Assembly (NCBI GenBank): GCA_937922655.1
Contig: CALAJH010000050.1
Location: forward strand, 1-64,000
Direction: 5' to 3'
From: an uncultured Bacteroidia bacterium
GTDB taxonomy: Bacteria > Bacteroidota > Bacteroidia > J057 > CALAJH01
DNA: 64,000 nt
Below the pieces are notes generated by a model, which saw only the letters and a list, made by a program, of their open reading frames with translations, had not been told where the DNA came from and searched no databases. Both the position numbers and the translations under genes were made by a program. Each line of letters starts with the position of its first letter. Position 1 is the first letter of the stretch. Positions 1 through 64,000 of this stretch are shown one piece after another.

Positions 1-3000
1 CACACCGTATCCCGCGCCGCAACGTTGCATTCGTCCGTCGCCGTCGCCACAAAATACGTACTGCTTTGCGGCGAAACCGAAATCGTCGCGCCCGTACCGA
101 CGACGCTGCCCGCCGCGTTCGTCCACACCGGCCCCGTGATGCCGCCCAAGCCGCCCGAAACGTTCGCGCCTATCGTCGTCGAAGAACCAATACATATATT
201 GACGTCGCCGAAGGCCGAAATCTGCGTCGGCGTATTTACGTCGATAAAAACCGACTCGGAAACGGACATACATCCATCGGAAACGGTCAAGGATATCGTC
301 GTTGGTACGGAAACGATAAAATCGGCGGACGGGGAATTGGGTGCGGTTGGAGTCCATGTATACGTATAGTTGCCGGAACCGCCCGAAACGTTGGCCGCCA
401 AAGTAACGGTTGAACCTTCGCACACCGTTGCCGCCGCCGTCAATGGCGCAAGAGTTAAGTTTGCGGGAACGACGTTGATACGGAAAGGGTCGAAAAGCGC
501 TGTGCAATCGTCGGTGATTTGGATTTGGTAGTCCGTCGTGACGGAAGGAGCCAACGAAACGTTGGGCGTAAAACTTGCCACGGCGCCCGTAACGACGTTT
601 GACCAACGGTATTGCAGCGTTCCCGTGCCCGACGCTACGGCGGTTAGATTCACACTTTCGCCTTGACAAATCGTAACGTCGTCGATGGGCTGGAGCGTGG
701 CGGTGGGCAAAACGGTAACGGTTACGGGATTCGATTGCGCCGAACCGCAGGCGTCGGAAACGGTGGCGTAATAGGTCGTTGTCGCGACGGGAGTCACGTC
801 CACGCTTGCCCCCGAACCGACGGCCGTTCCCCCTTGCGTAAACCACTGCACCGGATTTTGGGCGCCAAAAGCGTTTTGTACCACGGCGTTCAGCGTTGCC
901 ACGCCCGTAACGGGACATATCGCCGTATCCGAAACCGCGCTTATCGTTATCGGCGTGTTAATATCGATGGAAAGCGTTTCGGAAACCGTTTGGCAACCGT
1001 CCGAAACGGTCAAAACAACGGTCGTCGGCGCATTAATCGTAAACGAAGCCGTCGGTACGGCGGTAGCCGTGGGTATCCACGTGTAGGTATAGTTTCCCGA
1101 GCCTCCCGAAACCGTCGGAGAAAAGGTTAGCGTTGTACCCGCGCATACGGCCGAGGGGGCCGTAAAGTTGTTTATCGCAAGCGTCGCAGGGTGTACGTTC
1201 ACCGTAAACGTTTCCGAACGCGACGAGCAATCGTCGGCAACGGTCAGGGTATAGGTCGTTGTGACAACGGGATTTAAAGTGATATTGGGGGAATCGGAAC
1301 CAACGTTTCCGCCGGCGTTCGCCCAAGAATAGTTTATGGTTCCGGCGCCCGATGCGACGGCAATGTACGTCGTGCTTTCTCCTTCGCATATCGTTCGGTC
1401 TTCGAGCTCGCCGAGCAGAAGTTCGGGCCGAACGGTAACGGTAACGGATTCGGTCAGGGTGTTGCCGCAAGAATCGGAAATGGCGGCTGTATAAACGGTG
1501 GTGGCGCTTGGGGAAACGCTAACATTGCCTGAACCGACAACGTTGTTGTTGCCGTCCGTCCAAACGGGAAGCGTACCGACGGCAAAAGCACCCGTGGCGC
1601 TTGCGGTCAATTCTGCGCTTGCCCCGAGACAAATGGTCGCCGTTCCCGAAGCGACAAGCGTCAAATCGGGCGCCAAGTTGATATTGACGGTGCGGCTGCG
1701 AGTGTTGCAACCGTCGTCCACGACCAACGAATACGTTCCCGGTTCGGTAACGACAAACTGCGCCGTACCCGAATTCGGTCCCGAAGGCGTCCAAGTGTAA
1801 TTGTAGATTCCCGAACCGCCCGACGCATTGGCAGAAAGCGTTACCGTCGTTCCCAAACACACGGTCGTCGCGGGCTGGACGATAATCGGACTCAATGCCA
1901 AATTGGACGGCGTTACCGTTATCGTAAAATCCGATTGGCGGGTAAAGCAGTTGTCGCGAACGACCAAACGATAGTGGGTCGTCGTCGTAGGATTCAAAGT
2001 TACCGACGTTGTCGAAAAAACGGGGACGGTCGTATTGGGAAGTTGAAACCATTCAACGGTTACGGGCGGGTTGCCGCCAAAGTATTCCGCCGTTAAATCA
2101 ACGGTTTCACCTTCGCAGATCGTATGATTGGTCTGCGGGACGAGCGTTAGGTCGGGAAAAAGATTGACGGCAACGGTTTCGCTAAGGCTTGTTCCGCAAA
2201 CGTCGGTCAAAGTTACGGTATACACCGACGGCGTTGCGGTCGGAGAAACGGTAACGGACGAGGCGGTTTGGGCAAAATTGTCGGGTCCCGTCCATTGATA
2301 GCTTAACGGGGGCAAACCTCCCGAACCGTTGGCAATCAAGGTTGTGCTTTCACCGATGCAAATCGTCGCGTCGTCGGAGGCAGTCAAATTCAACGGCGGC
2401 GCGACGTTGATATTAACGCTTCGCGTAACGGTTTGACAACCATCGGAAACGGTAACGGAATAGGCGCCGGCTTCGGTAACGACGAACGAGGCGGTGGAAG
2501 AGCTTGGCGCCGGCGGACTCCACGTCCAAACGTAGTTGCCCGAACCGCCCGATGTGTTCGTAGAAAGCGTAATGGTTGTACCGACGCATACCGTATTGGC
2601 GGGCAAAACCGTGATGGGCATGGCGGCCAAGTTCGAGGGAACGACCGTTATCGTAAAGTCGGATTGTCGGGTAAAACATTCGTCTCGCACGACCAAACGA
2701 TAGTTGGTGGTTACGCTCGGGTTCAAACTCGCCGACGCGGCGTTGGAAAACGGCGTGGCGTCGGGAAGCCGGTACCATTCCATGACTACGGGCGGCGTTC
2801 CCCCCGAATAAACGGCGGTCAAATCGACACTCTGCCCTTGACAAATCGTTTGGTTGGCAATGGGAGTAAGATTTAAATCGGGACGGACGGTTACAACGAC
2901 GGTTTCGGTAAGCGACGTTCCACAAGCGTCGGTAAGGGTAACGGTGTAGGTTGCGTTGTCTTGAGGGGAAACGGAAACGGACGCGCCCGTATTGGAAAAT

Positions 3001-6000
3001 CCGTTCGGCCCCGTCCATTGATAATTTAGCGGAGGCTGTCCGCCGGAGCCGTTGGCGGTGAGGGTGGTCGTTGCGCCGAAGCATATTGTCGTCGCCGGCG
3101 GGGGAACCAGACTCACGGGCGGTTCAACGGTCATGTCCAAAGTCCGCGTGACGGTTCGGCAATCGTCGGAAAGGGCCAATGAAACCTGCCCCGCGCCCGT
3201 AATGGTTGCGGTGAAAGTCGTTCCCGAACCTGTTTGGGCGCCGTAAGTCCAAAGATAACTCAGATTGCCCGTGCCACCCGTAACGTTGGCGGAAAAAGTT
3301 ACGCTGTTGCCGGTGCAAACGCTTGTACCGGGATTGGCCGAAAGGGTAAAGTTCAAATTGTCGGGTAGGACGTTTACGGTAAAATCCACGGTTCGGGTGG
3401 CACAGTCGTCGGTTACGCGAAGGCGGTATGCGGTTGTGGCGGTGGGGGAAATATTGAGTGTCGGGCTGTTGGAACCCACGGGAGTGTTGGCGGGCATCTG
3501 CGTCCACTCATACGTTACGGTTCCGGAAGTGGAAGAGGCAAGAGCGTTAAAGGTAGCCGTTTGCCCGGCGCAAATCGTTTGATTGGCGATGAGGTCGAGG
3601 GTAAAGGGTGGGATAAAATTGACATTAAAAAGCCGCAACTCTTGACTTCCACAATCGACATCGGTTACGCGCAAAGAATATTGTCCGGCTTGGGTAGGGG
3701 TAAACGTAACGGGATTGCCGTTACCGACGCTGACGTTGCCCGCCACGCGCCGCCATTGCACCACGTAGTTGCCGCTTCCGCCGCTAATATTTGCGCTCAA
3801 CGTTACGGGTTGGCCTTGGCATATCGTAACGTCCGCGATTTCTTCGACGACGAGCGGCGGGTGCGCATTCAAATCCACGGAACGGACGATGGTCGTGCAG
3901 GCGTCGGAAATATTGACACTGACGGTTGTGGGCCCGGTGGGATTGACGGTAACGTTGGGGCCGTTACCCGTTGCGCCCGTCCACGAGTAGGTGTAAGGCG
4001 GGGTTCCGCCGGAGGCAAGGACGGATAAATACACGTCGGTATTGGCACAGACCGTACCGCCGTCCGGATCCAAGACCGGATTGGCCGAAAGGTCGTTGGG
4101 CAAAACAACGAGTTGGGCGGTGGTTTGAGCCGTACCGCAATCGCCTTGCGCCGTCACCGTAAACGTCGTCGAAACCCCGACGGTAGGGGTAAACGGATTG
4201 CCCACAAACGGAGCCCCTGCGGGGGGAGTCCATGTATAGACGATGTTTCCCTGTCCCGTAGCGTTGGCAGTAAACGTCGCGCTTTGGCCCGGGCAAACCG
4301 TTTGCGCCGTTATCGGTTGGATTATCGTACTTTCGATGACCGTTACCGTCACGGTATCGTTGCCACAAGGAAAATCGGGCGAGGAAACGTAATACGTCGT
4401 GGTCTGGGACGGACTGACGGTCACGGACGTTCCGCCGCCGACGAAAGCATTCGTACCGACGACGCGCCAATTGTAGATATACCCCGAACCCAGGGCGCCG
4501 TTCTGTACGCCGGCGGTTAGCGTCGTACTTTGCCCCGAACAGATAACCGCGTCGTTGGAGGCAAGCATTGTACCGGGTTCGACGACGAATGGTCTGAACA
4601 CCGAAACGGAATAGCCGCATTCGTCCACCGCCTCTATCAACAGATTTCCCGAAGTGGTGGGGTTGAAGGAAAACGGTACGCCGTTTCCAATCGGATTGCC
4701 GTTTTGGTAATAGGTAACGGTATAAGAGCTTCCCACGCCGCCCGAAACGACGGGCGACAAGACTATCGGCTCTCCCCCGCAAATCGGAGGAATGTCGGGA
4801 ATGCTTATGATCAGCGGATTGTTGGGGTCGGGGGTGAGAATGGTAACGTGGATGGTGTCGCGCACGTCGGGAACGTTGCACACGTTTGCCATGACCCTCA
4901 CTTCGATGGAAACGTTCTGGGTGACGGAAAGGGAATAATTGGGATTGGTACTCAGAACTTGGCCGTTGGCCAAATTGGTCCAACGGTAGGTAACGCCCGG
5001 CGGCCCCGAGACCACGCCCGCCAGCAAGTTTAAGGTAACCGTTCCGGGCGGGGCGCATATCGTCGTATCGTTGGGAGGATTGACCTGCAAGTTATAATTG
5101 ACGTTTCTAATTATTGCCTGAAGTTCCCGTATTTGCCCGCATGTACCGGGTGCAACGAACCTGAGAATCACCGTCTCGTCGGGTTCGTCGACGCCGTCGT
5201 ATATCGGGAACATATTGACAATCACCTCCGTTTGGCCGGGCGTAAAAACGGCATACGGCGGCTCGAGGTAATAATCCAAAAGATGCGTGGCCGTGCCAAC
5301 GTGTTCAAAGAATATGGTGTCGTTTTGGGTGGCGCTGTTGGCGACGGTGGTCGAACGACGAATGGTGAAACGGATGTCGTTGTCGCAGGACTCGTAGGTA
5401 ATGGGTTGGCCGTTGAATAAATTGAGCAACGAGGCGACGGAAGAAGTATCGCCGGCAAACTCAAACGAATTGGCTTCGAGCAAGACGGCGGAGTCGTAAA
5501 TACGGTCGCCCGCGTCGGCAATCATCAATTGAAGCGTATAAGTGGAACAGGGGATGACGGGGCTTTCGGCGGTAAGGATGCAAGTAAAGCCGTCGTATTC
5601 GATGTTGTACGGTCCCGGAATCAAACCCAAAAAACCGGCGACGTTGTTCCTGAAACAGGAAGTATTGGTCAAGTGATTGACGGTATTGATGGAAACGGGC
5701 TGATTGTTGGGCAAACGGGCGATGTTTCGGGTGTTGGCGGGCAAACCCGGCTCGCCGACAATGCCCGGCCCCGTAATCAAAAAGGCAAAAACGTCGTTAA
5801 AGCCGGCATTGACGTATTCGGTGTATTCTTCGGAGGCAAAGATGTAACGAAATCGTACGACGTTAGAAGTCGGTACAAACTGGAAGCTGATGACGGTGGC
5901 GTCGTAAGTGGTTTGTCCGCTGTAAAGGTTGAGCGTGTTGTTGCCTGCGGTACCGAGACTGGTGGAAGCCGAAACATTGCCTAAGGCGTTGTCGTCGAAG

Positions 6001-6281
6001 TTGGGTCCGGGCAAATCGACCGCGCGTCCCGTGGATAAAATGATGCCGCGTTGAAAAACTTCTTGGGGCGTACCCGCCGGCGGTCGGTCGAACCGTCCGT
6101 AACTTCGCGGATTGTTCGACCCCGTCACCAGCGTAACGTTCGAAACGTTGGAGTTGCCCGAGACAAACTCGTCCTGAATCAATTGTTGCGCGGTCTGCGT
6201 CAAATTGACCGTCAATTGACCGTAAACCATTGAGCAAATCGTCAACAACAAGGCCAACGCCGTGAAAAAAAAACGCGTCAT
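1..6281 (-). CDS. Giant secreted choice-of-anchor L protein with Ig-like repeats (3' end beyond window)
   Basis: The frame is open without a stop from 6281 to the left edge, giving at least 2093 residues; the C-terminus lies outside the window. It starts with a clear signal peptide (MTRFFFTALALLLTICSMVYGQ, cleaved near VYGQ); an in-frame ATG at 6290 is an alternative start. Roughly residues 30-230 match the choice-of-anchor L module: a GIILSTGRA-like segment, then FRYIFASEEYTEYV and FNDVFAFLITGPG. After a calx-beta-like stretch the rest is Ig/PKD-like domains of about 80 residues, with recurrent motifs such as GSGNYTYTW, TICEGESV and TTTYTLTV. Every third domain is more alike, giving a ~725 bp super-repeat. 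In Bacteroidota such proteins are normally exported by the type IX system and end in a CHU_C sorting domain, which here would lie outside the window. Function inferred: cell-surface adhesin. The ligand is unknown. Confidence 0.85.
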   Translation of the reverse strand, partial: MTRFFFTALALLLTICSMVYGQLTVNLTQTAQQLIQDEFVSGNSNVSNVTLVTGSNNPRSYGRFDRPPAGTPQEVFQRGIILSTGRAVDLPGPNFDDNALGNVSASTSLGTAGNNTLNLYSGQTTYDATVISFQFVPTSNVVRFRYIFASEEYTEYVNAGFNDVFAFLITGPGIVGEPGLPANTRNIARLPNNQPVSINTVNHLTNTSCFRNNVAGFLGLIPGPYNIEYDGFTCILTAESPVIPCSTYTLQLMIADAGDRIYDSAVLLEANSFEFAGDTSSVASLLNLFNGQPITYESCDNDIRFTIRRSTTVANSATQNDTIFFEHVGTATHLLDYYLEPPYAVFTPGQTEVIVNMFPIYDGVDEPDETVILRFVAPGTCGQIRELQAIIRNVNYNLQVNPPNDTTICAPPGTVTLNLLAGVVSGPPGVTYRWTNLANGQVLSTNPNYSLSVTQNVSIEVRVMANVCNVPDVRDTIHVTILTPDPNNPLIISIPDIPPICGGEPIVLSPVVSGGVGSSYTVTYYQNGNPIGNGVPFSFNPTTSGNLLIEAVDECGYSVSVFRPFVVEPGTMLASNDAVICSGQSTTLTAGVQNGALGSGYIYNWRVVGTNAFVGGGTSVTVSPSQTTTYYVSSPDFPCGNDTVTVTVIESTIIQPITAQTVCPGQSATFTANATGQGNIVYTWTPPAGAPFVGNPFTPTVGVSTTFTVTAQGDCGTAQTTAQLVVLPNDLSANPVLDPDGGTVCANTDVYLSVLASGGTPPYTYSWTGATGNGPNVTVNPTGPTTVSVNISDACTTIVRSVDLNAHPPLVVEEIADVTICQGQPVTLSANISGGSGNYVVQWRRVAGNVSVGNGNPVTFTPTQAGQYSLRVTDVDCGSQELRLFNVNFIPPFTLDLIANQTICAGQTATFNALASSTSGTVTYEWTQMPANTPVGSNSPTLNISPTATTAYRLRVTDDCATRTVDFTVNVLPDNLNFTLSANPGTSVCTGNSVTFSANVTGGTGNLSYLWTYGAQTGSGTTFTATITGAGQVSLALSDDCRTVTRTLDMTVEPPVSLVPPPATTICFGATTTLTANGSGGQPPLNYQWTGPNGFSNTGASVSVSPQDNATYTVTLTDACGTSLTETVVVTVRPDLNLTPIANQTICQGQSVDLTAVYSGGTPPVVMEWYRLPDATPFSNAASASLNPSVTTNYRLVVRDECFTRQSDFTITVVPSNLAAMPITVLPANTVCVGTTITLSTNTSGGSGNYVWTWSPPAPSSSTASFVVTEAGAYSVTVSDGCQTVTRSVNINVAPPLNLTASDDATICIGESTTLIANGSGGLPPLSYQWTGPDNFAQTASSVTVSPTATPSVYTVTLTDVCGTSLSETVAVNLFPDLTLVPQTNHTICEGETVDLTAEYFGGNPPVTVEWFQLPNTTVPVFSTTSVTLNPTTTTHYRLVVRDNCFTRQSDFTITVTPSNLALSPIIVQPATTVCLGTTVTLSANASGGSGIYNYTWTPSGPNSGTAQFVVTEPGTYSLVVDDGCNTRSRTVNINLAPDLTLVASGTATICLGASAELTASATGAFAVGTLPVWTDGNNNVVGSGNVSVSPSATTVYTAAISDSCGNTLTESVTVTVRPELLLGELEDRTICEGESTTYIAVASGAGTINYSWANAGGNVGSDSPNITLNPVVTTTYTLTVADDCSSRSETFTVNVHPATLAINNFTAPSAVCAGTTLTFSPTVSGGSGNYTYTWIPTATAVPTASFTINAPTTVVLTVSDGCQTVSETLSIDINTPITISAVSDTAICPVTGVATLNAVVQNAFGAQNPVQWFTQGGTAVGSGASVDVTPVATTTYYATVSDACGSAQSNPVTVTVLPTATLQPIDDVTICQGESVNLTAVASGTGTLQYRWSNVVTGAVASFTPNVSLAPSVTTDYQIQITDDCTALFDPFRINVVPANLTLAPLTAAATVCEGSTVTLAANVSGGSGNYTYTWTPTAPNSPSADFIVSVPTTISLTVSDGCMSVSESVFIDVNTPTQISAFGDVNICIGSSTTIGANVSGGLGGITGPVWTNAAGSVVGTGATISVSPQSSTYFVATATDECNVAARDTV
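231..3870 (-). repeat. Higher-order ~725 bp repeat inside the giant surface protein
   Basis: The same phrase, reading on the plus strand as a '...cggttcggcaatcgtcgga'-like sequence (end of one Ig-like domain, motif SDGCxTxSxSV), recurs near 231, 957, 1674, 2401, 3125 and 3870. The GSGxYxYTW phrase recurs near 351, 1078, 1790, 2519 and 3246. The spacings are about 712-745 bp, that is about 241 residues or three Ig-like domains. The unit is therefore a triplet of domains, and about five units are visible. Confidence 0.75.
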
Positions 6282-6319
6282 TATAGGCATGCCGGGTGGA
6301 ATTCTATATCCGATTTTGG

Positions 6320-6327
6320 CAAAATTA
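6320..6327 (-). promoter_or_regulatory. -7 promoter box of the giant surface protein
   Basis: CAAAATTA on the plus strand reads TAATTTTG on the minus strand, an exact match to the Bacteroidota -7 consensus TAnnTTTG. It lies 38 bp before the start at 6281. Confidence 0.5.
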
Positions 6328-6453
6328 GCAAAAAACAAACTAATAAACACACGCAAAGGGCGAACGGGTCAAATCGGCCCCCGAACGGTTGAAAAATACA
6401 ATCCACAATGGTAAAAACGGCGCCGCCTCAACAAAAACACGCCAAAATTTGAA

Positions 6454-6461
6454 TAATTTTG
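6454..6461 (+). promoter_or_regulatory. -7 promoter box of the MFS transporter
   Basis: TAATTTTG matches TAnnTTTG. Transcription would begin around 6466, which excludes a TTG start at 6459 and favours the GTG at 6474. Confidence 0.55.
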
Positions 6462-6473
6462 CGATTTTCGGAG

Positions 6474-7832
6474 GTGAAAACACACGTCAAGGTCGCTTAC
6501 GCGCTTGGTCAATGGGGTTGGTCGACGCTCATTAACATATTGGCCGTCAATTTGGTGTATTTTTATTTGCCGCCGGCCGAGGCGGGTCTGCCGTTTTTGA
6601 TAACGCAGGCAAGTTTTTTCGTGGTTTTGAACGCCATTTCCTTGATAGCGGCGGGCGGGCGGTTGTTGGAAGCCTTCACCGACCCGATTATCGCGGGTTT
6701 GTCCGACCGTTCGACGCATAAACGGGGCCGGCGTATTCCATTTATGGCGGCGGGGGCCGTACCGGCGTGTTTTGCATGTTTTTTGTCGTTTTTTCCGCCC
6801 GACCCCGACGTTTCACCCCTCAACGTCGCGTGGCTGGTGGGTTTTCAGGCCTTGTTTTTCATCTCTTTCGGCATGTACGTCATGCCGCACAACGCCCTGC
6901 TCATCGAATTGGGAAAAGACGAAAAAGAACGCCTCGAACTTTCGACGTACATTTCCGTTACCTATGCTTTGGGCATCATTACCGCCGCGCTCACGCCCGA
7001 CTTGGCCAAAGCCATCGGCGAAAATACGGGCATGGCCAAAGTGGACGCCTTTCGGGCCGCCATCGGCGCCGAATGTGTATTGGCCTTTGCGCTTATGTGT
7101 TTGCCCGTATTCGTCATCGACGAAAAAAAATACTGCCGTTCGTCCCCGAGCTCGGAACCGGTGTGGCGGGCGTTGAAATCCACGTTGCAAAACCGGCGTT
7201 TCCGTCAGTTTGTCTTTTCCGACGCCGTATATTGGATGGGCTTGGCCATCATCGAAACGGGACTGTTGTATTACGTTACGGTACTGGCGCGAAAAGAAGA
7301 GACTTACGTTTCGACGGTATTGATTACAATGTTGGTCAGTTCATTCGTGGCGTATCCGTTGGTGAACGTTTTGGGGCGGCGTCTGTCGCGCAAGGTGTTG
7401 ATACAAGTGGCGTTTTTGATGTTGTCCGTACCGTTCGGCATCATCTTTTTCATTGGCAAAATACCGGTGTCGGAAGAGACGTTGATTTATACGATAGGTG
7501 TTTTTGCCGGGGCGCCGGCGGCGTTTTTGGGTATTTTGCCCAACACTATCGTGGCCGACATTTCGGAATTGGATACGCTCGAATCGGGGGTAAACAAGGA
7601 GGGGATGTATTTTGCGGCGCGAACCACGCTCATGAAGCTGGGACAGACGGCGGGCATCGTCGTTTTCGCGGCGCTATTGACCTTTGGAAAGGAGCCGGGC
7701 GCCGACTTGGGCGTGAGGCTCTCGGGTTTGGCGGGCGTGGCCTTGTGCATACTGGCCATGTTGATTTTCAGCCCGTACGACGAACGTTCGACGCTCCAAA
7801 AAATCAAGGCCCTTAGGCCCCCGAAAGACTAA
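6474..7832 (+). CDS. MFS transporter, GPH (sugar:cation symporter) type
   Basis: Predicted 452-residue inner-membrane protein with about 12 hydrophobic segments. The N-terminal KVAYALGQWG, then an AFTDPIIAGLSDRS stretch followed by KRGRRIPFM, is the loop 2-3 signature of the GPH/melibiose-permease branch of the MFS; ANTHKEGMYF-like residues near 375 (NKEGMYFAARTTLMKLGQTAG) also fit. Such proteins usually import sugars or glycosides with Na+ or H+, but the substrate cannot be read from the sequence. The GTG start is chosen because the promoter box overlaps the upstream TTG. It is divergent from the giant surface gene and convergent with sucA, so it is probably monocistronic. Confidence 0.85.
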   Translation: MKTHVKVAYALGQWGWSTLINILAVNLVYFYLPPAEAGLPFLITQASFFVVLNAISLIAAGGRLLEAFTDPIIAGLSDRSTHKRGRRIPFMAAGAVPACFACFLSFFPPDPDVSPLNVAWLVGFQALFFISFGMYVMPHNALLIELGKDEKERLELSTYISVTYALGIITAALTPDLAKAIGENTGMAKVDAFRAAIGAECVLAFALMCLPVFVIDEKKYCRSSPSSEPVWRALKSTLQNRRFRQFVFSDAVYWMGLAIIETGLLYYVTVLARKEETYVSTVLITMLVSSFVAYPLVNVLGRRLSRKVLIQVAFLMLSVPFGIIFFIGKIPVSEETLIYTIGVFAGAPAAFLGILPNTIVADISELDTLESGVNKEGMYFAARTTLMKLGQTAGIVVFAALLTFGKEPGADLGVRLSGLAGVALCILAMLIFSPYDERSTLQKIKALRPPKD

Positions 7833-7837
7833 ACAAC

Positions 7838-7867
7838 GCCGTCCCCGCCCTAAAATGCGGGGACGGC
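7838..7867. terminator. Bidirectional hairpin between the MFS gene and sucA
   Basis: Perfect 11-bp inverted repeat GCCGTCCCCGC / GCGGGGACGGC with an 8-base loop, lying in the gap between two convergent stop codons. There is no long T tract. Confidence 0.6.
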
Positions 7868-7878
7868 GCGAATCGAAT

Positions 7879-10638
7879 TTATTTGCGGAGTTCGACCGCG
7901 GGGTCGAGGTCAAGCGCTTTTTTGATAATGTAGTCTTGTTGGCGTTGGTGCTGGTAAGGACTTCCCGTGGCGGGGCTGGCCGATTCTTTTCGGGCCACGC
8001 ATTCAATTTTGACGTTGCGAAGTTTGCGCACCAAAAACGGCCACGGCCCCATGTTCCCCGGCTCTTCTTGCGCCCAAATCCATTCCGCTTTTTTGTACTT
8101 TTTGAAAAGTTCGTCCACTTGCGCTTGTGGAAAAGGATAATACTGTTCCAAACGAACGATGGCCGTCTCTTCCAAACCGAACTTGATTTTGGCGTCGAGA
8201 AGTTCGTAGTAAAGTTTGCCGGAAGTGAAAACGACGCGTTTTATTTTTTTGGGCTCGGCGGCATCGTCGTCGTAAGTTTCCTTGAAAGTCGTTCCGGGAC
8301 CGAAATCTTTGAGCGACGAAACACACGCCGGCAAGCGCAACAAACTTTTCGGGCTAAAAACGACCAACGGCCGACGCGTCGAGCTTAAAATTTGGCGGCG
8401 AAGAGCGTGAAAAAAGTTGGCGGGCGTCGTGCAATTGACGACGTACATGTTGTTTTCGGCGCAAAGAACCAAAAATCTTTCGATGCGGGCGCTGGAATGT
8501 TCGGGGCCGCCGCCTTCGTAACCGTGGGGTAAAAGCAAAACCAAGCCGGACAAACGTTGCCATTTGGTTTTCGACGAACTCAAAAACTGGTCAACGATGA
8601 TTTGCGCGCCGTTGAAAAAGTCGCCGTACTGCGCCTCCCAAATCGTTAGGACTTTGGGATTGGCCATCGCATAACCCAGTTCGAAGCCCATGACGGCGTA
8701 TTCGCTCAAAAGCGAGTTGTAGATGTGTAGTTTGCCTTGTCCCTCGGCGATGTTGTTAAGCGGACAGTAAGTCTCTTCGGTTTGTTGGTCGACGACGACG
8801 GCGTGGCGATGGGAAAACGTTCCGCGACGCACGTCTTGACCGGTCAGGCGTACATGGGTCCCGTTTTTCAAAAGCGAACCGTATGCCAAAAGTTCGCCCA
8901 TACCCCAATCGATTTTGTCGGTTTTTTCGACCATGTCTAGTCGTTGGGCGAAAATACGCTCAAGGTTTTTGTGTAAATTGAAATTTTGGGGAACGAAGGC
9001 GATTTGCCGGGCGATAAATTTAAGGCTTTCGGTATCGACGCCCGTATCGGGGTTGGGTTCAAGGACGTTGTCGTCGTAGAACGTGAGGCCTTCCCAGCTT
9101 CGGCGCGTTTTGGTGTCGATTTTATACTCTTCGGTTTTGGACTGTTCGAACTCTTCGTTGAGATGGTCGGCAATTTCTTTTTCGACGGCTTTGATTTCCG
9201 CTTCGGTCAAAGCGTTTTCGTCCAAAAGTTTTTGGGCGTAGACCTTGTAGGGGGAAAGGTGGCGGGCTATCGAGGCGTAAAGTTTGGGTTGGGTGTAACG
9301 CGGTTCATCGCCTTCGTTGTGACCGTATTTGCGATAGCAAATTACGTCGATGAACACGTCCTGTTTGAATTCTTGGCGGTAGGCCATCGCCAGCTTGGTA
9401 ACGTAAACCAACGCCTCGGGGTCGTCGCCGTTGACGTGAAAAACGGGGCTGAGGGTAACTTTGGCAACGTCGGTACAATAAGTGGACGAACGCGAATCCT
9501 CGGGATTGGTCGTAAAACCGACTTGGTTGTTGATGACGATGTGAACGGTGCCCCCCACTTCGTAACCCGGCAGTTTGGACATTTGTATAAGTTCGTAAAC
9601 CACTCCCTGACCGGCGAGCGAGGCGTCGCCGTGAATCAAAATGGGGCAAATGAGTCCGTTGTTGCCGCCGTAGAGATGGTCCATTTTGCAACGGGCCATG
9701 CCCGCAACGACGGGGTCGACGGCCTCAAGGTGGGAAGGATTGGGGGCAAGGCTGAGGTGAACGGTCAGGCCGTTGTCCAAAACGGGGTCGGACGAAAAGC
9801 CCATGTGGTATTTGACGTCGCCGTCGAAGACGTCGTCGGCCAAACCCTTGCCCGTAAATTCGCCGAAAACCGCGTCGTACTCTTTGCGCAGGATGTTGGT
9901 CAGCACGTTCAAACGACCGCGGTGGGCCATACCGATGACAAACTCTTTGATGCCCATAACGGCGCCTTCTTCAAGGATGCCTTCGAGCGCGGGAATGAGG
10001 GCCTCGGCGCCTTCGAGCGAAAACCGCTTTTGCCCCGTGAATTTACGTTGCAAAAATTCCTCGAAGAACGTCGCCCGTCCCACGAGGCGAAGAATCTGTT
10101 TTTTTTCTTCGGGAGTAAACTTGGGAGTGTTGCGAACGGCCTCCATCCGCGATTCAAACCATTTGACGACCGACGGCCGACGAATATATTTGAACTCTAC
10201 GCCTATCGGCCCGCAATACGTCGCTTTAAGGTGTTCGATGATTTTGGAAAGGGGCGCCGGACCGATGCCGATTTCTTGTCCGGCCTGAAACACTTCGTCA
10301 AGGTCGTTGTCGGAAAGCTCGAAGTTTTTGTGGTCGAGCGTCGGCTCGTAGGCTTTGTTGGCACGAACGGGGTTGGTATTAGCGAAAAGATGGCCGCGCG
10401 AACGATAGCCGTTAATCAGGTTGATGACCCTGATTTCTTTTTTGAGATGTTCGAGGTCGGCGGAATCGACGGGGGCGCCGTTGGTTTTTTGCCGACCCGA
10501 ATAATCCGCACCCAAAGTAAAGCCCTCGAAAAACCGCCGCCACTCGGGACCGACGCTCTCCGGGTCGATTTGATAGTCCGCGTACAGGCCTTCGATGAAA
10601 CCGATTTCCGCGTTGCTTAAATAACTCAACGTCGTCAT
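7879..10638 (-). CDS. sucA: 2-oxoglutarate dehydrogenase E1 component
   Basis: 919 residues, the usual length of the thiamine-diphosphate-dependent E1 subunit that decarboxylates 2-oxoglutarate in the TCA cycle. The N-terminus (LSYLSNAEIGFIEGLYADY, then PEWRRFF) is the E2-binding segment. GMAHRGRLNVL (residues 236-246), HGDASLAGQGVVYE, QVGFTTNPEDSRSS and CYRKYGHNEGDEP are family signatures of the ThDP and substrate site, followed by a transketolase-like pyrimidine domain (GQDVRRGTFSHRHAVV) and the C-terminal E1 domain. The E2 gene (sucB) is not next to it in this window. A minus-strand terminator lies about 50 bp upstream, so it probably has its own promoter (10656-10662). Confidence 0.97.
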   Translation of the reverse strand: MTTLSYLSNAEIGFIEGLYADYQIDPESVGPEWRRFFEGFTLGADYSGRQKTNGAPVDSADLEHLKKEIRVINLINGYRSRGHLFANTNPVRANKAYEPTLDHKNFELSDNDLDEVFQAGQEIGIGPAPLSKIIEHLKATYCGPIGVEFKYIRRPSVVKWFESRMEAVRNTPKFTPEEKKQILRLVGRATFFEEFLQRKFTGQKRFSLEGAEALIPALEGILEEGAVMGIKEFVIGMAHRGRLNVLTNILRKEYDAVFGEFTGKGLADDVFDGDVKYHMGFSSDPVLDNGLTVHLSLAPNPSHLEAVDPVVAGMARCKMDHLYGGNNGLICPILIHGDASLAGQGVVYELIQMSKLPGYEVGGTVHIVINNQVGFTTNPEDSRSSTYCTDVAKVTLSPVFHVNGDDPEALVYVTKLAMAYRQEFKQDVFIDVICYRKYGHNEGDEPRYTQPKLYASIARHLSPYKVYAQKLLDENALTEAEIKAVEKEIADHLNEEFEQSKTEEYKIDTKTRRSWEGLTFYDDNVLEPNPDTGVDTESLKFIARQIAFVPQNFNLHKNLERIFAQRLDMVEKTDKIDWGMGELLAYGSLLKNGTHVRLTGQDVRRGTFSHRHAVVVDQQTEETYCPLNNIAEGQGKLHIYNSLLSEYAVMGFELGYAMANPKVLTIWEAQYGDFFNGAQIIVDQFLSSSKTKWQRLSGLVLLLPHGYEGGGPEHSSARIERFLVLCAENNMYVVNCTTPANFFHALRRQILSSTRRPLVVFSPKSLLRLPACVSSLKDFGPGTTFKETYDDDAAEPKKIKRVVFTSGKLYYELLDAKIKFGLEETAIVRLEQYYPFPQAQVDELFKKYKKAEWIWAQEEPGNMGPWPFLVRKLRNVKIECVARKESASPATGSPYQHQRQQDYIIKKALDLDPAVELRK

Positions 10639-10655
10639 GTTCGTAGAATTTGCGC

Positions 10656-10662
10656 CAAATTA
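10656..10662 (-). promoter_or_regulatory. Possible sucA -7 box, shortened variant
   Basis: The minus strand reads TAATTTG, one base shorter than TAnnTTTG, 17 bp before the sucA start. The same seven-base form also precedes 23978 and 25441. Confidence 0.3.
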
Positions 10663-10686
10663 CGTTTTTTTCTTTTATAACGTTAC

Positions 10687-10714
10687 AAAAAAACGGCGGG
10701 TTTACACCCACCGT
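10687..10714 (-). terminator. Intrinsic terminator upstream of sucA
   Basis: On the minus strand ACGGTGGGT-GTAA-ACCCGCCGT forms a nine-position stem (one mismatch) followed by seven T. It would stop transcripts arriving from the rlmI direction before sucA. Confidence 0.6.
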
Positions 10715-11132
10715 CCGTTCAAATCTACCCTATTCCAAGCCTTTCGACTTTTCTTTTCGTTCTCAAAAAATCCATTTTTTTATTTCTTTGAGAATGGTTG
10801 ATTCTTTTGTTTTTGTTTGACGATACAAATATCATCCTCTTTTGCCCAACGAAAAAAGCAAATTCATCTTTTTCTTACACGTCCAAAAAATTCCCGTTCG
10901 TTTAGATTCGGCTTCTTTATACATCGTAATTATTAAAATTTTCAATAATAACTAAACCAAAAATACTAAGTATATTTAAAATCCGAATTTATTGTGTTTT
11001 TAAGAACTCTTATTGAAATAAGTTTCCGAATTTGGGTATAAAAATCGTTTCATCCGGAACGCGAAAATTGTCGCGTAGATGCCGATATCTTACGCGTTCG
11101 GAAATTTTTTGCCCTCAAAAACGATTGAAAAA
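10715..11132. other. AT-rich intergenic region with two inverted repeats
   Basis: No gene is seen in these ~420 bp. Inverted repeats lie at 10760-10767/10787-10794 (TTCTCAAA/TTTGAGAA) and 11053-11063/11093-11102 (TCCGGAACGCG/CGCGTTCGGA). The second is followed on the plus strand by a T run, yet no plus-strand gene precedes it. The stretch is visibly AT-richer than its neighbours. Confidence 0.5.
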
Positions 11133-12281
11133 TCAATCGACGACCAAAACCAATCCTTTGAGATATTCCCCTTCGGGGTGAAAAATGGAAACGGGATGGT
11201 CTTCGGGATGGGATAGTCGATAAAGGATGCGGGCGTTGCGGCGAGCGTCGGCGGCGGCGGAAAAAACAATTTTCAAAAACAAGTCCGGTGAAACGTGCTG
11301 TGAGCAGGAAAAAGTCATGAGCAAGCCGCCGGGCGGCAAAATTTGCATGGCCTTCATGTTCAGGTCTTTGTAACCTCGGGCGGCTTTTTCGACGGTCGAA
11401 ATGTGTTTGGTGAAAGCGGGGGGGTCGAGGATGACGAAGTCGAAGGCGCCGTTTTGCACGGAGCGAAGATAGTCGAAAACGTCGGCTTTGAGGGTTCGGT
11501 GATTGGCGCCGAGGCCGTTTTCACGCAAGTGGCGCTCACAACGTTCGAGGGCGTCGGCGGAAAGGTCCACGCTCAACGTTTCCACGGCGCCCCCTTTTGC
11601 CGCACATACCGCAAATCCGCCGGTGTAAGAAAAAGCGTTGAGCGTCCGGCGTCCCTCGGCCAAATCGAAGGCAAGCTTGCGATGGTTGCGCTGGTCGAGA
11701 AAAAAACCGGTTTTTTGACCCGTTTCGACGTTGGCCGTAAACCAAAATCCGTGTTCGCGAAAGGGCACCTCGGGTTTACGGCCGACAAGCCAGACGCCGT
11801 CTTCCTCTTTTCTCCACAATACGTGGCGTACGCCGACCTCCGACGCAAATTCGCTTAAGAGCGGGGCAAGCGAATCGGCCCCCGGAGTTCGCATCTGCAA
11901 CACTCCCACGTCCCCGTAACGGTCGAAAACCACACCCGGAAACCCGTCGCCCTCGCCGTTGATCATCCGATAGGCGTTGTTTGTCATCGGTATCAAAAAC
12001 GGCCGGCGATATTCGAACGCGGCGGTAAACTTTAAACGCCAATAATCCGCGTCGATAGTTTTTTCGCTTTGGCAAAACTCAAAAACCCGACAACGAATTT
12101 GTCCGTCGGCCGAATAATGCCCATAACCGACAAGACTTCCGTCGTCGAAACGCACTTCAACCACGGCGTCGGAACCCGGACGTTCCACCCGCGCCACCGC
12201 CCCGGAATAAACCCACGGATGACGGTTTATCAACGAACGCTCCTTGCCGCGACGAACGTGCAATACGGGATAGCGACTCAT
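11133..12281 (-). CDS. rlmI: Class I SAM-dependent 23S rRNA methyltransferase, RlmI family
   Basis: 382 residues. Residues 1-70 form a PUA-like RNA-binding domain (VRRGKERSLINRHPWVYSGAV), followed by the RlmI EEHUD-type subdomain and a Rossmann methyltransferase domain: motif I LNAFSYTGGFAV (about 214-225), motif IV DPPAF (286-290) and motif VI SCSQHV with the catalytic cysteine C326. E. coli RlmI makes m5C1962 in 23S rRNA; the same target is inferred here. The start is supported by a TAAATTTG box only 7 bp upstream. A GATTGA/TCAATC palindrome spans its stop codon. Confidence 0.9.
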   Translation of the reverse strand: MSRYPVLHVRRGKERSLINRHPWVYSGAVARVERPGSDAVVEVRFDDGSLVGYGHYSADGQIRCRVFEFCQSEKTIDADYWRLKFTAAFEYRRPFLIPMTNNAYRMINGEGDGFPGVVFDRYGDVGVLQMRTPGADSLAPLLSEFASEVGVRHVLWRKEEDGVWLVGRKPEVPFREHGFWFTANVETGQKTGFFLDQRNHRKLAFDLAEGRRTLNAFSYTGGFAVCAAKGGAVETLSVDLSADALERCERHLRENGLGANHRTLKADVFDYLRSVQNGAFDFVILDPPAFTKHISTVEKAARGYKDLNMKAMQILPPGGLLMTFSCSQHVSPDLFLKIVFSAAADARRNARILYRLSHPEDHPVSIFHPEGEYLKGLVLVVD

Positions 12282-12288
12282 AAATTCG

Positions 12289-12296
12289 CAAATTTA
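12289..12296 (-). promoter_or_regulatory. -7 promoter box of rlmI
   Basis: CAAATTTA on the plus strand reads TAAATTTG on the minus strand (TAnnTTTG). Only 7 bp separate it from the ATG, so the transcript would be leaderless or nearly so. Confidence 0.55.
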
Positions 12297-12449
12297 TCCA
12301 AATTCGCCCAAACTCAACGCTCGTTCCCATTGCGGGGGGGGCCGCAAGCAAAAACAAATAAGTTACACCCCGTTGAAAAATGAAAAACATCCGATGTTTA
12401 GACCGTTTTATTTATACCGTTTTCGGAAACGTCGGACGTTGAATCGACA

Positions 12450-12482
12450 AAATAAAAATTGTCCCCCTTCGAGGACAATTTC
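12450..12482 (-). terminator. Intrinsic terminator after the 12506-13027 gene
   Basis: On the minus strand AAATTGTCC and GGACAATTT form a 9-bp stem with an 8-base loop, followed by TTTATTTT. It lies about 25 bp downstream of the outer-membrane protein stop codon. Confidence 0.7.
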
Positions 12483-12505
12483 ATCAAAATACGTCGCGTT
12501 TTTGT

Positions 12506-13027
12506 TTAATTAAGCTTAAAAGCGACGCCGAGGGCGACGGCGCTCACGTCCCAACCCATGTCGGCAAAAATCCCGACTTTGTTCGCAAAGTAATATTGTG
12601 CGCCGAAATGAAATCCGCCCAGAGGATAAACCGCCTGCCCCGCCGTGTGAACGCCCAAACCCAGCGAAATCCCCGCGTAAGTATCCAAATTGTCCACCCC
12701 CCAGTCGTAGTGATATCGAAGACGGGCAACCAGAGGAATGCCTATGGCCGTTGCTTGGGCATGGTCGGTGCGTGCATGAGACCAAAAAGCCAATCCCGTC
12801 AAACCGCCGATGGAAAACACCCCCGGCCCGACTTGCTTAAAGGCATAATGCCCCGATACTTGCAACAAAAACGAGCTTCGGTACGCCCAACCGTACGAAT
12901 AGGGAAAACCCATGCCGACGTTGAGGTAGGAACTTTTTTCTTTGACGGTCGTCTGTCCGTGGACGACGCTTCCCAAAAGCAAGGCGGACACGATTGCCGC
13001 CGCCGTCGCTTGCATAAAAAGTCGCAT
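12506..13027 (-). CDS. Small outer-membrane beta-barrel protein
   Basis: 173 residues from the ATG at 13027, chosen because a signal peptide (MRLFMQATAAAIVSALLLGSVVHGQ) begins there; longer in-frame extensions look non-coding. The mature part is rich in glycine and aromatic residues with alternating beta-strand patterns (YSYGWAYRSSFLLQVSGHYAF, GGFHFGAQYYFANKVGIFADMGWD) and ends in AFKLN, fitting a small porin-like or OmpA-like barrel. No close family is recognised and the function is unknown. It is monocistronic with a strong terminator. Confidence 0.7.
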   Translation of the reverse strand: MRLFMQATAAAIVSALLLGSVVHGQTTVKEKSSYLNVGMGFPYSYGWAYRSSFLLQVSGHYAFKQVGPGVFSIGGLTGLAFWSHARTDHAQATAIGIPLVARLRYHYDWGVDNLDTYAGISLGLGVHTAGQAVYPLGGFHFGAQYYFANKVGIFADMGWDVSAVALGVAFKLN

Positions 13028-13329
13028 GAAACTTTGTTGATTTGACTTTGTGTGAAAAACACAACCTAACGTCAATTTCCATGCCGGTAGCCTGCCGGCA
13101 ACCGCACTAAAAACATGAAAAATACACAAACGATTGTGGAAATACACGTCTTAGGGGTTTGAAGTCGTTAAAAATTTACGCCTTATGCGTTGAAGGGGTA
13201 ATCTTCTCGTATCTTTGCAAGGTTATTTAGCAAAGAGGACGAAATCGACGTCGTCGGTCAAGCCAAAATTAACAATGTATCGACCCAAGCCCGCTTTTTC
13301 ATCTTTTTGCCAACGCGGTTGTTGATTAC
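13028..13329. other. Divergent intergenic region
   Basis: About 300 bp between divergent genes. It holds the TATCTTTG box at 13210-13217 for the plus gene and a small TGCCGG/CCGGCA inverted repeat near 13082-13100. No gene is seen. Confidence 0.4.
13210..13217 (+). promoter_or_regulatory. -7 promoter box of the DUF2279 gene
   Basis: TATCTTTG, an exact TAnnTTTG match. The ATG at 13330 lies 112 bp downstream, an unusually long leader for this window. Confidence 0.4.
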
Positions 13330-14262
13330 ATGCGCATCGCACCCGAAAAAACGACGACCCAAAAACTGGGAACGGCGGCGTTATTGACGATAAGCTTCGC
13401 GTGGGCGGCGGCGCAAAAAATCGAGTACACGCCGGCCGACATGTTTTGGCGAAAAGAAGAATTTTTCAACGAACGCAAAGCCAAAATCGCCGCAACGGTG
13501 TGGGGTACGGGTTATGGATTGACGCTGGGAGCGTTGGGTGCGGCATGGTACGGCGGGCAAGCGTGGGCCAAATTCCGTTTTTTCGACGACGCCCACGAAT
13601 GGAAACAAATTGACAAGTTCGGCCACGCGTACGCCGGCTATCAATTTTCCCGGGCCGCCATCGAAACGGCGAAGTGGAGCGGATGCGGACGCAAAACCGT
13701 TCTTTGGACGGCAAGCGCCGGATTCTGGATGCTCCTGCCCATAGAAATTTTCGACGGATTTATGGAAAAATACGGGGCCAGTTGGAGCGACGTGGCGGCC
13801 AACGCCGTCGGCCCCGCCGTCGCCCTTGCCAACGAATGGGTATGGGGACGCCAGCGGGTTCATTTCAAGGTCGGTTTCACGCCCACCGACCGGCCCCGAC
13901 TGCGCCCCGAACTGCTCGGAAAAAATTTTCCCCAACAACTGCTCAAAGATTACAACGGACATACGTTTTGGCTCTCGTATTCACCTTACGACTTGTGGGA
14001 AAAATGGCCGAAGTGGTTGTGTTTGTCGGCGGGTTACGGGGCGGGCGGACTTTTGGGAGGTTACGGAAAAGAAGACCCCAAAGTCATTGCCGAACGCGAA
14101 TTTCGTCGTTATCACCTTTCGTTGGATGTGGATTTTACCCGAATCCCGACCCGAAAACCCGGATTGAAATTGCTTTTTGGGATTTTGAACGCGGTCAAGG
14201 TTCCGTTTCCTTCGTTGGAATTTTCGCGCAAGGGCGTGGGTTTGAGGCCGTTGCACTTTTGA
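13330..14262 (+). CDS. DUF2279 family protein
   Basis: 310 residues. After a hydrophobic N-terminus (ALLTISFAWAAAQ) the signature stretches of DUF2279 appear: DKFGHAYAGYQFSRA near residue 97, and IEIFDGFMEKYGASWSDVAANAVG near 138-161. In this family the His, Asp and Gly residues of DKxGH and the DxxAN motif are conserved; the biochemical role is unknown, and the proteins are predicted to be envelope-associated. The C-terminal third (PYDLWEKWPKWLCLSAGYG) looks membrane- or barrel-like. It ends 62 bp before the beta-lactamase-like gene, which has its own promoter box. Confidence 0.75.
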   Translation: MRIAPEKTTTQKLGTAALLTISFAWAAAQKIEYTPADMFWRKEEFFNERKAKIAATVWGTGYGLTLGALGAAWYGGQAWAKFRFFDDAHEWKQIDKFGHAYAGYQFSRAAIETAKWSGCGRKTVLWTASAGFWMLLPIEIFDGFMEKYGASWSDVAANAVGPAVALANEWVWGRQRVHFKVGFTPTDRPRLRPELLGKNFPQQLLKDYNGHTFWLSYSPYDLWEKWPKWLCLSAGYGAGGLLGGYGKEDPKVIAEREFRRYHLSLDVDFTRIPTRKPGLKLLFGILNAVKVPFPSLEFSRKGVGLRPLHF

Positions 14263-14311
14263 ATCCACAGGCCGGGAAAAAGGGCTTTGCAAGGTTTGCG
14301 TACGAATTGCG

Positions 14312-14319
14312 TAATTTTG
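14312..14319 (+). promoter_or_regulatory. -7 promoter box of the serine hydrolase
   Basis: TAATTTTG ends 5 bp before the ATG at 14325, predicting a leaderless transcript. Confidence 0.55.
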
Positions 14320-14324
14320 ACGCG

Positions 14325-15572
14325 ATGACGACGACGGCCTGTATATTGTGGATGACGACGTTGGCTTTGTCCGCACAGCCGGCAAAGTACAAGCGCCACG
14401 TCAATGAAATCACCCAAGACAATTCGCCGCACTTGGTCAAACTCCTCAAGAGCAAGCCCGCCTATTTCGGAAAAATACTGGCCAACCCCGAAAAATATCG
14501 AGTGCAAATTATTTACACCCAAGTCAATCGCACCAAAGACAACCGCCCTTACGCCAAACACCACACTTTCCGGCTGGATACCAACGAATATTTTTTTCCG
14601 GCGAGCATGGTCAAAATTCCGACGGCCGCCACGGCGTTGGAAAAAATCAACCAACTCAACATTCCGGGACTAACCAAAGACAGCCGAATGGTCGTTTTGG
14701 CGCACGGCAAATGTCAAAGTTCCAACGACAAAGGCGAGGCCTCGTTTGCCAAAGGCTACCCTACCCTCACCCACTACATCAAGGACGCGCTGGTTTTCAG
14801 CGGAAACAACACCTACGACAGGCTCTACGAATTTTGCGGACAAGAATACCTCAACACCACGCTTTGGAAAAAAGGCTATACCTCGGCGCAAATCGTTCAA
14901 CGTTACGGACGACGATGCACTCCCGAAGAAAACCGACAAACCAACGAGATGCACTTTTACGACGGCAACAAGCTCGTCTACTCCCAACCCATGCAAACCA
15001 ACCCTCACGTCTACAAAAAATACCTCAAACGGGTCGATTTGGACAAGCCCCCGGCCAAAGGAGGAGTCGAACCCAGAACGGCCTACGACCGAAACTTCAT
15101 TCACCTCAAAGACCTCCACGAAATGCTCATCGCCATCATGATTCCCCGGCTCATGCCCCCGGAAAAACGTTTCAACCTCACGCTCGACGACTATCGCACA
15201 CTCCACAAATACATGTCCATGTATCCGACCGAAAGCACCGACCCCGAGTACAGCTCCGATTACTACCACGCCACGCGCATGAAGTATCTGCTTTACGGCT
15301 CGCTAAAACCCCCGTTGGAAAACGTTCGCATTTTCAACAAGGTGGGCTTGGCGTGGGGATTCGCCATCGACTGCGCTTTTTTTGTCGATTTTGAAACCAA
15401 AACCGAATTTTTTCTTTCGGCCGTCATTTATTGCGGAAGCAATTATTACAGCGTGGGCATGCCGTTTTTGCAACATTTGGGCGAGGTCGTTTTGGAATAC
15501 GAACGCAACCGCAACCGCAAATACCTGCCCCAACAAATCGACTTCTACAAACACGACTACACGACCTATTGA
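14325..15572 (+). CDS. Class A beta-lactamase-like serine hydrolase
   Basis: 415 residues with a signal-like N-terminus (MTTTACILWMTTLALSAQ). The penicillin-recognising-enzyme motifs are present in order: SxxK at S94-MV-K97 (FFPASMVKIPT), SxN at S159-G-N161 (FSGNNTYDRLYEF), and a KVG in place of the usual KTG (FNKVGLAWGFAID) near residue 345. It is much longer than ordinary class A beta-lactamases (about 290), with an insert between SxN and KVG. Antibiotic hydrolysis is not implied; cell-wall or esterase-like roles are equally possible. The frame stays open far upstream inside the DUF2279 gene, but the promoter box and signal peptide fix the start here. Confidence 0.8.
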   Translation: MTTTACILWMTTLALSAQPAKYKRHVNEITQDNSPHLVKLLKSKPAYFGKILANPEKYRVQIIYTQVNRTKDNRPYAKHHTFRLDTNEYFFPASMVKIPTAATALEKINQLNIPGLTKDSRMVVLAHGKCQSSNDKGEASFAKGYPTLTHYIKDALVFSGNNTYDRLYEFCGQEYLNTTLWKKGYTSAQIVQRYGRRCTPEENRQTNEMHFYDGNKLVYSQPMQTNPHVYKKYLKRVDLDKPPAKGGVEPRTAYDRNFIHLKDLHEMLIAIMIPRLMPPEKRFNLTLDDYRTLHKYMSMYPTESTDPEYSSDYYHATRMKYLLYGSLKPPLENVRIFNKVGLAWGFAIDCAFFVDFETKTEFFLSAVIYCGSNYYSVGMPFLQHLGEVVLEYERNRNRKYLPQQIDFYKHDYTTY

Positions 15573-15579
15573 TATTTCG

Positions 15580-15587
15580 TATCTTTG
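15580..15587 (+). promoter_or_regulatory. -7 promoter box of the DUF58 gene
   Basis: TATCTTTG, 8 bp before the ATG at 15596 and only 7 bp after the preceding stop codon. Confidence 0.55.
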
Positions 15588-15595
15588 CGTCCGAT

Positions 15596-16528
15596 ATGAC
15601 GGCGCAAACGATAAAGTACCTCGACCCGCTGGTCGTCGGCAAACTCAAAAATATTGAAATCAAGGCCCGGCTTATCGTCGAAGGCTTTATCACGGGTTTG
15701 CACCGAAGCCCGTACCACGGCTTTTCCGTCGAATTTGCCGAACACCGCCCTTACAACACCGGAGAATCGCTCAAAAACATCGATTGGAAGGTCTTCGCAA
15801 AAACCGACAAACTTTTCGTCAAACGCTTCGAAGAAGAAACCAACCTGCGATGCCACGTGGTCTTGGACGTCAGCGACTCGATGCGTTACCCCGTCGGCGG
15901 CCCGATTTCCAAACTCGAATACGGCGCGTATTTGGCCGCCGCGCTTTGTTTCTTGATGGTCAAACAACGCGACGCGGCCGGCATGGTCCTTTTCGACGAA
16001 ACGCTCAATTATTACGTGCCGCCGAAGGCCAAAATGTCTTGGCTCGTCAGAATATTTCAAAAACTCGAAGAGGTCGTAAACCAAAAAGAATTCTTCACCC
16101 ACCGTACGGCCACGCCCGTTGTCTTGCACCAAATCGCCAAAAAAATCAGCCGACGCGGCTTGGTCGTCGTCATAAGCGACCTTTTTTCCCCGGCCCATCC
16201 GTTGGAAGAACTTTTTCCCGCCTTGCAACACCTTCGTCACGCCAATCACGAAGTTTTGATTTTTCAACTCTTGGAACGCGAAACCGAAACGGAATTCAAT
16301 TTTCCCAACGCACCGCTCGTCCTCAAAGACCTCGAAACCGGCGAGGAATTAAAGGTTCAACCCGAACAAATCAAAGCCCAATACCGAAAACATCTCTCCG
16401 AATACAACGAAAAACTCCGACGCAAGTGCCGGGAACTCAACGTCGACCTCGTCGAGGTGGATATCAAAAAGCCTTACGACAAAGCCTTAACGGACTACAT
16501 CGTCAAACGCAAGGCCCTGACCAAATAA
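15596..16528 (+). CDS. DUF58 domain protein (VWA-like)
   Basis: 310 residues. The DUF58 signature GLHRSPYHGFSVEFAEHRPYNTGESLKNIDW is present near residues 36-66, followed by a von Willebrand A-like fold with a MIDAS-type start, VVLDVSDSM (about 88-96). DUF58 proteins normally sit beside a MoxR AAA+ ATPase and Bat proteins; none is in this window, so the partner must be elsewhere. The role is probably assembly or stress-related, by analogy with MoxR-Bat systems. The start is fixed by the promoter box and by homology beginning at YLDPLVVGKLKNIEIKAR. Confidence 0.85.
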   Translation: MTAQTIKYLDPLVVGKLKNIEIKARLIVEGFITGLHRSPYHGFSVEFAEHRPYNTGESLKNIDWKVFAKTDKLFVKRFEEETNLRCHVVLDVSDSMRYPVGGPISKLEYGAYLAAALCFLMVKQRDAAGMVLFDETLNYYVPPKAKMSWLVRIFQKLEEVVNQKEFFTHRTATPVVLHQIAKKISRRGLVVVISDLFSPAHPLEELFPALQHLRHANHEVLIFQLLERETETEFNFPNAPLVLKDLETGEELKVQPEQIKAQYRKHLSEYNEKLRRKCRELNVDLVEVDIKKPYDKALTDYIVKRKALTK

Positions 16529-16531
16529 CGA

Positions 16532-16558
16532 CGGGATTTCTCGGCAGGAATTATCCCG
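16532..16558. terminator. Weak inverted repeat after the DUF58 gene
   Basis: CGGGAT and ATCCCG flank a 15-base loop just after the stop codon. No T tract follows, so a terminator role is uncertain. Confidence 0.3.
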
Positions 16559-16606
16559 CGAAAATATATGTTGAGTTTGTCATAAAAAATTTATTGCCAT
16601 ACACGA

Positions 16607-17539
16607 GTGAGCCATCATAAGTTATTGATTATCGGTTCGGGACCCGCCGGTTATACGGCGGCCATTTACGCGGCACGGGCGGGCTTGCAACCCGTTCTTT
16701 TGGCCGGCATGCAACCCGGGGGGCAACTTATGCTTACCACCGACGTGGAAAACTACCCGGGCTACAAAAACGGCGTCAAAGGCCCCGAAATGATGGAGGA
16801 CTTTCGCCTTCAAGCCGAACGCTTCGGTACCGAAATCCGCTATGAAAACGCGGTGGAAGTGGATTTTTCCCAACGCCCGTTTACGATAAAAACCGATGGC
16901 GAAGCGACGTTGACGGCCGACGCGGTCATCGTCGCCACGGGCGCCTCGGCCAAGTGGCTGGGTTTGGAAAACGAAACGCGTCTTTACGGGGCGGGCGTTT
17001 CCGCCTGTGCCGTATGCGACGGTTTTTTCTACAAGGGTAAGGACGCGGTCGTCGTCGGCGGAGGCGATACCGCCGCCGAAGAATCCACTTATTTGTCCAA
17101 ACTTTGCCGGCAGGTGTATCTTTTGGTGCGTCGGGGGGAAATGCGGGCGTCGAAAATCATGCAGGAACGCGTTCTCAAAACCCCCAACCTCAAAGTCCTT
17201 TGGCACACCGAAACGGTGGACATACTCGGCGAAAACCACGTCGAGGCCGTGCGCGTGCGCAACGTTCAAACCGGAGAAATTACCGATTTGCCCGTACAGG
17301 CTTTTTTTGTCGCCATCGGCCATCAACCCAACACCGAAGTTTTCAAAGGCCAACTCCAAACCGACGCCAACGGATACATCGTTACCCGTCCCGGTTCGAC
17401 GTACACGTCGGTCGAGGGGGTTTTCGCCGCCGGCGACGTGCAAGACCACGTTTATCGGCAGGCGGTAACGGCGGCGGGGACGGGCTGCATGGCCGCCCTC
17501 GACGCCGAACGTTGGCTTGCCGCGCAAGGATTGCATTAA
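16607..17539 (+). CDS. trxB: Thioredoxin-disulfide reductase
   Basis: 310 residues, the standard length of the NADPH-dependent flavoenzyme that reduces thioredoxin. FAD-binding GSGPAGYTA (10-18), the redox-active CAVC (C134-C137), NADPH-binding GGGDTA (151-156) and the C-terminal FAD motif VFAAGDVQDHVYRQAVTAAGTGC are all visible. The start is GTG (16607); no in-frame ATG precedes the FAD motif. It probably has its own transcript, since a small inverted repeat separates it from the DUF58 gene. Confidence 0.95.
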   Translation: MSHHKLLIIGSGPAGYTAAIYAARAGLQPVLLAGMQPGGQLMLTTDVENYPGYKNGVKGPEMMEDFRLQAERFGTEIRYENAVEVDFSQRPFTIKTDGEATLTADAVIVATGASAKWLGLENETRLYGAGVSACAVCDGFFYKGKDAVVVGGGDTAAEESTYLSKLCRQVYLLVRRGEMRASKIMQERVLKTPNLKVLWHTETVDILGENHVEAVRVRNVQTGEITDLPVQAFFVAIGHQPNTEVFKGQLQTDANGYIVTRPGSTYTSVEGVFAAGDVQDHVYRQAVTAAGTGCMAALDAERWLAAQGLH

Positions 17540-17671
17540 TCGCCTGTCCGCCGCATACCGAAACCCGACGTCGTTTTCACCTTCGTCAAAAAAGACGGCG
17601 CCGGGTTTTCAACGTCCCCCGTCTATCCAAAGCCCATCCTTGCCTTTGGGTTAAATGTTGTAAATTGCGAT

Positions 17672-18559
17672 ATGTTGGAAAAAGGAAAAAGCCTGCTTTA
17701 CGTTTCGCGACGTCAATTTACATCGCGGCGCGTCAAAGACGCGATTTATATGACGCTTGCGGTGGTATGCGGAGCCTTTGGACTCAACCACTTCATCGTT
17801 CCCCACGGTATCTTGGACGGCGGGGTCATCGGCATTGCCTTGCTTGTTGCCCATGCCACGGGGTGGAGCTTGGGGTTGTTGATATTTCTTTTGAATTTGC
17901 CGATTTTAGGGCTGGGGTTTGTCAGGATTGGAAAAAAATTCGCTTTGGCCAGTTTTTTGGTCATTACGGGTTTTACTTTGGCCGAACATTATTTTCCCGT
18001 TCACGCGGAAACCGACGACGTACTGCTTTCCGCGATATTCGGCGGCTGTTTGTTGGGTGCGGGAACGGGTTTTGCCATGCGGGCCACGTCGGTATTGGAC
18101 GGCTCGGAAATCGTAGCCTTGCTTTTGAGCCGAAGGGCGGGCATCCAACTCGGAGAAATGATATTGGCCTTCAACATACTGATTTTTATCGTAGCGGGAG
18201 CGATATTGAGCGTCGAAAAAGCCTTGTACTCGACGGTAACTTATTTTTGCGCGGCGAAAATGATGGAATTTGTCTTGCACGGTTTCGAGGAATACAACGC
18301 GGTTACGATTATTTCGGCCAAATACGAAGAAATGCGCGAAGCCATCGTTCGCAACACCCAACGCGGGGTCACGGTCTATTCGGCCAAAGGCGGATATTCG
18401 GGCGAAACGCGCGACGTCGTCGTTTGCGTCGTTACCCGCTTGGAGGTGCCGAGCCTAAAAAACCTTATTTACGAAACCGACCCTCACGCTTTCGTTTTGG
18501 TACACGCCTTGCACGAGGCTTCGGGAGGAATGGTGAAAAAACGCCCGTTTTCGCATTAA
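17672..18559 (+). CDS. YitT family membrane protein
   Basis: 295 residues with about five to six hydrophobic segments and the family pattern GLNHFIVPHGILDGGVIGIALL (residues 30-50) and GGCLLGAGTGFAMRATSVLDGSEIVALLL. A soluble C-terminal DUF2179 domain follows (AIVRNTQRGVTVYSAKGGYSG, then VVTRLEVPSLKNLIYETDPHAFV). YitT proteins are inner-membrane proteins of unknown transport role; DUF2179 resembles small ligand-binding domains. No partner genes are adjacent. Confidence 0.9.
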   Translation: MLEKGKSLLYVSRRQFTSRRVKDAIYMTLAVVCGAFGLNHFIVPHGILDGGVIGIALLVAHATGWSLGLLIFLLNLPILGLGFVRIGKKFALASFLVITGFTLAEHYFPVHAETDDVLLSAIFGGCLLGAGTGFAMRATSVLDGSEIVALLLSRRAGIQLGEMILAFNILIFIVAGAILSVEKALYSTVTYFCAAKMMEFVLHGFEEYNAVTIISAKYEEMREAIVRNTQRGVTVYSAKGGYSGETRDVVVCVVTRLEVPSLKNLIYETDPHAFVLVHALHEASGGMVKKRPFSH

Positions 18560-18752
18560 TTCCCGCGCCCGCTCCGCAAACACCGGCCACAAATCGCGCG
18601 ATAACGGCGAAGGCCGTTGCCAACAACCTAAAATTAATCCCGGTATAATTGGTTGTTGTTTTTATCGTTCCCGTTTTTCGTCGTTGCTTGGGGTAAGCCA
18701 ACACAATTTTTACATAAAAAAAAGCACGGTTTTGTGTTTCGTTTTCCGTTTT

Positions 18753-18847
18753 TTACGATATTGCGGCTTGCATGGGACGAGCGCGTTTTCAGCATGCGAA
18801 CGTCGTGCTTGGGCGCCCGTGGATGTTTTTTTCATCGTTGCCCAAGG
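18753..18847 (+). repeat. Shared upstream element, copy A
   Basis: Two conserved blocks lie before the 18895 gene: TTACGATATTGCGGCTT (from 18753) and GTGGATGTTTTTTTCATCG (from 18819), followed by TTGCCCAAGG. Both recur before the paralog at 41445 with nearly the same spacing (66 versus 73 bp); the second block also occurs at 21132. Confidence 0.65.
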
Positions 18848-18864
18848 CGCCTTGCTTTTTTTCT

Positions 18865-18872
18865 TAAATTTG
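18865..18872 (+). promoter_or_regulatory. -7 promoter box of the 18895 surface protein
   Basis: TAAATTTG, 22 bp before the ATG at 18895. Confidence 0.5.
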
Positions 18873-18894
18873 AACAACTTTTACCAACAACCGT

Positions 18895-20916
18895 ATGAAA
18901 AGCCGTAAAGCTTTGGCCGTCGCAATAACGGCGGCCTTGATCATGGGCCAAATTCGGGCCCAAACCCAAAACTGTCCCCGAATTGCGCAACGCGGCGACA
19001 CCCTTTTCGCCGTGCCCGCAGACGCCCCGGCGTACCGATGGTACAAAAACGGCGCGCTCGTTGCGGGGCAAACCCAAAATTTCGTCGTCATGGACGAAAA
19101 CGCCGACTATGCGGTCGAAGTCTTCGGGGTTTCGCCGGCTTTCGACCTCGCGCCGATAACGGTCAAACTTTCGGGCCGCGTTTTCGACCCGCGTTTGCAA
19201 GCCGTGGCCGGGGCCGCCGTCCGCCTCGGCGGCCAAACCCGCTTCACCGACGACCAAGGCCGCTTCACGTTTGAATCCGTTGCCGTGACCCGGGGACGAA
19301 ACGTCGTCAAAATCGAAAAAAACGGCTATTTTTCCGCGCAATCGGCCGTTTATTTCGCCGCCGGCGACGAAAAAAACACCGCCGTCATGCTCCATCCCAA
19401 ACAAAACCCCGTCGCCTTCGCCGCCACCCAAGGTTTGCTGCTTCACAACAACGATTTTTCAATCCACATTCCCCCGAACGCCGTCGCCCGCGCCGACGGT
19501 CAAGCCTACGACGGGCCGGTGACCATGCACTGCGCCCATCTTTCGCCCGACTACCCGTATTTCGGTTTTGCAATGCCCGGCGGCGACTTTTTGGCCGTCA
19601 CGACCACGGGCCAAACCGTCGCCCTCGTTTCCTACGGCGTAATCGGCGTCGAATTGACCGACGAAACGGGCGCACCCCTCAATTTGCGCAACGGCGCGAC
19701 GGCGCGCGTCGTCATGCGCATGCCCCAAGGCCTCGAAAACCAACCCACCGCCGCCCTTTGGCATTTCGACGAAAACAACGGCCTTTGGCGCGAAAAAACC
19801 CTCCTTCGCGCACAAGGCGACTTTTTGGTCGGCGACGTGGGCCATTTTTCTTGGTGGAACATGGACTATTGGGGACCGTCGGGAACGGTCCGCGGACGCG
19901 TCGTCGACTGCGCCGGAAACCCCATCGCCGACGCCCCGTTTTGCATCGGTCAAAGCTGTTGGACGACCGACCCCAACGGCCGATTTACCGTCGTGCGCGT
20001 CCCCGCCGGACAAAACCTCACCCTGACCTCCAACGCCCAAACCCTCGTCTTTTCCCTCAACGAAGGCGACACCTTGGACGTGGGCGACGTTTTCGGAGGT
20101 TCGAGTTTAATCGCCGCGGGTTTGTTGGCGTGGGACGACGTCAACCAAGTTTCCGCCACCTTAACCGTTTTCACCAACGGCGGAGCCCCGCCTTTTGAGT
20201 TTTCGCTCGACAGCCTCCATTGGCAAAACGAAAACGTCTTTACCGGCTTGACCGCCAACGCCTATTCCGTGTGGATTCGCGAAGCCAACGCATGCGTCGC
20301 AAGAATCGAAACCTTCCTCCAACGCTTGGGCGCGGGATGCCTGCTCGCCGAAGGCCAAAGTTTGGATTCGCTGCCCCGTTATACCTCGTGGCTTTCCGCG
20401 CTCGAAGCCCACAACCAGGGCCTGCCCGTATACCGCTATGCAAGTTGCGAAAACCTCGGCCTCGTCGCCGCCAATTACGTTTGTTTGCGCGAACTGGCTT
20501 TGTCGGATTGCGGACTGACGCAACTGCCCGAAGGTTTGTCGAACCTTGTCGGATTGCAAATCCTGAATTTGTCCGGCAACCCGCTCGATACCGTGCCGTC
20601 GGTCGTGTTTTCGTTGCCGAACCTCCAAGTTTTGGATATGCGTTGGACCAACGTTCCGGAAGAGGACCGTGCGGGCTACGAGGCGAACCTGCCCGGCGTA
20701 ACGATTTATTGGGAGGCCTGCGACGCGCCGGACGGCTGGTCTTGGGCAAAACGCGCCGGCGGCACGAGTGTGGACGAGGCTTGGGGTGTGGCTTCGCACG
20801 CCGACGGTTCGGCAACCGTAACGGGCCGGTTTGGGGGCACGGCGGACTTCGGCGGCACAACCCTGCAAAGCGCGGGAGACTACGATATTTTCGTGGCGCG
20901 GGTGTGTCCGGAATAG
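18895..20916 (+). CDS. Surface protein: Ig-like, CarboxypepD_reg-like, LRR, single propeller blade
   Basis: 673 residues with a signal peptide (MKSRKALAVAITAALIMGQIRAQ). In order: an Ig-like segment (CPRIAQRGDTLFAVP to YAVEVFG), a carboxypeptidase-regulatory-like domain (GRVFDPRLQAVAGAAVRLGG), a ZU5-like stretch (FSIHIPPNAVARADG), a second regulatory-like domain (GRVVDCAGNPIADAP), a leucine-rich-repeat patch (LREL..LPEGLSNLVGLQILNLSGNPL), then one SBBP-like beta-propeller blade ending DIFVARVCPE. It is a paralog of 41445-44600 over its whole length, but that protein has seven blades. A one-blade propeller cannot close, so the C-terminus looks like the product of an internal deletion. No CHU_C or Por sorting domain is seen. 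Probably a surface binding protein. Confidence 0.85.
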   Translation: MKSRKALAVAITAALIMGQIRAQTQNCPRIAQRGDTLFAVPADAPAYRWYKNGALVAGQTQNFVVMDENADYAVEVFGVSPAFDLAPITVKLSGRVFDPRLQAVAGAAVRLGGQTRFTDDQGRFTFESVAVTRGRNVVKIEKNGYFSAQSAVYFAAGDEKNTAVMLHPKQNPVAFAATQGLLLHNNDFSIHIPPNAVARADGQAYDGPVTMHCAHLSPDYPYFGFAMPGGDFLAVTTTGQTVALVSYGVIGVELTDETGAPLNLRNGATARVVMRMPQGLENQPTAALWHFDENNGLWREKTLLRAQGDFLVGDVGHFSWWNMDYWGPSGTVRGRVVDCAGNPIADAPFCIGQSCWTTDPNGRFTVVRVPAGQNLTLTSNAQTLVFSLNEGDTLDVGDVFGGSSLIAAGLLAWDDVNQVSATLTVFTNGGAPPFEFSLDSLHWQNENVFTGLTANAYSVWIREANACVARIETFLQRLGAGCLLAEGQSLDSLPRYTSWLSALEAHNQGLPVYRYASCENLGLVAANYVCLRELALSDCGLTQLPEGLSNLVGLQILNLSGNPLDTVPSVVFSLPNLQVLDMRWTNVPEEDRAGYEANLPGVTIYWEACDAPDGWSWAKRAGGTSVDEAWGVASHADGSATVTGRFGGTADFGGTTLQSAGDYDIFVARVCPE

Positions 20917-20950
20917 GTCGTCGCGGCACGGCTTCACATGACAAGGGGGG

Positions 20951-21014
20951 CGTTTCCCGCCCCCGGCGTCTCAACGCCTGTATTCGGGCGGCAAAACGCT
21001 TGGGGCGGGAAACG
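20951..21014. repeat. 13-bp perfect inverted repeat with nested hairpin
   Basis: CGTTTCCCGCCCC (20951-20963) pairs perfectly with GGGGCGGGAAACG (21002-21014). Inside the loop, GGCG-TCTCAA-CGCC forms a second small stem. It lies 34 bp after the stop codon of the surface protein and could act as a terminator or a structured 3' end, though the T tract is weak. Confidence 0.6.
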
Positions 21015-21131
21015 ACGGGCGGGTTGTTTTTATCGGTCGCGTCATGCAAACGGCGGCGCCCAAGGCCCGCCGTGAACGCAAGGCCGCCGTCAAGCCATGG
21101 GCTCGGGCGCTTAACGGAGCGAAAGCAAAAG

Positions 21132-21156
21132 ATGTTTTTTTCATCGCTGCCCGAGG
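21132..21156 (+). repeat. Shared upstream element, copy B (partial)
   Basis: ATGTTTTTTTCATCG followed by CTGCCCGAGG differs from copy A at only two positions over 25 bases. It is not followed by a surface-protein gene but by the tRNA-Phe pair. Confidence 0.6.
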
Positions 21157-21252
21157 GGCATTGGTGTTTTCAAATTTACGTCCAACATTCGTCGTTTACG
21201 TTACCCTTCAAATTATTTTCGTCGATTGTTTGCGCAAACCAAAACGCCGGCG

Positions 21253-21260
21253 TAATTTTG
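21253..21260 (+). promoter_or_regulatory. -7 promoter box of the tRNA-Phe pair
   Basis: TAATTTTG, 11 bp before the first tRNA base. Confidence 0.6.
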
Positions 21261-21271
21261 CCACTCGAATC

Positions 21272-21344
<73 letters not shown>

Positions 21345-21368
21345 CAAAAAACACGACCCTGCCGGCAC

Positions 21369-21441
<73 letters not shown>

Positions 21442-21461
21442 CTCATCTATTTTTTAGTTTC

Positions 21462-22322
21462 TTGTTTAGACTTAGTCCAATTAAAGGCGCGCTGTTCGTT
21501 CTAGCGACGCTGACGGCCTCATGCGTTTGGCCGTCGGAAAAAAACGGGGCCTCAACTTCGGCCGTTCGCATCGTTACGCTTTCGCCAACGCTTACCGAGA
21601 TTGTATACGCGCTCGGGGATACGGTCGTGGGACGGGACTTGTTGAGTTCGATGCCGAAAGAAGCCCTTGCGGCGCCGAGCGTAGGATACATGCGTGCGTT
21701 GAGCGACGAAGGAATTCTTAGTTTAAAGCCAACGTTGGTTTTGGCGACGTCCGAGGCCGGTCCGGCGGCCGTATTGGAAAAAGTGGCCGCAAAGACAAAG
21801 TTGATTCTCACCCCCGAAGCTCTGGACGTCGATTCGGCGGTCAAAACGATAGAAATGGTTGCGGCGGCATTGAACAAATCCGAAAAAGGAAACCAAATCA
21901 TCGCCAACCTTCGGACGAAATGCGATTCGGCGGCCAAAATCGTTGAAGGATTAAAAGTTCGTCCACGGGTGTTGTATTTGAATTCGCGCGGCGACGCCGC
22001 AAGCCTCTACGCCCACGGCAAAGCAACGACGGCCGACTTTTATATCACGGGTGCGGGGGGCCAAAACGTCGTCGATTTTGCAAAAATCAAGCCCTTTTCC
22101 GAAGAGGCGCTAATCAACGCCGACCCCGATATTTTGTTGTTCGACCAAGACACTTTCGAGCGTTTGGGCGGCTTGGAGGGATTGGCGGCGTCGGCCTTGT
22201 TCTCGAAACTCAAAGCCGTTAAAGAAAAACGGGTGGTTGTTGCTCCGACGGCGCATTTTTTCGGCGTCGGTCCTTATGCGGGAGAACTGTTGTTGAATTT
22301 TCAAAAAGCGTTTTATCCTTGA
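21462..22322 (+). CDS. Periplasmic binding lipoprotein, haem/cobalamin/siderophore (TroA-like) type
   Basis: 286 residues from the TTG at 21462, chosen because the resulting N-terminus (MFRLSPIKGALFVLATLTASC) is a lipoprotein signal with lipobox LTASC (C21); the frame remains open upstream only through the tRNA. The mature part has the helical-backbone metal-receptor pattern of HmuT/BtuF-like proteins: RIVTLSPTLTEIVYALG, VGRDLLSSMPKEA, VGYMRALSDEGILSLKPTLVLAT and a C-terminal GVGPYAGELLLNF. It would deliver haem or a corrinoid/siderophore to an ABC importer, but no permease or ATPase gene follows. It overlaps rlmB by 4 bp and begins only 20 bp after the second tRNA, so it is probably co-transcribed with the tRNAs. 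Confidence 0.8.
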   Translation: MFRLSPIKGALFVLATLTASCVWPSEKNGASTSAVRIVTLSPTLTEIVYALGDTVVGRDLLSSMPKEALAAPSVGYMRALSDEGILSLKPTLVLATSEAGPAAVLEKVAAKTKLILTPEALDVDSAVKTIEMVAAALNKSEKGNQIIANLRTKCDSAAKIVEGLKVRPRVLYLNSRGDAASLYAHGKATTADFYITGAGGQNVVDFAKIKPFSEEALINADPDILLFDQDTFERLGGLEGLAASALFSKLKAVKEKRVVVAPTAHFFGVGPYAGELLLNFQKAFYP

Positions 22323-23056
22323 GCGAGGAAATTTACGGCCTACGGGCGGTGGAGGAGGCGCTGGATTCGGGTCGGACGATTGACAAGGTGTTGGTACGCA
22401 AAGGGCTGAACGACGAGGCTTCGCGAGGATTGGTGGCCCGTCTGCGTCGCGCGGGTGTGCCTTACCAAATCGTACCCTACGAGGCGATAGAGCGGTTGTT
22501 TCGCGGTAAAAATCATCAGGGGGTGGCGGCGTATTTGTCGGCCGCAGCCTACGCCTATGCCGAAGACGTGGTTGCCGCCGCTTACGAAGCGGGCAGAAGG
22601 CCGTTGTTGGTGTATTTGGACGGCGTTACCGACGTTCGCAACCTTGGGGCGATCGCACGGAGCGCCGAATGTTTCGGGGTGGACGCGCTTGTTTTGCCCG
22701 CCCTGGCATCGGCGCGGCTTTCGGCGGACGCGGTCAAAGCCTCGGCCGGCGCCCTGTTGCGAATCCCTGTTTGTAGAAGCGTTTCGCCCGTTAAAACCTT
22801 GCAACGCCTCAAACAAGCGGGCTTGAAAATCATTCTCGCCCGCGAACGCGCCAAAGAATCGATTTTTGACTACGACCCCGACGGTCCCGTTTGTTACGTT
22901 TTCGGAAGCGAAGGCCAAGGCGTGTCGCCCGACGTTGTAGACGTTTGCGATGGCGGCGTTTACATTCCGATGACGGGAAAAACGGGTTCGCTCAACGTGG
23001 CGGTGGCGGCGGGAATTGTCTTGGCCGTCGAAGCCCGCCGACGCGCTCTTTGTTAA
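22319..23056 (+). CDS. rlmB: 23S rRNA (guanosine-2'-O-)-methyltransferase RlmB
   Basis: 245 residues. An N-terminal SpoU substrate-binding domain (YGLRAVEEALDSGRTIDKVLV) is followed by a SPOUT knot with its three motifs: NLGAIARSAECFGVD, YVFGSEGQGVS and the knot loop around GKTGSLNVAVAAGI. RlmB makes Gm2251 in 23S rRNA. The start is TTG, overlapping the preceding stop codon as TTGA, so translation is probably coupled to the binding lipoprotein. Confidence 0.92.
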   Translation: MSEEIYGLRAVEEALDSGRTIDKVLVRKGLNDEASRGLVARLRRAGVPYQIVPYEAIERLFRGKNHQGVAAYLSAAAYAYAEDVVAAAYEAGRRPLLVYLDGVTDVRNLGAIARSAECFGVDALVLPALASARLSADAVKASAGALLRIPVCRSVSPVKTLQRLKQAGLKIILARERAKESIFDYDPDGPVCYVFGSEGQGVSPDVVDVCDGGVYIPMTGKTGSLNVAVAAGIVLAVEARRRALC

Positions 23057-23075
23057 TTTGCCTTTGTTAATTTGC
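23048..23075. repeat. 14-bp tandem repeat carrying both convergent stop codons
   Basis: CTTTGTTAATTTGC occurs twice in a row. The first copy holds the TAA of rlmB (23054-23056); the second holds the TTA that is the stop of the minus-strand transporter (23067-23069). Confidence 0.85.
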
Positions 23076-23978
23076 CGTCGTTCTTTGTGAAAACCAAAGA
23101 AAAACTTGCGCCAGCATCATGCCGGAAAGCAGGTGCCATACCCCCCAAAAACCGCAAATCAACGCCGGACCTCCCAAGCCGTCCATAAACATGAAAACCA
23201 ACGCCAGTCCGAGTCCGGAGTTTTGAATGCCGGTTTCCATCGTAACGGCGCGAAGGTCGGGACCGTTGAGGCCGGCGGTTTTGGCCGTGGCCCAACCCAA
23301 GAAAAAAGCGATGGCGTTGTGGAGTGCAACCCAAGGAAACAAGCCGCCAACCGTTTTGATGAAAATATCGCCGTTGGCGGCCAAAGCCGCAAGCACATAA
23401 GCCGTAAAAACAACGACGGAAATTTTTCGGACGGGACGACGAATCTTTTGCGCCGTTTCGGGCCGCCAACGCGACAAACCCATGCCCAAAACCATTGGAA
23501 AAATCAAAAGGGTCAAAACCGATAGCATCAATTCCCCAAAATCGGGACGAACGGCTCTCAACAGTTCGCGGGTTTCGGGGACAAGCGAGGCGTAAAGGCC
23601 GAAATTGAGCGGGGTCAGCACGACGGCGGCGGGCGTGGCAAACGCCGTAAGCGCCACCGACAACGCAACGTTGCCCCGGGCAACGGCGGTTAAAAAGTTG
23701 GAAACATTGCCGCCGGGACAAGCGGCAACCAAAAGCATACCCAAACCCAAGCCCGGCGGTGGTTTGAGCCACGCCACCAACAAAGCCGTCGTCGCGGGCA
23801 AAAGCACAAATTGTGCAAAAACACCGCTAAAAAAAGACTTGGGGTTCGCAACCAAACGCCGAAATTCCGACGGACGGGTCTCCAAAGCCACACCGAACAT
23901 AATGAACGCCAACGTAACGTTCAACGCCGCCATCCCCGAGGCGCCAAAATTCAAATGAACCTCGTCCCACGATTCCAT
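23067..23978 (-). CDS. Bile acid:sodium symporter (BASS) family transporter
   Basis: 303 residues, about ten hydrophobic segments. Family hallmarks are seen: NVTLAFIMFGVALETRPSEF near the N-terminus, ACPGGNVSNFLTAVARGNVALSVALTA (about residues 85-111) and METGIQNSGLGLALVFMF, the two crossover regions that bind sodium. Members move organic anions, including bile acids, pantoate and other metabolites; the substrate here is not predictable. A shortened TAATTTG box lies 7 bp upstream of the ATG. Confidence 0.88.
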   Translation of the reverse strand: MESWDEVHLNFGASGMAALNVTLAFIMFGVALETRPSEFRRLVANPKSFFSGVFAQFVLLPATTALLVAWLKPPPGLGLGMLLVAACPGGNVSNFLTAVARGNVALSVALTAFATPAAVVLTPLNFGLYASLVPETRELLRAVRPDFGELMLSVLTLLIFPMVLGMGLSRWRPETAQKIRRPVRKISVVVFTAYVLAALAANGDIFIKTVGGLFPWVALHNAIAFFLGWATAKTAGLNGPDLRAVTMETGIQNSGLGLALVFMFMDGLGGPALICGFWGVWHLLSGMMLAQVFLWFSQRTTAN

Positions 23979-24088
23979 ATTCGTGCAAATTAACGAATTA
24001 TCGCATTTGATTTTTTGTTTCTATGACGTATAAAGCGACGTGCATTTACAATCGCCTATACCCCCCCCGCCAAAACGAGCAATTTTTA

Positions 24089-24096
24089 TAATTTTG
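24089..24096 (+). promoter_or_regulatory. -7 promoter box of the membrane-fusion protein gene
   Basis: TAATTTTG, 44 bp before the ATG at 24141. A small hairpin GCGGA-GATAA-TCCGC (24096-24110) sits at the predicted transcript start. Confidence 0.5.
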
Positions 24097-24140
24097 CGGA
24101 GATAATCCGCCACGGTTACGGAAACGTCTTACAAACAAAC

Positions 24141-25202
24141 ATGAAACGCATTATTATCGCACTGGTCGTTATTATCGGATTTACGGCCTTTGTTATCTTC
24201 AAGCTGTTGGCCAACAAAGAGATTTTGGACGAGAAAAGTTCGTTCAAACCGGCCGATCCTCCGATAGCCGTTACGTTGGCGCCCGTCGAACGCCGCGCTT
24301 TGTCCCACGAATTGACGTTGCTGGGCACCGTTTTCGCGGACAAAGAACTCCCCGTCGTTTCCCAAACGATGGGCGAAATCGTCGAACTGAAATTCAACCT
24401 CGGCGACTATAAACGCGAAGGGGAATTGATGGCCAAAGTCAAGGACGACAAAATCCGCGTCGGCCTTGAAGCGGCACAGGCGGCTTACGAAAAAATCGCC
24501 AACGACGTCGAAAGACTCGAAAAACTTTATCAATCCCAAGCCACAAGCGAACAGAGTCTTCGCGACGCAAAACTCGGCCTTGTCCAAGCCAAAACCCAAG
24601 TGGACAACCTTAAACTTCAACTCGAAGACACCAAAATCAACGCTCCGATGTCCGGCGTGGTAACGGCCAAAATGGTGGAAAAAGGTTCGGTTTTGGGCGG
24701 CGGGACCCCGTTGGCCATGATGGCCGACGTTTCCCGGCTCAAAGTCAAGCTCCGTGTCCCCGAACAGGACGTATACAAACTCTCAACGGGACGTCCCGTC
24801 AAAATCACGGCGGACGTCTACCCCGGCGTGGAATATTCCGGGATTATCACTTTCGTTAGTCCTCAGGGGGATGAATCGCATACGTACCCCGTCGAAATTT
24901 CGCTGGTCAATCGCGGAGACGCCCCGCTTAAAGCCGGCACGTATGTAAACGCCGTGTTTCCGTCGATTGTACGCGAAAACGCCGTAACCATCCCTCGCGA
25001 AGCCCTCATTGGGAGCCTGAAAGACGCGAAAGTCTACGTGGTCGAAAACGGTAAGGCGGCAATCAAAAAAATTGTCGTCGGTTCCGAAACCGGGGAGCGC
25101 CTCGAAGTTTTGGACGGCTTGACGGACGCCGACAAGGTCGTCGTTTCCGGGCAAATCAACCTCCGGGACGGCTCGCCCGTCGTCGTCGTCGGAGAGCGAT
25201 AA
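24141..25202 (+). CDS. RND/HlyD-type periplasmic adaptor (membrane fusion protein), orphan
   Basis: 353 residues. An N-terminal membrane anchor (IIIALVVIIGFTAFVIF) is followed by a lipoyl-like half (TMGEIVELKFNLGDYKREGELMAKVKDDKI), a helical hairpin (about 100-165), the second lipoyl half (KINAPMSGVVTAKMVEKGSVLGGGTPLAMMADVSRLKVKLRVPE), a beta-barrel and the membrane-proximal domain. It should bridge an inner-membrane pump and an outer-membrane channel. It is normally followed by an RND pump gene; here a terminator follows (25234-25271) and no pump is in the window, so its partner is encoded elsewhere or it has another role. Confidence 0.9.
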   Translation: MKRIIIALVVIIGFTAFVIFKLLANKEILDEKSSFKPADPPIAVTLAPVERRALSHELTLLGTVFADKELPVVSQTMGEIVELKFNLGDYKREGELMAKVKDDKIRVGLEAAQAAYEKIANDVERLEKLYQSQATSEQSLRDAKLGLVQAKTQVDNLKLQLEDTKINAPMSGVVTAKMVEKGSVLGGGTPLAMMADVSRLKVKLRVPEQDVYKLSTGRPVKITADVYPGVEYSGIITFVSPQGDESHTYPVEISLVNRGDAPLKAGTYVNAVFPSIVRENAVTIPREALIGSLKDAKVYVVENGKAAIKKIVVGSETGERLEVLDGLTDADKVVVSGQINLRDGSPVVVVGER

Positions 25203-25233
25203 ACCTTTTGCGCCTCAAAGACGTATCGTCACT

Positions 25234-25271
25234 CGGGTTGCGTCCGCACGCCAAGCGCAACCCGATTTTTA
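25234..25271 (+). terminator. Intrinsic terminator of the adaptor gene
   Basis: TCGGGTTGCG and CGCAACCCGA form a 10-bp stem with a 13-base loop, followed by five T. Confidence 0.8.
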
Positions 25272-25390
25272 GTTCGCCTTGGACGCAAAACGTTTACGAA
25301 ACCAAAGTTTTTTGTCCGTTTGGCGGCCAATATTTACCGTTGAATAGGATATAAAAAAGTTATGGATAAATAACGTTGTCAAATTTTTAA

Positions 25391-25397
25391 TAATTTG
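25391..25397 (+). promoter_or_regulatory. Possible -7 box, shortened variant, of the CHU_C surface protein
   Basis: TAATTTG, 43 bp before the ATG at 25441; the same seven-base form as before sucA and the BASS gene. Confidence 0.25.
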
Positions 25398-25440
25398 GTT
25401 GTTTTGCGTTATATTAGCCGACTGCATTCAACCGACCCGA

Positions 25441-28400
25441 ATGAAAATCTTAATACTTGCGGCGCTGATAGGTCTAACGACCCGTTTGTCCGCCCAAATC
25501 ACCAACGCCCCCGAACAAGACTGCGCCAACGCCATATCCATTTGCGCGGGCGCGTATTATCAAGAGCAGTACTATTCCGGCGGCGGACTGCTTCCCAATG
25601 AAATCAATCCCAATATCAGTTGTTTGGGCGGCAATCAAGAAGTGAACGGGACATGGTACGAATTTACCATTGAAACCGCGGGGCAATTGAACATCACCAT
25701 ATGCGCTTATCAAAACGGCCAGCTCTACAACAATACCTACGATTACGACTGGGCGATATATAACCTTACCAACGCCACTTGCGCCGACATTTCCACCAAC
25801 CCTGCACTGGAGGTGGGATGTAATTTTTCGGGTTTTAGCAATGCGGGCGGATGTACCGGCCCCAACGGGCAGGGCGGCCCTCAAAACGGCCCGCCCATCA
25901 ACGTTCAACCCGGCCAACGCTACGTGCTTTTCGTCAGCCGCTGGACCCAAACCCCGCAAATCGGCTACGTTCTCAATCTTTGTGCAACCACCGCCGGACT
26001 GGTCTGCTCGGAAAACCAAAACGCCGTCGAAATCCAAAACCCCGTGCCTTGCGGGGCGTTGTCGTTTGTTATCGAGTTCGACCAGCCCATTCGTTGCAAC
26101 GACATACAAGCCGAAGACATCGCCATCGTCGGCCCGGACGGCGCGGCCATTACGATTACGGGCATCACACCCATTGATTGCAATCCCAACAATCCCAACG
26201 CCGTCGGCACGCGGTTCATTATCCAAGTGGGAACGCCCATTACTCTTGGCGGAGAGTACGTTTTTTCCGTCGGCGGTTTTACCGACCTTTGCGGCAATCC
26301 GATTCCTCCCTATACCGCCACCGCCGACCTCGAACTCGACTTCATCGCCGACATCAATCTCCCTGCGGGTCAAGACGCCGTTCTTTGCGAAGGAGAAAGT
26401 TTGCAACTCAACGTTTTTACGGGCAACAATCCGCCGCAAGGCATACAGTTCGATTGGCAGCCGGTTTCCGGATTGAGCGCTTACGATATTCCCAACCCCG
26501 TCGCCACCCCTTACGAAACCACCACTTATACCGTTACCGCCCGTTTCGACGAGTGTGTTGCTACGGACGAAATCACCATCACCGTCGTCCCGCCTCTGCA
26601 AGTGGCCATTGAAGGCGACTTTACCATTTGTCGGGGGGAAAGCACGACGCTTGTCGCCGTCGGAACGGCATTGAATTATTTTTGGCCGAACGTCAACGTC
26701 GTCGGTCCGCAAATTACCGTGGCGCCGTTGGTTACGACGACGTATACGCTTTTGGCTTCGAGTGTTGACTGTGCAAATTTGCCGTTTACGGCCACCGTTA
26801 CCGTCATTCCCACGCCCATACCCGATTTCACCATTGCCGGAAATATTTGCCAAGACGAAGTGTACGAGGTCGTGTATACCGGTGAATCGGAGGCGACGAA
26901 CCTCTATGAATGGAACTTTGCCGACGGACAAATACAGTCGGGTTCGGGGGTCGGGCCGATATACGTTCGTTTTCCGTTTGCGGGGCCGCGCACCGTTTCC
27001 GTTACCGCCAACAACCTCGGCTGTTCGGCGACGCTGAACCGAAATATATTGGTGCGACCCAAACCGGTAATCGACGCGGGGGAGGCGACGTTTATGTGCG
27101 AAAACGCTTTTGGCGCGACGCTCAATCCTTCGATTTCGCCCGACGTTCCGGGATGTTTGTTTTATTGGTCGCCCCCCGACGGCCTCGACAACCCCAATTC
27201 CCGCAACCCCACCGCTTTCATTTCCCAAACCACCACCTACTCTTTAACGGCGGTTTGCAACGGATGCTCGAGTCTGGTGGACTCGGTAACGGTGTACGTT
27301 CGAGCGCGCCCGACGGTGATATTGGAGGATTACACAGTCGGGTACTGTTTGGGGCAGGGAGGCGCACAAATTCAAGCAATAGCCTCGGGCGGAACGGGGC
27401 CGTTGTCTTATCAATGGTACGCCGTTCCCGACGCGCAAGCCCCCGCCACAGGCATCAACAACATTTATTCGCCTTCGCCCGTCGCCTCTCCCACGACTCC
27501 ACAATACTACAAACTTGTTGTAACGGATTCCATGGGCTGTCGGTCGGATACGGCGACGGTTTTTGTGGACGTTTATCCGGTTCCGGCCGCCGATGCGGGA
27601 GGGGATACGTTTTTGTGTTACGACGCGCCGGGCGTGTTTTTGAACGGCTCGGGATTTTTTCCCAACGGCGACGGTTTTGGCTCGTTTTCATTTCGTTGGC
27701 GGCCCGCCGTCGGTCTTAGCGACACCACCATCGCCAATCCCTTCGCCACCCCCCAACAAACCACGATTTACACGCTTATCGTAACGAGCGAATACGGCTG
27801 TTCAAGTTTGCCAAACACGACCGACGATTTGGCGACGGTGGTCGTTACGAGGGCCCCGCGTCCGTTGGCCAACGCCGGTCCCGACAAATACTTGTGTTTC
27901 AATGCCGAAGAGGGCGTTCAAATCGGCGACGTTCCTTCGGGCGGGGTTTTGGACGAATACGAATATTATTGGACGCCGGCCATAGGATTTAATCCTTTGT
28001 CGGATACGGCGGTCATGCGCCCGGTAGTCAAACCCGAATTCACGACGACGTATTTTTTGAAAGCTAAATTTGCGGGTTGCGAATCGATTGCGGATACGGT
28101 TACGGTCTTTGTCGTTCCGCGCCCGACAAGCGCGGTAGACGTGGCCACTTTGGAGGTATGTCCGGGTAAATCGGTACAAATCCGCGGTATTGGCGGCGGC
28201 AACGTCAACGGTGAACCGATTGATTACCTCTGGCGCCCCGGCACGGGCTTGTCCGATTCCACGGCTCAAAATCCCATCGCCTCTCCCGAGACCACCACCG
28301 TTTACACACTTTACACCTACATATACGGTTGTAAAACCGAGACGCCTGCCACAGCCCTCGTGCAGGTACTTCCCCAACCGGTCGCAGACGCCGACCCGCT

Positions 28401-29637
28401 CGATTTGCCCGGCGGACGCTACATTTGCGCGGGCGATACCGTTCAACTTTCGGGTTTTGCACAAAGCCCTGCGCAACCGCTTTACGTTCGCTGGGAGCCT
28501 CCCACCCGTCTTTCCAACTCCGAAATCGTCAATCCTTTGGCCTTTCCGCTGGAAACGACAACTTATACGCTGATTGCGAGTTACGGGCCGTGCGTCGTCA
28601 AGGATTCGATAACCGTTCGCGTCGGCCCGGCGATCCCCGTTCGCATCGAAGCGGATACCAACGTCATATGCGGCGGAACGGGGACGTATTTACGGGCAAG
28701 CGGCGGCATCGGAAGCGGCGACTTTATTTGGCGACCGACGACGGGCTTGTCTCCGGCAACGGGCGCCGTCGTTTTAGCCTCTCCGTCCACGACAACAATG
28801 TACACCCTCACTCTTCGCGAAGCCGGCTGCATCGGAATCGATTCGGTATTGGTCGAAGTGGTTCCCGGTCCGGTAACACGTTATTTCCACAGCTTTCCGG
28901 GCGGCTGTAATCAACTTACCGTTTCTTTTACCGACCAATCACGAAACGTAACGGATTGGGAGTGGAACTTTGGCGACGGTTCTTCGGTATCGAACGTTCC
29001 CTCGCCCGTCCATACTTATTTACGCCCCGGAACGTATACCGTTACCTTGCGTACCCGGTCGTTTGGGCAATGTTACGACGACGATTCGGTCAGTTCGACG
29101 GTAACGGTAACCCAAGGATTGAACGCGGCGTTTGGGGTCTATCCCGCCCCCGTAGATACGTTTCTTTGGCCGGCGCCCGAATTTACGTTCGTAGATTCAT
29201 CGACGGGCGGCGTAATTTCATGGTTCTGGGACTTTGGCGACGGCATGAGCGCCTTCGGCCCTACCGTATCCCACGCTTATTTTTTACCCGGAACGTACAA
29301 CGTCACTCAAATCGTCTCCGACCATTTGGGTTGCGTGGACACGGCTTCAACCAAAATTGTCATTAAAGAGAAGGCTTTCGAACTTCCCAACATTTTCACT
29401 CCCAACGGCGACGGTTCCAACGACCTGTGGTGCATTGATTTGCCGTCGTACGCGCCCGTTAAGTTAAAAATATTCGACAGACACGGCGTTTTGCTTTACG
29501 AGTCGGCGAGTCCGAAAGCATGTTGGGACGGCCGCTCGAACAACGGCGCGAAAGCACGGGCCGTTCCGGGGCAATATTTTTACGTCCTTACCGTTGGTGA
29601 AAGATTGTTCCACGGAGGCATAACGCTGATGGAGTAA
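25441..29637 (+). CDS. Large surface protein with PKD domains and CHU_C (T9SS) sorting domain
   Basis: 1398 residues from the ATG at 25441, which starts a signal peptide (MKILILAALIGLTTRLSAQ). An N-terminal jelly-roll-like domain (CANAISICAG...GTWYEFTIETAGQLNI) is followed by an Ig-like domain, many ~80-residue repeats with RWRPAVGLSDTTIANPFA and TTTYTLTA phrases, two PKD domains (DWEWNFGDGSS...HTYLRPGTYTVTL and WFWDFGDGMSA...HAYFLPGTYNV) and the CHU_C domain (LPNIFTPNGDGSNDLW to the end). CHU_C is the type B signal that directs export through the type IX secretion system and surface attachment or release. Probable adhesin or polysaccharide-binding protein; no catalytic domain is recognisable. 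Confidence 0.93.
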   Translation: MKILILAALIGLTTRLSAQITNAPEQDCANAISICAGAYYQEQYYSGGGLLPNEINPNISCLGGNQEVNGTWYEFTIETAGQLNITICAYQNGQLYNNTYDYDWAIYNLTNATCADISTNPALEVGCNFSGFSNAGGCTGPNGQGGPQNGPPINVQPGQRYVLFVSRWTQTPQIGYVLNLCATTAGLVCSENQNAVEIQNPVPCGALSFVIEFDQPIRCNDIQAEDIAIVGPDGAAITITGITPIDCNPNNPNAVGTRFIIQVGTPITLGGEYVFSVGGFTDLCGNPIPPYTATADLELDFIADINLPAGQDAVLCEGESLQLNVFTGNNPPQGIQFDWQPVSGLSAYDIPNPVATPYETTTYTVTARFDECVATDEITITVVPPLQVAIEGDFTICRGESTTLVAVGTALNYFWPNVNVVGPQITVAPLVTTTYTLLASSVDCANLPFTATVTVIPTPIPDFTIAGNICQDEVYEVVYTGESEATNLYEWNFADGQIQSGSGVGPIYVRFPFAGPRTVSVTANNLGCSATLNRNILVRPKPVIDAGEATFMCENAFGATLNPSISPDVPGCLFYWSPPDGLDNPNSRNPTAFISQTTTYSLTAVCNGCSSLVDSVTVYVRARPTVILEDYTVGYCLGQGGAQIQAIASGGTGPLSYQWYAVPDAQAPATGINNIYSPSPVASPTTPQYYKLVVTDSMGCRSDTATVFVDVYPVPAADAGGDTFLCYDAPGVFLNGSGFFPNGDGFGSFSFRWRPAVGLSDTTIANPFATPQQTTIYTLIVTSEYGCSSLPNTTDDLATVVVTRAPRPLANAGPDKYLCFNAEEGVQIGDVPSGGVLDEYEYYWTPAIGFNPLSDTAVMRPVVKPEFTTTYFLKAKFAGCESIADTVTVFVVPRPTSAVDVATLEVCPGKSVQIRGIGGGNVNGEPIDYLWRPGTGLSDSTAQNPIASPETTTVYTLYTYIYGCKTETPATALVQVLPQPVADADPLDLPGGRYICAGDTVQLSGFAQSPAQPLYVRWEPPTRLSNSEIVNPLAFPLETTTYTLIASYGPCVVKDSITVRVGPAIPVRIEADTNVICGGTGTYLRASGGIGSGDFIWRPTTGLSPATGAVVLASPSTTTMYTLTLREAGCIGIDSVLVEVVPGPVTRYFHSFPGGCNQLTVSFTDQSRNVTDWEWNFGDGSSVSNVPSPVHTYLRPGTYTVTLRTRSFGQCYDDDSVSSTVTVTQGLNAAFGVYPAPVDTFLWPAPEFTFVDSSTGGVISWFWDFGDGMSAFGPTVSHAYFLPGTYNVTQIVSDHLGCVDTASTKIVIKEKAFELPNIFTPNGDGSNDLWCIDLPSYAPVKLKIFDRHGVLLYESASPKACWDGRSNNGAKARAVPGQYFYVLTVGERLFHGGITLME

Positions 29638-29662
29638 AGCGCTTCTTTAACTTTTGGCGCCA

Positions 29663-30586
29663 ATGAAACCGCCGCATTCGCCTTACGACACATTGGCGTT
29701 TCTGTTTTTGACACGCCACGCCGATTGGTTGTTGAACAAAATAGGCGTCGAGGGCAAGATTGCAAAAGACCGCAGCAGCCAACTTTTGGATTTTGACGGC
29801 TCGCGTCGTTTTGCAGACCTGATTTTCGACCTTGTGCGTTCGACGTTTCAAGTGTGCATGATTCACTTCGAAGTGCAAACGCGTTATTCCCGCCGACTGA
29901 TTTTTCGCATGGCCGACTACCGACTTCGCATTTTGCGTCGATTTGGTTTTGTCCATTTGGTGCAAGCGGTAATTTTTTTGCGCCGCCCGCCTCGTAAAAT
30001 TATCGACAGGCTTTCGGGCGAACCCGTGGGAATCGGTTATCTTTGGACCGACATGACCGAAATCGACGCCGAGGAGTATTTCATGCTTGGTACGCCAATA
30101 GCCACGGTGATGGCCGTCGTTTCCCAAACCGGAGACGGCAACCTTCTTGCCCAATCCGTCGTAAAACGACTCTGGAACATAGAAAACGCAAACGAACGCG
30201 CGGAGATGATAAACGCGGCCACGGCTCTTGCCGGCGTTCGTCCCGACAAAACCCAATTCATTAACGTCATGAAATATACGATAGAAGAGCTTAAAACACT
30301 GAAGCCGTCGGACCTAACCCCCCAAGAAGAGTGGGATAAAGCCATTCGTTACGCCATGCGCGGCTTGGAAAAGCAGTGGAAAGCCGAAGCTAAAGCGGAG
30401 GCCAAAGCCGAGGGAATCAAAGAGGGAATCAAAGAGGGAATCAAAGAAGCGAAAATTGAAGTGATAAACAATTTGGCGCGTATGGGAATGTCCCCCTCGG
30501 ACATTTCACAAGCGGTAAATTTGCCTTTGGATGCCGTCTTTGAGATTTTGGAATCGCACAACGGCGCGAAACAACACGAAACTTAA
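29663..30586 (+). CDS. Rpn-like PD-(D/E)XK nuclease family protein
   Basis: 307 residues from the ATG at 29663 (a TTG 9 bp upstream is less likely). The N-terminal region has the pattern FADLIFDLV followed by MIHFEVQT near residues 50-73, resembling the D...ExQ active site of Rpn (recombination-promoting nuclease) proteins. The C-terminus has a charged helix with AEAKAE and EGIK repeats and then a short helix-turn-helix-like tail (MGMSPSDISQAVNLPLDAVFEIL), also typical of that group. It lies only 25 bp after the CHU_C gene. Rpn-type proteins are often mobile and have been linked to RecA-independent recombination and phage defence; function here is inferred from pattern only. Confidence 0.6.
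   Translation: MKPPHSPYDTLAFLFLTRHADWLLNKIGVEGKIAKDRSSQLLDFDGSRRFADLIFDLVRSTFQVCMIHFEVQTRYSRRLIFRMADYRLRILRRFGFVHLVQAVIFLRRPPRKIIDRLSGEPVGIGYLWTDMTEIDAEEYFMLGTPIATVMAVVSQTGDGNLLAQSVVKRLWNIENANERAEMINAATALAGVRPDKTQFINVMKYTIEELKTLKPSDLTPQEEWDKAIRYAMRGLEKQWKAEAKAEAKAEGIKEGIKEGIKEAKIEVINNLARMGMSPSDISQAVNLPLDAVFEILESHNGAKQHET
30410..30445 (+). repeat. Three perfect 12-bp tandem repeats (EGIK)
   Basis: GAGGGAATCAAA is repeated three times without change, encoding EGIK three times in the linker helix of the Rpn-like protein. Such a tract can expand or contract in frame by slippage. Confidence 0.95.
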
Positions 30587-30712
30587 TCGACACCAAAATT
30601 ACATCGCTAGAACCGGCATAGGCCCGGAAAATCAACGGCTTGAATATCCGAATGTAAAAACGTAAATCCTCCCCATACGCACGTCCATTGAAAACGCGGC
30701 TATATTTTTCGC

Positions 30713-30720
30713 TATTTTTG
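30713..30720 (+). promoter_or_regulatory. -7 promoter box of the PorZ-like gene
   Basis: TATTTTTG ends 4 bp before the ATG at 30725, predicting a leaderless transcript. Confidence 0.55.
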
Positions 30721-30724
30721 CGTA

Positions 30725-32995
30725 ATGATAATCGTTCTCTGGGCGTGGGCGCTGTCCGCGTTGGCACAACTTGAAATCCGCGAACCGAACAAGTTTGGCG
30801 ACAAACTTATCGGCTCGTGGCATTCATATCAAACGTTCCGTCAAGGCTCGCATATCGCCTTTCGCAACGGCGTGGCCTATATGCTTACGACCTCCGGGCT
30901 GTTGATTTACAACACGGCAACGGGCGAAGAACGACGATACGGACGAGTTCAAGGATTTCCCGCGGGAAAAGCTACGGGATTGTTTTACGACAAAGCCTCG
31001 GACTATGTTTTTGTCGCTTTTGACGACGGCCTTATCGTTTATTTTAGAATTCCCGAAGAAGCGATGTTCATTCGGGACGTCGTTGTTTCGGAAAACGTAA
31101 TCAACAAATCCATACATTATATCGAAGGAAACGGCCTGTTCGTCTATATTTCCGGGGATTTCGGATTGATGGTCTATGATTTAATCCGAAAAGAAACGCG
31201 ATTTTCTTATTTTAAAATCGGGGACAGCCCCGCGTTTACTCCCGTTGAAAGCCACGGATTCTTTAACGGTCGCATCTACGTCTTGACCCGGCAAGGCAAT
31301 TTATATTCCGCCGACCTTTCCCATCCCAATTTGGCCGACGGCGCCGCTTGGCAAAAAGAACTCTCGGGCGTGAAAAACTTTTGTACCGGTCGCGGCGGCG
31401 TTTACGTTCATACGGAAAACTTTATTAATCGTTTCGACGGCACGCAATGGACGACGCTTGAAACTTTTGCCCAAGCCTTGCAGGCTTTTCGTCGGTTTCG
31501 TTCCGTTGCCGACGGACGCGTCGTTTACATTCCCATCGAAACCAACAACACCGTTTTTGTCGTCGGCGATACGCTCAAAAAAGCCGTATTCGACGTGTAT
31601 GATTTCGCCCTCTCCGAGGACGGACGTTTTTCGGCCTCCGCCGACGGGTATTTGGGATTGTCGGTTTTTGACAAATTCATGGGCTATAATCTGTATGAAT
31701 CGCATCGGGACGTTTTCTCCCCCGACAACGACGAGCCGCCGTCCAATGCGGTTCACCGTTTAGCCGTAGGACCGGGAGAAATTTACATCGCTCCGGGTTC
31801 GCCTTATACCGACGACGGATTTTACCGCATCGACCTCCAAACCGGCAAATGGACCCTTTTCCCACGCGACACCGTTCGCTCGGTAGATATAAAAAACTAT
31901 TACCAAGCCTTTTACGTGGACGGAAAAGCTTATTTGAGCGCCTACGAAATCGGGGTCAAAGAAGTGGAACGCGGCGAGGTAAAACGAGTCTGGCTCAAAA
32001 ACGAAGAGTGTTTTGCCCCCCCGGGCAATCTTTATCCACGCGTCGTGGGCGCGGCCAAAGACAAACAAGGCGACCTGTGGATGATATTGTCGGACAACAA
32101 CCTCCCATTGTTGAAAATCTCGACCGACGGCTCCTGTCGTTTGTATCCTTTGCCCGGAGTAAGTAATCTGACGGGACTTTTCGCCTTTGCCATCGACGAC
32201 GCCGACAACAAATGGGTCGTGTCGAGAAACCAAGTTTTGGTCTTCAACGACCCCGAACGCGTCGCTACCGACAACGGGCTTCGTCGTTTGGAACAGGCGG
32301 AAGGACGCGGAGGCCTACCCGCAGGAAGCAAACTCAATTGTATCGCAAAGGACAAAGACGGACACATGTGGATAGGTTCGACAAACGGAATTTCGGTTTA
32401 TTACGTGGCCGCCGCCGTACTCCGTTCCACCTACGACGCCGCCTGTCCCGTGTTTAACTTTCGTTGTCTACTTGAAGCCGAAACCGTAAACGACATTTAC
32501 GTCGATGGCGCAAATCGAAAATGGATAGCCACTCAAAACTCGGGGGTATACGTTTTCAACTCGGACGGTACCCGACAAATCGCGCAATTTACGGTAAACA
32601 ACAGTCCCTTGCCTTCCAATAGGGTTACGGACATTGAAGCCGAACCCAACACGGGCGAAATATTTTTTGCCACCGAAGCCGGTTTGGTCGCTTTCAAAGG
32701 CACGGCTACCGAAGGCGTCGAGTCCAACGAAGACGTCTACGTCTATCCCAATCCCGTTCGCGGCGACTACGACGGGCTTATTAGCATATATCCGTCGGTC
32801 GCGGGTTCGGTGGTCAAAATCGTAACGCCGACCGGACGCTTGGTGCGTGAACTCGAATCCGAGGGCGGACGCACCGTTTGGGACGGACGCGACTTGACCG
32901 GTCAAAAAATACAACCCGGCGTTTACGTCGTTCTCGTTTCCACCGACGACGGCAAGAATAAAGGCGTAACCAAGTTTGCCGTTTTAGGAAACTAA
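30725..32995 (+). CDS. porZ: PorZ-like double beta-propeller protein of the type IX secretion system
   Basis: 756 residues with a short signal peptide (MIIVLWAWALSALAQ). The body consists of two-component-regulator-propeller-like repeats (for example GSKLNCIAKDKDGHMWIGSTNGISVY and DIYVDGANRKWIATQNSGVYVF), enough for two propellers. The C-terminal ~80 residues form a Por-secretion/FlgD-like domain (VYVYPNPVRGDYDG, VKIVTPTGRLV, TVWDGRDLTGQKIQPGVYVVLV). This is the layout of PorZ, a surface subunit of the T9SS attachment complex that handles A-LPS for linking to cargo. The family assignment rests on architecture. It would serve the CHU_C and Ig-repeat proteins in this window. Confidence 0.7.
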   Translation: MIIVLWAWALSALAQLEIREPNKFGDKLIGSWHSYQTFRQGSHIAFRNGVAYMLTTSGLLIYNTATGEERRYGRVQGFPAGKATGLFYDKASDYVFVAFDDGLIVYFRIPEEAMFIRDVVVSENVINKSIHYIEGNGLFVYISGDFGLMVYDLIRKETRFSYFKIGDSPAFTPVESHGFFNGRIYVLTRQGNLYSADLSHPNLADGAAWQKELSGVKNFCTGRGGVYVHTENFINRFDGTQWTTLETFAQALQAFRRFRSVADGRVVYIPIETNNTVFVVGDTLKKAVFDVYDFALSEDGRFSASADGYLGLSVFDKFMGYNLYESHRDVFSPDNDEPPSNAVHRLAVGPGEIYIAPGSPYTDDGFYRIDLQTGKWTLFPRDTVRSVDIKNYYQAFYVDGKAYLSAYEIGVKEVERGEVKRVWLKNEECFAPPGNLYPRVVGAAKDKQGDLWMILSDNNLPLLKISTDGSCRLYPLPGVSNLTGLFAFAIDDADNKWVVSRNQVLVFNDPERVATDNGLRRLEQAEGRGGLPAGSKLNCIAKDKDGHMWIGSTNGISVYYVAAAVLRSTYDAACPVFNFRCLLEAETVNDIYVDGANRKWIATQNSGVYVFNSDGTRQIAQFTVNNSPLPSNRVTDIEAEPNTGEIFFATEAGLVAFKGTATEGVESNEDVYVYPNPVRGDYDGLISIYPSVAGSVVKIVTPTGRLVRELESEGGRTVWDGRDLTGQKIQPGVYVVLVSTDDGKNKGVTKFAVLGN

Positions 32996-32996
32996 G

Positions 32997-33004
32997 TATT
33001 TTTG
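32997..33004 (+). promoter_or_regulatory. -7 promoter box of kup
   Basis: TATTTTTG begins 1 bp after the preceding stop codon and ends 6 bp before the ATG at 33011; predicted leaderless or nearly so. Confidence 0.55.
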
Positions 33005-33010
33005 CCGGTC

Positions 33011-34939
33011 ATGGGCCACAACAACATTAACAAGGTCAGCACGGCGGGGACGCTCATCGCCATGGGCATCGTTTTCGGCGACATCGGCACCTCCCCCTTG
33101 TACGTTTTCAAGGCCATCGTCGGCGAACGGGCCGTTTCCGAAACGTTGGTCATGGGTGGATTTTCGTGTATTTTCTGGACGTTGTTTTTTCAAACCACCC
33201 TCAAATACATGATTATCACCCTCCGCGCCGACAACAACGGCGAGGGTGGCATTTTTTCTTTGTACGCTTTGGTACGTCGTCGGGGTGCGTGGCTCACGGC
33301 GCCCGCCGTCATCGGCGGCGCCTTTCTTTTGGCCGACGGCATCATCACCCCCCCGATTTCCGTTTCGTCCGCCATTGAGGGTTTGCGCGTCGTCAATCCC
33401 GAAATTCCCACCATTCCCATCGTCATTGCGATTTTGACGGCGCTTTTTCTCATCCAACAAATGGGTACGGCGGGTATCGGCAAGTCGTTCGGCCCGGTAA
33501 TGCTGGCATGGTTTACCTTTATCGGTGCAATGGGGCTTTTAAGCCTAATCAAATATCCGAAAATGCTTTGGGCCGTAAGTCCGTGGTACGCATACGAGCT
33601 TTTGGTCGAATATCCGGGGGGATTTTGGCTGTTGGGCGCCGTGTTTTTGTGTACCACGGGCGCGGAAGCGGTTTATTCGGATATGGGTCATTGCGGACGC
33701 GGAAATATTCGCGTCAGCTGGGTATACGTCAAAACGTGTTTGTTGTTGTCCTATGCGGGACAAGGAGCATGGATTATAACTCAGTCGCGTCTCGACGACC
33801 GTAATCCTTTTTATGCCATCGTTCCCGATGGAATGACTTGGTTTGCGATAGCCATTGCGACGATAGCGGCGGTGGTCGCGTCCCAAGCCTTGATTTCCGG
33901 TTCTTACACGCTGGTGGCCGAAGCCATTCGCCTATCTTTGTGGCCAAAAGTTAAAATCGAGTATCCGACGACCGTCAAAGGACAGCTTTATCTACCGGCA
34001 ATCAATTGGTTGATGTTGGCGGGATGTATCGGGGTGGTGTTGTATTTCCGGGAATCGGAACACATGGAAGCGGCCTACGGCTTGGCCGTAACCTGCACCA
34101 TGCTTACCACAACACTTCTGGTTTCGGTGTATATTCGGCGGGTGATGAAGGTGCACGTCGTGTTAGTGGCGTTGTTTTTATTGGTTTTTTTGGCCATAGA
34201 ATCGGTTTTTTTGTTCTCCAACGCCTTAAAGTTTACCCACGGCGGTTGGGTGTCGGTCTTGGTCGGGGCCGTTTTGATGAGCGTAATGTACGTTTGGCAC
34301 AAAGCCGGACAAATCAAGCGCAGAATCAATAAAAACGTCGATTTGCACCATTATTCGGAAGTGTTGAAAGACCTAAAAAACGACGAAACCGTTCCGCGCT
34401 TCGCGACCAACTTGGTGTTTTTGACCTCGGCGTCCGGGCCGTTGCAGGTTGAAGAACCCGTGGTGCGTTCGATTCTCAACCGCGGCCCCAAACGTGCGGA
34501 TTTATACTGGTTTTTGCACGTCGACGTCGTGGACGAACCTTATACGATGATTTACAAAACTTACGAACTCATTCCCGGCGAGGCCATTTGGGTGCGTTTC
34601 AAACTAGGGTTTCGCATCGAACCACGCATCAACGTCTTTTTTAGAATGGTCGTCGAAGACATGGTGCGCAACGGAGAAGTAAACATCAACAGCCGCTATC
34701 CGTCGCTAAAAAAATACCGAACCCCCGGAGACTTTCGTTTTGTTGTTTTCGAACGTTTCCTCTCGCATGAAAACGACCTCAAACCCCTCGATAAAATTAC
34801 GATGAACGTTTATTTTTTTCTCAAACAATTCTCGATTGCCGACACCAAAAGTTTCGGTTTGGACACCAGTAACGTAACCGTCGAACGCATCCCCTTCGTT
34901 ATCAAACCCGTCAAGGATTTGCGATTCGAAAGAGAATAA
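33011..34939 (+). CDS. kup: KUP family potassium uptake protein
   Basis: 642 residues. The N-terminus has the family signature GIVFGDIGTSPLYVFKAI, followed by about twelve membrane segments and a soluble C-terminal domain (from about residue 455). NNGEGGIFSLYALVRR, GGAFLLADGIITPPISVSSAIEGL and TTGAEAVYSDMGHCG are conserved in KUP/HAK/KT transporters, which import K+ with H+ across the inner membrane. The ATG at 33011 is preferred over an upstream TTG that would lie inside the promoter box. The stop codon is embedded in the terminator hairpin. Confidence 0.95.
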   Translation: MGHNNINKVSTAGTLIAMGIVFGDIGTSPLYVFKAIVGERAVSETLVMGGFSCIFWTLFFQTTLKYMIITLRADNNGEGGIFSLYALVRRRGAWLTAPAVIGGAFLLADGIITPPISVSSAIEGLRVVNPEIPTIPIVIAILTALFLIQQMGTAGIGKSFGPVMLAWFTFIGAMGLLSLIKYPKMLWAVSPWYAYELLVEYPGGFWLLGAVFLCTTGAEAVYSDMGHCGRGNIRVSWVYVKTCLLLSYAGQGAWIITQSRLDDRNPFYAIVPDGMTWFAIAIATIAAVVASQALISGSYTLVAEAIRLSLWPKVKIEYPTTVKGQLYLPAINWLMLAGCIGVVLYFRESEHMEAAYGLAVTCTMLTTTLLVSVYIRRVMKVHVVLVALFLLVFLAIESVFLFSNALKFTHGGWVSVLVGAVLMSVMYVWHKAGQIKRRINKNVDLHHYSEVLKDLKNDETVPRFATNLVFLTSASGPLQVEEPVVRSILNRGPKRADLYWFLHVDVVDEPYTMIYKTYELIPGEAIWVRFKLGFRIEPRINVFFRMVVEDMVRNGEVNINSRYPSLKKYRTPGDFRFVVFERFLSHENDLKPLDKITMNVYFFLKQFSIADTKSFGLDTSNVTVERIPFVIKPVKDLRFERE

Positions 34940-34971
34940 AGCGGCGGATGCCGGATTGCGTCCACCGCTTT
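34938..34971. terminator. Bidirectional hairpin between kup and aceB
   Basis: AAAGCGGCGGA and TCCACCGCTTT form an 11-position stem (one mismatch) with a 12-base loop. The A of the kup stop codon is the first base of the stem. Confidence 0.6.
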
Positions 34972-35010
34972 GGGTTTTGAATGTGCTTTTTCATGAAGTC
35001 GTATTGGCTG

Positions 35011-36573
35011 TTACAATAATTCGTAAGCGGGTAGCGTAAGAAACTCGACAAAATCGTCTTGTAAAACCAAATTTTTAAGTATTTCGGCCGCTTGCGGATA
35101 ACCGGTCGAATCGAAGTCGGGGCCGAGTCGAAGCCGATGTTTTTCCAATTCTTCATGGAACAGACGTTGAAAAAGCTCCGGAGAAAGCGAACGGCCGTCG
35201 TCGAGCCGGGCGTTGTGGTGCACCCATTGCCACAATTGAGAACGGGAAATTTCCGCCGTCGCCGCGTCCTCCATGAGATTGTAAATCGGTACACATCCCA
35301 AACCTTTGAGCCACGCGGCCACATATTGCAAACCAACGTCGATGTTGAGTCGCACGCCCTCTTCGGTGATTCTGCCTTCGGGTACACGAAGAAGGTCTTC
35401 GGCATCGACGCAAACGTCGTCGCGCGTTATGTGGATTTGGTTGGGGCCGGGCATGAGCCGGTCGAAAACCTCTTTGGCGACGGAAACCAGTCCGGGATGG
35501 GCCACCCAAGTGCCGTCGTGTCCGTCGGACGCTTCGCGTTCTTTGTCGGCACGGACTTTGGCGATGGCCGCGTCGTTGGCCGCAGGGTCGTTTTTAATCG
35601 GAATTTGCGCGGCCATTCCCCCCATGGCGTGCGCCCCGCGTCGATGACAGGTTTTTATCAACAACAAAGAATACGCACGCATACAAGGCGTGGTCATGGT
35701 GACGGAGGCGCGGTCGGGCAAAATGCGACCGGGGTCGCGGCGAAATTTTTTAATGATGCTGAAAATATAATCCCAACGTCCGCAGTTGAGGCCGGTGACG
35801 TGGTCGCGAAGTTCGTAAAGGATTTCGTCCATTTCGAAGGCGGCCAAAATCGTTTCGATAAGAACGGTGGCCTTTGTCGTTCCCATGGGCAAGCCGAGCG
35901 CTTCTTGGGCAAAAACGAATACATCGTTCCAAAGCCGGGCTTCAAGACGGGATTCGAGTTTGGGCAAATAAAAATAAGGTCCGGAACCGCGCGAAATCAA
36001 TTCTTTGGCGTTGTGGAAAAAAAACAGGCCGAAATCGAAAAGAGCGCCCGAACCGGGTCGGCCGTCGTATATAAAATGTTTTTCGGGCAAGGCCCAGCCT
36101 CGCGGACGAACCATAAGTACCGCCGTTTTTTCGTTGAGTCCGTATTCTTTTCCTTCGGGCGAACGGTATTCGATCTGCCGGCGCACGGCATCGAAAAGGT
36201 TGCGTTGGCCCCGTACAACGTTTTCCCGGGTTGGGGAATTGGAATCTTCGAAGTCGGCCATAAAAACGTTGGCGCCGGCGTTAAGGGCGTTGATGACCAT
36301 TTTTCGGTCTACGGGACCGGTAATTTCCACCCGTCGGTCGATTAGGTCGGGCGGCGTGCCTTTAATTTTCCAATCGCCGTTGCGAACCTCCTCGGTTTCG
36401 GGCAAAAAATCGGGATATTTCCTGGCTTCAATGAGGCGTTGTCGCGATTTTCGGGCTTCAAGCAGTTCAAGACGGCGTGCGTCGAAACGGCGGTGAAGTT
36501 CCGCAACAAAGTCGAGGGCTTCGTCCGTCAATATACCGGCATCCTCCTGCCCTATAAATTGTCTGCTTTGCAT
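35011..36573 (-). CDS. aceB: Malate synthase A
   Basis: 520 residues from the ATG at 36573 ([17 protein letters not shown]). Signatures of the malate synthase TIM barrel are clear: [69 protein letters not shown] and the C-terminal [19 protein letters not shown] with the catalytic aspartate region. It condenses glyoxylate and acetyl-CoA to malate in the glyoxylate shunt. Isocitrate lyase, the usual neighbour, is not in the window. The frame stays open further upstream but without coding character. A shortened box (TATTTTG) lies at 36627-36633. Confidence 0.95.
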
Positions 36574-36731
36574 GATGTAACCCCGCACCGTGTCGAAATT
36601 AAAACGGGCGTGTACGGGCGAAATTACAAAATATCCTTTTGCCCTTCGACAAAATTCGCCCGCTCGTGCGAGGACAACGTTTCCGTGGGAAAACCCCTGC
36701 TTTTTTACAAACAAAATTCGGTCTCAAATCG

Positions 36732-36739
36732 TATATTTG
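36732..36739 (+). promoter_or_regulatory. -7 promoter box of the enoyl-CoA hydratase gene
   Basis: TATATTTG, 20 bp before the ATG at 36760. Confidence 0.55.
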
Positions 36740-36759
36740 CCGTTGAAACGAAAAGTTGC

Positions 36760-37539
36760 ATGGAATATCAATTTCTATTGGTAAAGCCGAACGTACGTCC
36801 GGGGGTTACGGTCGTACAAATCAATCGTCCGAAAGAGTTAAACGCCCTCAATCGGACGGTAATGGAAGAGATAGGAGCGGCGCTGACGGCGGCGGACGCC
36901 GACGAAGCATGTCGTTGCGTGGTACTGACGGGCAACGAACGCGCCTTTGCCGCGGGCGCCGACATCAAAGAAATGGCCGACGCGTCGGCCGTAGAGATGC
37001 TCAACCGCGACCAATTCGCCCGATGGGAAATTATTCGCAAAACCAAAAAGCCCGTCATTGCGGCGGTGAGCGGATTTTGTTTGGGCGGCGGGTGCGAATT
37101 GGCGATGTTGTGCGACATGATAGTCGCATCGGAGTCGGCGCAGTTCGGACAACCCGAGGTAAACATCGGAGTCATGCCCGGGGCCGGCGGTACCCAACGC
37201 CTAACCAAAGCCGTCGGCAAAGCCCTTGCCATGGAAATCGCCCTGACGGGACGCTTTTTCCCCGCCCAAAAAATGTTGGAGGCGGGTTTGATTAACCGCG
37301 TTGTACCGACCGAACTATACTTTCAAGAAGCGATTAAATTGGCGGAAGAAATTGCACAAAAGCCGCCCGTTGCCGTACGTTTGATTAAGGAGTCGATCAA
37401 TGCGGCGTTTGAAACACATTTGGACGAAGGGCTGATGCGCGAACGCAAGAACTTTTACCTGCTTTTCGCCACGGAAGACCAAAAGGAAGGGATGGCCGCG
37501 TTTGTCGAAAAACGCAAAGCGGAATGGAAAGGAAAATAA
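36760..37539 (+). CDS. Enoyl-CoA hydratase/isomerase family protein
   Basis: 259 residues, typical crotonase length. Oxyanion-hole regions ERAFAAGADIKEM (60-72) and GFCLGGGCELAM are present, and both catalytic glutamates of true hydratases are visible, E113 (GGGCELAM) and E133 (GQPEVNIGVMPGAGGTQRL). It should hydrate 2-enoyl-CoA (short chain, for example crotonyl-CoA) in fatty-acid or butanoate metabolism. The frame is open upstream inside the aceB region, but homology and the promoter box start at 36760. Likely co-transcribed with the next gene (7 bp gap). Confidence 0.9.
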   Translation: MEYQFLLVKPNVRPGVTVVQINRPKELNALNRTVMEEIGAALTAADADEACRCVVLTGNERAFAAGADIKEMADASAVEMLNRDQFARWEIIRKTKKPVIAAVSGFCLGGGCELAMLCDMIVASESAQFGQPEVNIGVMPGAGGTQRLTKAVGKALAMEIALTGRFFPAQKMLEAGLINRVVPTELYFQEAIKLAEEIAQKPPVAVRLIKESINAAFETHLDEGLMRERKNFYLLFATEDQKEGMAAFVEKRKAEWKGK

Positions 37540-37546
37540 CGGGCGG

Positions 37547-38404
37547 ATGATGGACGAAGCCAAGTTCAACGCGCTGGTGCGTCTCTTGGACGACCCCGAC
37601 CCCTTGGTGGCCGAGGCCGTCGAACGCGAAATGACCGCCCTCGGCATCGAAGGCGTCGCATGGCTCGAAGAAGCGTGGGAACGCGCCGACAGCGAGTCCA
37701 TTCAATACAAAATCGAGGAAACCATACAGCGCATTCAAACCTCCCACTACACCCAAAAACTCTTGGACTGGCGGCTGGCCGGCGGAGAAAACCTCTTCGA
37801 GGGATGGTGGATATTGACCCAAATTCAATATCCGACCATGAATCTCGCCGCCCTACAAAACGAACTCAAACGCATGGCCCACAAAATATGGTTGAACCTC
37901 GACCCTTACATGACCGACGTCGAAAAACTCGTCGTCGTTAACAAACACGTCTACCACCTCAACCACTATTCGGGCAATTACGGCCCCGACGACAACCCCG
38001 ATTACAACTTTCTCAAAACCATCATCGAAACCAAACGGAGCAATTCGTTGGGTTTGGCCGCGTTTTATTACGGCCTGTGCAACGAATTGGGCATCATGCT
38101 TCAACTCGTGAACTTTCAAGGTTATTACGCCCTGAGATATTACAGCCGGGACTCGCATTTTTATGTGGACACCTTTAACAACGGAGCGTTTTTCAGCCCC
38201 GAGAACGTCGTACAGTTTTTAAAAAAAATTAAAAGCGAACCCGACCCGAACTACTACAAACCTCTTTCCAACATCTACATCATCCTGCAATTGATTCGCC
38301 AACTGGCCGACGGTTACAGGGAAACCAAGCCCGAACGTGCGGAAATTTATCAACAACTTCTCAAAGATATCGAAATCAAACTTCCGGGTTCAACGTTGAT
38401 ATAA
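37547..38404 (+). CDS. SirB1-like transglutaminase-fold protein
   Basis: 285 residues from the ATG at 37547 (a second ATG follows directly). The central part matches the Transglut_core2/SirB1 pattern: NKHVYHLNHYSGNYGPDDNPDYNFLKTIIETKRSNSLGLAAFYYGLCNELGIMLQLVNFQGYYALRY. In this family the transglutaminase catalytic cysteine is generally absent, and the function is unknown. The first ~100 residues form a helical repeat-like domain. Follows the hydratase gene closely and precedes thiS by 9 bp, so an operon is probable. Confidence 0.75.
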   Translation: MMDEAKFNALVRLLDDPDPLVAEAVEREMTALGIEGVAWLEEAWERADSESIQYKIEETIQRIQTSHYTQKLLDWRLAGGENLFEGWWILTQIQYPTMNLAALQNELKRMAHKIWLNLDPYMTDVEKLVVVNKHVYHLNHYSGNYGPDDNPDYNFLKTIIETKRSNSLGLAAFYYGLCNELGIMLQLVNFQGYYALRYYSRDSHFYVDTFNNGAFFSPENVVQFLKKIKSEPDPNYYKPLSNIYIILQLIRQLADGYRETKPERAEIYQQLLKDIEIKLPGSTLI

Positions 38405-38413
38405 AATCAAAAA

Positions 38414-38623
38414 ATGGAACTAACGTTAAACGGAGAAATTTTTGTTTATGACGGCGCCGACGCCACACTCGCCGAATTAATCGAACGCTTGGGAATGACT
38501 ACGGACGTTCGCGGCGTGGCGGCGGCGGTCAATGGAAAAGTGATACCCGCCGGCCATTGGAATGCCACCCCCCTTCACGACGGCGATCGCATCGAAATCG
38601 TTACCGCTTTTCAAGGGGGATAA
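38414..38623 (+). CDS. thiS: Sulfur carrier protein ThiS
   Basis: 69 residues, ubiquitin-like beta-grasp protein with the required C-terminal Gly-Gly (VTAFQGG) that is adenylated and thiocarboxylated to supply sulfur for thiazole synthesis. The start (MELTLNGEIF) and the NGKVIP stretch are typical. No other thi genes are adjacent; in many Bacteroidota thiS heads a thiamine operon, so this is an isolated copy. Confidence 0.85.
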   Translation: MELTLNGEIFVYDGADATLAELIERLGMTTDVRGVAAAVNGKVIPAGHWNATPLHDGDRIEIVTAFQGG

Positions 38624-38643
38624 CGAATTTGCGGTAATTTTCG

Positions 38644-38651
38644 TAGATTTG
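38644..38651 (+). promoter_or_regulatory. -7 promoter box of the nfu-like gene
   Basis: TAGATTTG ends 4 bp before the ATG at 38656, predicting a leaderless transcript. Confidence 0.5.
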
Positions 38652-38655
38652 AACC

Positions 38656-38904
38656 ATGGACTCAACGGAAAAACACAAACTTCTTGATCGCGTCGAAGCC
38701 TCGTTGGGTTCGATACGCGACTACCTCAAAGCCGACGGGGGAGACGTGGAAATTCACGACCTCTTGCCCGACTATACCCTCGAACTTCGGCTCTTGGGAG
38801 CGTGCGCTTGTTGCGAAATGAGCGATATGACCATGAAAGCGGGCGTCGAACGCGCGATACGCTCCGCCGTTCCCGAAATTGAAAAAGTCGTTACCGTCCA
38901 TTAA
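38656..38904 (+). CDS. NifU C-terminal domain (Nfu-type) iron-sulfur protein
   Basis: 82 residues. KADGGDVEIHDL and LLGACACCEMSDMTMKAGVERAIR match the NifU C-terminal domain; C50 and C53 (GACACC) form the CxxC that coordinates a transferable [4Fe-4S] cluster between two subunits, with an extra cysteine at 52. Small stand-alone members are carriers for Fe-S assembly or DUF59-type maturation. Its stop overlaps the stop of the convergent dedA gene. Confidence 0.85.
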   Translation: MDSTEKHKLLDRVEASLGSIRDYLKADGGDVEIHDLLPDYTLELRLLGACACCEMSDMTMKAGVERAIRSAVPEIEKVVTVH

Positions 38905-39566
38905 CTGCCGCTCCGTTTTTTCGACCGATATTCTTGCCCCACGGAGTACACCACGGGTACCACCGACAAAACGATAATCGTCAAAGTAATGAGCGGCACG
39001 GCGGGCTTGATTTTCGTCAAAACGAATTCCTGCGGCAAATAAGCGACGGGCAAATATCCTAAGAGCGTCATGGAAAAAATCCACGCCACGCCGCCGACGA
39101 CATTGTAAGAAACGAAGGTTCTGTATTCCATTTGCGCCACGCCCGCAACCGTAGGTACGAACGTTCGCACTATCGGAACGAACCGACCTAAAATTATCGC
39201 CTTTCCACCGTGTTTGTCGTAAAATTTTTTGGCTTTAACGACATGGTCGGGGTTGAAAAGCAAAGATTTAGGTCGAACGAACAAGGCCTTGCCCAATTTT
39301 TTTCCGATAAGATACCCCGTTTGGTCGCCAACGACGGCGGCCGCCGTCAGGCAAAGCAGTATCGTCAGTATCGAATGAGGAATGTAGCCGAGTCCGCAAA
39401 AAAATCCGGTAACAAAGAGCAGGGAGTCGCCGGGGAGAAAAAAACCGGCCATCAATCCCGTTTCCGCAAAAACGATGAGAATCAATACGGGCAGGGCGTA
39501 TTCGCCGGCGGTGCGGAGGATAAATTCCGGATCTAGGTACCCTTTGAGGGTCAGGAGCCATTCCAT
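38901..39566 (-). CDS. DedA family membrane protein
   Basis: 221 residues with several membrane segments. Hallmarks of DedA/SNARE-associated (VTT) proteins are present: FAETGLMAGFFLPGDSLLFVTGFF near residue 34, VVGDQTGYLIGKKLG, and the GRFVPIVRTFVPTVAGVAQM motif with the conserved arginines. The family acts in polyprenyl-phosphate or phospholipid flipping and membrane homeostasis. It lies 17 bp after the alpha/beta hydrolase gene but has its own promoter box in that gap. Confidence 0.9.
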   Translation of the reverse strand: MEWLLTLKGYLDPEFILRTAGEYALPVLILIVFAETGLMAGFFLPGDSLLFVTGFFCGLGYIPHSILTILLCLTAAAVVGDQTGYLIGKKLGKALFVRPKSLLFNPDHVVKAKKFYDKHGGKAIILGRFVPIVRTFVPTVAGVAQMEYRTFVSYNVVGGVAWIFSMTLLGYLPVAYLPQEFVLTKIKPAVPLITLTIIVLSVVPVVYSVGQEYRSKKRSGS

Positions 39567-39570
39567 GGCC

Positions 39571-39578
39571 CAAAGTTA
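39571..39578 (-). promoter_or_regulatory. -7 promoter box of the dedA gene
   Basis: CAAAGTTA reads TAACTTTG on the minus strand, 4 bp before the ATG at 39566; predicted leaderless. Confidence 0.5.
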
Positions 39579-39583
39579 TACAA

Positions 39584-40207
39584 TTACCTTGTCATAGCCG
39601 CCACTTCGGCCAAAGTTTCTTGCGGTATTGCGTGTCCGCCGTCGAAAACAACGGCTTGAAAACGGTAGTTCGCTAAAACCGCTCGTGCTTCTTCGATTTT
39701 TTCGGGCTTGACGAAGGGGTCTTGGGTGCCGTAAACGACGAAAACGCCCGCGTCGGGAAATCGTTCGAGGCCGCCCGGTTCCCGAGGAATCGAACCGGCC
39801 CATAGAATAACGTTTCTAACGTTGAAACGGGTACGCTTAAGCCAACGCCAAAGCGTTGAAACGCCTTGCGAAAACCCCAAAGCCGTGATTTCCAGACCTT
39901 CGGCCCCGACTTTTTCCAACACCGCCTCCAAGTATTCAAAATTGTCTTCGATTTCTTCGAGACGGTGTTCCTTGGTCAGCCACGATGCGCCAACCCGCGT
40001 CCAATCGTCGGACAAATAGAATCGGTTCATGGCCTCGGGCGCGACGACAAACGTTGTTGCATCGGCCAAAAAGTCAAATTTTTGAACGAAAAGTCCCGCC
40101 AATTGTCCGTAGCCATGGATTACGAGCCATAGCTTTCGGGTTTGCGGGGTTTTCGTTCCAACGGTGTAATACCTTGCGCTTCGCCGAACGTCTATTTTGT
40201 GTTCCAC
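39584..40207 (-). CDS. Alpha/beta hydrolase (carboxylesterase-like)
   Basis: 207 residues. The catalytic triad can be placed: nucleophile S113 in GFSQG, acid D163 in YGTQDPF and H192 in DGGHAI, with the oxyanion stretch VIHGYGQ near residue 29. Length and spacing fit the YpfH/phospholipase-carboxylesterase group of small esterases; the substrate is unknown. It starts 2 bp after the SDR gene and is therefore its operon partner. Confidence 0.85.
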   Translation of the reverse strand: MEHKIDVRRSARYYTVGTKTPQTRKLWLVIHGYGQLAGLFVQKFDFLADATTFVVAPEAMNRFYLSDDWTRVGASWLTKEHRLEEIEDNFEYLEAVLEKVGAEGLEITALGFSQGVSTLWRWLKRTRFNVRNVILWAGSIPREPGGLERFPDAGVFVVYGTQDPFVKPEKIEEARAVLANYRFQAVVFDGGHAIPQETLAEVAAMTR

Positions 40208-40209
40208 CT

Positions 40210-41031
40210 TTAAATAAAAAAGTCGGGTACCAATTCCACTCCCGGCGTTACGGCGTAAACGTCGAGGTCGGTAATTCCGTTTTTGACGAGGACTTCGTCG
40301 TCGATGAAAAAGTTGCCGGAAACGGTTTTGGCGTCTTGGGAAAGGATGAAATAGGCGGCGTCGGCCATGATTTCGGGTTTACGACAACGGCTGACGACTT
40401 CGTCGCCGCCGAGCAGGTTTTGGACGGCGGCGGTGGCAATGGCCGTTCTGGGCCAAAGAGCGTTGACCCCTACCTTGCCTTTGAACTCTTCGGCCATTCC
40501 CAACACACACATACTCATACCGTATTTGGCTATGGTATAAGCGACATGATTGGCAAACCAACGCGCTTCCATGTTCAAAGGTGGGGAAATATTAAGGATG
40601 TGAGGGTTGTCGGCTTTGAGCAAATGGGGCAAACAAGCCTGAGAACACAAAAAAGTACCGCGGGCATTGACCTGATTCATGAGGTCGTAACGCTTCATGG
40701 GCGTATGTAGTGTACCGGTGAGGCTAATGGCCGAGGCGTTGTTGACCAATATGTCTATGCCGCCAAAAGTTTTGACGGTCTGTTCGACGGCGGCATAAAC
40801 GGCGTTTTCATCGCGTATATCCACTTGCAAGGGGAGGGCCTTACCCCCCGCCGCCTCTATTTCTTTGGCCGCGCTAAAAATGGTTCCCGGAAGTTTGGGA
40901 TGTTCTTCGGCGGTTTTGGCCGCGATAACAACGTTCGCCCCTTCGCGCCCCAAACGCTCGCCAATGGATTTGCCTATACCCCTGCTTCCCCCGGTGATGA
41001 ATACCGTTTTCCCCTCAAATCTTCTGTTCAT
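40210..41031 (-). CDS. SDR family oxidoreductase (HSDL2-like)
   Basis: 273 residues. Rossmann motif TGGSRGIG (13-20), NNAS (97-100), S149 and the catalytic YxxxK at Y165-K169 (AYTIAKYGM). The extended C-terminus (ALWPRTAIATAAV, GNFFIDDEVLVKNGITDLDVY) resembles the hydroxysteroid dehydrogenase-like 2 subgroup, in which the substrate is a fatty-acyl or lipid-derived alcohol. Together with the following hydrolase it may act on a lipid-like ester. The promoter box is at 41059-41066. Confidence 0.85.
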   Translation of the reverse strand: MNRRFEGKTVFITGGSRGIGKSIGERLGREGANVVIAAKTAEEHPKLPGTIFSAAKEIEAAGGKALPLQVDIRDENAVYAAVEQTVKTFGGIDILVNNASAISLTGTLHTPMKRYDLMNQVNARGTFLCSQACLPHLLKADNPHILNISPPLNMEARWFANHVAYTIAKYGMSMCVLGMAEEFKGKVGVNALWPRTAIATAAVQNLLGGDEVVSRCRKPEIMADAAYFILSQDAKTVSGNFFIDDEVLVKNGITDLDVYAVTPGVELVPDFFI

Positions 41032-41058
41032 GCCGCGTGTAAATCGTTAAATACCTCG

Positions 41059-41066
41059 CAAAGATA
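41059..41066 (-). promoter_or_regulatory. -7 promoter box of the SDR-hydrolase operon
   Basis: CAAAGATA reads TATCTTTG on the minus strand, 27 bp before the ATG at 41031. Confidence 0.5.
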
Positions 41067-41303
41067 GCGTTTTAAGAAGTAGAATCGCAAAAAATTAAAG
41101 TTCGGAGTAGTGTAAACCGGTATGGGTATAAACGACAAAACCGCCGGAACCGATGAGCGCGTAATTTGACCAAAAAGCAACTTTTTTCCGACCAAGCGCG
41201 AGACTTTAAAACGCAACGCGCCGTTAAAACGACCGGTGGGTTTGTTCTCTTTGAGATGGAAACCGGTTATTTTCCCTTGGATAAGTTGTTTTTCGTTTCG
41301 TTT

Positions 41304-41405
41304 TTACGGTATTGCGGCTTCCACAAGCCGTGCCCTGTTGAAACGTTCGTACTGCAAATATCATACTTTTAAGCTTGTGGATATTTTTTTCCATCATTAC
41401 CCGGG
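41304..41405 (+). repeat. Shared upstream element, copy C
   Basis: TTACGGTATTGCGGCTT (from 41304) and GTGGATATTTTTTTCCATC (from 41377) match copy A at 18753-18847, with 73 rather than 66 bp between block starts. It lies directly before the promoter box of the paralogous surface protein. Confidence 0.65.
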
Positions 41406-41416
41406 TTACATCGCCC

Positions 41417-41424
41417 TATTTTTG
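41417..41424 (+). promoter_or_regulatory. -7 promoter box of the 41445 surface protein
   Basis: TATTTTTG, 20 bp before the ATG at 41445. Confidence 0.5.
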
Positions 41425-41444
41425 TAACTTACGCCGATAATCCA

Positions 41445-44400
41445 ATGACACTAAGTATGAACTTGACCCAAATTTTAATCCTGCAATTATTAATTTGTGG
41501 AAATATCCTTTACGCTCAAGAATGCCCACGCATTTTTCAACGTGGGGACACGCTCTTTGCCGTTCCCGACGACGGGCTAGGTTATCGCTGGTACAAAAAC
41601 GGCGAAGTTTTGGAAGGAGAAACGAATCCCTATCTGATTATTTCCGAAAACGGAACGTACGCCGTCGAAGTATTCGGGGAGTCTTCGACGGGCAAAGAGG
41701 TCGGCGAAGAAGATATTTGGGTCAGGGTAAACGTATCCGGCAGGGTTTTCGACCCCGAACTAAATCCGATTCAAGGCGCGAGCGTTGTTTTTAAAGACCA
41801 AATCGCTCAAACCGACGCCGAAGGGCATTATTATTTCGAGCCTATGGTCGTTCGCGGCGGGCGAACATGGGTGAAAATTCAAGCGCCCGGATTTTACGAC
41901 GGCCAAACGGCCTTTTACCTCTTTGAAGACGGCACGGAGCGTTCGCTTGCAACAATGCTTTTTCCCAAAAGCGACTCGATTGTTTTTGACGCGGTGCGCG
42001 GCGCGCTTCTTTACAATTCCGACTTTTCATTACAAATCCCCGCCGGCGCCATTGTCGACGCCGACGGCAACCCCTTCGAAGGCGAGGTTACGCTTAATTA
42101 TTCGTATGTCCCACCCGATTTTCCAAATTTTGGCACGGGCATGCCCGGCGGCGATTTCTTGATAGAAAACGGCGGTAGCGAACCCGTCATGATATCTTAC
42201 GGGATTATGGCCCTCGAAGCCCGTTCGACCGCCACGGGCAACCGTTTAAACGTTCGTTCGTCCACGCCCGCCCAAGTATCCGTGCGTATGCCCAACGGCA
42301 TGTCCTTTCAACCATCGGCCGCATTTTGGACCTTTAATCCCGGCACAGGCGCGTGGAGACAAACATCGACCGTAACCGTGCAGGGAAGAACTTTGTCGGG
42401 AACGATAGACAATTTTAATTCATGGACGAACGTTGATTATAAGGGACCGTCGGGAAGATTTCTCGGCAGGATACTCAACTGCCTTGGCCAACCCGTACCC
42501 AATGCCGTTGTAAGATTATTACTTGGCGGCGTAGGAAATTGGTTTGGAAGTAACGTTACGTATGCCGACCAATTTGGGCGTTTTGGATTCATGAACGTTC
42601 CGGCGAATATGAATTTAACGATTCAGACCACCAACGGTCAAGCAACGTTTACCCTAAGCCCGGGCCAAACGCTCAATATCGGAGATATTCAAGCGACGGC
42701 AAGCAATTTCCTTGCCTCCGCTTTAATGATGTGGAACGACATTACCCAAACCTCGATAACGTTGCAGGTTTTTGTAAACGGCGGCCCGCCGGGATTGACT
42801 TTCAGCATCGACAGCGTCAATTGGCAGTCAAGCCGGATTTTCAACATTCCCAATTCGCCCGGGTTGAACCCAAAAAGGTTTGTCTGGATACGCGAAACCA
42901 ACGGATGCGTTACGAAAATTACCGCCTATCTTCGTCGTATGGGGGCGGGATGCTTCCTTCCCATGGATACGTCCATAGATTCCCTGCCCGTTTATTCGAC
43001 GTGGATGAGCGCGGTCGAAGCCTACAATCAGGGCCAAACCATTTATCGATACGCAAGTTGCGAAAATCTTTCGATGGTTTTGGCCAATTTTATCTGCCTA
43101 AGGGAATTGGATTTGTCGTCCTGCAACCTTTCGCAAATGCCCGCCGGACTGGAATCCTTGATGGGCCTTCGAACGCTGAACCTCTCGAACAACCCCATCG
43201 ACCATGTTCCTCAGGGGGCGATCGGATTGCCCAATCTTAGCTTGTTGGATATGCGCGGCACGCTCGTTCCCGAAAGCGAGCGTGCGGGATATGAAGCACA
43301 AATGCCCGGCGTTACCATCTACTGGGAAACTTGCGACGGGCCGAACGACGGTTGGGATTGGGCGTTTCGAGGCGGCGGTTCGTCGGCCGATTTTTCCGCG
43401 CGTATAGCCACCCTTCCCGACGACGGATATTTTGCGATGGTCGGCCGGGTTGGCGCAGGCGCATCCATCGGAGACTCGACCGTTAACGCCGGCGCGGTTT
43501 TCGTCGGCGCTTTCAACCGGCATGGAAATTTACTTTGGTTGCGAACCCTCGACGCCAACGAAGCCAAAGACGTCGTTCTTTTGCCCGACTCCTCGGTCTG
43601 CGTGGTCGGCACCTACTTCAACGACTTGGACTTCGGCAACGGCGTGACGTTGGAAGGAAATCAATGGCAAGGAGGTTTTGTTTGCCGTTTCGACAAGGCG
43701 GGCAACGCACTGTGGGCAAAATCTTTCGACGGCCCCGACGACGACGAATTCGTAGCCATAGACGGGCATCCCGACGGTTCAAGCATAGCCGTTGCGGGAG
43801 CGTTTCGTGGTTTTGTTGTTTTCGGCAACGACACCTTGCAAGCCGTCGGCAATCAAGATTTGTTCTGGGCCGAACTAAATCCGCAAGGAGAAATATTGCG
43901 AACGCGAACATTGACGGGAACGGGCGACGTCTCGGCCGCAACAATAGCCGTTGGCACGGACGGTACCGTGATGCTTGCGGGTGTTTTCAGCGACACCCTT
44001 AATTTTCCCGGCGCCGTACTTACACAAGCAGGCGGTTTTGTGGTAAAATACGACACAACGGGCAATTATCTTTGGCATAGGCGTTCGAGCGCCCTTGAAT
44101 TTAAAGACGTGGCAATTCTTGGCGACGGTTCGTGCTTTGTCGTCGGAGGCTTTGAAGGAACGGCGGATTGGGAAGGAAACGCTTTGGAATCCGTCGGTTT
44201 ACGGGATGGTTTTTACGTTCATCTTGACTCCAACGGCGACTTGATTCTTCTTCGCAGGATTGGCGGCGCGGGCGAAGACAAGATAAACTCATTAGCCGTT
44301 TACAACGACTCTCTGGTTTACTTTGTGGGTGAACACGGCGACGTTTTTTCTTTCGCGGGAACGAACGTTTCCAACGGACTGATCGATTCTTTTGTTGCAA

Positions 44401-44600
44401 AAATGGATATATCAGGAAACGAAATTTGGTGTAAAACCATTGGCGGGGGAGGCAATGATTTTGGATACGGAATTGGAATCATGGAAAAAGGCAATATCGG
44501 GGTTGCCGGTTCTTTTGAGTCTCAAGTTCAAGCGGGTCCGCAAAACCTCGTCTCCTCCGGGGGTTCGGATATTTTTTGGATTAAACTTTGTGGAAATTAA
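41445..44600 (+). CDS. Surface protein: Ig-like, CarboxypepD_reg-like, LRR, seven-blade propeller
   Basis: 1051 residues; the signal peptide starts at the first or second ATG (41445 or 41457; MNLTQILILQLLICGNILYAQ). Domain order equals the 18895 paralog: Ig-like (CPRIFQRGDTLFAVP), regulatory-like (GRVFDPELNPIQGASV), ZU5-like (FSLQIPAGAIVDADG), second regulatory-like (GRILNCLGQPVPNAV) and an LRR patch (LRELDLSSCNLSQMPAGLESL). From about residue 650 seven SBBP-like blades of ~58 residues can be counted, each starting with a W-aromatic strand (LWLRTL, LWAKSF, LWHRRS, IWCKTI), with a GTFxxxxDFG-like core. Seven blades form a closed propeller. No sorting domain is seen at the end (DIFWIKLCGN). Confidence 0.88.
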   Translation: MTLSMNLTQILILQLLICGNILYAQECPRIFQRGDTLFAVPDDGLGYRWYKNGEVLEGETNPYLIISENGTYAVEVFGESSTGKEVGEEDIWVRVNVSGRVFDPELNPIQGASVVFKDQIAQTDAEGHYYFEPMVVRGGRTWVKIQAPGFYDGQTAFYLFEDGTERSLATMLFPKSDSIVFDAVRGALLYNSDFSLQIPAGAIVDADGNPFEGEVTLNYSYVPPDFPNFGTGMPGGDFLIENGGSEPVMISYGIMALEARSTATGNRLNVRSSTPAQVSVRMPNGMSFQPSAAFWTFNPGTGAWRQTSTVTVQGRTLSGTIDNFNSWTNVDYKGPSGRFLGRILNCLGQPVPNAVVRLLLGGVGNWFGSNVTYADQFGRFGFMNVPANMNLTIQTTNGQATFTLSPGQTLNIGDIQATASNFLASALMMWNDITQTSITLQVFVNGGPPGLTFSIDSVNWQSSRIFNIPNSPGLNPKRFVWIRETNGCVTKITAYLRRMGAGCFLPMDTSIDSLPVYSTWMSAVEAYNQGQTIYRYASCENLSMVLANFICLRELDLSSCNLSQMPAGLESLMGLRTLNLSNNPIDHVPQGAIGLPNLSLLDMRGTLVPESERAGYEAQMPGVTIYWETCDGPNDGWDWAFRGGGSSADFSARIATLPDDGYFAMVGRVGAGASIGDSTVNAGAVFVGAFNRHGNLLWLRTLDANEAKDVVLLPDSSVCVVGTYFNDLDFGNGVTLEGNQWQGGFVCRFDKAGNALWAKSFDGPDDDEFVAIDGHPDGSSIAVAGAFRGFVVFGNDTLQAVGNQDLFWAELNPQGEILRTRTLTGTGDVSAATIAVGTDGTVMLAGVFSDTLNFPGAVLTQAGGFVVKYDTTGNYLWHRRSSALEFKDVAILGDGSCFVVGGFEGTADWEGNALESVGLRDGFYVHLDSNGDLILLRRIGGAGEDKINSLAVYNDSLVYFVGEHGDVFSFAGTNVSNGLIDSFVAKMDISGNEIWCKTIGGGGNDFGYGIGIMEKGNIGVAGSFESQVQAGPQNLVSSGGSDIFWIKLCGN

Positions 44601-44654
44601 GTTTCCGTTGCAAGAATTTCAAACGATGTTTCGGACGAAGCCTTCGCTTTTGGG

Positions 44655-44698
44655 GTAAAAAACAAGTTAGGCGTATTTGTAAAATACGCCTAACTTGT
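44655..44698 (-). terminator. Strong 17-bp terminator hairpin
   Basis: Positions 44662-44678 pair perfectly with 44682-44698 around a 3-base loop. On the minus strand the stem is followed by six T, so it ends the 46411-44785 operon; the stem may also stop transcripts from the convergent surface-protein gene. Confidence 0.85.
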
Positions 44699-44784
44699 CC
44701 ATATTTGTCTTTGATTCCGTTGTAAACAGACCGATTAATTCCTCGCACCAAAGGTTAAAGATTCGCTTAATTTTATCGACAGCT

Positions 44785-45219
44785 TCAAAGCAAATATTTT
44801 GCTTTCATCGTGATGACGACTTCGGGACGGTCAAGGGTAAAAGACGCGTCTTCAAATTTGGGCGGTCCGAAAAAGAAGCGAGGGTTGTTGCTCGCGCCGT
44901 AACCTTCGACGGGAATACCGATAAAATTGGTATCAAGGTCGCGGTTTTCGTTTTCGTCGTGAATGAAAACCACGGCATAGGTTCCGTAGGGCAAATCCTC
45001 AAAAACGACCTGCGCTTTTTTGTCGTTAATCGTCGCAACTTTTCCTTGCAGGATTTTTTTAGAGTTGGTAGGAAAACCTTCGGGACCGTTGTAAATCGCG
45101 ACGGCGACCTTTCCTTTGTTGTTTCTCAATTCCTCGAAATTAACGATGATTTTGCCGGTGTTTTGAGGAGTATTGTCTTTCATCATCCACAAAAAGGCGA
45201 CCAAAAATATCATAATCAA
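44785..45219 (-). CDS. DUF2141 domain protein
   Basis: 144 residues. After a short hydrophobic N-terminus (MIMIFLVAFLWMM) the DUF2141 pattern is clear: IIVNFEELRNNKGKVAVAIYNGPEGFP, YAVVFIHDENENRDLDTNFIGIPVEGYGASNN and GPPKFEDASF. These are small secreted beta-sandwich proteins of unknown function, common in Bacteroidota. It is the last gene of an operon with the YmdB-like phosphoesterase (5 bp gap). Confidence 0.88.
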   Translation of the reverse strand: MIMIFLVAFLWMMKDNTPQNTGKIIVNFEELRNNKGKVAVAIYNGPEGFPTNSKKILQGKVATINDKKAQVVFEDLPYGTYAVVFIHDENENRDLDTNFIGIPVEGYGASNNPRFFFGPPKFEDASFTLDRPEVVITMKAKYLL

Positions 45220-45224
45220 CGGGT

Positions 45225-46091
45225 TTATTGCACCAAAGTCACCGGCGTTTCGGACGGTTCGTCCGAAGGAGACGGCACGCCGATTTTCATTTTCGACGCT
45301 TCGGGTGCATGTATATACAACCGTTTTATGGACTTGGTCGTTCCCGTTTTGAGATCAATGGAAAATATTGCGGCGGAAAGATAAACGTCTCCTTCGGCCA
45401 ACTTGTACTTTTGTGGAATTTGCAAGAGGGCGCGTTGGGTGGCGGTTTCGACGTCCATGCCGATAACCGATTCGGACGGACCGGTAAAGCCGACGTCGGT
45501 TAAAAAACCGGTTCCTTTGGGAAGAATGCGTTCGTCGGCGGTTTGAACGTGGGTATGGGTGCCGCACACGGCGCTGACCCTACCGTCCAAATACCGGCCC
45601 ATCGTGGCTTTTTCCGCCGTAGCCTCGGCGTGGAAATCCACAAAAATAATCGTGGATTTGGCGGCTAGGTCGGGTAAAAAACGGTCCGCCGTTTGAAACG
45701 GACAGTGTATCGGATTGTTGAAATAGGCTTGTCCGCGAAGATTCATCACTCCGACGTGAACGTTCTTTTTTTCAACGACGCAATATCCGTTCCCCGGAAC
45801 GCCCTTGGGATAATTGAGCGGACGCAAAAGACGACGATCTTTGGCCATGTAGGGAAAAATCAGATGCTTGTCGAAGGAATGGTCGCCGCCGGTAATGACG
45901 TCGGCCCCCGCCTTGTAAAACTTTTTGACGATAAATTCGTTAATACCGCGTCCTTCATGGGCATTTTCACCGTTGACGACACAAAAATCCACTTCGTTTT
46001 CGGCAATAAGGTTGGGTAAGAGTTCTTTAACGGCGGCCACACCGTTTTCTCCCACCACGTCGCCAACCATCATGAGTTTGAAAAGCGCCAT
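45225..46091 (-). CDS. TIGR00282 (YmdB-like) metallophosphoesterase
   Basis: 288 residues. Calcineurin-like metal sites follow the family order: MMVGDVVGENG (residues 7-17), NGENAHEGRGI, GGDHSFDK, FVDFHAEATAEK and CGTHTHVQTAD. The Bacillus homolog YmdB hydrolyses cyclic nucleotides and influences biofilm and motility choices; the substrate here is inferred by family only. It overlaps the preceding DUF3276 stop by one base (TAATG), so translation is probably coupled. Confidence 0.92.
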   Translation of the reverse strand: MALFKLMMVGDVVGENGVAAVKELLPNLIAENEVDFCVVNGENAHEGRGINEFIVKKFYKAGADVITGGDHSFDKHLIFPYMAKDRRLLRPLNYPKGVPGNGYCVVEKKNVHVGVMNLRGQAYFNNPIHCPFQTADRFLPDLAAKSTIIFVDFHAEATAEKATMGRYLDGRVSAVCGTHTHVQTADERILPKGTGFLTDVGFTGPSESVIGMDVETATQRALLQIPQKYKLAEGDVYLSAAIFSIDLKTGTTKSIKRLYIHAPEASKMKIGVPSPSDEPSETPVTLVQ

Positions 46092-46411
46092 TAGTTTCGT
46101 TGCTCATAGTCCCAATCGTCGTAACCGTCGTTGCCGTCGTAACGATCATAGTCGTATTCGGGCATAAGCTCGGTCTTAACGTATTCGATGGTTTCGGTCA
46201 ATCCCCGGACAAACTTGTTGAAATCTTCCTTGTAAAGATGTATTTTCTGTTTGTCAAAACCGTCGCCGTCATAGCGGCGCTTGCGCTCGGTGATGGTGAT
46301 GTAATAATCATTGGTGCGGGTAGCGCGAACATCGATGATGTAAGTACGTTTTCCTGCTTTGACCTTGTGCGAAAACACTTCGTTGGGCTCGTCGCGATAA
46401 TACCTATCCAC
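46091..46411 (-). CDS. DUF3276 (PUR-like) nucleic-acid-binding protein
   Basis: 106 residues starting with GTG. The stretch EVFSHKVKAGKRTYIIDVRATRTNDYYITITERKRR is the DUF3276/PUR-alpha-like core found almost only in Bacteroidota and Spirochaetes; it binds single-stranded DNA or RNA through a whirly fold. The C-terminal tail is rich in D and Y (YDYDRYDGNDGYDD), an acidic disordered tail. First gene of a three-gene operon, with a TACTTTTG promoter box at 46435-46442. Confidence 0.88.
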   Translation of the reverse strand: MDRYYRDEPNEVFSHKVKAGKRTYIIDVRATRTNDYYITITERKRRYDGDGFDKQKIHLYKEDFNKFVRGLTETIEYVKTELMPEYDYDRYDGNDGYDDWDYEQRN

Positions 46412-46434
46412 GTTAAACGGGGTTAATTAAAAGA

Positions 46435-46442
46435 CAAAAGTA
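46435..46442 (-). promoter_or_regulatory. -7 promoter box of the DUF3276-YmdB-DUF2141 operon
   Basis: CAAAAGTA reads TACTTTTG on the minus strand, 23 bp before the GTG start. Confidence 0.5.
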
Positions 46443-46613
46443 GAAAATTTGGCGCGTTTAACGCTATAATCCACAAAGATTTAATCCGCAAAAAACATAC
46501 GCGAACCATACTATTTTCAGCCATGTGGAAAAAAAGTTCATTATAGACTGAAAAAAAATAAACCATACCGCCGCCTTTGCGTATTTTTACTAAAAATTTG
46601 ATAAGCGAGTCGG

Positions 46614-47936
46614 ATGATGAACGCCAAAAACAAACTAAGATTGTGGGTTGCGTCGACCCTATGTGTGGTTTTCTCCGCTTGCGGCGGCGGAAAAACCGAT
46701 GAAAAAAGCGGCGCTTCGGAAGCCGGTGCGGAAACCGAAGCCGAACTTACGGCATGGCTCAACGACCCCCGCGTAGACAAACTTGAGCCCCAGTCCGTCA
46801 AAATATCCCCGCGCCGCTACCAAACCGTAGCCGTGGGACAAGGAGCATTTGTCCACTTGGCGCCCGGTGCAATTTCCGACCCTCGCGGCCTAAGTCCGAA
46901 CACAAATCTTGACTTTAGGGTACGCTCCGTTATCAACATGGACGACTTTGTGCGCTACGGCATGCCCACCGAACCCGGAGACGGATTGGCTTCTTTCGCC
47001 TGTGCTTTCTATTTCGACGTTCGCGACACCTCGGGCAACGCCCTCGACCTCGACCCCATCCTTGGAATGATTGTCGCCTTTCCCGTTCCGAAAAATTCTC
47101 AGCTTGCCGGCGCCGAAAAGAAAAATTTGATTCTTTACCGGGGCATGACTACCGGTGAAAACAAACGCGACTGGGAACCCGTGGCCGACTTCAAAGCCGA
47201 ACCCAATTATTTGGGCGGCAACAAAAAGAAAATGGAAAAATGCCGCGCACTTGTAGGCGCCTACGTTGCCTCCAAGACCCGCAAAGGGCATCCGTTCAAA
47301 TTCGGTTCCCAAGACGAACTTACCTCTTATACTTTTGCCGGCGCCGGCGCTTCCGCCGCCAATTCCGATACCCTGTCGTTTTTTCAAGCCGGCGAAAAAT
47401 ATTTTTGGTCGAAACCCTTCGACGAAGGCGCGGCAAGCATATCGCTTAAATTTATGGACGGAGAAGCGAAGTACTACGACGTAACCGACGCCTGCAAGCC
47501 TTGTGCCGCCGCATTAAAATCCATCGAGGCCGACAATCCGTTGAAAAAAGCGGTGGCCGACGCCAAAAGCCCCGATTACGAATACGTTCATATGAAAGTT
47601 ACCGAAACCGGCTGGTACGCCGTTGGCCGGCCTTATTCCGGAGAAACGACTCCGATTGAGGGCAAGGTACAAAAACTTAACGGCGAAGCCGCCAGTTATT
47701 CGCGTATCCATTGGGTATCTCCCGCTCTGCGAATGCACATCGAACGCGACGTTAAGGACGGACAATTCAAATTCGACGTGCCTTCGGGCGCACCGTATAT
47801 TTTACTGGCGGAGCGGGGCAACAAAACGTTGGCTATGGCCGAGGGACGTGCAGGTCAAGCCGTACCCGAGCTTAAACTTGCCGTCGTATCCGAAGCCGAC
47901 CGAGACCGAGCCCTTCAAAAGCTTACGGGCAAATAA
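46614..47936 (+). CDS. Lipoprotein of unknown function
   Basis: 440 residues from a double ATG. The N-terminus is a lipoprotein signal with lipobox FSAC (C23) followed by GGG, a surface-export-like spacer, and a charged E/K-rich linker. The mature part has an all-beta look: a ZU5-like stretch (VGQGAFVHLAPGAISDPRG, then LDFRVRSVINMDDFVRYG) and a late carboxypeptidase-regulatory-like segment (IEGKVQKLNGEAASYSRIHWVS to FDVPSGAPYILLAERG). CKPC at about residue 301 is a possible redox or metal pair. No family is recognised. It shares the ZU5-like plus regulatory-like combination with the paralogous surface proteins in this window. Confidence 0.7.
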   Translation: MMNAKNKLRLWVASTLCVVFSACGGGKTDEKSGASEAGAETEAELTAWLNDPRVDKLEPQSVKISPRRYQTVAVGQGAFVHLAPGAISDPRGLSPNTNLDFRVRSVINMDDFVRYGMPTEPGDGLASFACAFYFDVRDTSGNALDLDPILGMIVAFPVPKNSQLAGAEKKNLILYRGMTTGENKRDWEPVADFKAEPNYLGGNKKKMEKCRALVGAYVASKTRKGHPFKFGSQDELTSYTFAGAGASAANSDTLSFFQAGEKYFWSKPFDEGAASISLKFMDGEAKYYDVTDACKPCAAALKSIEADNPLKKAVADAKSPDYEYVHMKVTETGWYAVGRPYSGETTPIEGKVQKLNGEAASYSRIHWVSPALRMHIERDVKDGQFKFDVPSGAPYILLAERGNKTLAMAEGRAGQAVPELKLAVVSEADRDRALQKLTGK

Positions 47937-47945
47937 TTTTAGGCG

Positions 47946-47966
47946 TCAGGGAACTATTGTCCCTGA
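47946..47966 (+). repeat. Short inverted repeat after the lipoprotein gene
   Basis: TCAGGGA-ACTATTG-TCCCTGA lies 9 bp after the stop codon without a following T tract; it may stabilise the 3' end. Confidence 0.5.
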
Positions 47967-48016
47967 ATTAGGTTTATTATGTAAGTTTTTTTCATGGTTT
48001 AGTTTAGGTTGATTGG

Positions 48017-48046
48017 TTCCCATGACATCGTCATGGGAATTTTTTT
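48017..48046 (+). terminator. Intrinsic terminator of the lipoprotein gene
   Basis: TTCCCATGAC-ATC-GTCATGGGAA forms a perfect 10-bp stem with a 3-base loop, followed by seven T. Confidence 0.9.
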
Positions 48047-48532
48047 CCCCTTAACCGACATTTCTTCAGACGACGCTCCCGCTCAAACAAAGACAAATTT
48101 CCAACCCGCCGGACAACCAAGTCGCCCTCCAATAGTTCACATCGCTTTCCACTAAACAAAACCGGTTGCGGTTTTAGCGACGCCGACGGGTAAGTGAAAA
48201 CAAAAGCCTTACGCTTTAATTTACGGGTTGAAGTTAAGCGTCCGCGATAAAAGCTTACCGCCGTCTCGCTTACGTTTTGAAATCGAATAAATCTTAGGGT
48301 AAAGTGCGATATTTAACACTCGTGGTTACAAAACAATTACCGTTGGACAAAGCCAAAAACGACCCGGTATCGACAACAATATTAACTCTTTCGGGTAATT
48401 TTCCTTAAATGTTTCATACGCCGAAGGATATCTTTTGACAAAAAAATTCAACGCATACGCAAAAACTTTTTTCCGTGTAAAAGGTTTCAAAGCCCCTTCC
48501 CATCCGTTTAGACCGGACTTGTGTTTTATACG
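48047..48532. other. Intergenic region without a recognisable gene
   Basis: About 490 bp with no supported gene in any frame. A hairpin AAAACCG-GTTG-CGGTTTT (48158-48175) is the only clear structure. It flanks the AT-richer defence-type gene and may mark the edge of an acquired segment. Confidence 0.45.
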
Positions 48533-50365
48533 TCAAGTTTGGGGTGTGCCGCGCTTGACGTTGTATTTTTGGGTTAGATCGGGATAGACGTCGTTTAGAA
48601 TTTTATCAATCGTTTCACCCGTACGCCGTTCTATTGTCGTAGGAGAAAAAACTTCCATCTTTCCCACTTCTTGGGTAAGCGCATACGGACTTCGCAAGTA
48701 TTCTTTTTTCTTTTCACTGAAAGAACGGTTAGATATTTGTCGATTGTAATCGGAGTTAATCAACGTAAAATTTCCTAGACGGTGAACAATAGAAGGAAAT
48801 TTTTGCAACTTTTCGATTTCGGCATTTGAAAGACAAGACCGCCAATTTTCCCAATTTTGCGGCAGGATATGTTCGATTTCAACGTCGTCGTAATACACGC
48901 CTTTATCGTGGTTGTAAGTGCGATTAAGCTTGATGAAAATCAGTCGAAGAACGTCGTTTTTTCCTTTTCCATAAAACTCGGCATCCAGGGCGCAATGCTT
49001 GATTTCGTCGTTGGTCGCAGAAACGGTAGGGACGGCTTTGACAATAGCCTTAACCAATGTTTGGGGAGTCAAATCCTTGTCCAAGTATTCAATGACACGT
49101 GGAAATTCTCGATTCAGGTTTTTGCCTTTTTTCCCCAAAAGTTTTTCACGAACGATAAAATTTTCAATGACGCCGATAAGTTCGGACAACGTCGAATTGT
49201 CTATCTTTTCTTCATGACGGGCGTTAAAAAGCATGAGCAGCAACGGGTAAAACGTAGTTTCGCCGGTTCTTGCGATATCGTATAGAGCTTGACGTACACG
49301 TTTGTCGTGTTCGAATTCCGGCAAAAGGAAACTTCGGTAAAAAGAAGAATGGGTTTTAATTTCTTTTAAAAAATCAACGACGGCTTTCTCGCTACGATAT
49401 TTTTTTGCAATTTCTTGCGCCAAAATACGAGCGGGAAAAACGTTTTTTTCTATCATAACACTAAGATGATACAAGAATTTTGAGGGAATGTCGCCATCGT
49501 GTTTTTTGATGCTTGCATTGGATTTTTTGATTCCTTTGTGCTTGTTTTTCGCATTTTGCATTAACTTAAACTCCAACTCTTCGAAGTTGGATTCAAAGGG
49601 GGAGTAATATTCGGTGTAATAAATTTTTTGATTTTTTTCGGGAATCTGTTCAAAGAGATGGTTGCGAATCAAATCCGCGTCCGTTAGCTGCAAGCCTTTT
49701 TGATTTAGACTGGAAAAAACTTCGTTGGGATTGTCCGCATTTTGTAGTTGAATGACGACCAAACCAATATTGTTGATAAGTTTGGAATTAAAATCGTCGA
49801 TTTTTTCGACGTCAAAAATTTTAAGTTTATTACAAAAATAACGATAGGCTTGGGTAATTTTGGAATTAACTTCCACCTTTTCTTCATCTCCCAAAATGAT
49901 GTGATAGTAATCGTATCGGTCTTTGTCGGAGGGATGGATACGAAAATAGCCGTCGCGAACGTGTCCAATGCCTTCGATGCTCTCGCCATAATTTTTGTAA
50001 TTCGGGCAAGCGATTAAATCTTCAAGTTCGGACAGAAGCGGCGAATTCGATTCAAGCTTTTTAATTCTGTTTCGGATGGCGGCAATCAACAAAGTAAGCG
50101 TCGTTAAACGTTGTTGGCCGTCGATGATAATTTCGCGTTTTAATTTCGGAGTGGAATCCTTGTCTTGCAGAACGATTGCGCCCATGAAGTAAATTCTGTC
50201 GTCGTTCACGGCATTTTCAACGTCTTTCCACAACATGGAATACTCTTCTTCACCCCAGCTGTAACGACGTTGAAAAATAGGAACGATGTAATTATAGTTG
50301 GGTCGTTGCAGTATTTCCGAAAGCGTCAAATAATCGGCGCTTATGCTCATTTTCGACTTTTTCAT
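48533..50365 (-). CDS. GmrSD-type DUF262/DUF1524 restriction enzyme
   Basis: 610 residues from the ATG at 50365 (a TTG 9 bp upstream is possible). The N-terminal DUF262 domain has PIFQRRYSW (29-37) and the ParB/sulfiredoxin-like nucleotidase motif IDGQQRLTTL (81-90). The C-terminal DUF1524 has an HNH-like nuclease core, VEIEHILPQNW (495-505), with HRLGNFTLINSDYN and NRSFSEKK. The two halves correspond to GmrS and GmrD, NTP-driven enzymes that cut modified (for example glucosylated hydroxymethylcytosine) phage DNA; some relatives serve in BREX and other systems. It stands alone. Codon use is visibly AT-richer than its neighbours (many AAA, TTT and ATT codons), suggesting acquisition by transfer. 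Confidence 0.88.
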   Translation of the reverse strand: MKKSKMSISADYLTLSEILQRPNYNYIVPIFQRRYSWGEEEYSMLWKDVENAVNDDRIYFMGAIVLQDKDSTPKLKREIIIDGQQRLTTLTLLIAAIRNRIKKLESNSPLLSELEDLIACPNYKNYGESIEGIGHVRDGYFRIHPSDKDRYDYYHIILGDEEKVEVNSKITQAYRYFCNKLKIFDVEKIDDFNSKLINNIGLVVIQLQNADNPNEVFSSLNQKGLQLTDADLIRNHLFEQIPEKNQKIYYTEYYSPFESNFEELEFKLMQNAKNKHKGIKKSNASIKKHDGDIPSKFLYHLSVMIEKNVFPARILAQEIAKKYRSEKAVVDFLKEIKTHSSFYRSFLLPEFEHDKRVRQALYDIARTGETTFYPLLLMLFNARHEEKIDNSTLSELIGVIENFIVREKLLGKKGKNLNREFPRVIEYLDKDLTPQTLVKAIVKAVPTVSATNDEIKHCALDAEFYGKGKNDVLRLIFIKLNRTYNHDKGVYYDDVEIEHILPQNWENWRSCLSNAEIEKLQKFPSIVHRLGNFTLINSDYNRQISNRSFSEKKKEYLRSPYALTQEVGKMEVFSPTTIERRTGETIDKILNDVYPDLTQKYNVKRGTPQT

Positions 50366-50617
50366 ATCACACAAAATAATTTTTCCACAAAATAAGTGAA
50401 TGTTTTCTGTTAAATAAAAAAATAAACAAGCGCACGGTCAAAAAATGCGGTTTACCGCCGTTCGCACGATACGGACGAACATTTTCAAGCTTTTTTATCA
50501 AAAGACGATTTTTTTAAAACGGACGGGAGAAGTTTTTCTACGTAAACCGCCAAATCCGTCTTTATATTCCATTGAAAAGAAAAAAAAACTAATTTTGCGT
50601 CAAGCAACACGACGTCA
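50366..50617. other. Divergent intergenic region
   Basis: Two shortened boxes reading TATTTTG on the minus strand (50372-50378 and near 50387) precede the DUF262 gene; TAATTTTG on the plus strand precedes the TPR gene. Nothing else is seen. Confidence 0.4.
50590..50597 (+). promoter_or_regulatory. -7 promoter box of the TPR gene
   Basis: TAATTTTG, 20 bp before the ATG at 50618. Confidence 0.55.
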
Positions 50618-52477
50618 ATGAGAAAAGCAAGTGTCATTATTACAGTCGCGGCCCTGACGTGGTCTTGGGCCGTATCTCAAAACCCTAAAAAATTATACGG
50701 GGAGGCGCAAACGTTCTTTGAACAAGGGCAATATCAAGAGGCCATCAATCGCTTGAACGACGCGATTGCCAAATCGGGCAAGAACGCCGACTATTGGGCC
50801 TTGCGCGGACGTGCCAAGGCCGCCCTTTGCGGGGAAATTCTAGAAACGCCCAAATGCAAAGAAGCCGTCAACGACTGTAACAAGGCGCTCGAACTTGACC
50901 CCAACAACCTTACGGCCTTTTTTGCACGCGGCAACGCCCAACTTTACCTCGAAAACTACGCCGAAGCCGTCAAAGACTTTGACAAAGTCGTTTCGGGCGG
51001 AGGAGATTTCGCCGAACGCGCCCTGTTCAACCGAGGGTTGGCACGGCTCAACTCGGGCAACCCGCAAGGCGCCCTCGAAGACTTTAACAAAGTGATTGAA
51101 AAACAACCCGAAAACGCCGACGCTTACGCCTATCGCGCCGAAGCCTACATCGCGCTCAAAAAATATCCCGACGCCGTCAAAGATTGCGACAAGGCCATTC
51201 AACTTAACCCCAATCATTTGAGCGCCTTTACCAACAGAGGACGCTGTCGTTACGATCTCAAACAATATCCTCTTGCCTTTAGCGACTTCGACAAGGCCGT
51301 CATGCTCAACCCCAACGAACCCATCGCTTATTCCAATCGCGGCAACTGCTACGAACGTATGGGCGACCACAAAAAAGCCATCGCCGACTTTAACAAGGCC
51401 CTTTCCCTCAACCCCAACCTTAATATTGTTTATTACAACCGCGGCAACGCTTACCTTGCAGGCGAACAGTATTCCGAAGCCATCGCCGACTTTAACAAAG
51501 TCCTGCAATCCAATCCCAATCATGTCGGAGCGTTGGAAGGCCGGGGATACGCCTACAACGAACTGAAAAAATACGAAGAAGCCCTCCTCGATTACGACAA
51601 AGTCTGCGGCCTCGACCCCAAAGGCGCCGACCACTTTGTCAATCGCGGCATCACCAAAGAGGCTATGAAACGTTACGACCAAGCCCTCGCCGATTTTGAC
51701 AAAGCCATCGAGCTCGACGGTCAAAACGCCCGAGCCTACGATTCTCGCGGATTGACCAAATTCTCAATGGGCAAGGTCAAAGAAGCAATAGCCGACTTTG
51801 AAAAAGCCATCGCCCTCGACGCCAAATTTTCATTGGCCTACAAACACCGCGCCATAGCGAAAATCAAACAAAACGATCTCGAAGGCGCTTTGGCCGATTT
51901 GGACCAAGCCATCAAAATCAGCCCTCAAAATCCGGTTTATTATTACAATCGCGGCGTGGTGTTGGACTCGTTGGGACGCTACGAAGAGGCCATGAAAGCT
52001 TATCAAACGGCGCTCGATTTTAAACCCGCCCTCGCCGAAGCCAAAACCAACCTCGCCACCGTAACCAAACGCATAGAGTATATTAAGTCCGAAAACGCTC
52101 ATTTGGACAGCCTTGTCGCCGCCAAGCCCAAAGACCCGCAAGTGTATATCGACCGCGGCGCCTTCCTGTTTCATTTGCGAAAATACGACGATGCGCTTCG
52201 CGACTACGACGCCGCCGTCAAATTGGCGCCCAACAACTCCGAGGCATTATATCTTCGCGGCAACGTCAAAAGCGAACTCAATCGTCTTGACGAAGCCCTC
52301 GCCGATTACAACAAATCCGTCCAACTCAACCCCAAAAACGCCGACGCCTATTTCAATCGGGGCATACTCAACCTTCGTCGCAACAAACTCGAAGAGGCCT
52401 GCAAAGATTTGAAGAAAGCCCTCGAACTAGGCGACAAAACCCATGCTCCCGAATACATCGAAAAGAATTGCAAGTAA
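50618..52477 (+). CDS. Secreted tetratricopeptide-repeat protein
   Basis: 619 residues: a signal peptide (MRKASVIITVAALTWSWAVSQ), then back-to-back TPR units of 34 residues for nearly the whole length (about 16-17 units), with the phrases AIADFNKALSLNPNLNIVYYNRGNAY and EALADYNKSVQLNPKNADAYFNRG. One break, around residues 480-505 (TKRIEYIKSENAHLDSL), separates two solenoids. TPR solenoids are protein-binding scaffolds; a periplasmic or outer-membrane assembly role is likely, but the partner is unknown. Ends in a strong terminator. Confidence 0.9.
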   Translation: MRKASVIITVAALTWSWAVSQNPKKLYGEAQTFFEQGQYQEAINRLNDAIAKSGKNADYWALRGRAKAALCGEILETPKCKEAVNDCNKALELDPNNLTAFFARGNAQLYLENYAEAVKDFDKVVSGGGDFAERALFNRGLARLNSGNPQGALEDFNKVIEKQPENADAYAYRAEAYIALKKYPDAVKDCDKAIQLNPNHLSAFTNRGRCRYDLKQYPLAFSDFDKAVMLNPNEPIAYSNRGNCYERMGDHKKAIADFNKALSLNPNLNIVYYNRGNAYLAGEQYSEAIADFNKVLQSNPNHVGALEGRGYAYNELKKYEEALLDYDKVCGLDPKGADHFVNRGITKEAMKRYDQALADFDKAIELDGQNARAYDSRGLTKFSMGKVKEAIADFEKAIALDAKFSLAYKHRAIAKIKQNDLEGALADLDQAIKISPQNPVYYYNRGVVLDSLGRYEEAMKAYQTALDFKPALAEAKTNLATVTKRIEYIKSENAHLDSLVAAKPKDPQVYIDRGAFLFHLRKYDDALRDYDAAVKLAPNNSEALYLRGNVKSELNRLDEALADYNKSVQLNPKNADAYFNRGILNLRRNKLEEACKDLKKALELGDKTHAPEYIEKNCK

Positions 52478-52501
52478 TTCGTTTGCGTTTTCATGAAACC
52501 C

Positions 52502-52532
52502 GGCCGGTTCCGACGGAACCGGCCTTTATTTT
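52502..52532 (+). terminator. Intrinsic terminator between the TPR and thioredoxin-like genes
   Basis: GGCCGGTTCC-GAC-GGAACCGGCC is a perfect 10-bp stem with a 3-base loop, followed by TTTATTTT. It argues that the next gene starts at 52541 rather than upstream of the hairpin. Confidence 0.9.
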
Positions 52533-52540
52533 CAACGGTG

Positions 52541-53032
52541 ATGCGAATGTTGTTGTGGATAGCGTTTTTGATTGCCTCTTGTGCCCACGCTCAAGTGGAC
52601 TGGCTCGAACCGCAAAAAGCGTTCAAGTACGCCGAAGGAGACAAGCGAAAAGTACTGTTTTATTTCTACACCGACTGGTGCGGGTGGTGTAAACTTTTTG
52701 AACAAAGAATACTGTCCGACCCGGCAGTATATATTTACATCAACCGACATTTTTACGCCGTAAAAGTCAATGCCATGGGGCAAAAAGACATATTTCTTGG
52801 CGGAAGGCGTTTTGTTTTCATGCCGGAAGTGAATGCTCATCAATTGGCATATCTATTGTTAGGGGGGGATATGAGATATCCGGCGTTGGTGGTCGTAACC
52901 GCGGCGGGCGAAGTTTTGTCGCCCGCACACGGTTTTTTAGACTCATCCACTCTACGCAAGTTCTTGGCATATTTTGCCGAAAACTGCTACGAGTACGTCA
53001 AATGGGAAGATTATAACGGAATCTGTCATTAA
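52541..53032 (+). CDS. Thioredoxin-fold protein, exported
   Basis: 163 residues from the ATG at 52541. The N-terminus (MRMLLWIAFLIASCAHAQ) is a signal peptide, cleavable by signal peptidase I at AHA-Q or as a lipoprotein at LIASC. A thioredoxin fold follows with the redox pair C47-GW-C50 in YFYTDWCGWCKLFEQ and a cis-proline-like RYPALVVV. It resembles the DUF255/thioredoxin_7 group that reduces or isomerises disulfides in the periplasm. It lies 5 bp before grpE, an unexpected pairing of an envelope redox protein with cytosolic chaperone genes. Confidence 0.85.
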   Translation: MRMLLWIAFLIASCAHAQVDWLEPQKAFKYAEGDKRKVLFYFYTDWCGWCKLFEQRILSDPAVYIYINRHFYAVKVNAMGQKDIFLGGRRFVFMPEVNAHQLAYLLLGGDMRYPALVVVTAAGEVLSPAHGFLDSSTLRKFLAYFAENCYEYVKWEDYNGICH

Positions 53033-53037
53033 AAGTT

Positions 53038-53559
53038 ATGGAAGAAGCCACCACCCCAAAAGAAATTGAAAATCAAAACGAGGTTGGCCGCGAAGAAAGC
53101 GCCCCACAACAAACGCCGTCCGTCCCGGAAATCGATGCCGGCGCCGAATGGCAGGAAAGATATTTGCGACTTGCGTCAGAGTTCGACAACTTCAAAAAAC
53201 GCACCGCCCGCGAAAAAGAGCATTTAATCAAATACGCCAACGAACACTTGCTGCGCGGATTTTTGCCCGTCGTGGACGACCTCTTTCGCACCCTTGCCGC
53301 CGCCCAAACATCGGACAATCTTGAAAAAATACGCGAGGGCGTCGGATTGGTGCATAAAAACTTTTTGGCCGCCCTCGAACGACAAGGTGTGTTTCCCATC
53401 GAAGCGCAAGGACGCGACTTTGACGCCGATTTTCACGAGGCCATTGCCTCCATTCCCGGACCGGAAGAAATGCGCGGCAAAGTCGTTGAAGAGGTGGAAA
53501 AAGGATATATGTTTTACGACAAAGTCCTTCGTTATTCGAAGGTCGTAACCGGGGAATAA
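53038..53559 (+). CDS. grpE: Nucleotide exchange factor GrpE
   Basis: 173 residues. An acidic, disordered N-terminus is followed by the long dimerising helix ([23 protein letters not shown]) and the beta-domain signature [19 protein letters not shown] at the C-terminus. GrpE releases ADP from DnaK. dnaK itself is not in the window. It is 1 bp from dnaJ, as in many Bacteroidota. Confidence 0.95.
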
Positions 53560-53560
53560 C

Positions 53561-54691
53561 ATGGCCAAACGAGACTACTACGACGTACTGGAAATAGACC
53601 GCAACGCCGACGCCGAAACCATCAAAAAAGCCTATCGGCGTTTGGCGATGCAATATCACCCGGATAAAAATCCGGGCGACAAAGTTGCCGAAGAAAAATT
53701 TAAAGAGGCCTCGGAAGCCTATGAGGTGCTGAGCGATCCGCAAAAGCGCGAAGCTTACAACCGCTACGGCCACAGAGCAGGCGCCATGGGTGGAGGGCCT
53801 TTCTCCGGCGACATGAACGACATTTTCAGTTCGATTTTCGAAGGCGGTGGATTCGACCAATTCTTTGGCGGACGCGGGCGGCGACGACAACAGGGACAAC
53901 GCGGCGGCGACCTGCGCATCAAAGTCAAAGTCACGCTTGAAGAAATCGCCAAAGGCGTGGAAAAAAAACTTACCCTCAAGCGTTACCAGACTTGTGCCAA
54001 ATGTAAAGGTTCGGGAGCCGCCGATACCTCTTCGTTCCAAACCTGCCAAACTTGCAACGGAAGCGGAGAAATCCACCAGCGCATGGGCGGCGGTTTTTTT
54101 CAACAAATCGTCGTCAGCTCTTGCCCTACGTGCAACGGCGAGGGTCGAATTATTAAAAAGGCATGCGTGGAGTGCGCGGGCGCCGGCAGAATCATGGGCG
54201 AAGAAACGGTAAACGTTAAAATTCCCGCCGGCGTTTCGGATGGTACCCAGCTTTCCGTGCGCGGTATGGGACACGCCGGACAACGGGGCGGCGAAGCCGG
54301 CGACCTCCTCGTCCACTTTGAAGAACAGCCTCACGAAATTTTTGGACGCAGCGGCAACAACATCACTTACGACCTCTATATTTCCTATCCCGACGCCGTT
54401 TTGGGAGCCAACGTCGAAGTGCCAACTCTGGATGGAAAAGTAAAAATTAAAATTGAACCCGGAACCACCGGAGGCGAAGTCAAAAGATTGCGAGGCAAAG
54501 GCATTCCTTCCGTCCACCAGCCCGGATTGACGGGCGACCAACTCGTTCACATTTCCATTTACGCCCCCAAAAATCTATCCAAAGACGACATGGCCTTGAT
54601 GGAAAAGATGAGAAAAAACCCCGCCTTTCAACCGACGGGCGCCAAAGCCGAAAAATCCTTTTTTGACCGAATAAAGGACGTATTCTCGTAA
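53561..54691 (+). CDS. dnaJ: Chaperone protein DnaJ
   Basis: 376 residues, complete type I DnaJ: J-domain with HPD (33-35), a G/F-rich linker, four zinc-finger repeats CxxCxGxG ([32 protein letters not shown]) and the C-terminal substrate-binding domain ([21 protein letters not shown]). It stimulates DnaK ATPase and delivers unfolded clients. Confidence 0.97.
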
Positions 54692-54718
54692 AGTTTTGTT
54701 TTTGCCCGAAAAAATACA

Positions 54719-54726
54719 TAATTTTG
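54719..54726 (+). promoter_or_regulatory. -7 promoter box of rpmH-rnpA
   Basis: TAATTTTG, 25 bp before the rpmH ATG. Confidence 0.55.
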
Positions 54727-54751
54727 CCGCCCGAAAGTTGAAAGTGTAAAA

Positions 54752-54910
54752 ATGAAAAGAACCTATCAGCCGAGCAATCGCCGTCGCAAAAACAAACACG
54801 GTTTCCGTGAGCGCATGAGTACCAAAAACGGTCGCCGCGTACTTTCCGCACGCCGTGCCAAAGGACGTTGGCGTTTGACCGTCAGCGACGAACCGCGCCA
54901 TAAGCGTTAA
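54752..54910 (+). CDS. rpmH: 50S ribosomal protein L34
   Basis: 52 residues: [20 protein letters not shown], then [20 protein letters not shown] and a short tail ([12 protein letters not shown]). The sequence is a textbook L34, with the KRTYQPS start and the GR..L..RR..GR core. The stop overlaps the rnpA start as TAATG, which would couple translation. Confidence 0.97.
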
Positions 54911-55317
54911 TGAACGCCCGTTGGCGGCCCAAAGAACGTCTACGGCACAAAAAAAAATTTGACGAACTTTTTCGGCGTGGAAAATCCTTCGGCATGGGTC
55001 CGATGCGTTTGTTTTATCGTCTTTATCCCGCCACCGCATCCTATCCACGCGTTGCGGCGGGCTTTGCCGTACCTAAAAAGAAAATAAAAAAAGCCGTTCA
55101 TCGTAACCTTATTAAGCGCCGCATGCGCGAAGCCTTCCGTATACAAAAAAGCGCAATCTATTCGGTATTGCCCCAAAGCGCCGCCGTGGACTTGGTTCTG
55201 CTTTATCGGGATACGAAAGTGGCCGATTATTCGGCGATACATGCCGCCATCGCCAAGGGCATAGCCAAAATAAGCGAAGCATTGGACTTCGGCTCGCCGC
55301 CCCCCTCCACGGTCTAA
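54910..55317 (+). CDS. rnpA: Ribonuclease P protein component
   Basis: 135 residues. The N-terminus RLRHKKKFDELFRRGKS and the RNR motif HRNLIKRRMREAFR identify the protein subunit of RNase P, which helps the catalytic RNA mature tRNA 5' ends. Usual order rpmH-rnpA is kept, but yidD and yidC do not follow; instead the convergent der gene ends 29 bp downstream. Confidence 0.95.
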   Translation: MNARWRPKERLRHKKKFDELFRRGKSFGMGPMRLFYRLYPATASYPRVAAGFAVPKKKIKKAVHRNLIKRRMREAFRIQKSAIYSVLPQSAAVDLVLLYRDTKVADYSAIHAAIAKGIAKISEALDFGSPPPSTV

Positions 55318-55345
55318 ACGCTATTTGGCGCCTGACGTCGGTCGG

Positions 55346-56653
55346 TTATTTTTCCCGGAAATAAACATTGATGGGCCAACCCTCAAAACCGTACAGCTCC
55401 CGGATGCGGTTTTCCAAAAACCGACGATAGTTTTCTTTTACATGCCGGGGATGATTGGCGAAAAAGATAAACGTCGGTATCCTTGCTTTGGCTTGACTGA
55501 CGTATTTTATGCGTACAATTCGCCCGGCGGAAGACGGTGGCGGCGTTTGCCGAACAAACTCCAATAATTCTTCGTTCAGCCTTGCCGTCGGCACATGTCG
55601 AGAACGTTCGTCAAGCATCTGTCTTATCTTTTCCAAAGTTTTATAAATACGCAACTTTTCAGTTGCGGAAACGAATAAAATTGGAACTTTGGAAAGCGGG
55701 GCGATTCTTTCGTTGATAAGACTTCTAACCTCTTTTTCGGCGTCGGGCCGGTGATGCATCAAGTCCCACTTGTTCACTAGAATCATCATCCCCTTTTTGG
55801 CCCGCTGAACAAGGTTGAGGATAGCGAGGTCTTGGGCTTCCATCGGCGCCTCTGCGCTCACCATGAGCAAACAAACGTCCGATTCGTTTATTGCGCGAAT
55901 GGTGCGTATACCCGAATAAAACTCAATATTTTCCTTGACCTTGGCTTTTCGGCGAAGCCCCGCGGTATCGATAAACATGTAATCGAAACCGAAGGCGTTG
56001 TAACGGGCATAAACCGAATCGCGAGTGGTGCCGGCAATGGGCGAAACCAACGAATTGTCCCGACCTAAAAGTGCGTTGATAAAACTGGATTTGCCGACGT
56101 TGGGACGGCCTACGACGGAGATGCGCGGCAGTTCCGGGGTTTCCACGGGCGGGGCGCCCCTGAGAATTTCCACTATTGCATCCAAAAGTTCGCCCATGCC
56201 GTAACCGTTGGCGGCGGAAATCGGAAAGATATTTTCGACGCCAAGCGAATAAAACTCTTGGGCCGCAAGCTCTTTGCGGTGCCCGTCCACTTTATTGACG
56301 GCCGTCAGTATTTTTTTTTGCGGATAACGACGCAGAACGTCGGCTACGATTTCGTCGTAAGGCGTTACGCCGTCGTTGACGTCGGTCATAAACAGCACCA
56401 CGTCGGCCTCTTCCAGCGCGATAAGGACCTGCTCACGCACGCCCGCGTCAATTATGTCCGAAGAGTCGGGAATATAACCGCCGGTATCCACCAAAGAAAA
56501 GAGGGTTCCGTTCCATTCGACGGTTCCATAGATTCTGTCGCGGGTTACCCCGGGTAAATCCTCAACAATCGAACGGTTTTCTTCGGTCAAACGGTTGAAA
56601 AGCGTCGACTTGCCCACATTGGGCCGTCCGATGACGGCAACCAATCCTTTCAT
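55346..56653 (-). CDS. der: Ribosome biogenesis GTPase Der
   Basis: 435 residues with two Era-type GTPase domains in tandem, each with GRPNVGKS (P-loops near residues 9 and 181), a DTGGYIPD or DTAGLRRK switch II, and NKVDGH or NKWDLM as the base-binding motif; a C-terminal KH-like domain follows (ARIPTFIFFANHPRHVKENYRRFLENRIRE). Der acts in 50S subunit assembly. The promoter box is at 56689-56696. Confidence 0.97.
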   Translation of the reverse strand: MKGLVAVIGRPNVGKSTLFNRLTEENRSIVEDLPGVTRDRIYGTVEWNGTLFSLVDTGGYIPDSSDIIDAGVREQVLIALEEADVVLFMTDVNDGVTPYDEIVADVLRRYPQKKILTAVNKVDGHRKELAAQEFYSLGVENIFPISAANGYGMGELLDAIVEILRGAPPVETPELPRISVVGRPNVGKSSFINALLGRDNSLVSPIAGTTRDSVYARYNAFGFDYMFIDTAGLRRKAKVKENIEFYSGIRTIRAINESDVCLLMVSAEAPMEAQDLAILNLVQRAKKGMMILVNKWDLMHHRPDAEKEVRSLINERIAPLSKVPILFVSATEKLRIYKTLEKIRQMLDERSRHVPTARLNEELLEFVRQTPPPSSAGRIVRIKYVSQAKARIPTFIFFANHPRHVKENYRRFLENRIRELYGFEGWPINVYFREK

Positions 56654-56688
56654 AAAATGAGGCTCCGTTCCGAAAGCAAAACGGACTA

Positions 56689-56696
56689 CAAATTTA
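56689..56696 (-). promoter_or_regulatory. -7 promoter box of der
   Basis: CAAATTTA reads TAAATTTG on the minus strand, 35 bp before the der ATG. Confidence 0.5.
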
Positions 56697-56716
56697 CAAA
56701 GATTTTTGGGGAGGGG

Positions 56717-56974
56717 CTACCCCCAAACGAGGCGTTGCCCGTCCCATTCCAAACGATTGACCGCACCGTAAGGCATCGCATCAATTTCGGCTTCGATGGC
56801 GGAAAAAAGCGCGGCGGTTTGGTCGCCGTCGCCGACGGCGGGCGCCCGCTTGCCTTCGGAGCGCGTCGGACGAAAATAACCGACAAGCGTAAAGTCGGAA
56901 TCGCGCACTTGCACGTAGTCCGGAATTTTGGCTTTGCCTTTGACTTTCAAGGCGTAAAACGTCTTTTTCTCCAT
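56717..56974 (-). CDS. Small protein of unknown function
   Basis: 85 residues starting MEKKTFYALKVKGKAKIPDY and ending NRLEWDGQRLVWG. No signal peptide, membrane segment or known motif is visible; it looks like a small soluble alpha/beta protein. The start overlaps the preceding stop as TAATG, which is good evidence that it is a real, coupled gene. Last gene of the 58171-56717 operon. Confidence 0.65.
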   Translation of the reverse strand: MEKKTFYALKVKGKAKIPDYVQVRDSDFTLVGYFRPTRSEGKRAPAVGDGDQTAALFSAIEAEIDAMPYGAVNRLEWDGQRLVWG

Positions 56975-57642
56975 TAAAGTCGATTGAGCGTAATACGAAT
57001 GCCGGCGCGCGCCTCGAATCCCAATTCGTAAGGGTGGCTGTTGATGTTTTCCAAGTCGCCGTCCTCGTTGAAAAACTTGGCGCCGCCATCGAAAAACAAC
57101 TCCAAAAACTCGCTTACTTCAAACATCAAACCCAATCCGCCGATAATTTCAGGGGTCAAAGAATAACCGTTTTTACCCATGGAAAAGCCGCCGGGATTGA
57201 GGTGGTAACGCATCCTAAAACCAAAGTTGCCATAGCCGTTGACGGCAAAGCCCCGACTGCCAAGGTGGAAATACGGCTGGTAGGCAAAACCCAAAATCAA
57301 GCCTCCCCGTTTGAATATCGGGCTTTGACTTTCCAGAACCGTGGCTTTTCCAAGGTAATTTCCGTTTTCGTCGCTTTTTCGCTTTATATAATCTTGAAGC
57401 TTTGTATCCACCATAGCGTCGTAAACGACGTAATCGCGGTAACCCATGACGCGGTCATGACCGAGCGTAAACTCAAGCATGGTGTTTTTACCCGCCACCC
57501 ATGAATACGTTAAGCCGGTAGGCGAAAAATTGCGCCCCCCCAAGGGTACTCCGAGCATTACACCCAACGAGTGTTCACCAACGATTTGCGCTTGCGCCGC
57601 GGCGGACGCCAAAAAGAAGAAAAAAAAGAGAAAAAATTTCAT
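56974..57642 (-). CDS. Outer-membrane beta-barrel protein
   Basis: 222 residues with a signal peptide (MKFFLFFFFFLASAAAQAQ). The mature part has alternating glycine-aromatic strands (GGLILGFAYQPYFHLGSRGFAVNGYGNFGFRMRYHL, IGGLGLMFEVSEFLELFFDGGAKFF) and ends AGIRITLNRL, as expected for a small outer-membrane barrel. Function unknown. It lies 13 bp after the PepSY-like gene and overlaps the next gene. Confidence 0.75.
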   Translation of the reverse strand: MKFFLFFFFFLASAAAQAQIVGEHSLGVMLGVPLGGRNFSPTGLTYSWVAGKNTMLEFTLGHDRVMGYRDYVVYDAMVDTKLQDYIKRKSDENGNYLGKATVLESQSPIFKRGGLILGFAYQPYFHLGSRGFAVNGYGNFGFRMRYHLNPGGFSMGKNGYSLTPEIIGGLGLMFEVSEFLELFFDGGAKFFNEDGDLENINSHPYELGFEARAGIRITLNRL

Positions 57643-57655
57643 ACCTTAAAAACAC

Positions 57656-58171
57656 TTAATAAATCACGTGATGCTTGCTGTGAGGGGCTTTGGTGATATG
57701 TTTTGGGCCTATCCGCTTACCGTTTTCGTCGTAAACAACCCGCATATGACGTTCTTTTGAAGTCGATTCGTAAAAAACACGATAGGTGTCGTTGCCTTTG
57801 TGAACCTTATGATAAAGGCGGGAGAATTTCCATCCTTCTTGTTCGTCTTTTTGAATGGCGTTTTTGACGGGGTCGGGAACGCCTTCTTTAGAGATGTTGG
57901 TCACTTTTCCCACAACGTTGCCGTCTTTGTCCACATTGACGGCAAAAGGATGGTTTTGGGCAATACCGTGCGCATGATAAACGAGTTTGGTTCGGGAAAC
58001 GTAGCGTACGCCCCAATGTATGCCGCATGCCGCAGGATAAACCTTGGCCACTTGGCTTTTGACAACCTCCGGCACCTTGAACTCGTCAATGTCCGTCCAT
58101 GCACGTTGCGCCGACGCGCTCGTCGCAAAAGCCGCCGCGAATGTTAAGCATAAAAACCATTTTGTAACCAT
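57656..58171 (-). CDS. Secreted PepSY-like protein
   Basis: 171 residues, signal peptide MVTKWFLCLTFAAAFATSASAQ. Two similar halves (VPEVVKSQVAKVYPAACGIHWGVRYVSRTKLVYHAH and VPDPVKNAIQKDEQEGWKFSRLYHKVHKGNDTYRVFYE) each show the VPxxVxxxI...YxVxF pattern of PepSY-like (DUF2874, beta-lactamase-inhibitor-protein-like) domains. The tail is rich in H and K. Function unknown, possibly a protease inhibitor or envelope sensor. First gene of the operon; promoter box at 58197-58204. Confidence 0.6.
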   Translation of the reverse strand: MVTKWFLCLTFAAAFATSASAQRAWTDIDEFKVPEVVKSQVAKVYPAACGIHWGVRYVSRTKLVYHAHGIAQNHPFAVNVDKDGNVVGKVTNISKEGVPDPVKNAIQKDEQEGWKFSRLYHKVHKGNDTYRVFYESTSKERHMRVVYDENGKRIGPKHITKAPHSKHHVIY

Positions 58172-58196
58172 ACGCCCATTATAATAATTTTCACTG

Positions 58197-58204
58197 CAAA
58201 GCTA
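58197..58204 (-). promoter_or_regulatory. -7 promoter box of the PepSY-like operon
   Basis: CAAAGCTA reads TAGCTTTG on the minus strand, 25 bp before the ATG at 58171. Confidence 0.5.
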
Positions 58205-58366
58205 ACAATTTATTTGAAAACCGACTTCGTTTATCGACAAAAGTAAAAATTCATGGTTGACGAATTAAATACCACCCATCGGTTTTACACGCAGAAACTT
58301 CAAGCCGAAGTCTTCAAAATCTTCACACGGTTGTGACAAACTCATCCGCGGCAATGATTTCTGCCG

Positions 58367-60466
58367 CTATTCGGGCCGATAAACCCTTTCGGCACGTTTG
58401 AGTATCTCTGATTTGTCGAGCGTCATGGACTTGGTGCGATAGGTTGTGTACAGTGGCGCTTGGTCGACGAAATGTTTGTCGCCCGGACGGTTTGAACTCC
58501 CAAACGGTACTATCGTTTCAAACTTTTCCAAACCATTTTCCCCAAAAGTAACGAAGGCCGTAAACGTATCCCCGCCCATGACTCTCAACTTTCCCTTCAA
58601 ATGTTTTTTTTGCGGTCCTTTTTTGACAAACTCCGAATAAGAGGGCGCCAAAACTTCGGGCAAACCGGGCATGGCAAACGAATGAAAGTGTTTACCCGTC
58701 CCGCGAACCAAACGCTGAACTTCTCCGAATTTCGGCGTCAATGTAGCGTAACGTTTGCGAAATACTTTTTGAGCGTGCGTCAACGATTCTATCAGCCGTT
58801 CTTTGGGAATGGGCACGCCCGATTCAATTTGCACAAAACCGTATTTGAGTTTTTGATAAGCGTGGTAAAAAGTATACATCGTCAGCCCGGCGTTGCGGTT
58901 TTCCACGTCCCCTTTTTGGTTCCAATTTTGCAAAACGCGAATGGCGTCGGCCAACTTCGGATGCTCGTCGGGTTTAAGTTCCAATACGGTTTTAAAAATT
59001 TTTTGTGCCGGTCCCGACTTCGGATATTGGCAATCAAACTTGAACGATCTCAATTCGGAGGGAGAAATGCGTTCGCGCCCGTCGAAAAGTTCGCGCAAGC
59101 GATGGTCTCGGTTGTTTTCGCGATTTTGCTTGAGTCCGTAAGTACGGGAAAAAGCATTGGAATCGACGTTGCAACCTTGTCCCGTTGCGAAGAACGGGGA
59201 ATTGTTGGTGTTGTAGACGTATCCGCACTCGGGATTTTCCACCTGCGGAAGCTCGTCAAACGGGAGATACTTGTCCCACAAAGTTTCGGAGGTATTGCCC
59301 GGAACGGTCTTTTGCCAGTTGTATTTGGGATTGCGATTGGGCAGAAGACTGTTGTGTACGTAATAGATATTGTGGTTTTGGTCGGCGTAAACGAAGTTGA
59401 AATGGGGAATGGACTGCATTCGCAAAGCATTTTTGAATTCTTCGAGATTTTTGGCTTTGGCCATACGGTACCATTCCTCGGCGGCACGAATGGGTTTGTT
59501 GTTCACAAAGCGGGTGGCGTAAACTTTACCCTTTTTGTCGCGAATCGCCGGACCGTATTTGCACCACAAAACCTCGCGTTTTACCTTCAAGACCACGCCG
59601 CCGAGCTTAACCTTTAACGGTACTTTTGCCCGTTCAAAATCGTACCATTGACCGTCGTATTTATACCGATTTTTATTTTTGGGGTCGAGTTCCATTTCGT
59701 AGATATCGACGTAATCGGGCCAATTGAAGGTCACGGCCCATGCGTGCCGGGGAGTGATTCCCATGCCCGGCAACGGCATTCCGGGAAAAAAAGCCCCCAA
59801 AATATTCAAACCTTCTTCCGAATGAAGATGCGCCTCGTAAAAGGCAAACGTCCCGTCGACGGGAACGTGGGGATTGATAACGATGTGCGTCTTGTAATCG
59901 GTGGATTTATTGGGGTTGATGGCGATGGCGTTGGAGCCGGGTTGCATGATGAAGTCGTCGGGTTTTCCATCGAGGATAAATTTTATTGCGTCGCCCAGTC
60001 CGACCATACCCGCCAAAATGGTTACGAAGCCTTGTGCAACGGCTTTTCCCGTGAGCGGGAAAAGGTTTTTGACGACCCATTCTTCGCGATGGGACATGGC
60101 GTAAGCATTTACCCCCTGCGCGTAAGCATCGAGAATACGCCGAAATTCAGGCGAAAGGTCGCGTTCATAGCTTTCGTCCGCCGTTTCGCGAGCGCGGACG
60201 TAACGGGAAAAATAATCCATTCCCGCCCCTTTTACCCCGTGCACCTCGCCGCTTCGACCCGCCACCAGCAACGCCGCATCCTGCATAGCCGCAAAATTGT
60301 CCTCGCAAAAAGCATAACCGATGCCGTAAGCCACTTCCGCATCGGTTTTTGCGTAAATGTGAGGTACGCCCCATTCGTCGCGTACTATCGTAATTTTGGT
60401 CGGGTCAATGCTTTGCGCATAAATCGGCGCAAAAAATTGGATAAAAAAACTAATCCAAAAAAACAT
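58367..60466 (-). CDS. Penicillin acylase family protein (Ntn hydrolase)
   Basis: 699 residues with a signal peptide (MFFWISFFIQFFAPIYAQ). IVRDEWGVPHIYAKTDAEVAYGIGYAFCEDN is the alpha-subunit signature; autocatalytic cleavage should occur before S178 in QPGSNAIAI, making that serine the N-terminal nucleophile of the beta subunit. MPGMGITPRHAWAVTF and NTNNSPF also fit. Relatives cleave amide bonds in acyl-homoserine lactones, aculeacin or penicillins; the length and APIYAQ leader suggest a periplasmic acylase of the aculeacin/PvdQ group. Its start overlaps the PyrR-like gene by 17 bp, so it belongs to the tpiA operon. Confidence 0.88.
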   Translation of the reverse strand: MFFWISFFIQFFAPIYAQSIDPTKITIVRDEWGVPHIYAKTDAEVAYGIGYAFCEDNFAAMQDAALLVAGRSGEVHGVKGAGMDYFSRYVRARETADESYERDLSPEFRRILDAYAQGVNAYAMSHREEWVVKNLFPLTGKAVAQGFVTILAGMVGLGDAIKFILDGKPDDFIMQPGSNAIAINPNKSTDYKTHIVINPHVPVDGTFAFYEAHLHSEEGLNILGAFFPGMPLPGMGITPRHAWAVTFNWPDYVDIYEMELDPKNKNRYKYDGQWYDFERAKVPLKVKLGGVVLKVKREVLWCKYGPAIRDKKGKVYATRFVNNKPIRAAEEWYRMAKAKNLEEFKNALRMQSIPHFNFVYADQNHNIYYVHNSLLPNRNPKYNWQKTVPGNTSETLWDKYLPFDELPQVENPECGYVYNTNNSPFFATGQGCNVDSNAFSRTYGLKQNRENNRDHRLRELFDGRERISPSELRSFKFDCQYPKSGPAQKIFKTVLELKPDEHPKLADAIRVLQNWNQKGDVENRNAGLTMYTFYHAYQKLKYGFVQIESGVPIPKERLIESLTHAQKVFRKRYATLTPKFGEVQRLVRGTGKHFHSFAMPGLPEVLAPSYSEFVKKGPQKKHLKGKLRVMGGDTFTAFVTFGENGLEKFETIVPFGSSNRPGDKHFVDQAPLYTTYRTKSMTLDKSEILKRAERVYRPE

Positions 60467-60902
60467 GATAACCTTGGTTGTTTGTTTCTATTCTAACGTA
60501 GTCCCGGAGGGTGGTGGCCAAATGTAAACCAACGTAATCCGCTTTTAGAGGCCATTTGGCATGCCCCCTGTCAACCAAAACGGCGATTTTCACCGAAACG
60601 GGTTGAAAATCGCTCATTTCGGCCGTCGCCCATCGCATGGTTTCGCCCGTGAAAAGTACGCCGTCGGCCAATACATAACAGGCGTCGGCGCGTTTTGCAC
60701 GATGCAAATCCGTTTCAAAAACAACTTTTCCGGGCGCAAACGTTTGCGCATGCCATGAAAGGCGTTCGCCGATGGTGGCGCCGTGCCGCCCCACGCCCAC
60801 CAACACCACCTGTGCAACGTCGTAATGGTCTTCGACGATTTTACAGGCCATGCGCCTCAACTTGGCCTCCGCCCTGTCGGGCGACAAAATCAACCGCGAC
60901 AT
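60450..60902 (-). CDS. PyrR-like phosphoribosyltransferase with altered PRPP loop
   Basis: 150 residues, short against the usual ~180 of PyrR. The fold signatures LVGVGRHGATIGERL, VLADGVLFTGETMRWA and IAVLVDRGHAKWPLKADYVGLHLATT align with PyrR (LVDDVLxTGRT, LVDRGHRELPIxADYVG). In the PRPP-binding loop the second aspartate is glycine (D80-G81) and TGRT is TGET (E87). Both changes hit residues normally needed for PRPP or Mg2+ binding, so uracil phosphoribosyltransferase activity may be lost or altered. No pyr genes are nearby; it overlaps tpiA by 13 bp and the acylase by 17 bp. Confidence 0.7.
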   Translation of the reverse strand: MSRLILSPDRAEAKLRRMACKIVEDHYDVAQVVLVGVGRHGATIGERLSWHAQTFAPGKVVFETDLHRAKRADACYVLADGVLFTGETMRWATAEMSDFQPVSVKIAVLVDRGHAKWPLKADYVGLHLATTLRDYVRIETNNQGYHVFLD

Positions 60903-61657
60903 TCAAGCAAGGCTTTTAGGATGTTGATAAAAGAACGGGCGTTAAGCGAGGCTCCGCCTACCAAACCGCCATCCACGTCGGGCATGGAAAAAAGAGCTTG
61001 GGCGTTGTCGGCGTTGAGACTGCCGCCGTAAAGAAGCGGGATACGTTCGGCGGAGTCTCCCAAGCGTTCGTGCAACACGGCGCGAACGACGGCATGCATC
61101 GCTTGGGCATCGGCGGGGCTTGCGTTTTGGCCCGTGCCTATCGCCCAAACGGGTTCGTACGCCCAAACGACCTCGTCCCCGGGACGCAAGACTTCGAGCG
61201 CCGCATGCATTTGTCTTGTTACGACGCTTTCGTGCGTTCCCGAAGCCCGCTCCTCGCGCGTTTCGCCCACGCAATAAATCGGCCTAAGGCCCGAATCCAA
61301 CGCCCGGCGAAGTTTGGATTTTAGCCGTTCGTCGCTTTCCCCGAAAAGCAACCGCCGCTCGGAATGCCCGACGATGACGTGCGTCGCGCCGCAGCTCTTG
61401 AGCATTTCCGCGGAAACTTCTCCCGTAAACGCCCCTTTTTCCGACTCGTGCAGGTTTTGACCGCCCACAAACAACGTAGGTTTGACCAAATGCGATACAT
61501 GGGCAAGATAAGGAGACGGTACACACAAAACCACCGGTACGGGAACGGTAATTTCGTTACGGTACATTGCAATCACTTCCGAGGCCAAGGCTTGCGCCCC
61601 CGTCAACGACAGGTGCATTTTCCAATTGGCAGCCAAAAATGCACGTTCCGGTTTCAT
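60890..61657 (-). CDS. tpiA: Triosephosphate isomerase
   Basis: 255 residues from the ATG at 61657. N11 and K13 (AANWKMH), H98 (VIVGHSERR), E168 (WAYEPVWAIGTG) and the phosphate loop LYGGSLNADNA are all present, so it should be an active isomerase of dihydroxyacetone phosphate and glyceraldehyde 3-phosphate. It begins 9 bp after a terminator that follows tRNA-Asn, leaving little room for a separate promoter; some read-through from the tRNA transcript is plausible. Confidence 0.96.
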   Translation of the reverse strand: MKPERAFLAANWKMHLSLTGAQALASEVIAMYRNEITVPVPVVLCVPSPYLAHVSHLVKPTLFVGGQNLHESEKGAFTGEVSAEMLKSCGATHVIVGHSERRLLFGESDERLKSKLRRALDSGLRPIYCVGETREERASGTHESVVTRQMHAALEVLRPGDEVVWAYEPVWAIGTGQNASPADAQAMHAVVRAVLHERLGDSAERIPLLYGGSLNADNAQALFSMPDVDGGLVGGASLNARSFINILKALLECRG

Positions 61658-61666
61658 AAAAAGCAA

Positions 61667-61690
61667 AAAAGCCCGAGGTTTCGGGCTTTT
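61667..61690 (-). terminator. Intrinsic terminator after tRNA-Asn
   Basis: On the minus strand AAAAGCCCGA-AACC-TCGGGCTTTT is a 10-bp stem extended by two more T. It lies between tRNA-Asn and tpiA. Confidence 0.85.
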
Positions 61691-61704
61691 GAAGGTATTT
61701 TCCG

Positions 61705-61778
61705 CGCCCGATCTTGGACTCGAACCAAGGACCTACTGATTAACAGTCAGCCGCTCTAACCGACTGAGCTAATCGGGC
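61705..61778 (-). tRNA. tRNA-Asn (GTT)
   Basis: 74 bases on the minus strand: acceptor GCCCGAT/ATCGGGC, D arm GCTC/GAGC, anticodon arm GCTGA-CTGTTAA-TCAGT (one mismatch) with anticodon GTT, T arm CTTGG-TTCGAGT-CCAAG, and discriminator G as expected for Asn. CCA is not encoded. Confidence 0.96.
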
Positions 61779-61808
61779 GTAATTGGGGGCGTTCCCCGAA
61801 TTGCGGTG

Positions 61809-61816
61809 CAAAGTTA
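61809..61816 (-). promoter_or_regulatory. -7 promoter box of tRNA-Asn
   Basis: CAAAGTTA reads TAACTTTG on the minus strand, 30 bp before the tRNA. Confidence 0.5.
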
Positions 61817-61856
61817 TAACGCTTGTTTGATTCGCGCAAATAAATCGCAAAATATT

Positions 61857-62558
61857 TTATGCCAAAGACAAAAGTTCGTCCACGACCTTGGGAACGCCCG
61901 TCGTGGCGGCCTCGGCGTAAACACGCAGTCGCGAGGCGTACCTGCGTGGAATCGACGGCACGCTTTTGTCCACCAAATATATCGGACAACGTTCGGGAGT
62001 ATATTCGTACAACCCTGCGGCGGGGTAAACCAAGAGGGAAGTGCCGACGATGAGAAAATAGTCGGCCGTTTCAGCCAATGCCGCGGCCTCGTACATGGCC
62101 GGCACCTCTTCGCCAAACCATACGATGTGGGGCCGCAGTTGTGCACCGCGTTCGCATACGTCGCCCAACCGAATCGGTTTCGTACCAACGTCGTAAACAA
62201 GTTCGGGATACAACGTCGAACGCACTTTGGTCAATTCTCCGTGAAGATGAAGGATATTTTTTGAACCCGCGCGTTCGTGGAGGTTGTCCACATTTTGGGT
62301 AACAACGTGAACGTCGTATTTTTCTTCAAGACGAACCAAGGCGCGATGGCCTTCGTTGGGTTCGACCTCGCCCAATTGCGCCCGCCGAAGGTTGTAAAAA
62401 CGTAAAACCGTCTCGGGGTCTTTGGCAAAACCGATGGGCGAAGCCACGTCTTCAATGCGATGATTTTCCCAAAGGCCGTTGGCGTCGCGAAAAGTGGAAA
62501 TGCCGCTTTCCGCACTTATCCCCGCCCCCGTTAAAACAACGACGCGTTTTCGAGCCAT
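61857..62558 (-). CDS. cobB: NAD-dependent protein deacylase (class III sirtuin, CobB-like)
   Basis: 233 residues. NAD-binding GAGISAESGI (11-20), FRD (23-25), TQNVD (87-91) and the catalytic H106 (HLHGEL) are present. Y55 and R58 (FYNLRR) form the YxxR pair that binds acidic acyl groups, so desuccinylase or demalonylase activity is likely besides deacetylation. The zinc-binding CxxC pairs of most sirtuins are absent (VRSTLYPELVYDVG). It directly abuts the upstream gene (0 bp gap), indicating an operon. Confidence 0.92.
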   Translation of the reverse strand: MARKRVVVLTGAGISAESGISTFRDANGLWENHRIEDVASPIGFAKDPETVLRFYNLRRAQLGEVEPNEGHRALVRLEEKYDVHVVTQNVDNLHERAGSKNILHLHGELTKVRSTLYPELVYDVGTKPIRLGDVCERGAQLRPHIVWFGEEVPAMYEAAALAETADYFLIVGTSLLVYPAAGLYEYTPERCPIYLVDKSVPSIPRRYASRLRVYAEAATTGVPKVVDELLSLA

Positions 62559-63173
62559 TTATTTTTTTCCAAATTCACGGATTTCCGTTCCCAACGGTAA
62601 TTGGAACGCCGAATCCGCAACCGCCTCCTCTTTTAATTCGGTTATTTTGAGGTGATAGGTCGTGTTGCCCGAAGCATCGGAAATATGAATTTCGACGGGA
62701 AACCCTTTGACGTCCTCGGGGTAAGGGGGATGTTTAAGAAAGTTTCCGTAAGCGACGGCGTCGAAATCCAAGTTCGCCAGCCAGACGGTATATTTTTTTT
62801 CCGCGTCTTGGGCAACGAATTTGCGGCACAAACGGCCCATACGCTCTTCCAATTCTCCCGTTGGAACGAAACGTCCATGGCCCGAATAATTTTTGACCGA
62901 CGCTTTGTCAAAACGATAGGCCGTTTTTTGTTGCGGTACATACCAATCGAAATAAGGCGCGTCCGTGTCTATGAAAAGCGAATATTCGACGGTTCGGTCG
63001 GGGTAGACGGCCGTTCCCGAAGCCACCGAAACCTTGGACTTGATTTTCCATTCCACATTGCCGTATTCGCGTCCTTGACTGTAAGTTCCTTTTGCCGTTC
63101 CCTGAAAACTTTGCGCCCAAGCCGTTTGCGGAAAAAAGAATAGCGCAACGACTACCGATATCAATCCGTTCAC
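62559..63173 (-). CDS. Secreted protein, DUF4412-like
   Basis: 204 residues with a signal peptide (MNGLISVVVALFFFPQTAWAQ). The mature part is a beta-rich fold reminiscent of LolA/DUF4412 proteins (FQGTAKGTYSQG, VEWKIKSKVSVASGTAVYPDRTVEYSLFIDTDAPYFDW, then FPVEIHISDASGNTTYHLKITELKEEAV). Lipid-carrier or lipoprotein-chaperone-like functions are known in that fold; the role here is unknown. It has a TATATTTG box 14 bp upstream and is followed at once by the sirtuin gene. Confidence 0.6.
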   Translation of the reverse strand: MNGLISVVVALFFFPQTAWAQSFQGTAKGTYSQGREYGNVEWKIKSKVSVASGTAVYPDRTVEYSLFIDTDAPYFDWYVPQQKTAYRFDKASVKNYSGHGRFVPTGELEERMGRLCRKFVAQDAEKKYTVWLANLDFDAVAYGNFLKHPPYPEDVKGFPVEIHISDASGNTTYHLKITELKEEAVADSAFQLPLGTEIREFGKK

Positions 63174-63187
63174 GTTCTACTTTTTTG

Positions 63188-63195
63188 CAAATATA
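63188..63195 (-). promoter_or_regulatory. -7 promoter box of the DUF4412-like-cobB operon
   Basis: CAAATATA reads TATATTTG on the minus strand, 14 bp before the ATG at 63173. Confidence 0.5.
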
Positions 63196-63255
63196 AGCAA
63201 TTGTTGGAACAAAGGCGTGACTTTTACAAATAAAAATCATGCCTTAAAAAAAACG

Positions 63256-64000
63256 TCAAGCGATTTGGTCCAAAGTTTTACCCAAGTATTTATTGACGGC
63301 GGCGTAACTGCTAAACAACCCCAAGGCCGCACCCAAAACCGTCAGCGACGCATATAAAACCAAAGAGTAGGGATGAAAAGTAACCAAACTAAAATCAAGG
63401 CCGGTGAAACGCTCCAAACCCGCAATCAAAATCAATAAAAGCGCCGAAGCCAAAGCGCCGCCAATCAAGCCTTGCAACGTCCCCAGCCATAAAAAAGGTT
63501 TGCGAACGTATGCGGGCGTGGCGCCTACCAGCCACATCGTCCGAATCGCAAATCGACGAGCGTGAATGGCCAAGCGCACCGTGTTCAAAATCAAAAAAAA
63601 CGCCACGGCCAAAAGAAGCGCCCCCACCCCGAAAGCCGCCGGCATTAACCGTCCCGCGTTTTCGTCCACCTGCTTGATGAGCTTTACGGGATAATAAATT
63701 TCGGTGATTTGAGGATTTTGGAGCAGTTCTTTATTGATGGCCTCGACGCTGTCGTTGTCGATGTATTCGTGTTTGAGGGAAAGATGAATGGTGGCGGGCA
63801 AGGGCGCAGTGCTTTCCGATTCGGTAAGAAAATCTTCGCCCGCCGCGGAAAACGACGCCTGCGCTTCGGCTTTGGATATGTAACGTGCCGAACGAGTGTA
63901 TCTTTTTTCCGCCAACGCCCTTTCCAACTTTTGTCCCTCCTCCGGTGAAACAAAGTCCGCCAAAACCACTTTCAGCTCGATTTGTTCCATCGCCGTGCGC
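63256..64000 (-). CDS. ftsX: Cell division protein FtsX (5' end beyond window)
   Basis: At least 248 residues; the frame continues past the right edge (upstream codons read R-T-A before MEQIELKVVL), and the N-terminal membrane segment typical of FtsX lies outside. The periplasmic loop (about residues 1-115 of the visible part) is followed by three membrane segments and the permease core (HARRFAIRTMWLVGATPAYVRKPFLWLGTLQGLIGG, a hallmark of FtsX/MacB-like permeases). With FtsE it relays ATP hydrolysis to peptidoglycan hydrolases at the division site. ftsE is not visible. Confidence 0.9.
   Translation of the reverse strand, partial: RTAMEQIELKVVLADFVSPEEGQKLERALAEKRYTRSARYISKAEAQASFSAAGEDFLTESESTAPLPATIHLSLKHEYIDNDSVEAINKELLQNPQITEIYYPVKLIKQVDENAGRLMPAAFGVGALLLAVAFFLILNTVRLAIHARRFAIRTMWLVGATPAYVRKPFLWLGTLQGLIGGALASALLLILIAGLERFTGLDFSLVTFHPYSLVLYASLTVLGAALGLFSSYAAVNKYLGKTLDQIA

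Follow-up and report, generated by a model that had tools for sequence, protein, structure and literature searches.

We describe a secreted-type protein of an uncultured Bacteroidia bacterium, here called P1, which ends in a single blade of the SBBP type, while its paralog on the same contig, P2, ends in seven. P1 probably lost six blades from a Cys-flanked seven-bladed propeller through an in-frame deletion at short homology, and the blade that it still carries would now be a remnant. The best evidence for this collapse is the pair of cysteines flanking the blade, which the original prediction for this DNA had overlooked.

One-blade and seven-blade paralogs

The window analyzed here is a stretch of 64,000 nucleotides from one contig of the 3.58 Mb genome. 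The genes for the two paralogs are separated by 20.5 kb, and the features relevant to the argument are as follows:

18895..20916, plus strand: P1, a secreted-type protein of 673 amino acids (ORF confirmed)
20719..20721, plus strand: P1 Cys609, directly ahead of the blade (TIYWEACDAPDGWSW); counterpart of P2 Cys630
20734..20913, plus strand: the single P1 blade, residues 614-673 (60 residues), consisting of strand d (WSWAKRA), then a, b and c
20905..20907, plus strand: P1 Cys671, the last-blade cysteine that ends strand c, with Pro-Glu-stop after it
41445..44600, plus strand: P2, the P1 paralog, 1051 amino acids with seven blades (ORF confirmed)
43332-43334 and 44589-44591, plus strand: P2 cysteine pair C630/C1049, counterparts of P1 C609/C671
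43350..44597, plus strand: P2 SBBP-type propeller, with blades starting at about 43350, 43530, 43707, 43893, 44067, 44241 and 44421

The proposal that these are two paralogs with the same order of domains, one carrying a single blade and the other seven, is borne out by the ORFs, by an identity of 48% over P1 residues 9-660 (E 8e-192; the CarboxypepD_reg/LRR part) and by a blade-profile search, which found one blade in P1 and seven in P2. The common order consists of two CarboxypepD_reg matches, a weakly FAM171/ZU5-like middle part, a short LRR region and the blade or blades. We take the start of both proteins to be signal-peptide-like and their middle part to be ZU5-like. P1 and P2 also have in common the linker CD.P..GW.WA.R.GG, which indicates that the fusion of LRRs to a propeller is older than the split between them. 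The length difference of 378 residues had been put at about six blades; 356 of these residues are indeed blades (416 in P2 vs 60 in P1, or 5.9 blade lengths), and the other 22 are indels upstream of the blades.

The P1 blade is complete and matches the SBBP-type blade profile at 78.4 bits in a leave-one-out comparison, the highest score among 29 blades when profiles were built without a blade's own protein. The short Pfam SBBP model listed neither P1 nor P2. With one blade and none past its stop codon, P1 falls short of ring closure by tandem blades. A tblastn search of the sequence 3′ of the stop found nothing blade-like (best E 0.006, a 16-residue match), and an early stop or frameshift with leftover blades downstream was thereby ruled out. 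P2 has seven tandem blades that are predicted to form a closed propeller, both by its AlphaFold model (pLDDT 90.8, pTM 0.90) and by a fold match to CylK.

In this genome and its order, SBBP propellers normally have seven blades. Besides P1, all seven of the full, countable SBBP arrays in the genome (P2, C55, C56, C44, C16, C1 and C53) have seven blades; the remaining SBBP arrays, which are more diverged, split or reaching contig ends, lie outside this count. P1 is the only one-blade case in the genome. Across 20 regions from eight relatives, seven blades were found in 17 of 22 frames and 14 in one frame, the other four being arrays scored in part, a fragment at a contig edge or debris. An array first scored as a six-blade propeller (L073) has a weak seventh blade. 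We also rejected a candidate second P1 case in a relative, a minus-strand frame of 192 amino acids (L113 on G002 C29) that encodes approximately 1.3 SBBP blades followed by a C-terminal tail and looks like debris at a rearrangement.

Several neighbouring or related sequences were recorded in passing. Two tandem tRNA-Phe genes (21272-21345 and 21369-21442), 23 bases apart and differing by one base near the 3′ end, lie about 350 bases past P1, and a lipoprotein-like protein of 440 amino acids with no Pfam match is encoded at 46614-47936. The SBBP arrays at the starts of two other contigs of the genome (L075 on G000:C69 and L076 on G000:C23) are perhaps a single gene split in the assembly.

Cysteine marks and a proposed collapse of the propeller

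P1 and P2 both fit a subtype of SBBP propellers that we define here as Cys-flanked, having one cysteine ahead of the first blade and another that ends strand c of the last blade (C609/C671 in P1, C630/C1049 in P2). Other loci of this subtype in the genome and a related MAG are L037, L038, L039, L116, L117, L119 and L121. In the column of the end cysteine, the residue is present in all four last blades besides that of P1 and in none of the 24 other blades, an arrangement with a chance probability of 4.9e-5 (1 in 20,475). Of 28 arrays examined in this genome and in relatives, both cysteines occur in eight, the upstream one alone in one, the end one alone in seven and neither in twelve. The upstream cysteine is accompanied by the end cysteine in eight of the nine propellers that have it (Fisher p 0.016, with loose windows), and in the single upstream-only array it sits inside the signal peptide. 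The association is imperfect in the other direction, with seven end-only propellers by the loose window.

Because P1 keeps both C609 and C671, its single blade has the entry of a first blade and the exit of a last blade. The repeat boundary starts with strand d. In a full ring the cysteine pair would therefore sit at the contact between strand d of the first repeat and strand c of the seventh, and a putative disulphide between the two could staple the ring shut. In the model of the P2 propeller the entry cysteine falls within residues 1-8 of the model, all of which have pLDDT values below 50. A limited literature search found no earlier report of a ring-closing cysteine pair in an SBBP subtype, and this possible pair seems to merit a separate note.

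The ends of the blade are less distinctive than had been proposed. Its start was said to resemble blade 1 of P2, which is indeed the best match among the P2 blades over the first 16 residues (9/16), but generic blades from other propellers tie with it. Its end was said to resemble blade 7, and its best match is a seventh blade, C55_b7, from another propeller in the same genome (7/12). However, the seventh blade of P2 itself matches the last 12 residues of P1 at only 4/12, level with P2 blades 3 and 6. In-register matching of blades between propellers was dropped; the P2-C55 comparison scored best in register (51 vs 35-48), and the others were mixed.

We propose that the common ancestor of P1 and P2 was a secreted protein with its LRR end fused to a Cys-flanked seven-bladed SBBP propeller. 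P1 would then have lost about 1.07 kb, containing six repeats, in an in-frame deletion that fused the beginning of blade 1 with the end of blade 7, most likely via slippage or recombination at short homology. One whole repeat would remain, running d-a-b-c and flanked by the entry Cys 609 on the strand d side and the exit Cys 671 on the strand c side. This pair could now bond only internally, forming a stapled mini-sheet, or with other chains. Recombination between the first and last repeats had been suggested previously. Our analysis likewise favours the internal loss of six repeats, but homologous recombination is doubtful: between blades of comparable (Cys-flanked) propellers in this genome, DNA identity does not exceed 63% and the longest exact match is 18 bases, which makes slippage at short homology the likelier route. 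An ordinary homologous exchange between the first and seventh blades would be unlikely except in a more uniform ancestor of P1.

Direction of change and alternative explanations

Scans of genome contigs, of viral sequences and of 22 genomes of the order, 395 of the class and 395 of the phylum, a set in which this genome seems to be the sole member of its family, found no orthologs of P1 or P2 and no LRR-propeller fusions. The closest homologs are two proteins from one MAG of the same order (CALDDN01), whose similarity is confined to the N-terminal and LRR parts; one stops directly after the LRRs (NTQIIW, stop) and the other reaches the contig edge. These homologs show that the front part occurs without a propeller and do not speak to the ancestral state of P1 and P2. 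In a P1/P2 relative from a same-order MAG (L034, 253-3258), a long array of LRRs takes the place of the propeller, with the stop directly after it. Three homologs of the P1 N-terminal region are found in tandem at G097:C5:83000-88087.

With no seven-blade ortholog found, the direction of change rests on parsimony. A one-blade ancestor that already possessed the cysteine pair, which otherwise occurs around full propellers, would need an earlier collapse, and a collapse in P1 is therefore the one-event account. The reverse direction, in which P2 was amplified to seven blades from a one-blade ancestor of both proteins, is in our judgement rather unlikely. It is in keeping with the amplification from single blades known from most lineages of propellers (Pereira and Lupas 2022, PMC9218822), with P1 being the slower copy and closer to the outgroup, and with a blade tree in which P1 and P2 blades as one clade are not rejected (p-AU 0.417). 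However, the P2 blades have a mean score of 35 to each other and 41 to the blades of other propellers, which counts against a recent amplification confined to P2, and DNA identity among them averages 51%. P2 blades 2, 4, 5 and 6 group weakly in the blade tree. Blade-by-blade phylogeny was set aside as a guide to direction, having too few columns and leaving 29 of 40 forks open.

The single blade could also be an artefact, if near-identical P1 blades had been collapsed during assembly, which would likewise fuse the first part of blade 1 with the last part of blade 7. Two SBBP arrays of another subtype (C69 and C23), whose blades reach 82% identity, extend to contig ends, indicating that blade arrays do trouble assembly, and the P1 blade is unusually near the consensus. 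Against this, repeats in this genome broke contigs instead of collapsing silently, the P1 frame is clean through a normal last-blade end, and the blades of all Cys-flanked propellers of the genome are, at the identities given above, far too diverged to collapse, so that P1 would have to be an exception among them. We consider an assembly collapse at P1 unlikely and give it only a small chance.

State of the lone blade and comparison with known propellers

We found no signs of pseudogene decay in P1: its frame is open, its blade is the best-scoring one and it has fewer unique changes than P2. Where the two outgroup sequences have the same residue, 20 sites of the N-terminal part differ in P1 only and 44 in P2 only, and this slower change of P1 does not fit a simple loss of function. 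Either the proposed collapse in P1 was recent or the blade has been kept by selection. The original prediction that a lone blade must be non-functional, oligomerise or swap with another protein was too strong, given that the blade is undecayed and that no six-blade partner that would complete it was seen in the genome. Most likely P1 keeps working through its N-terminal region and LRRs, parts that homologs have with no matching propeller attached; the blade would be tolerated or re-used, perhaps as a Cys-stapled remnant.

A functional single blade would require P1 chains, or P1 and another protein, to form a ring in which strand d pairs with strand c of a neighbour. In the AlphaFold model of P1 residues 481-673, strands a-b-c have pLDDT values of 89-96 and strand d is unpaired and of low confidence, so that the blade is not closed on itself; multi-blade propeller fragments are known to form oligomeric rings (PMC6805158), and the intact state of the P1 blade points the same way. 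The model is nevertheless poor and single-chain (overall pTM 0.35), no six-blade partner was seen in the genome, and one-blade constructs from two WD40 propellers remained unfolded monomers, even in a permuted "velcro" form (PMC6805158). We see a slim chance for such an assembled ring. A specific version, in which single-blade P1 chains form a disulphide-linked homo-oligomeric ring with the old ring-closing cysteine pair linking neighbours, has a very slim one; if true, P1 would be a natural ring with one blade per chain. Fold matching from the P1 LRR and blade model was rejected on account of the same low pTM.

The contrast of one blade with seven, the cysteine marks, the intactness of the P1 blade and its lack of decay are observed directly, whereas the direction of change, its mechanism, the disulphide and the present function are inferred. 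Propellers are believed to have arisen by growth from single blades, but engineered single WD40 blades from two propellers stay unfolded. P1 is a natural, undecayed protein that has exactly one blade and retains an apparent ring-closing cysteine pair, next to a seven-bladed paralog, and it offers a ready way to test if stapling or assembly can make a lone blade stable.

The nearest solved relative of the P2 propeller is CylK (PDB 7ron, 7fh6), which matches by profile at E 1e-60, by the blade profile at E 3e-28 and, for 7ron, by Foldseek at E 2.1e-19 (TM 0.75 by query). P1 differs in having one blade, and CylK is a catalytic alkylating enzyme. The P2 propeller also matches the LipL53-family SBBP lipoprotein model (NF047494) at 61 bits, far under the curated cut-off of 400, and P2 is not a member.

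Partial propellers, often C-terminal, and broken propeller genes have been documented (Pereira and Lupas 2022, PMC9218822), and P1 would be a neat variant of these disrupted propellers and C-terminal blade fragments rather than a new kind. It resembles them in carrying a partial propeller at the C-terminus. In the worked examples of that study the gene has a frameshift or a stop and leftover blades lie next to it, whereas P1 is in-frame, has one complete blade without leftovers, and its presumed source blades were diverged. The oligomeric propellers assembled from fragments of one to six blades (Afanasieva 2019, PMC6805158) likewise concern incomplete blade sets. Those pieces are engineered WD40 sequences whose one-blade versions were unfolded, whereas P1 is natural, belongs to another family and has two flanking cysteines.
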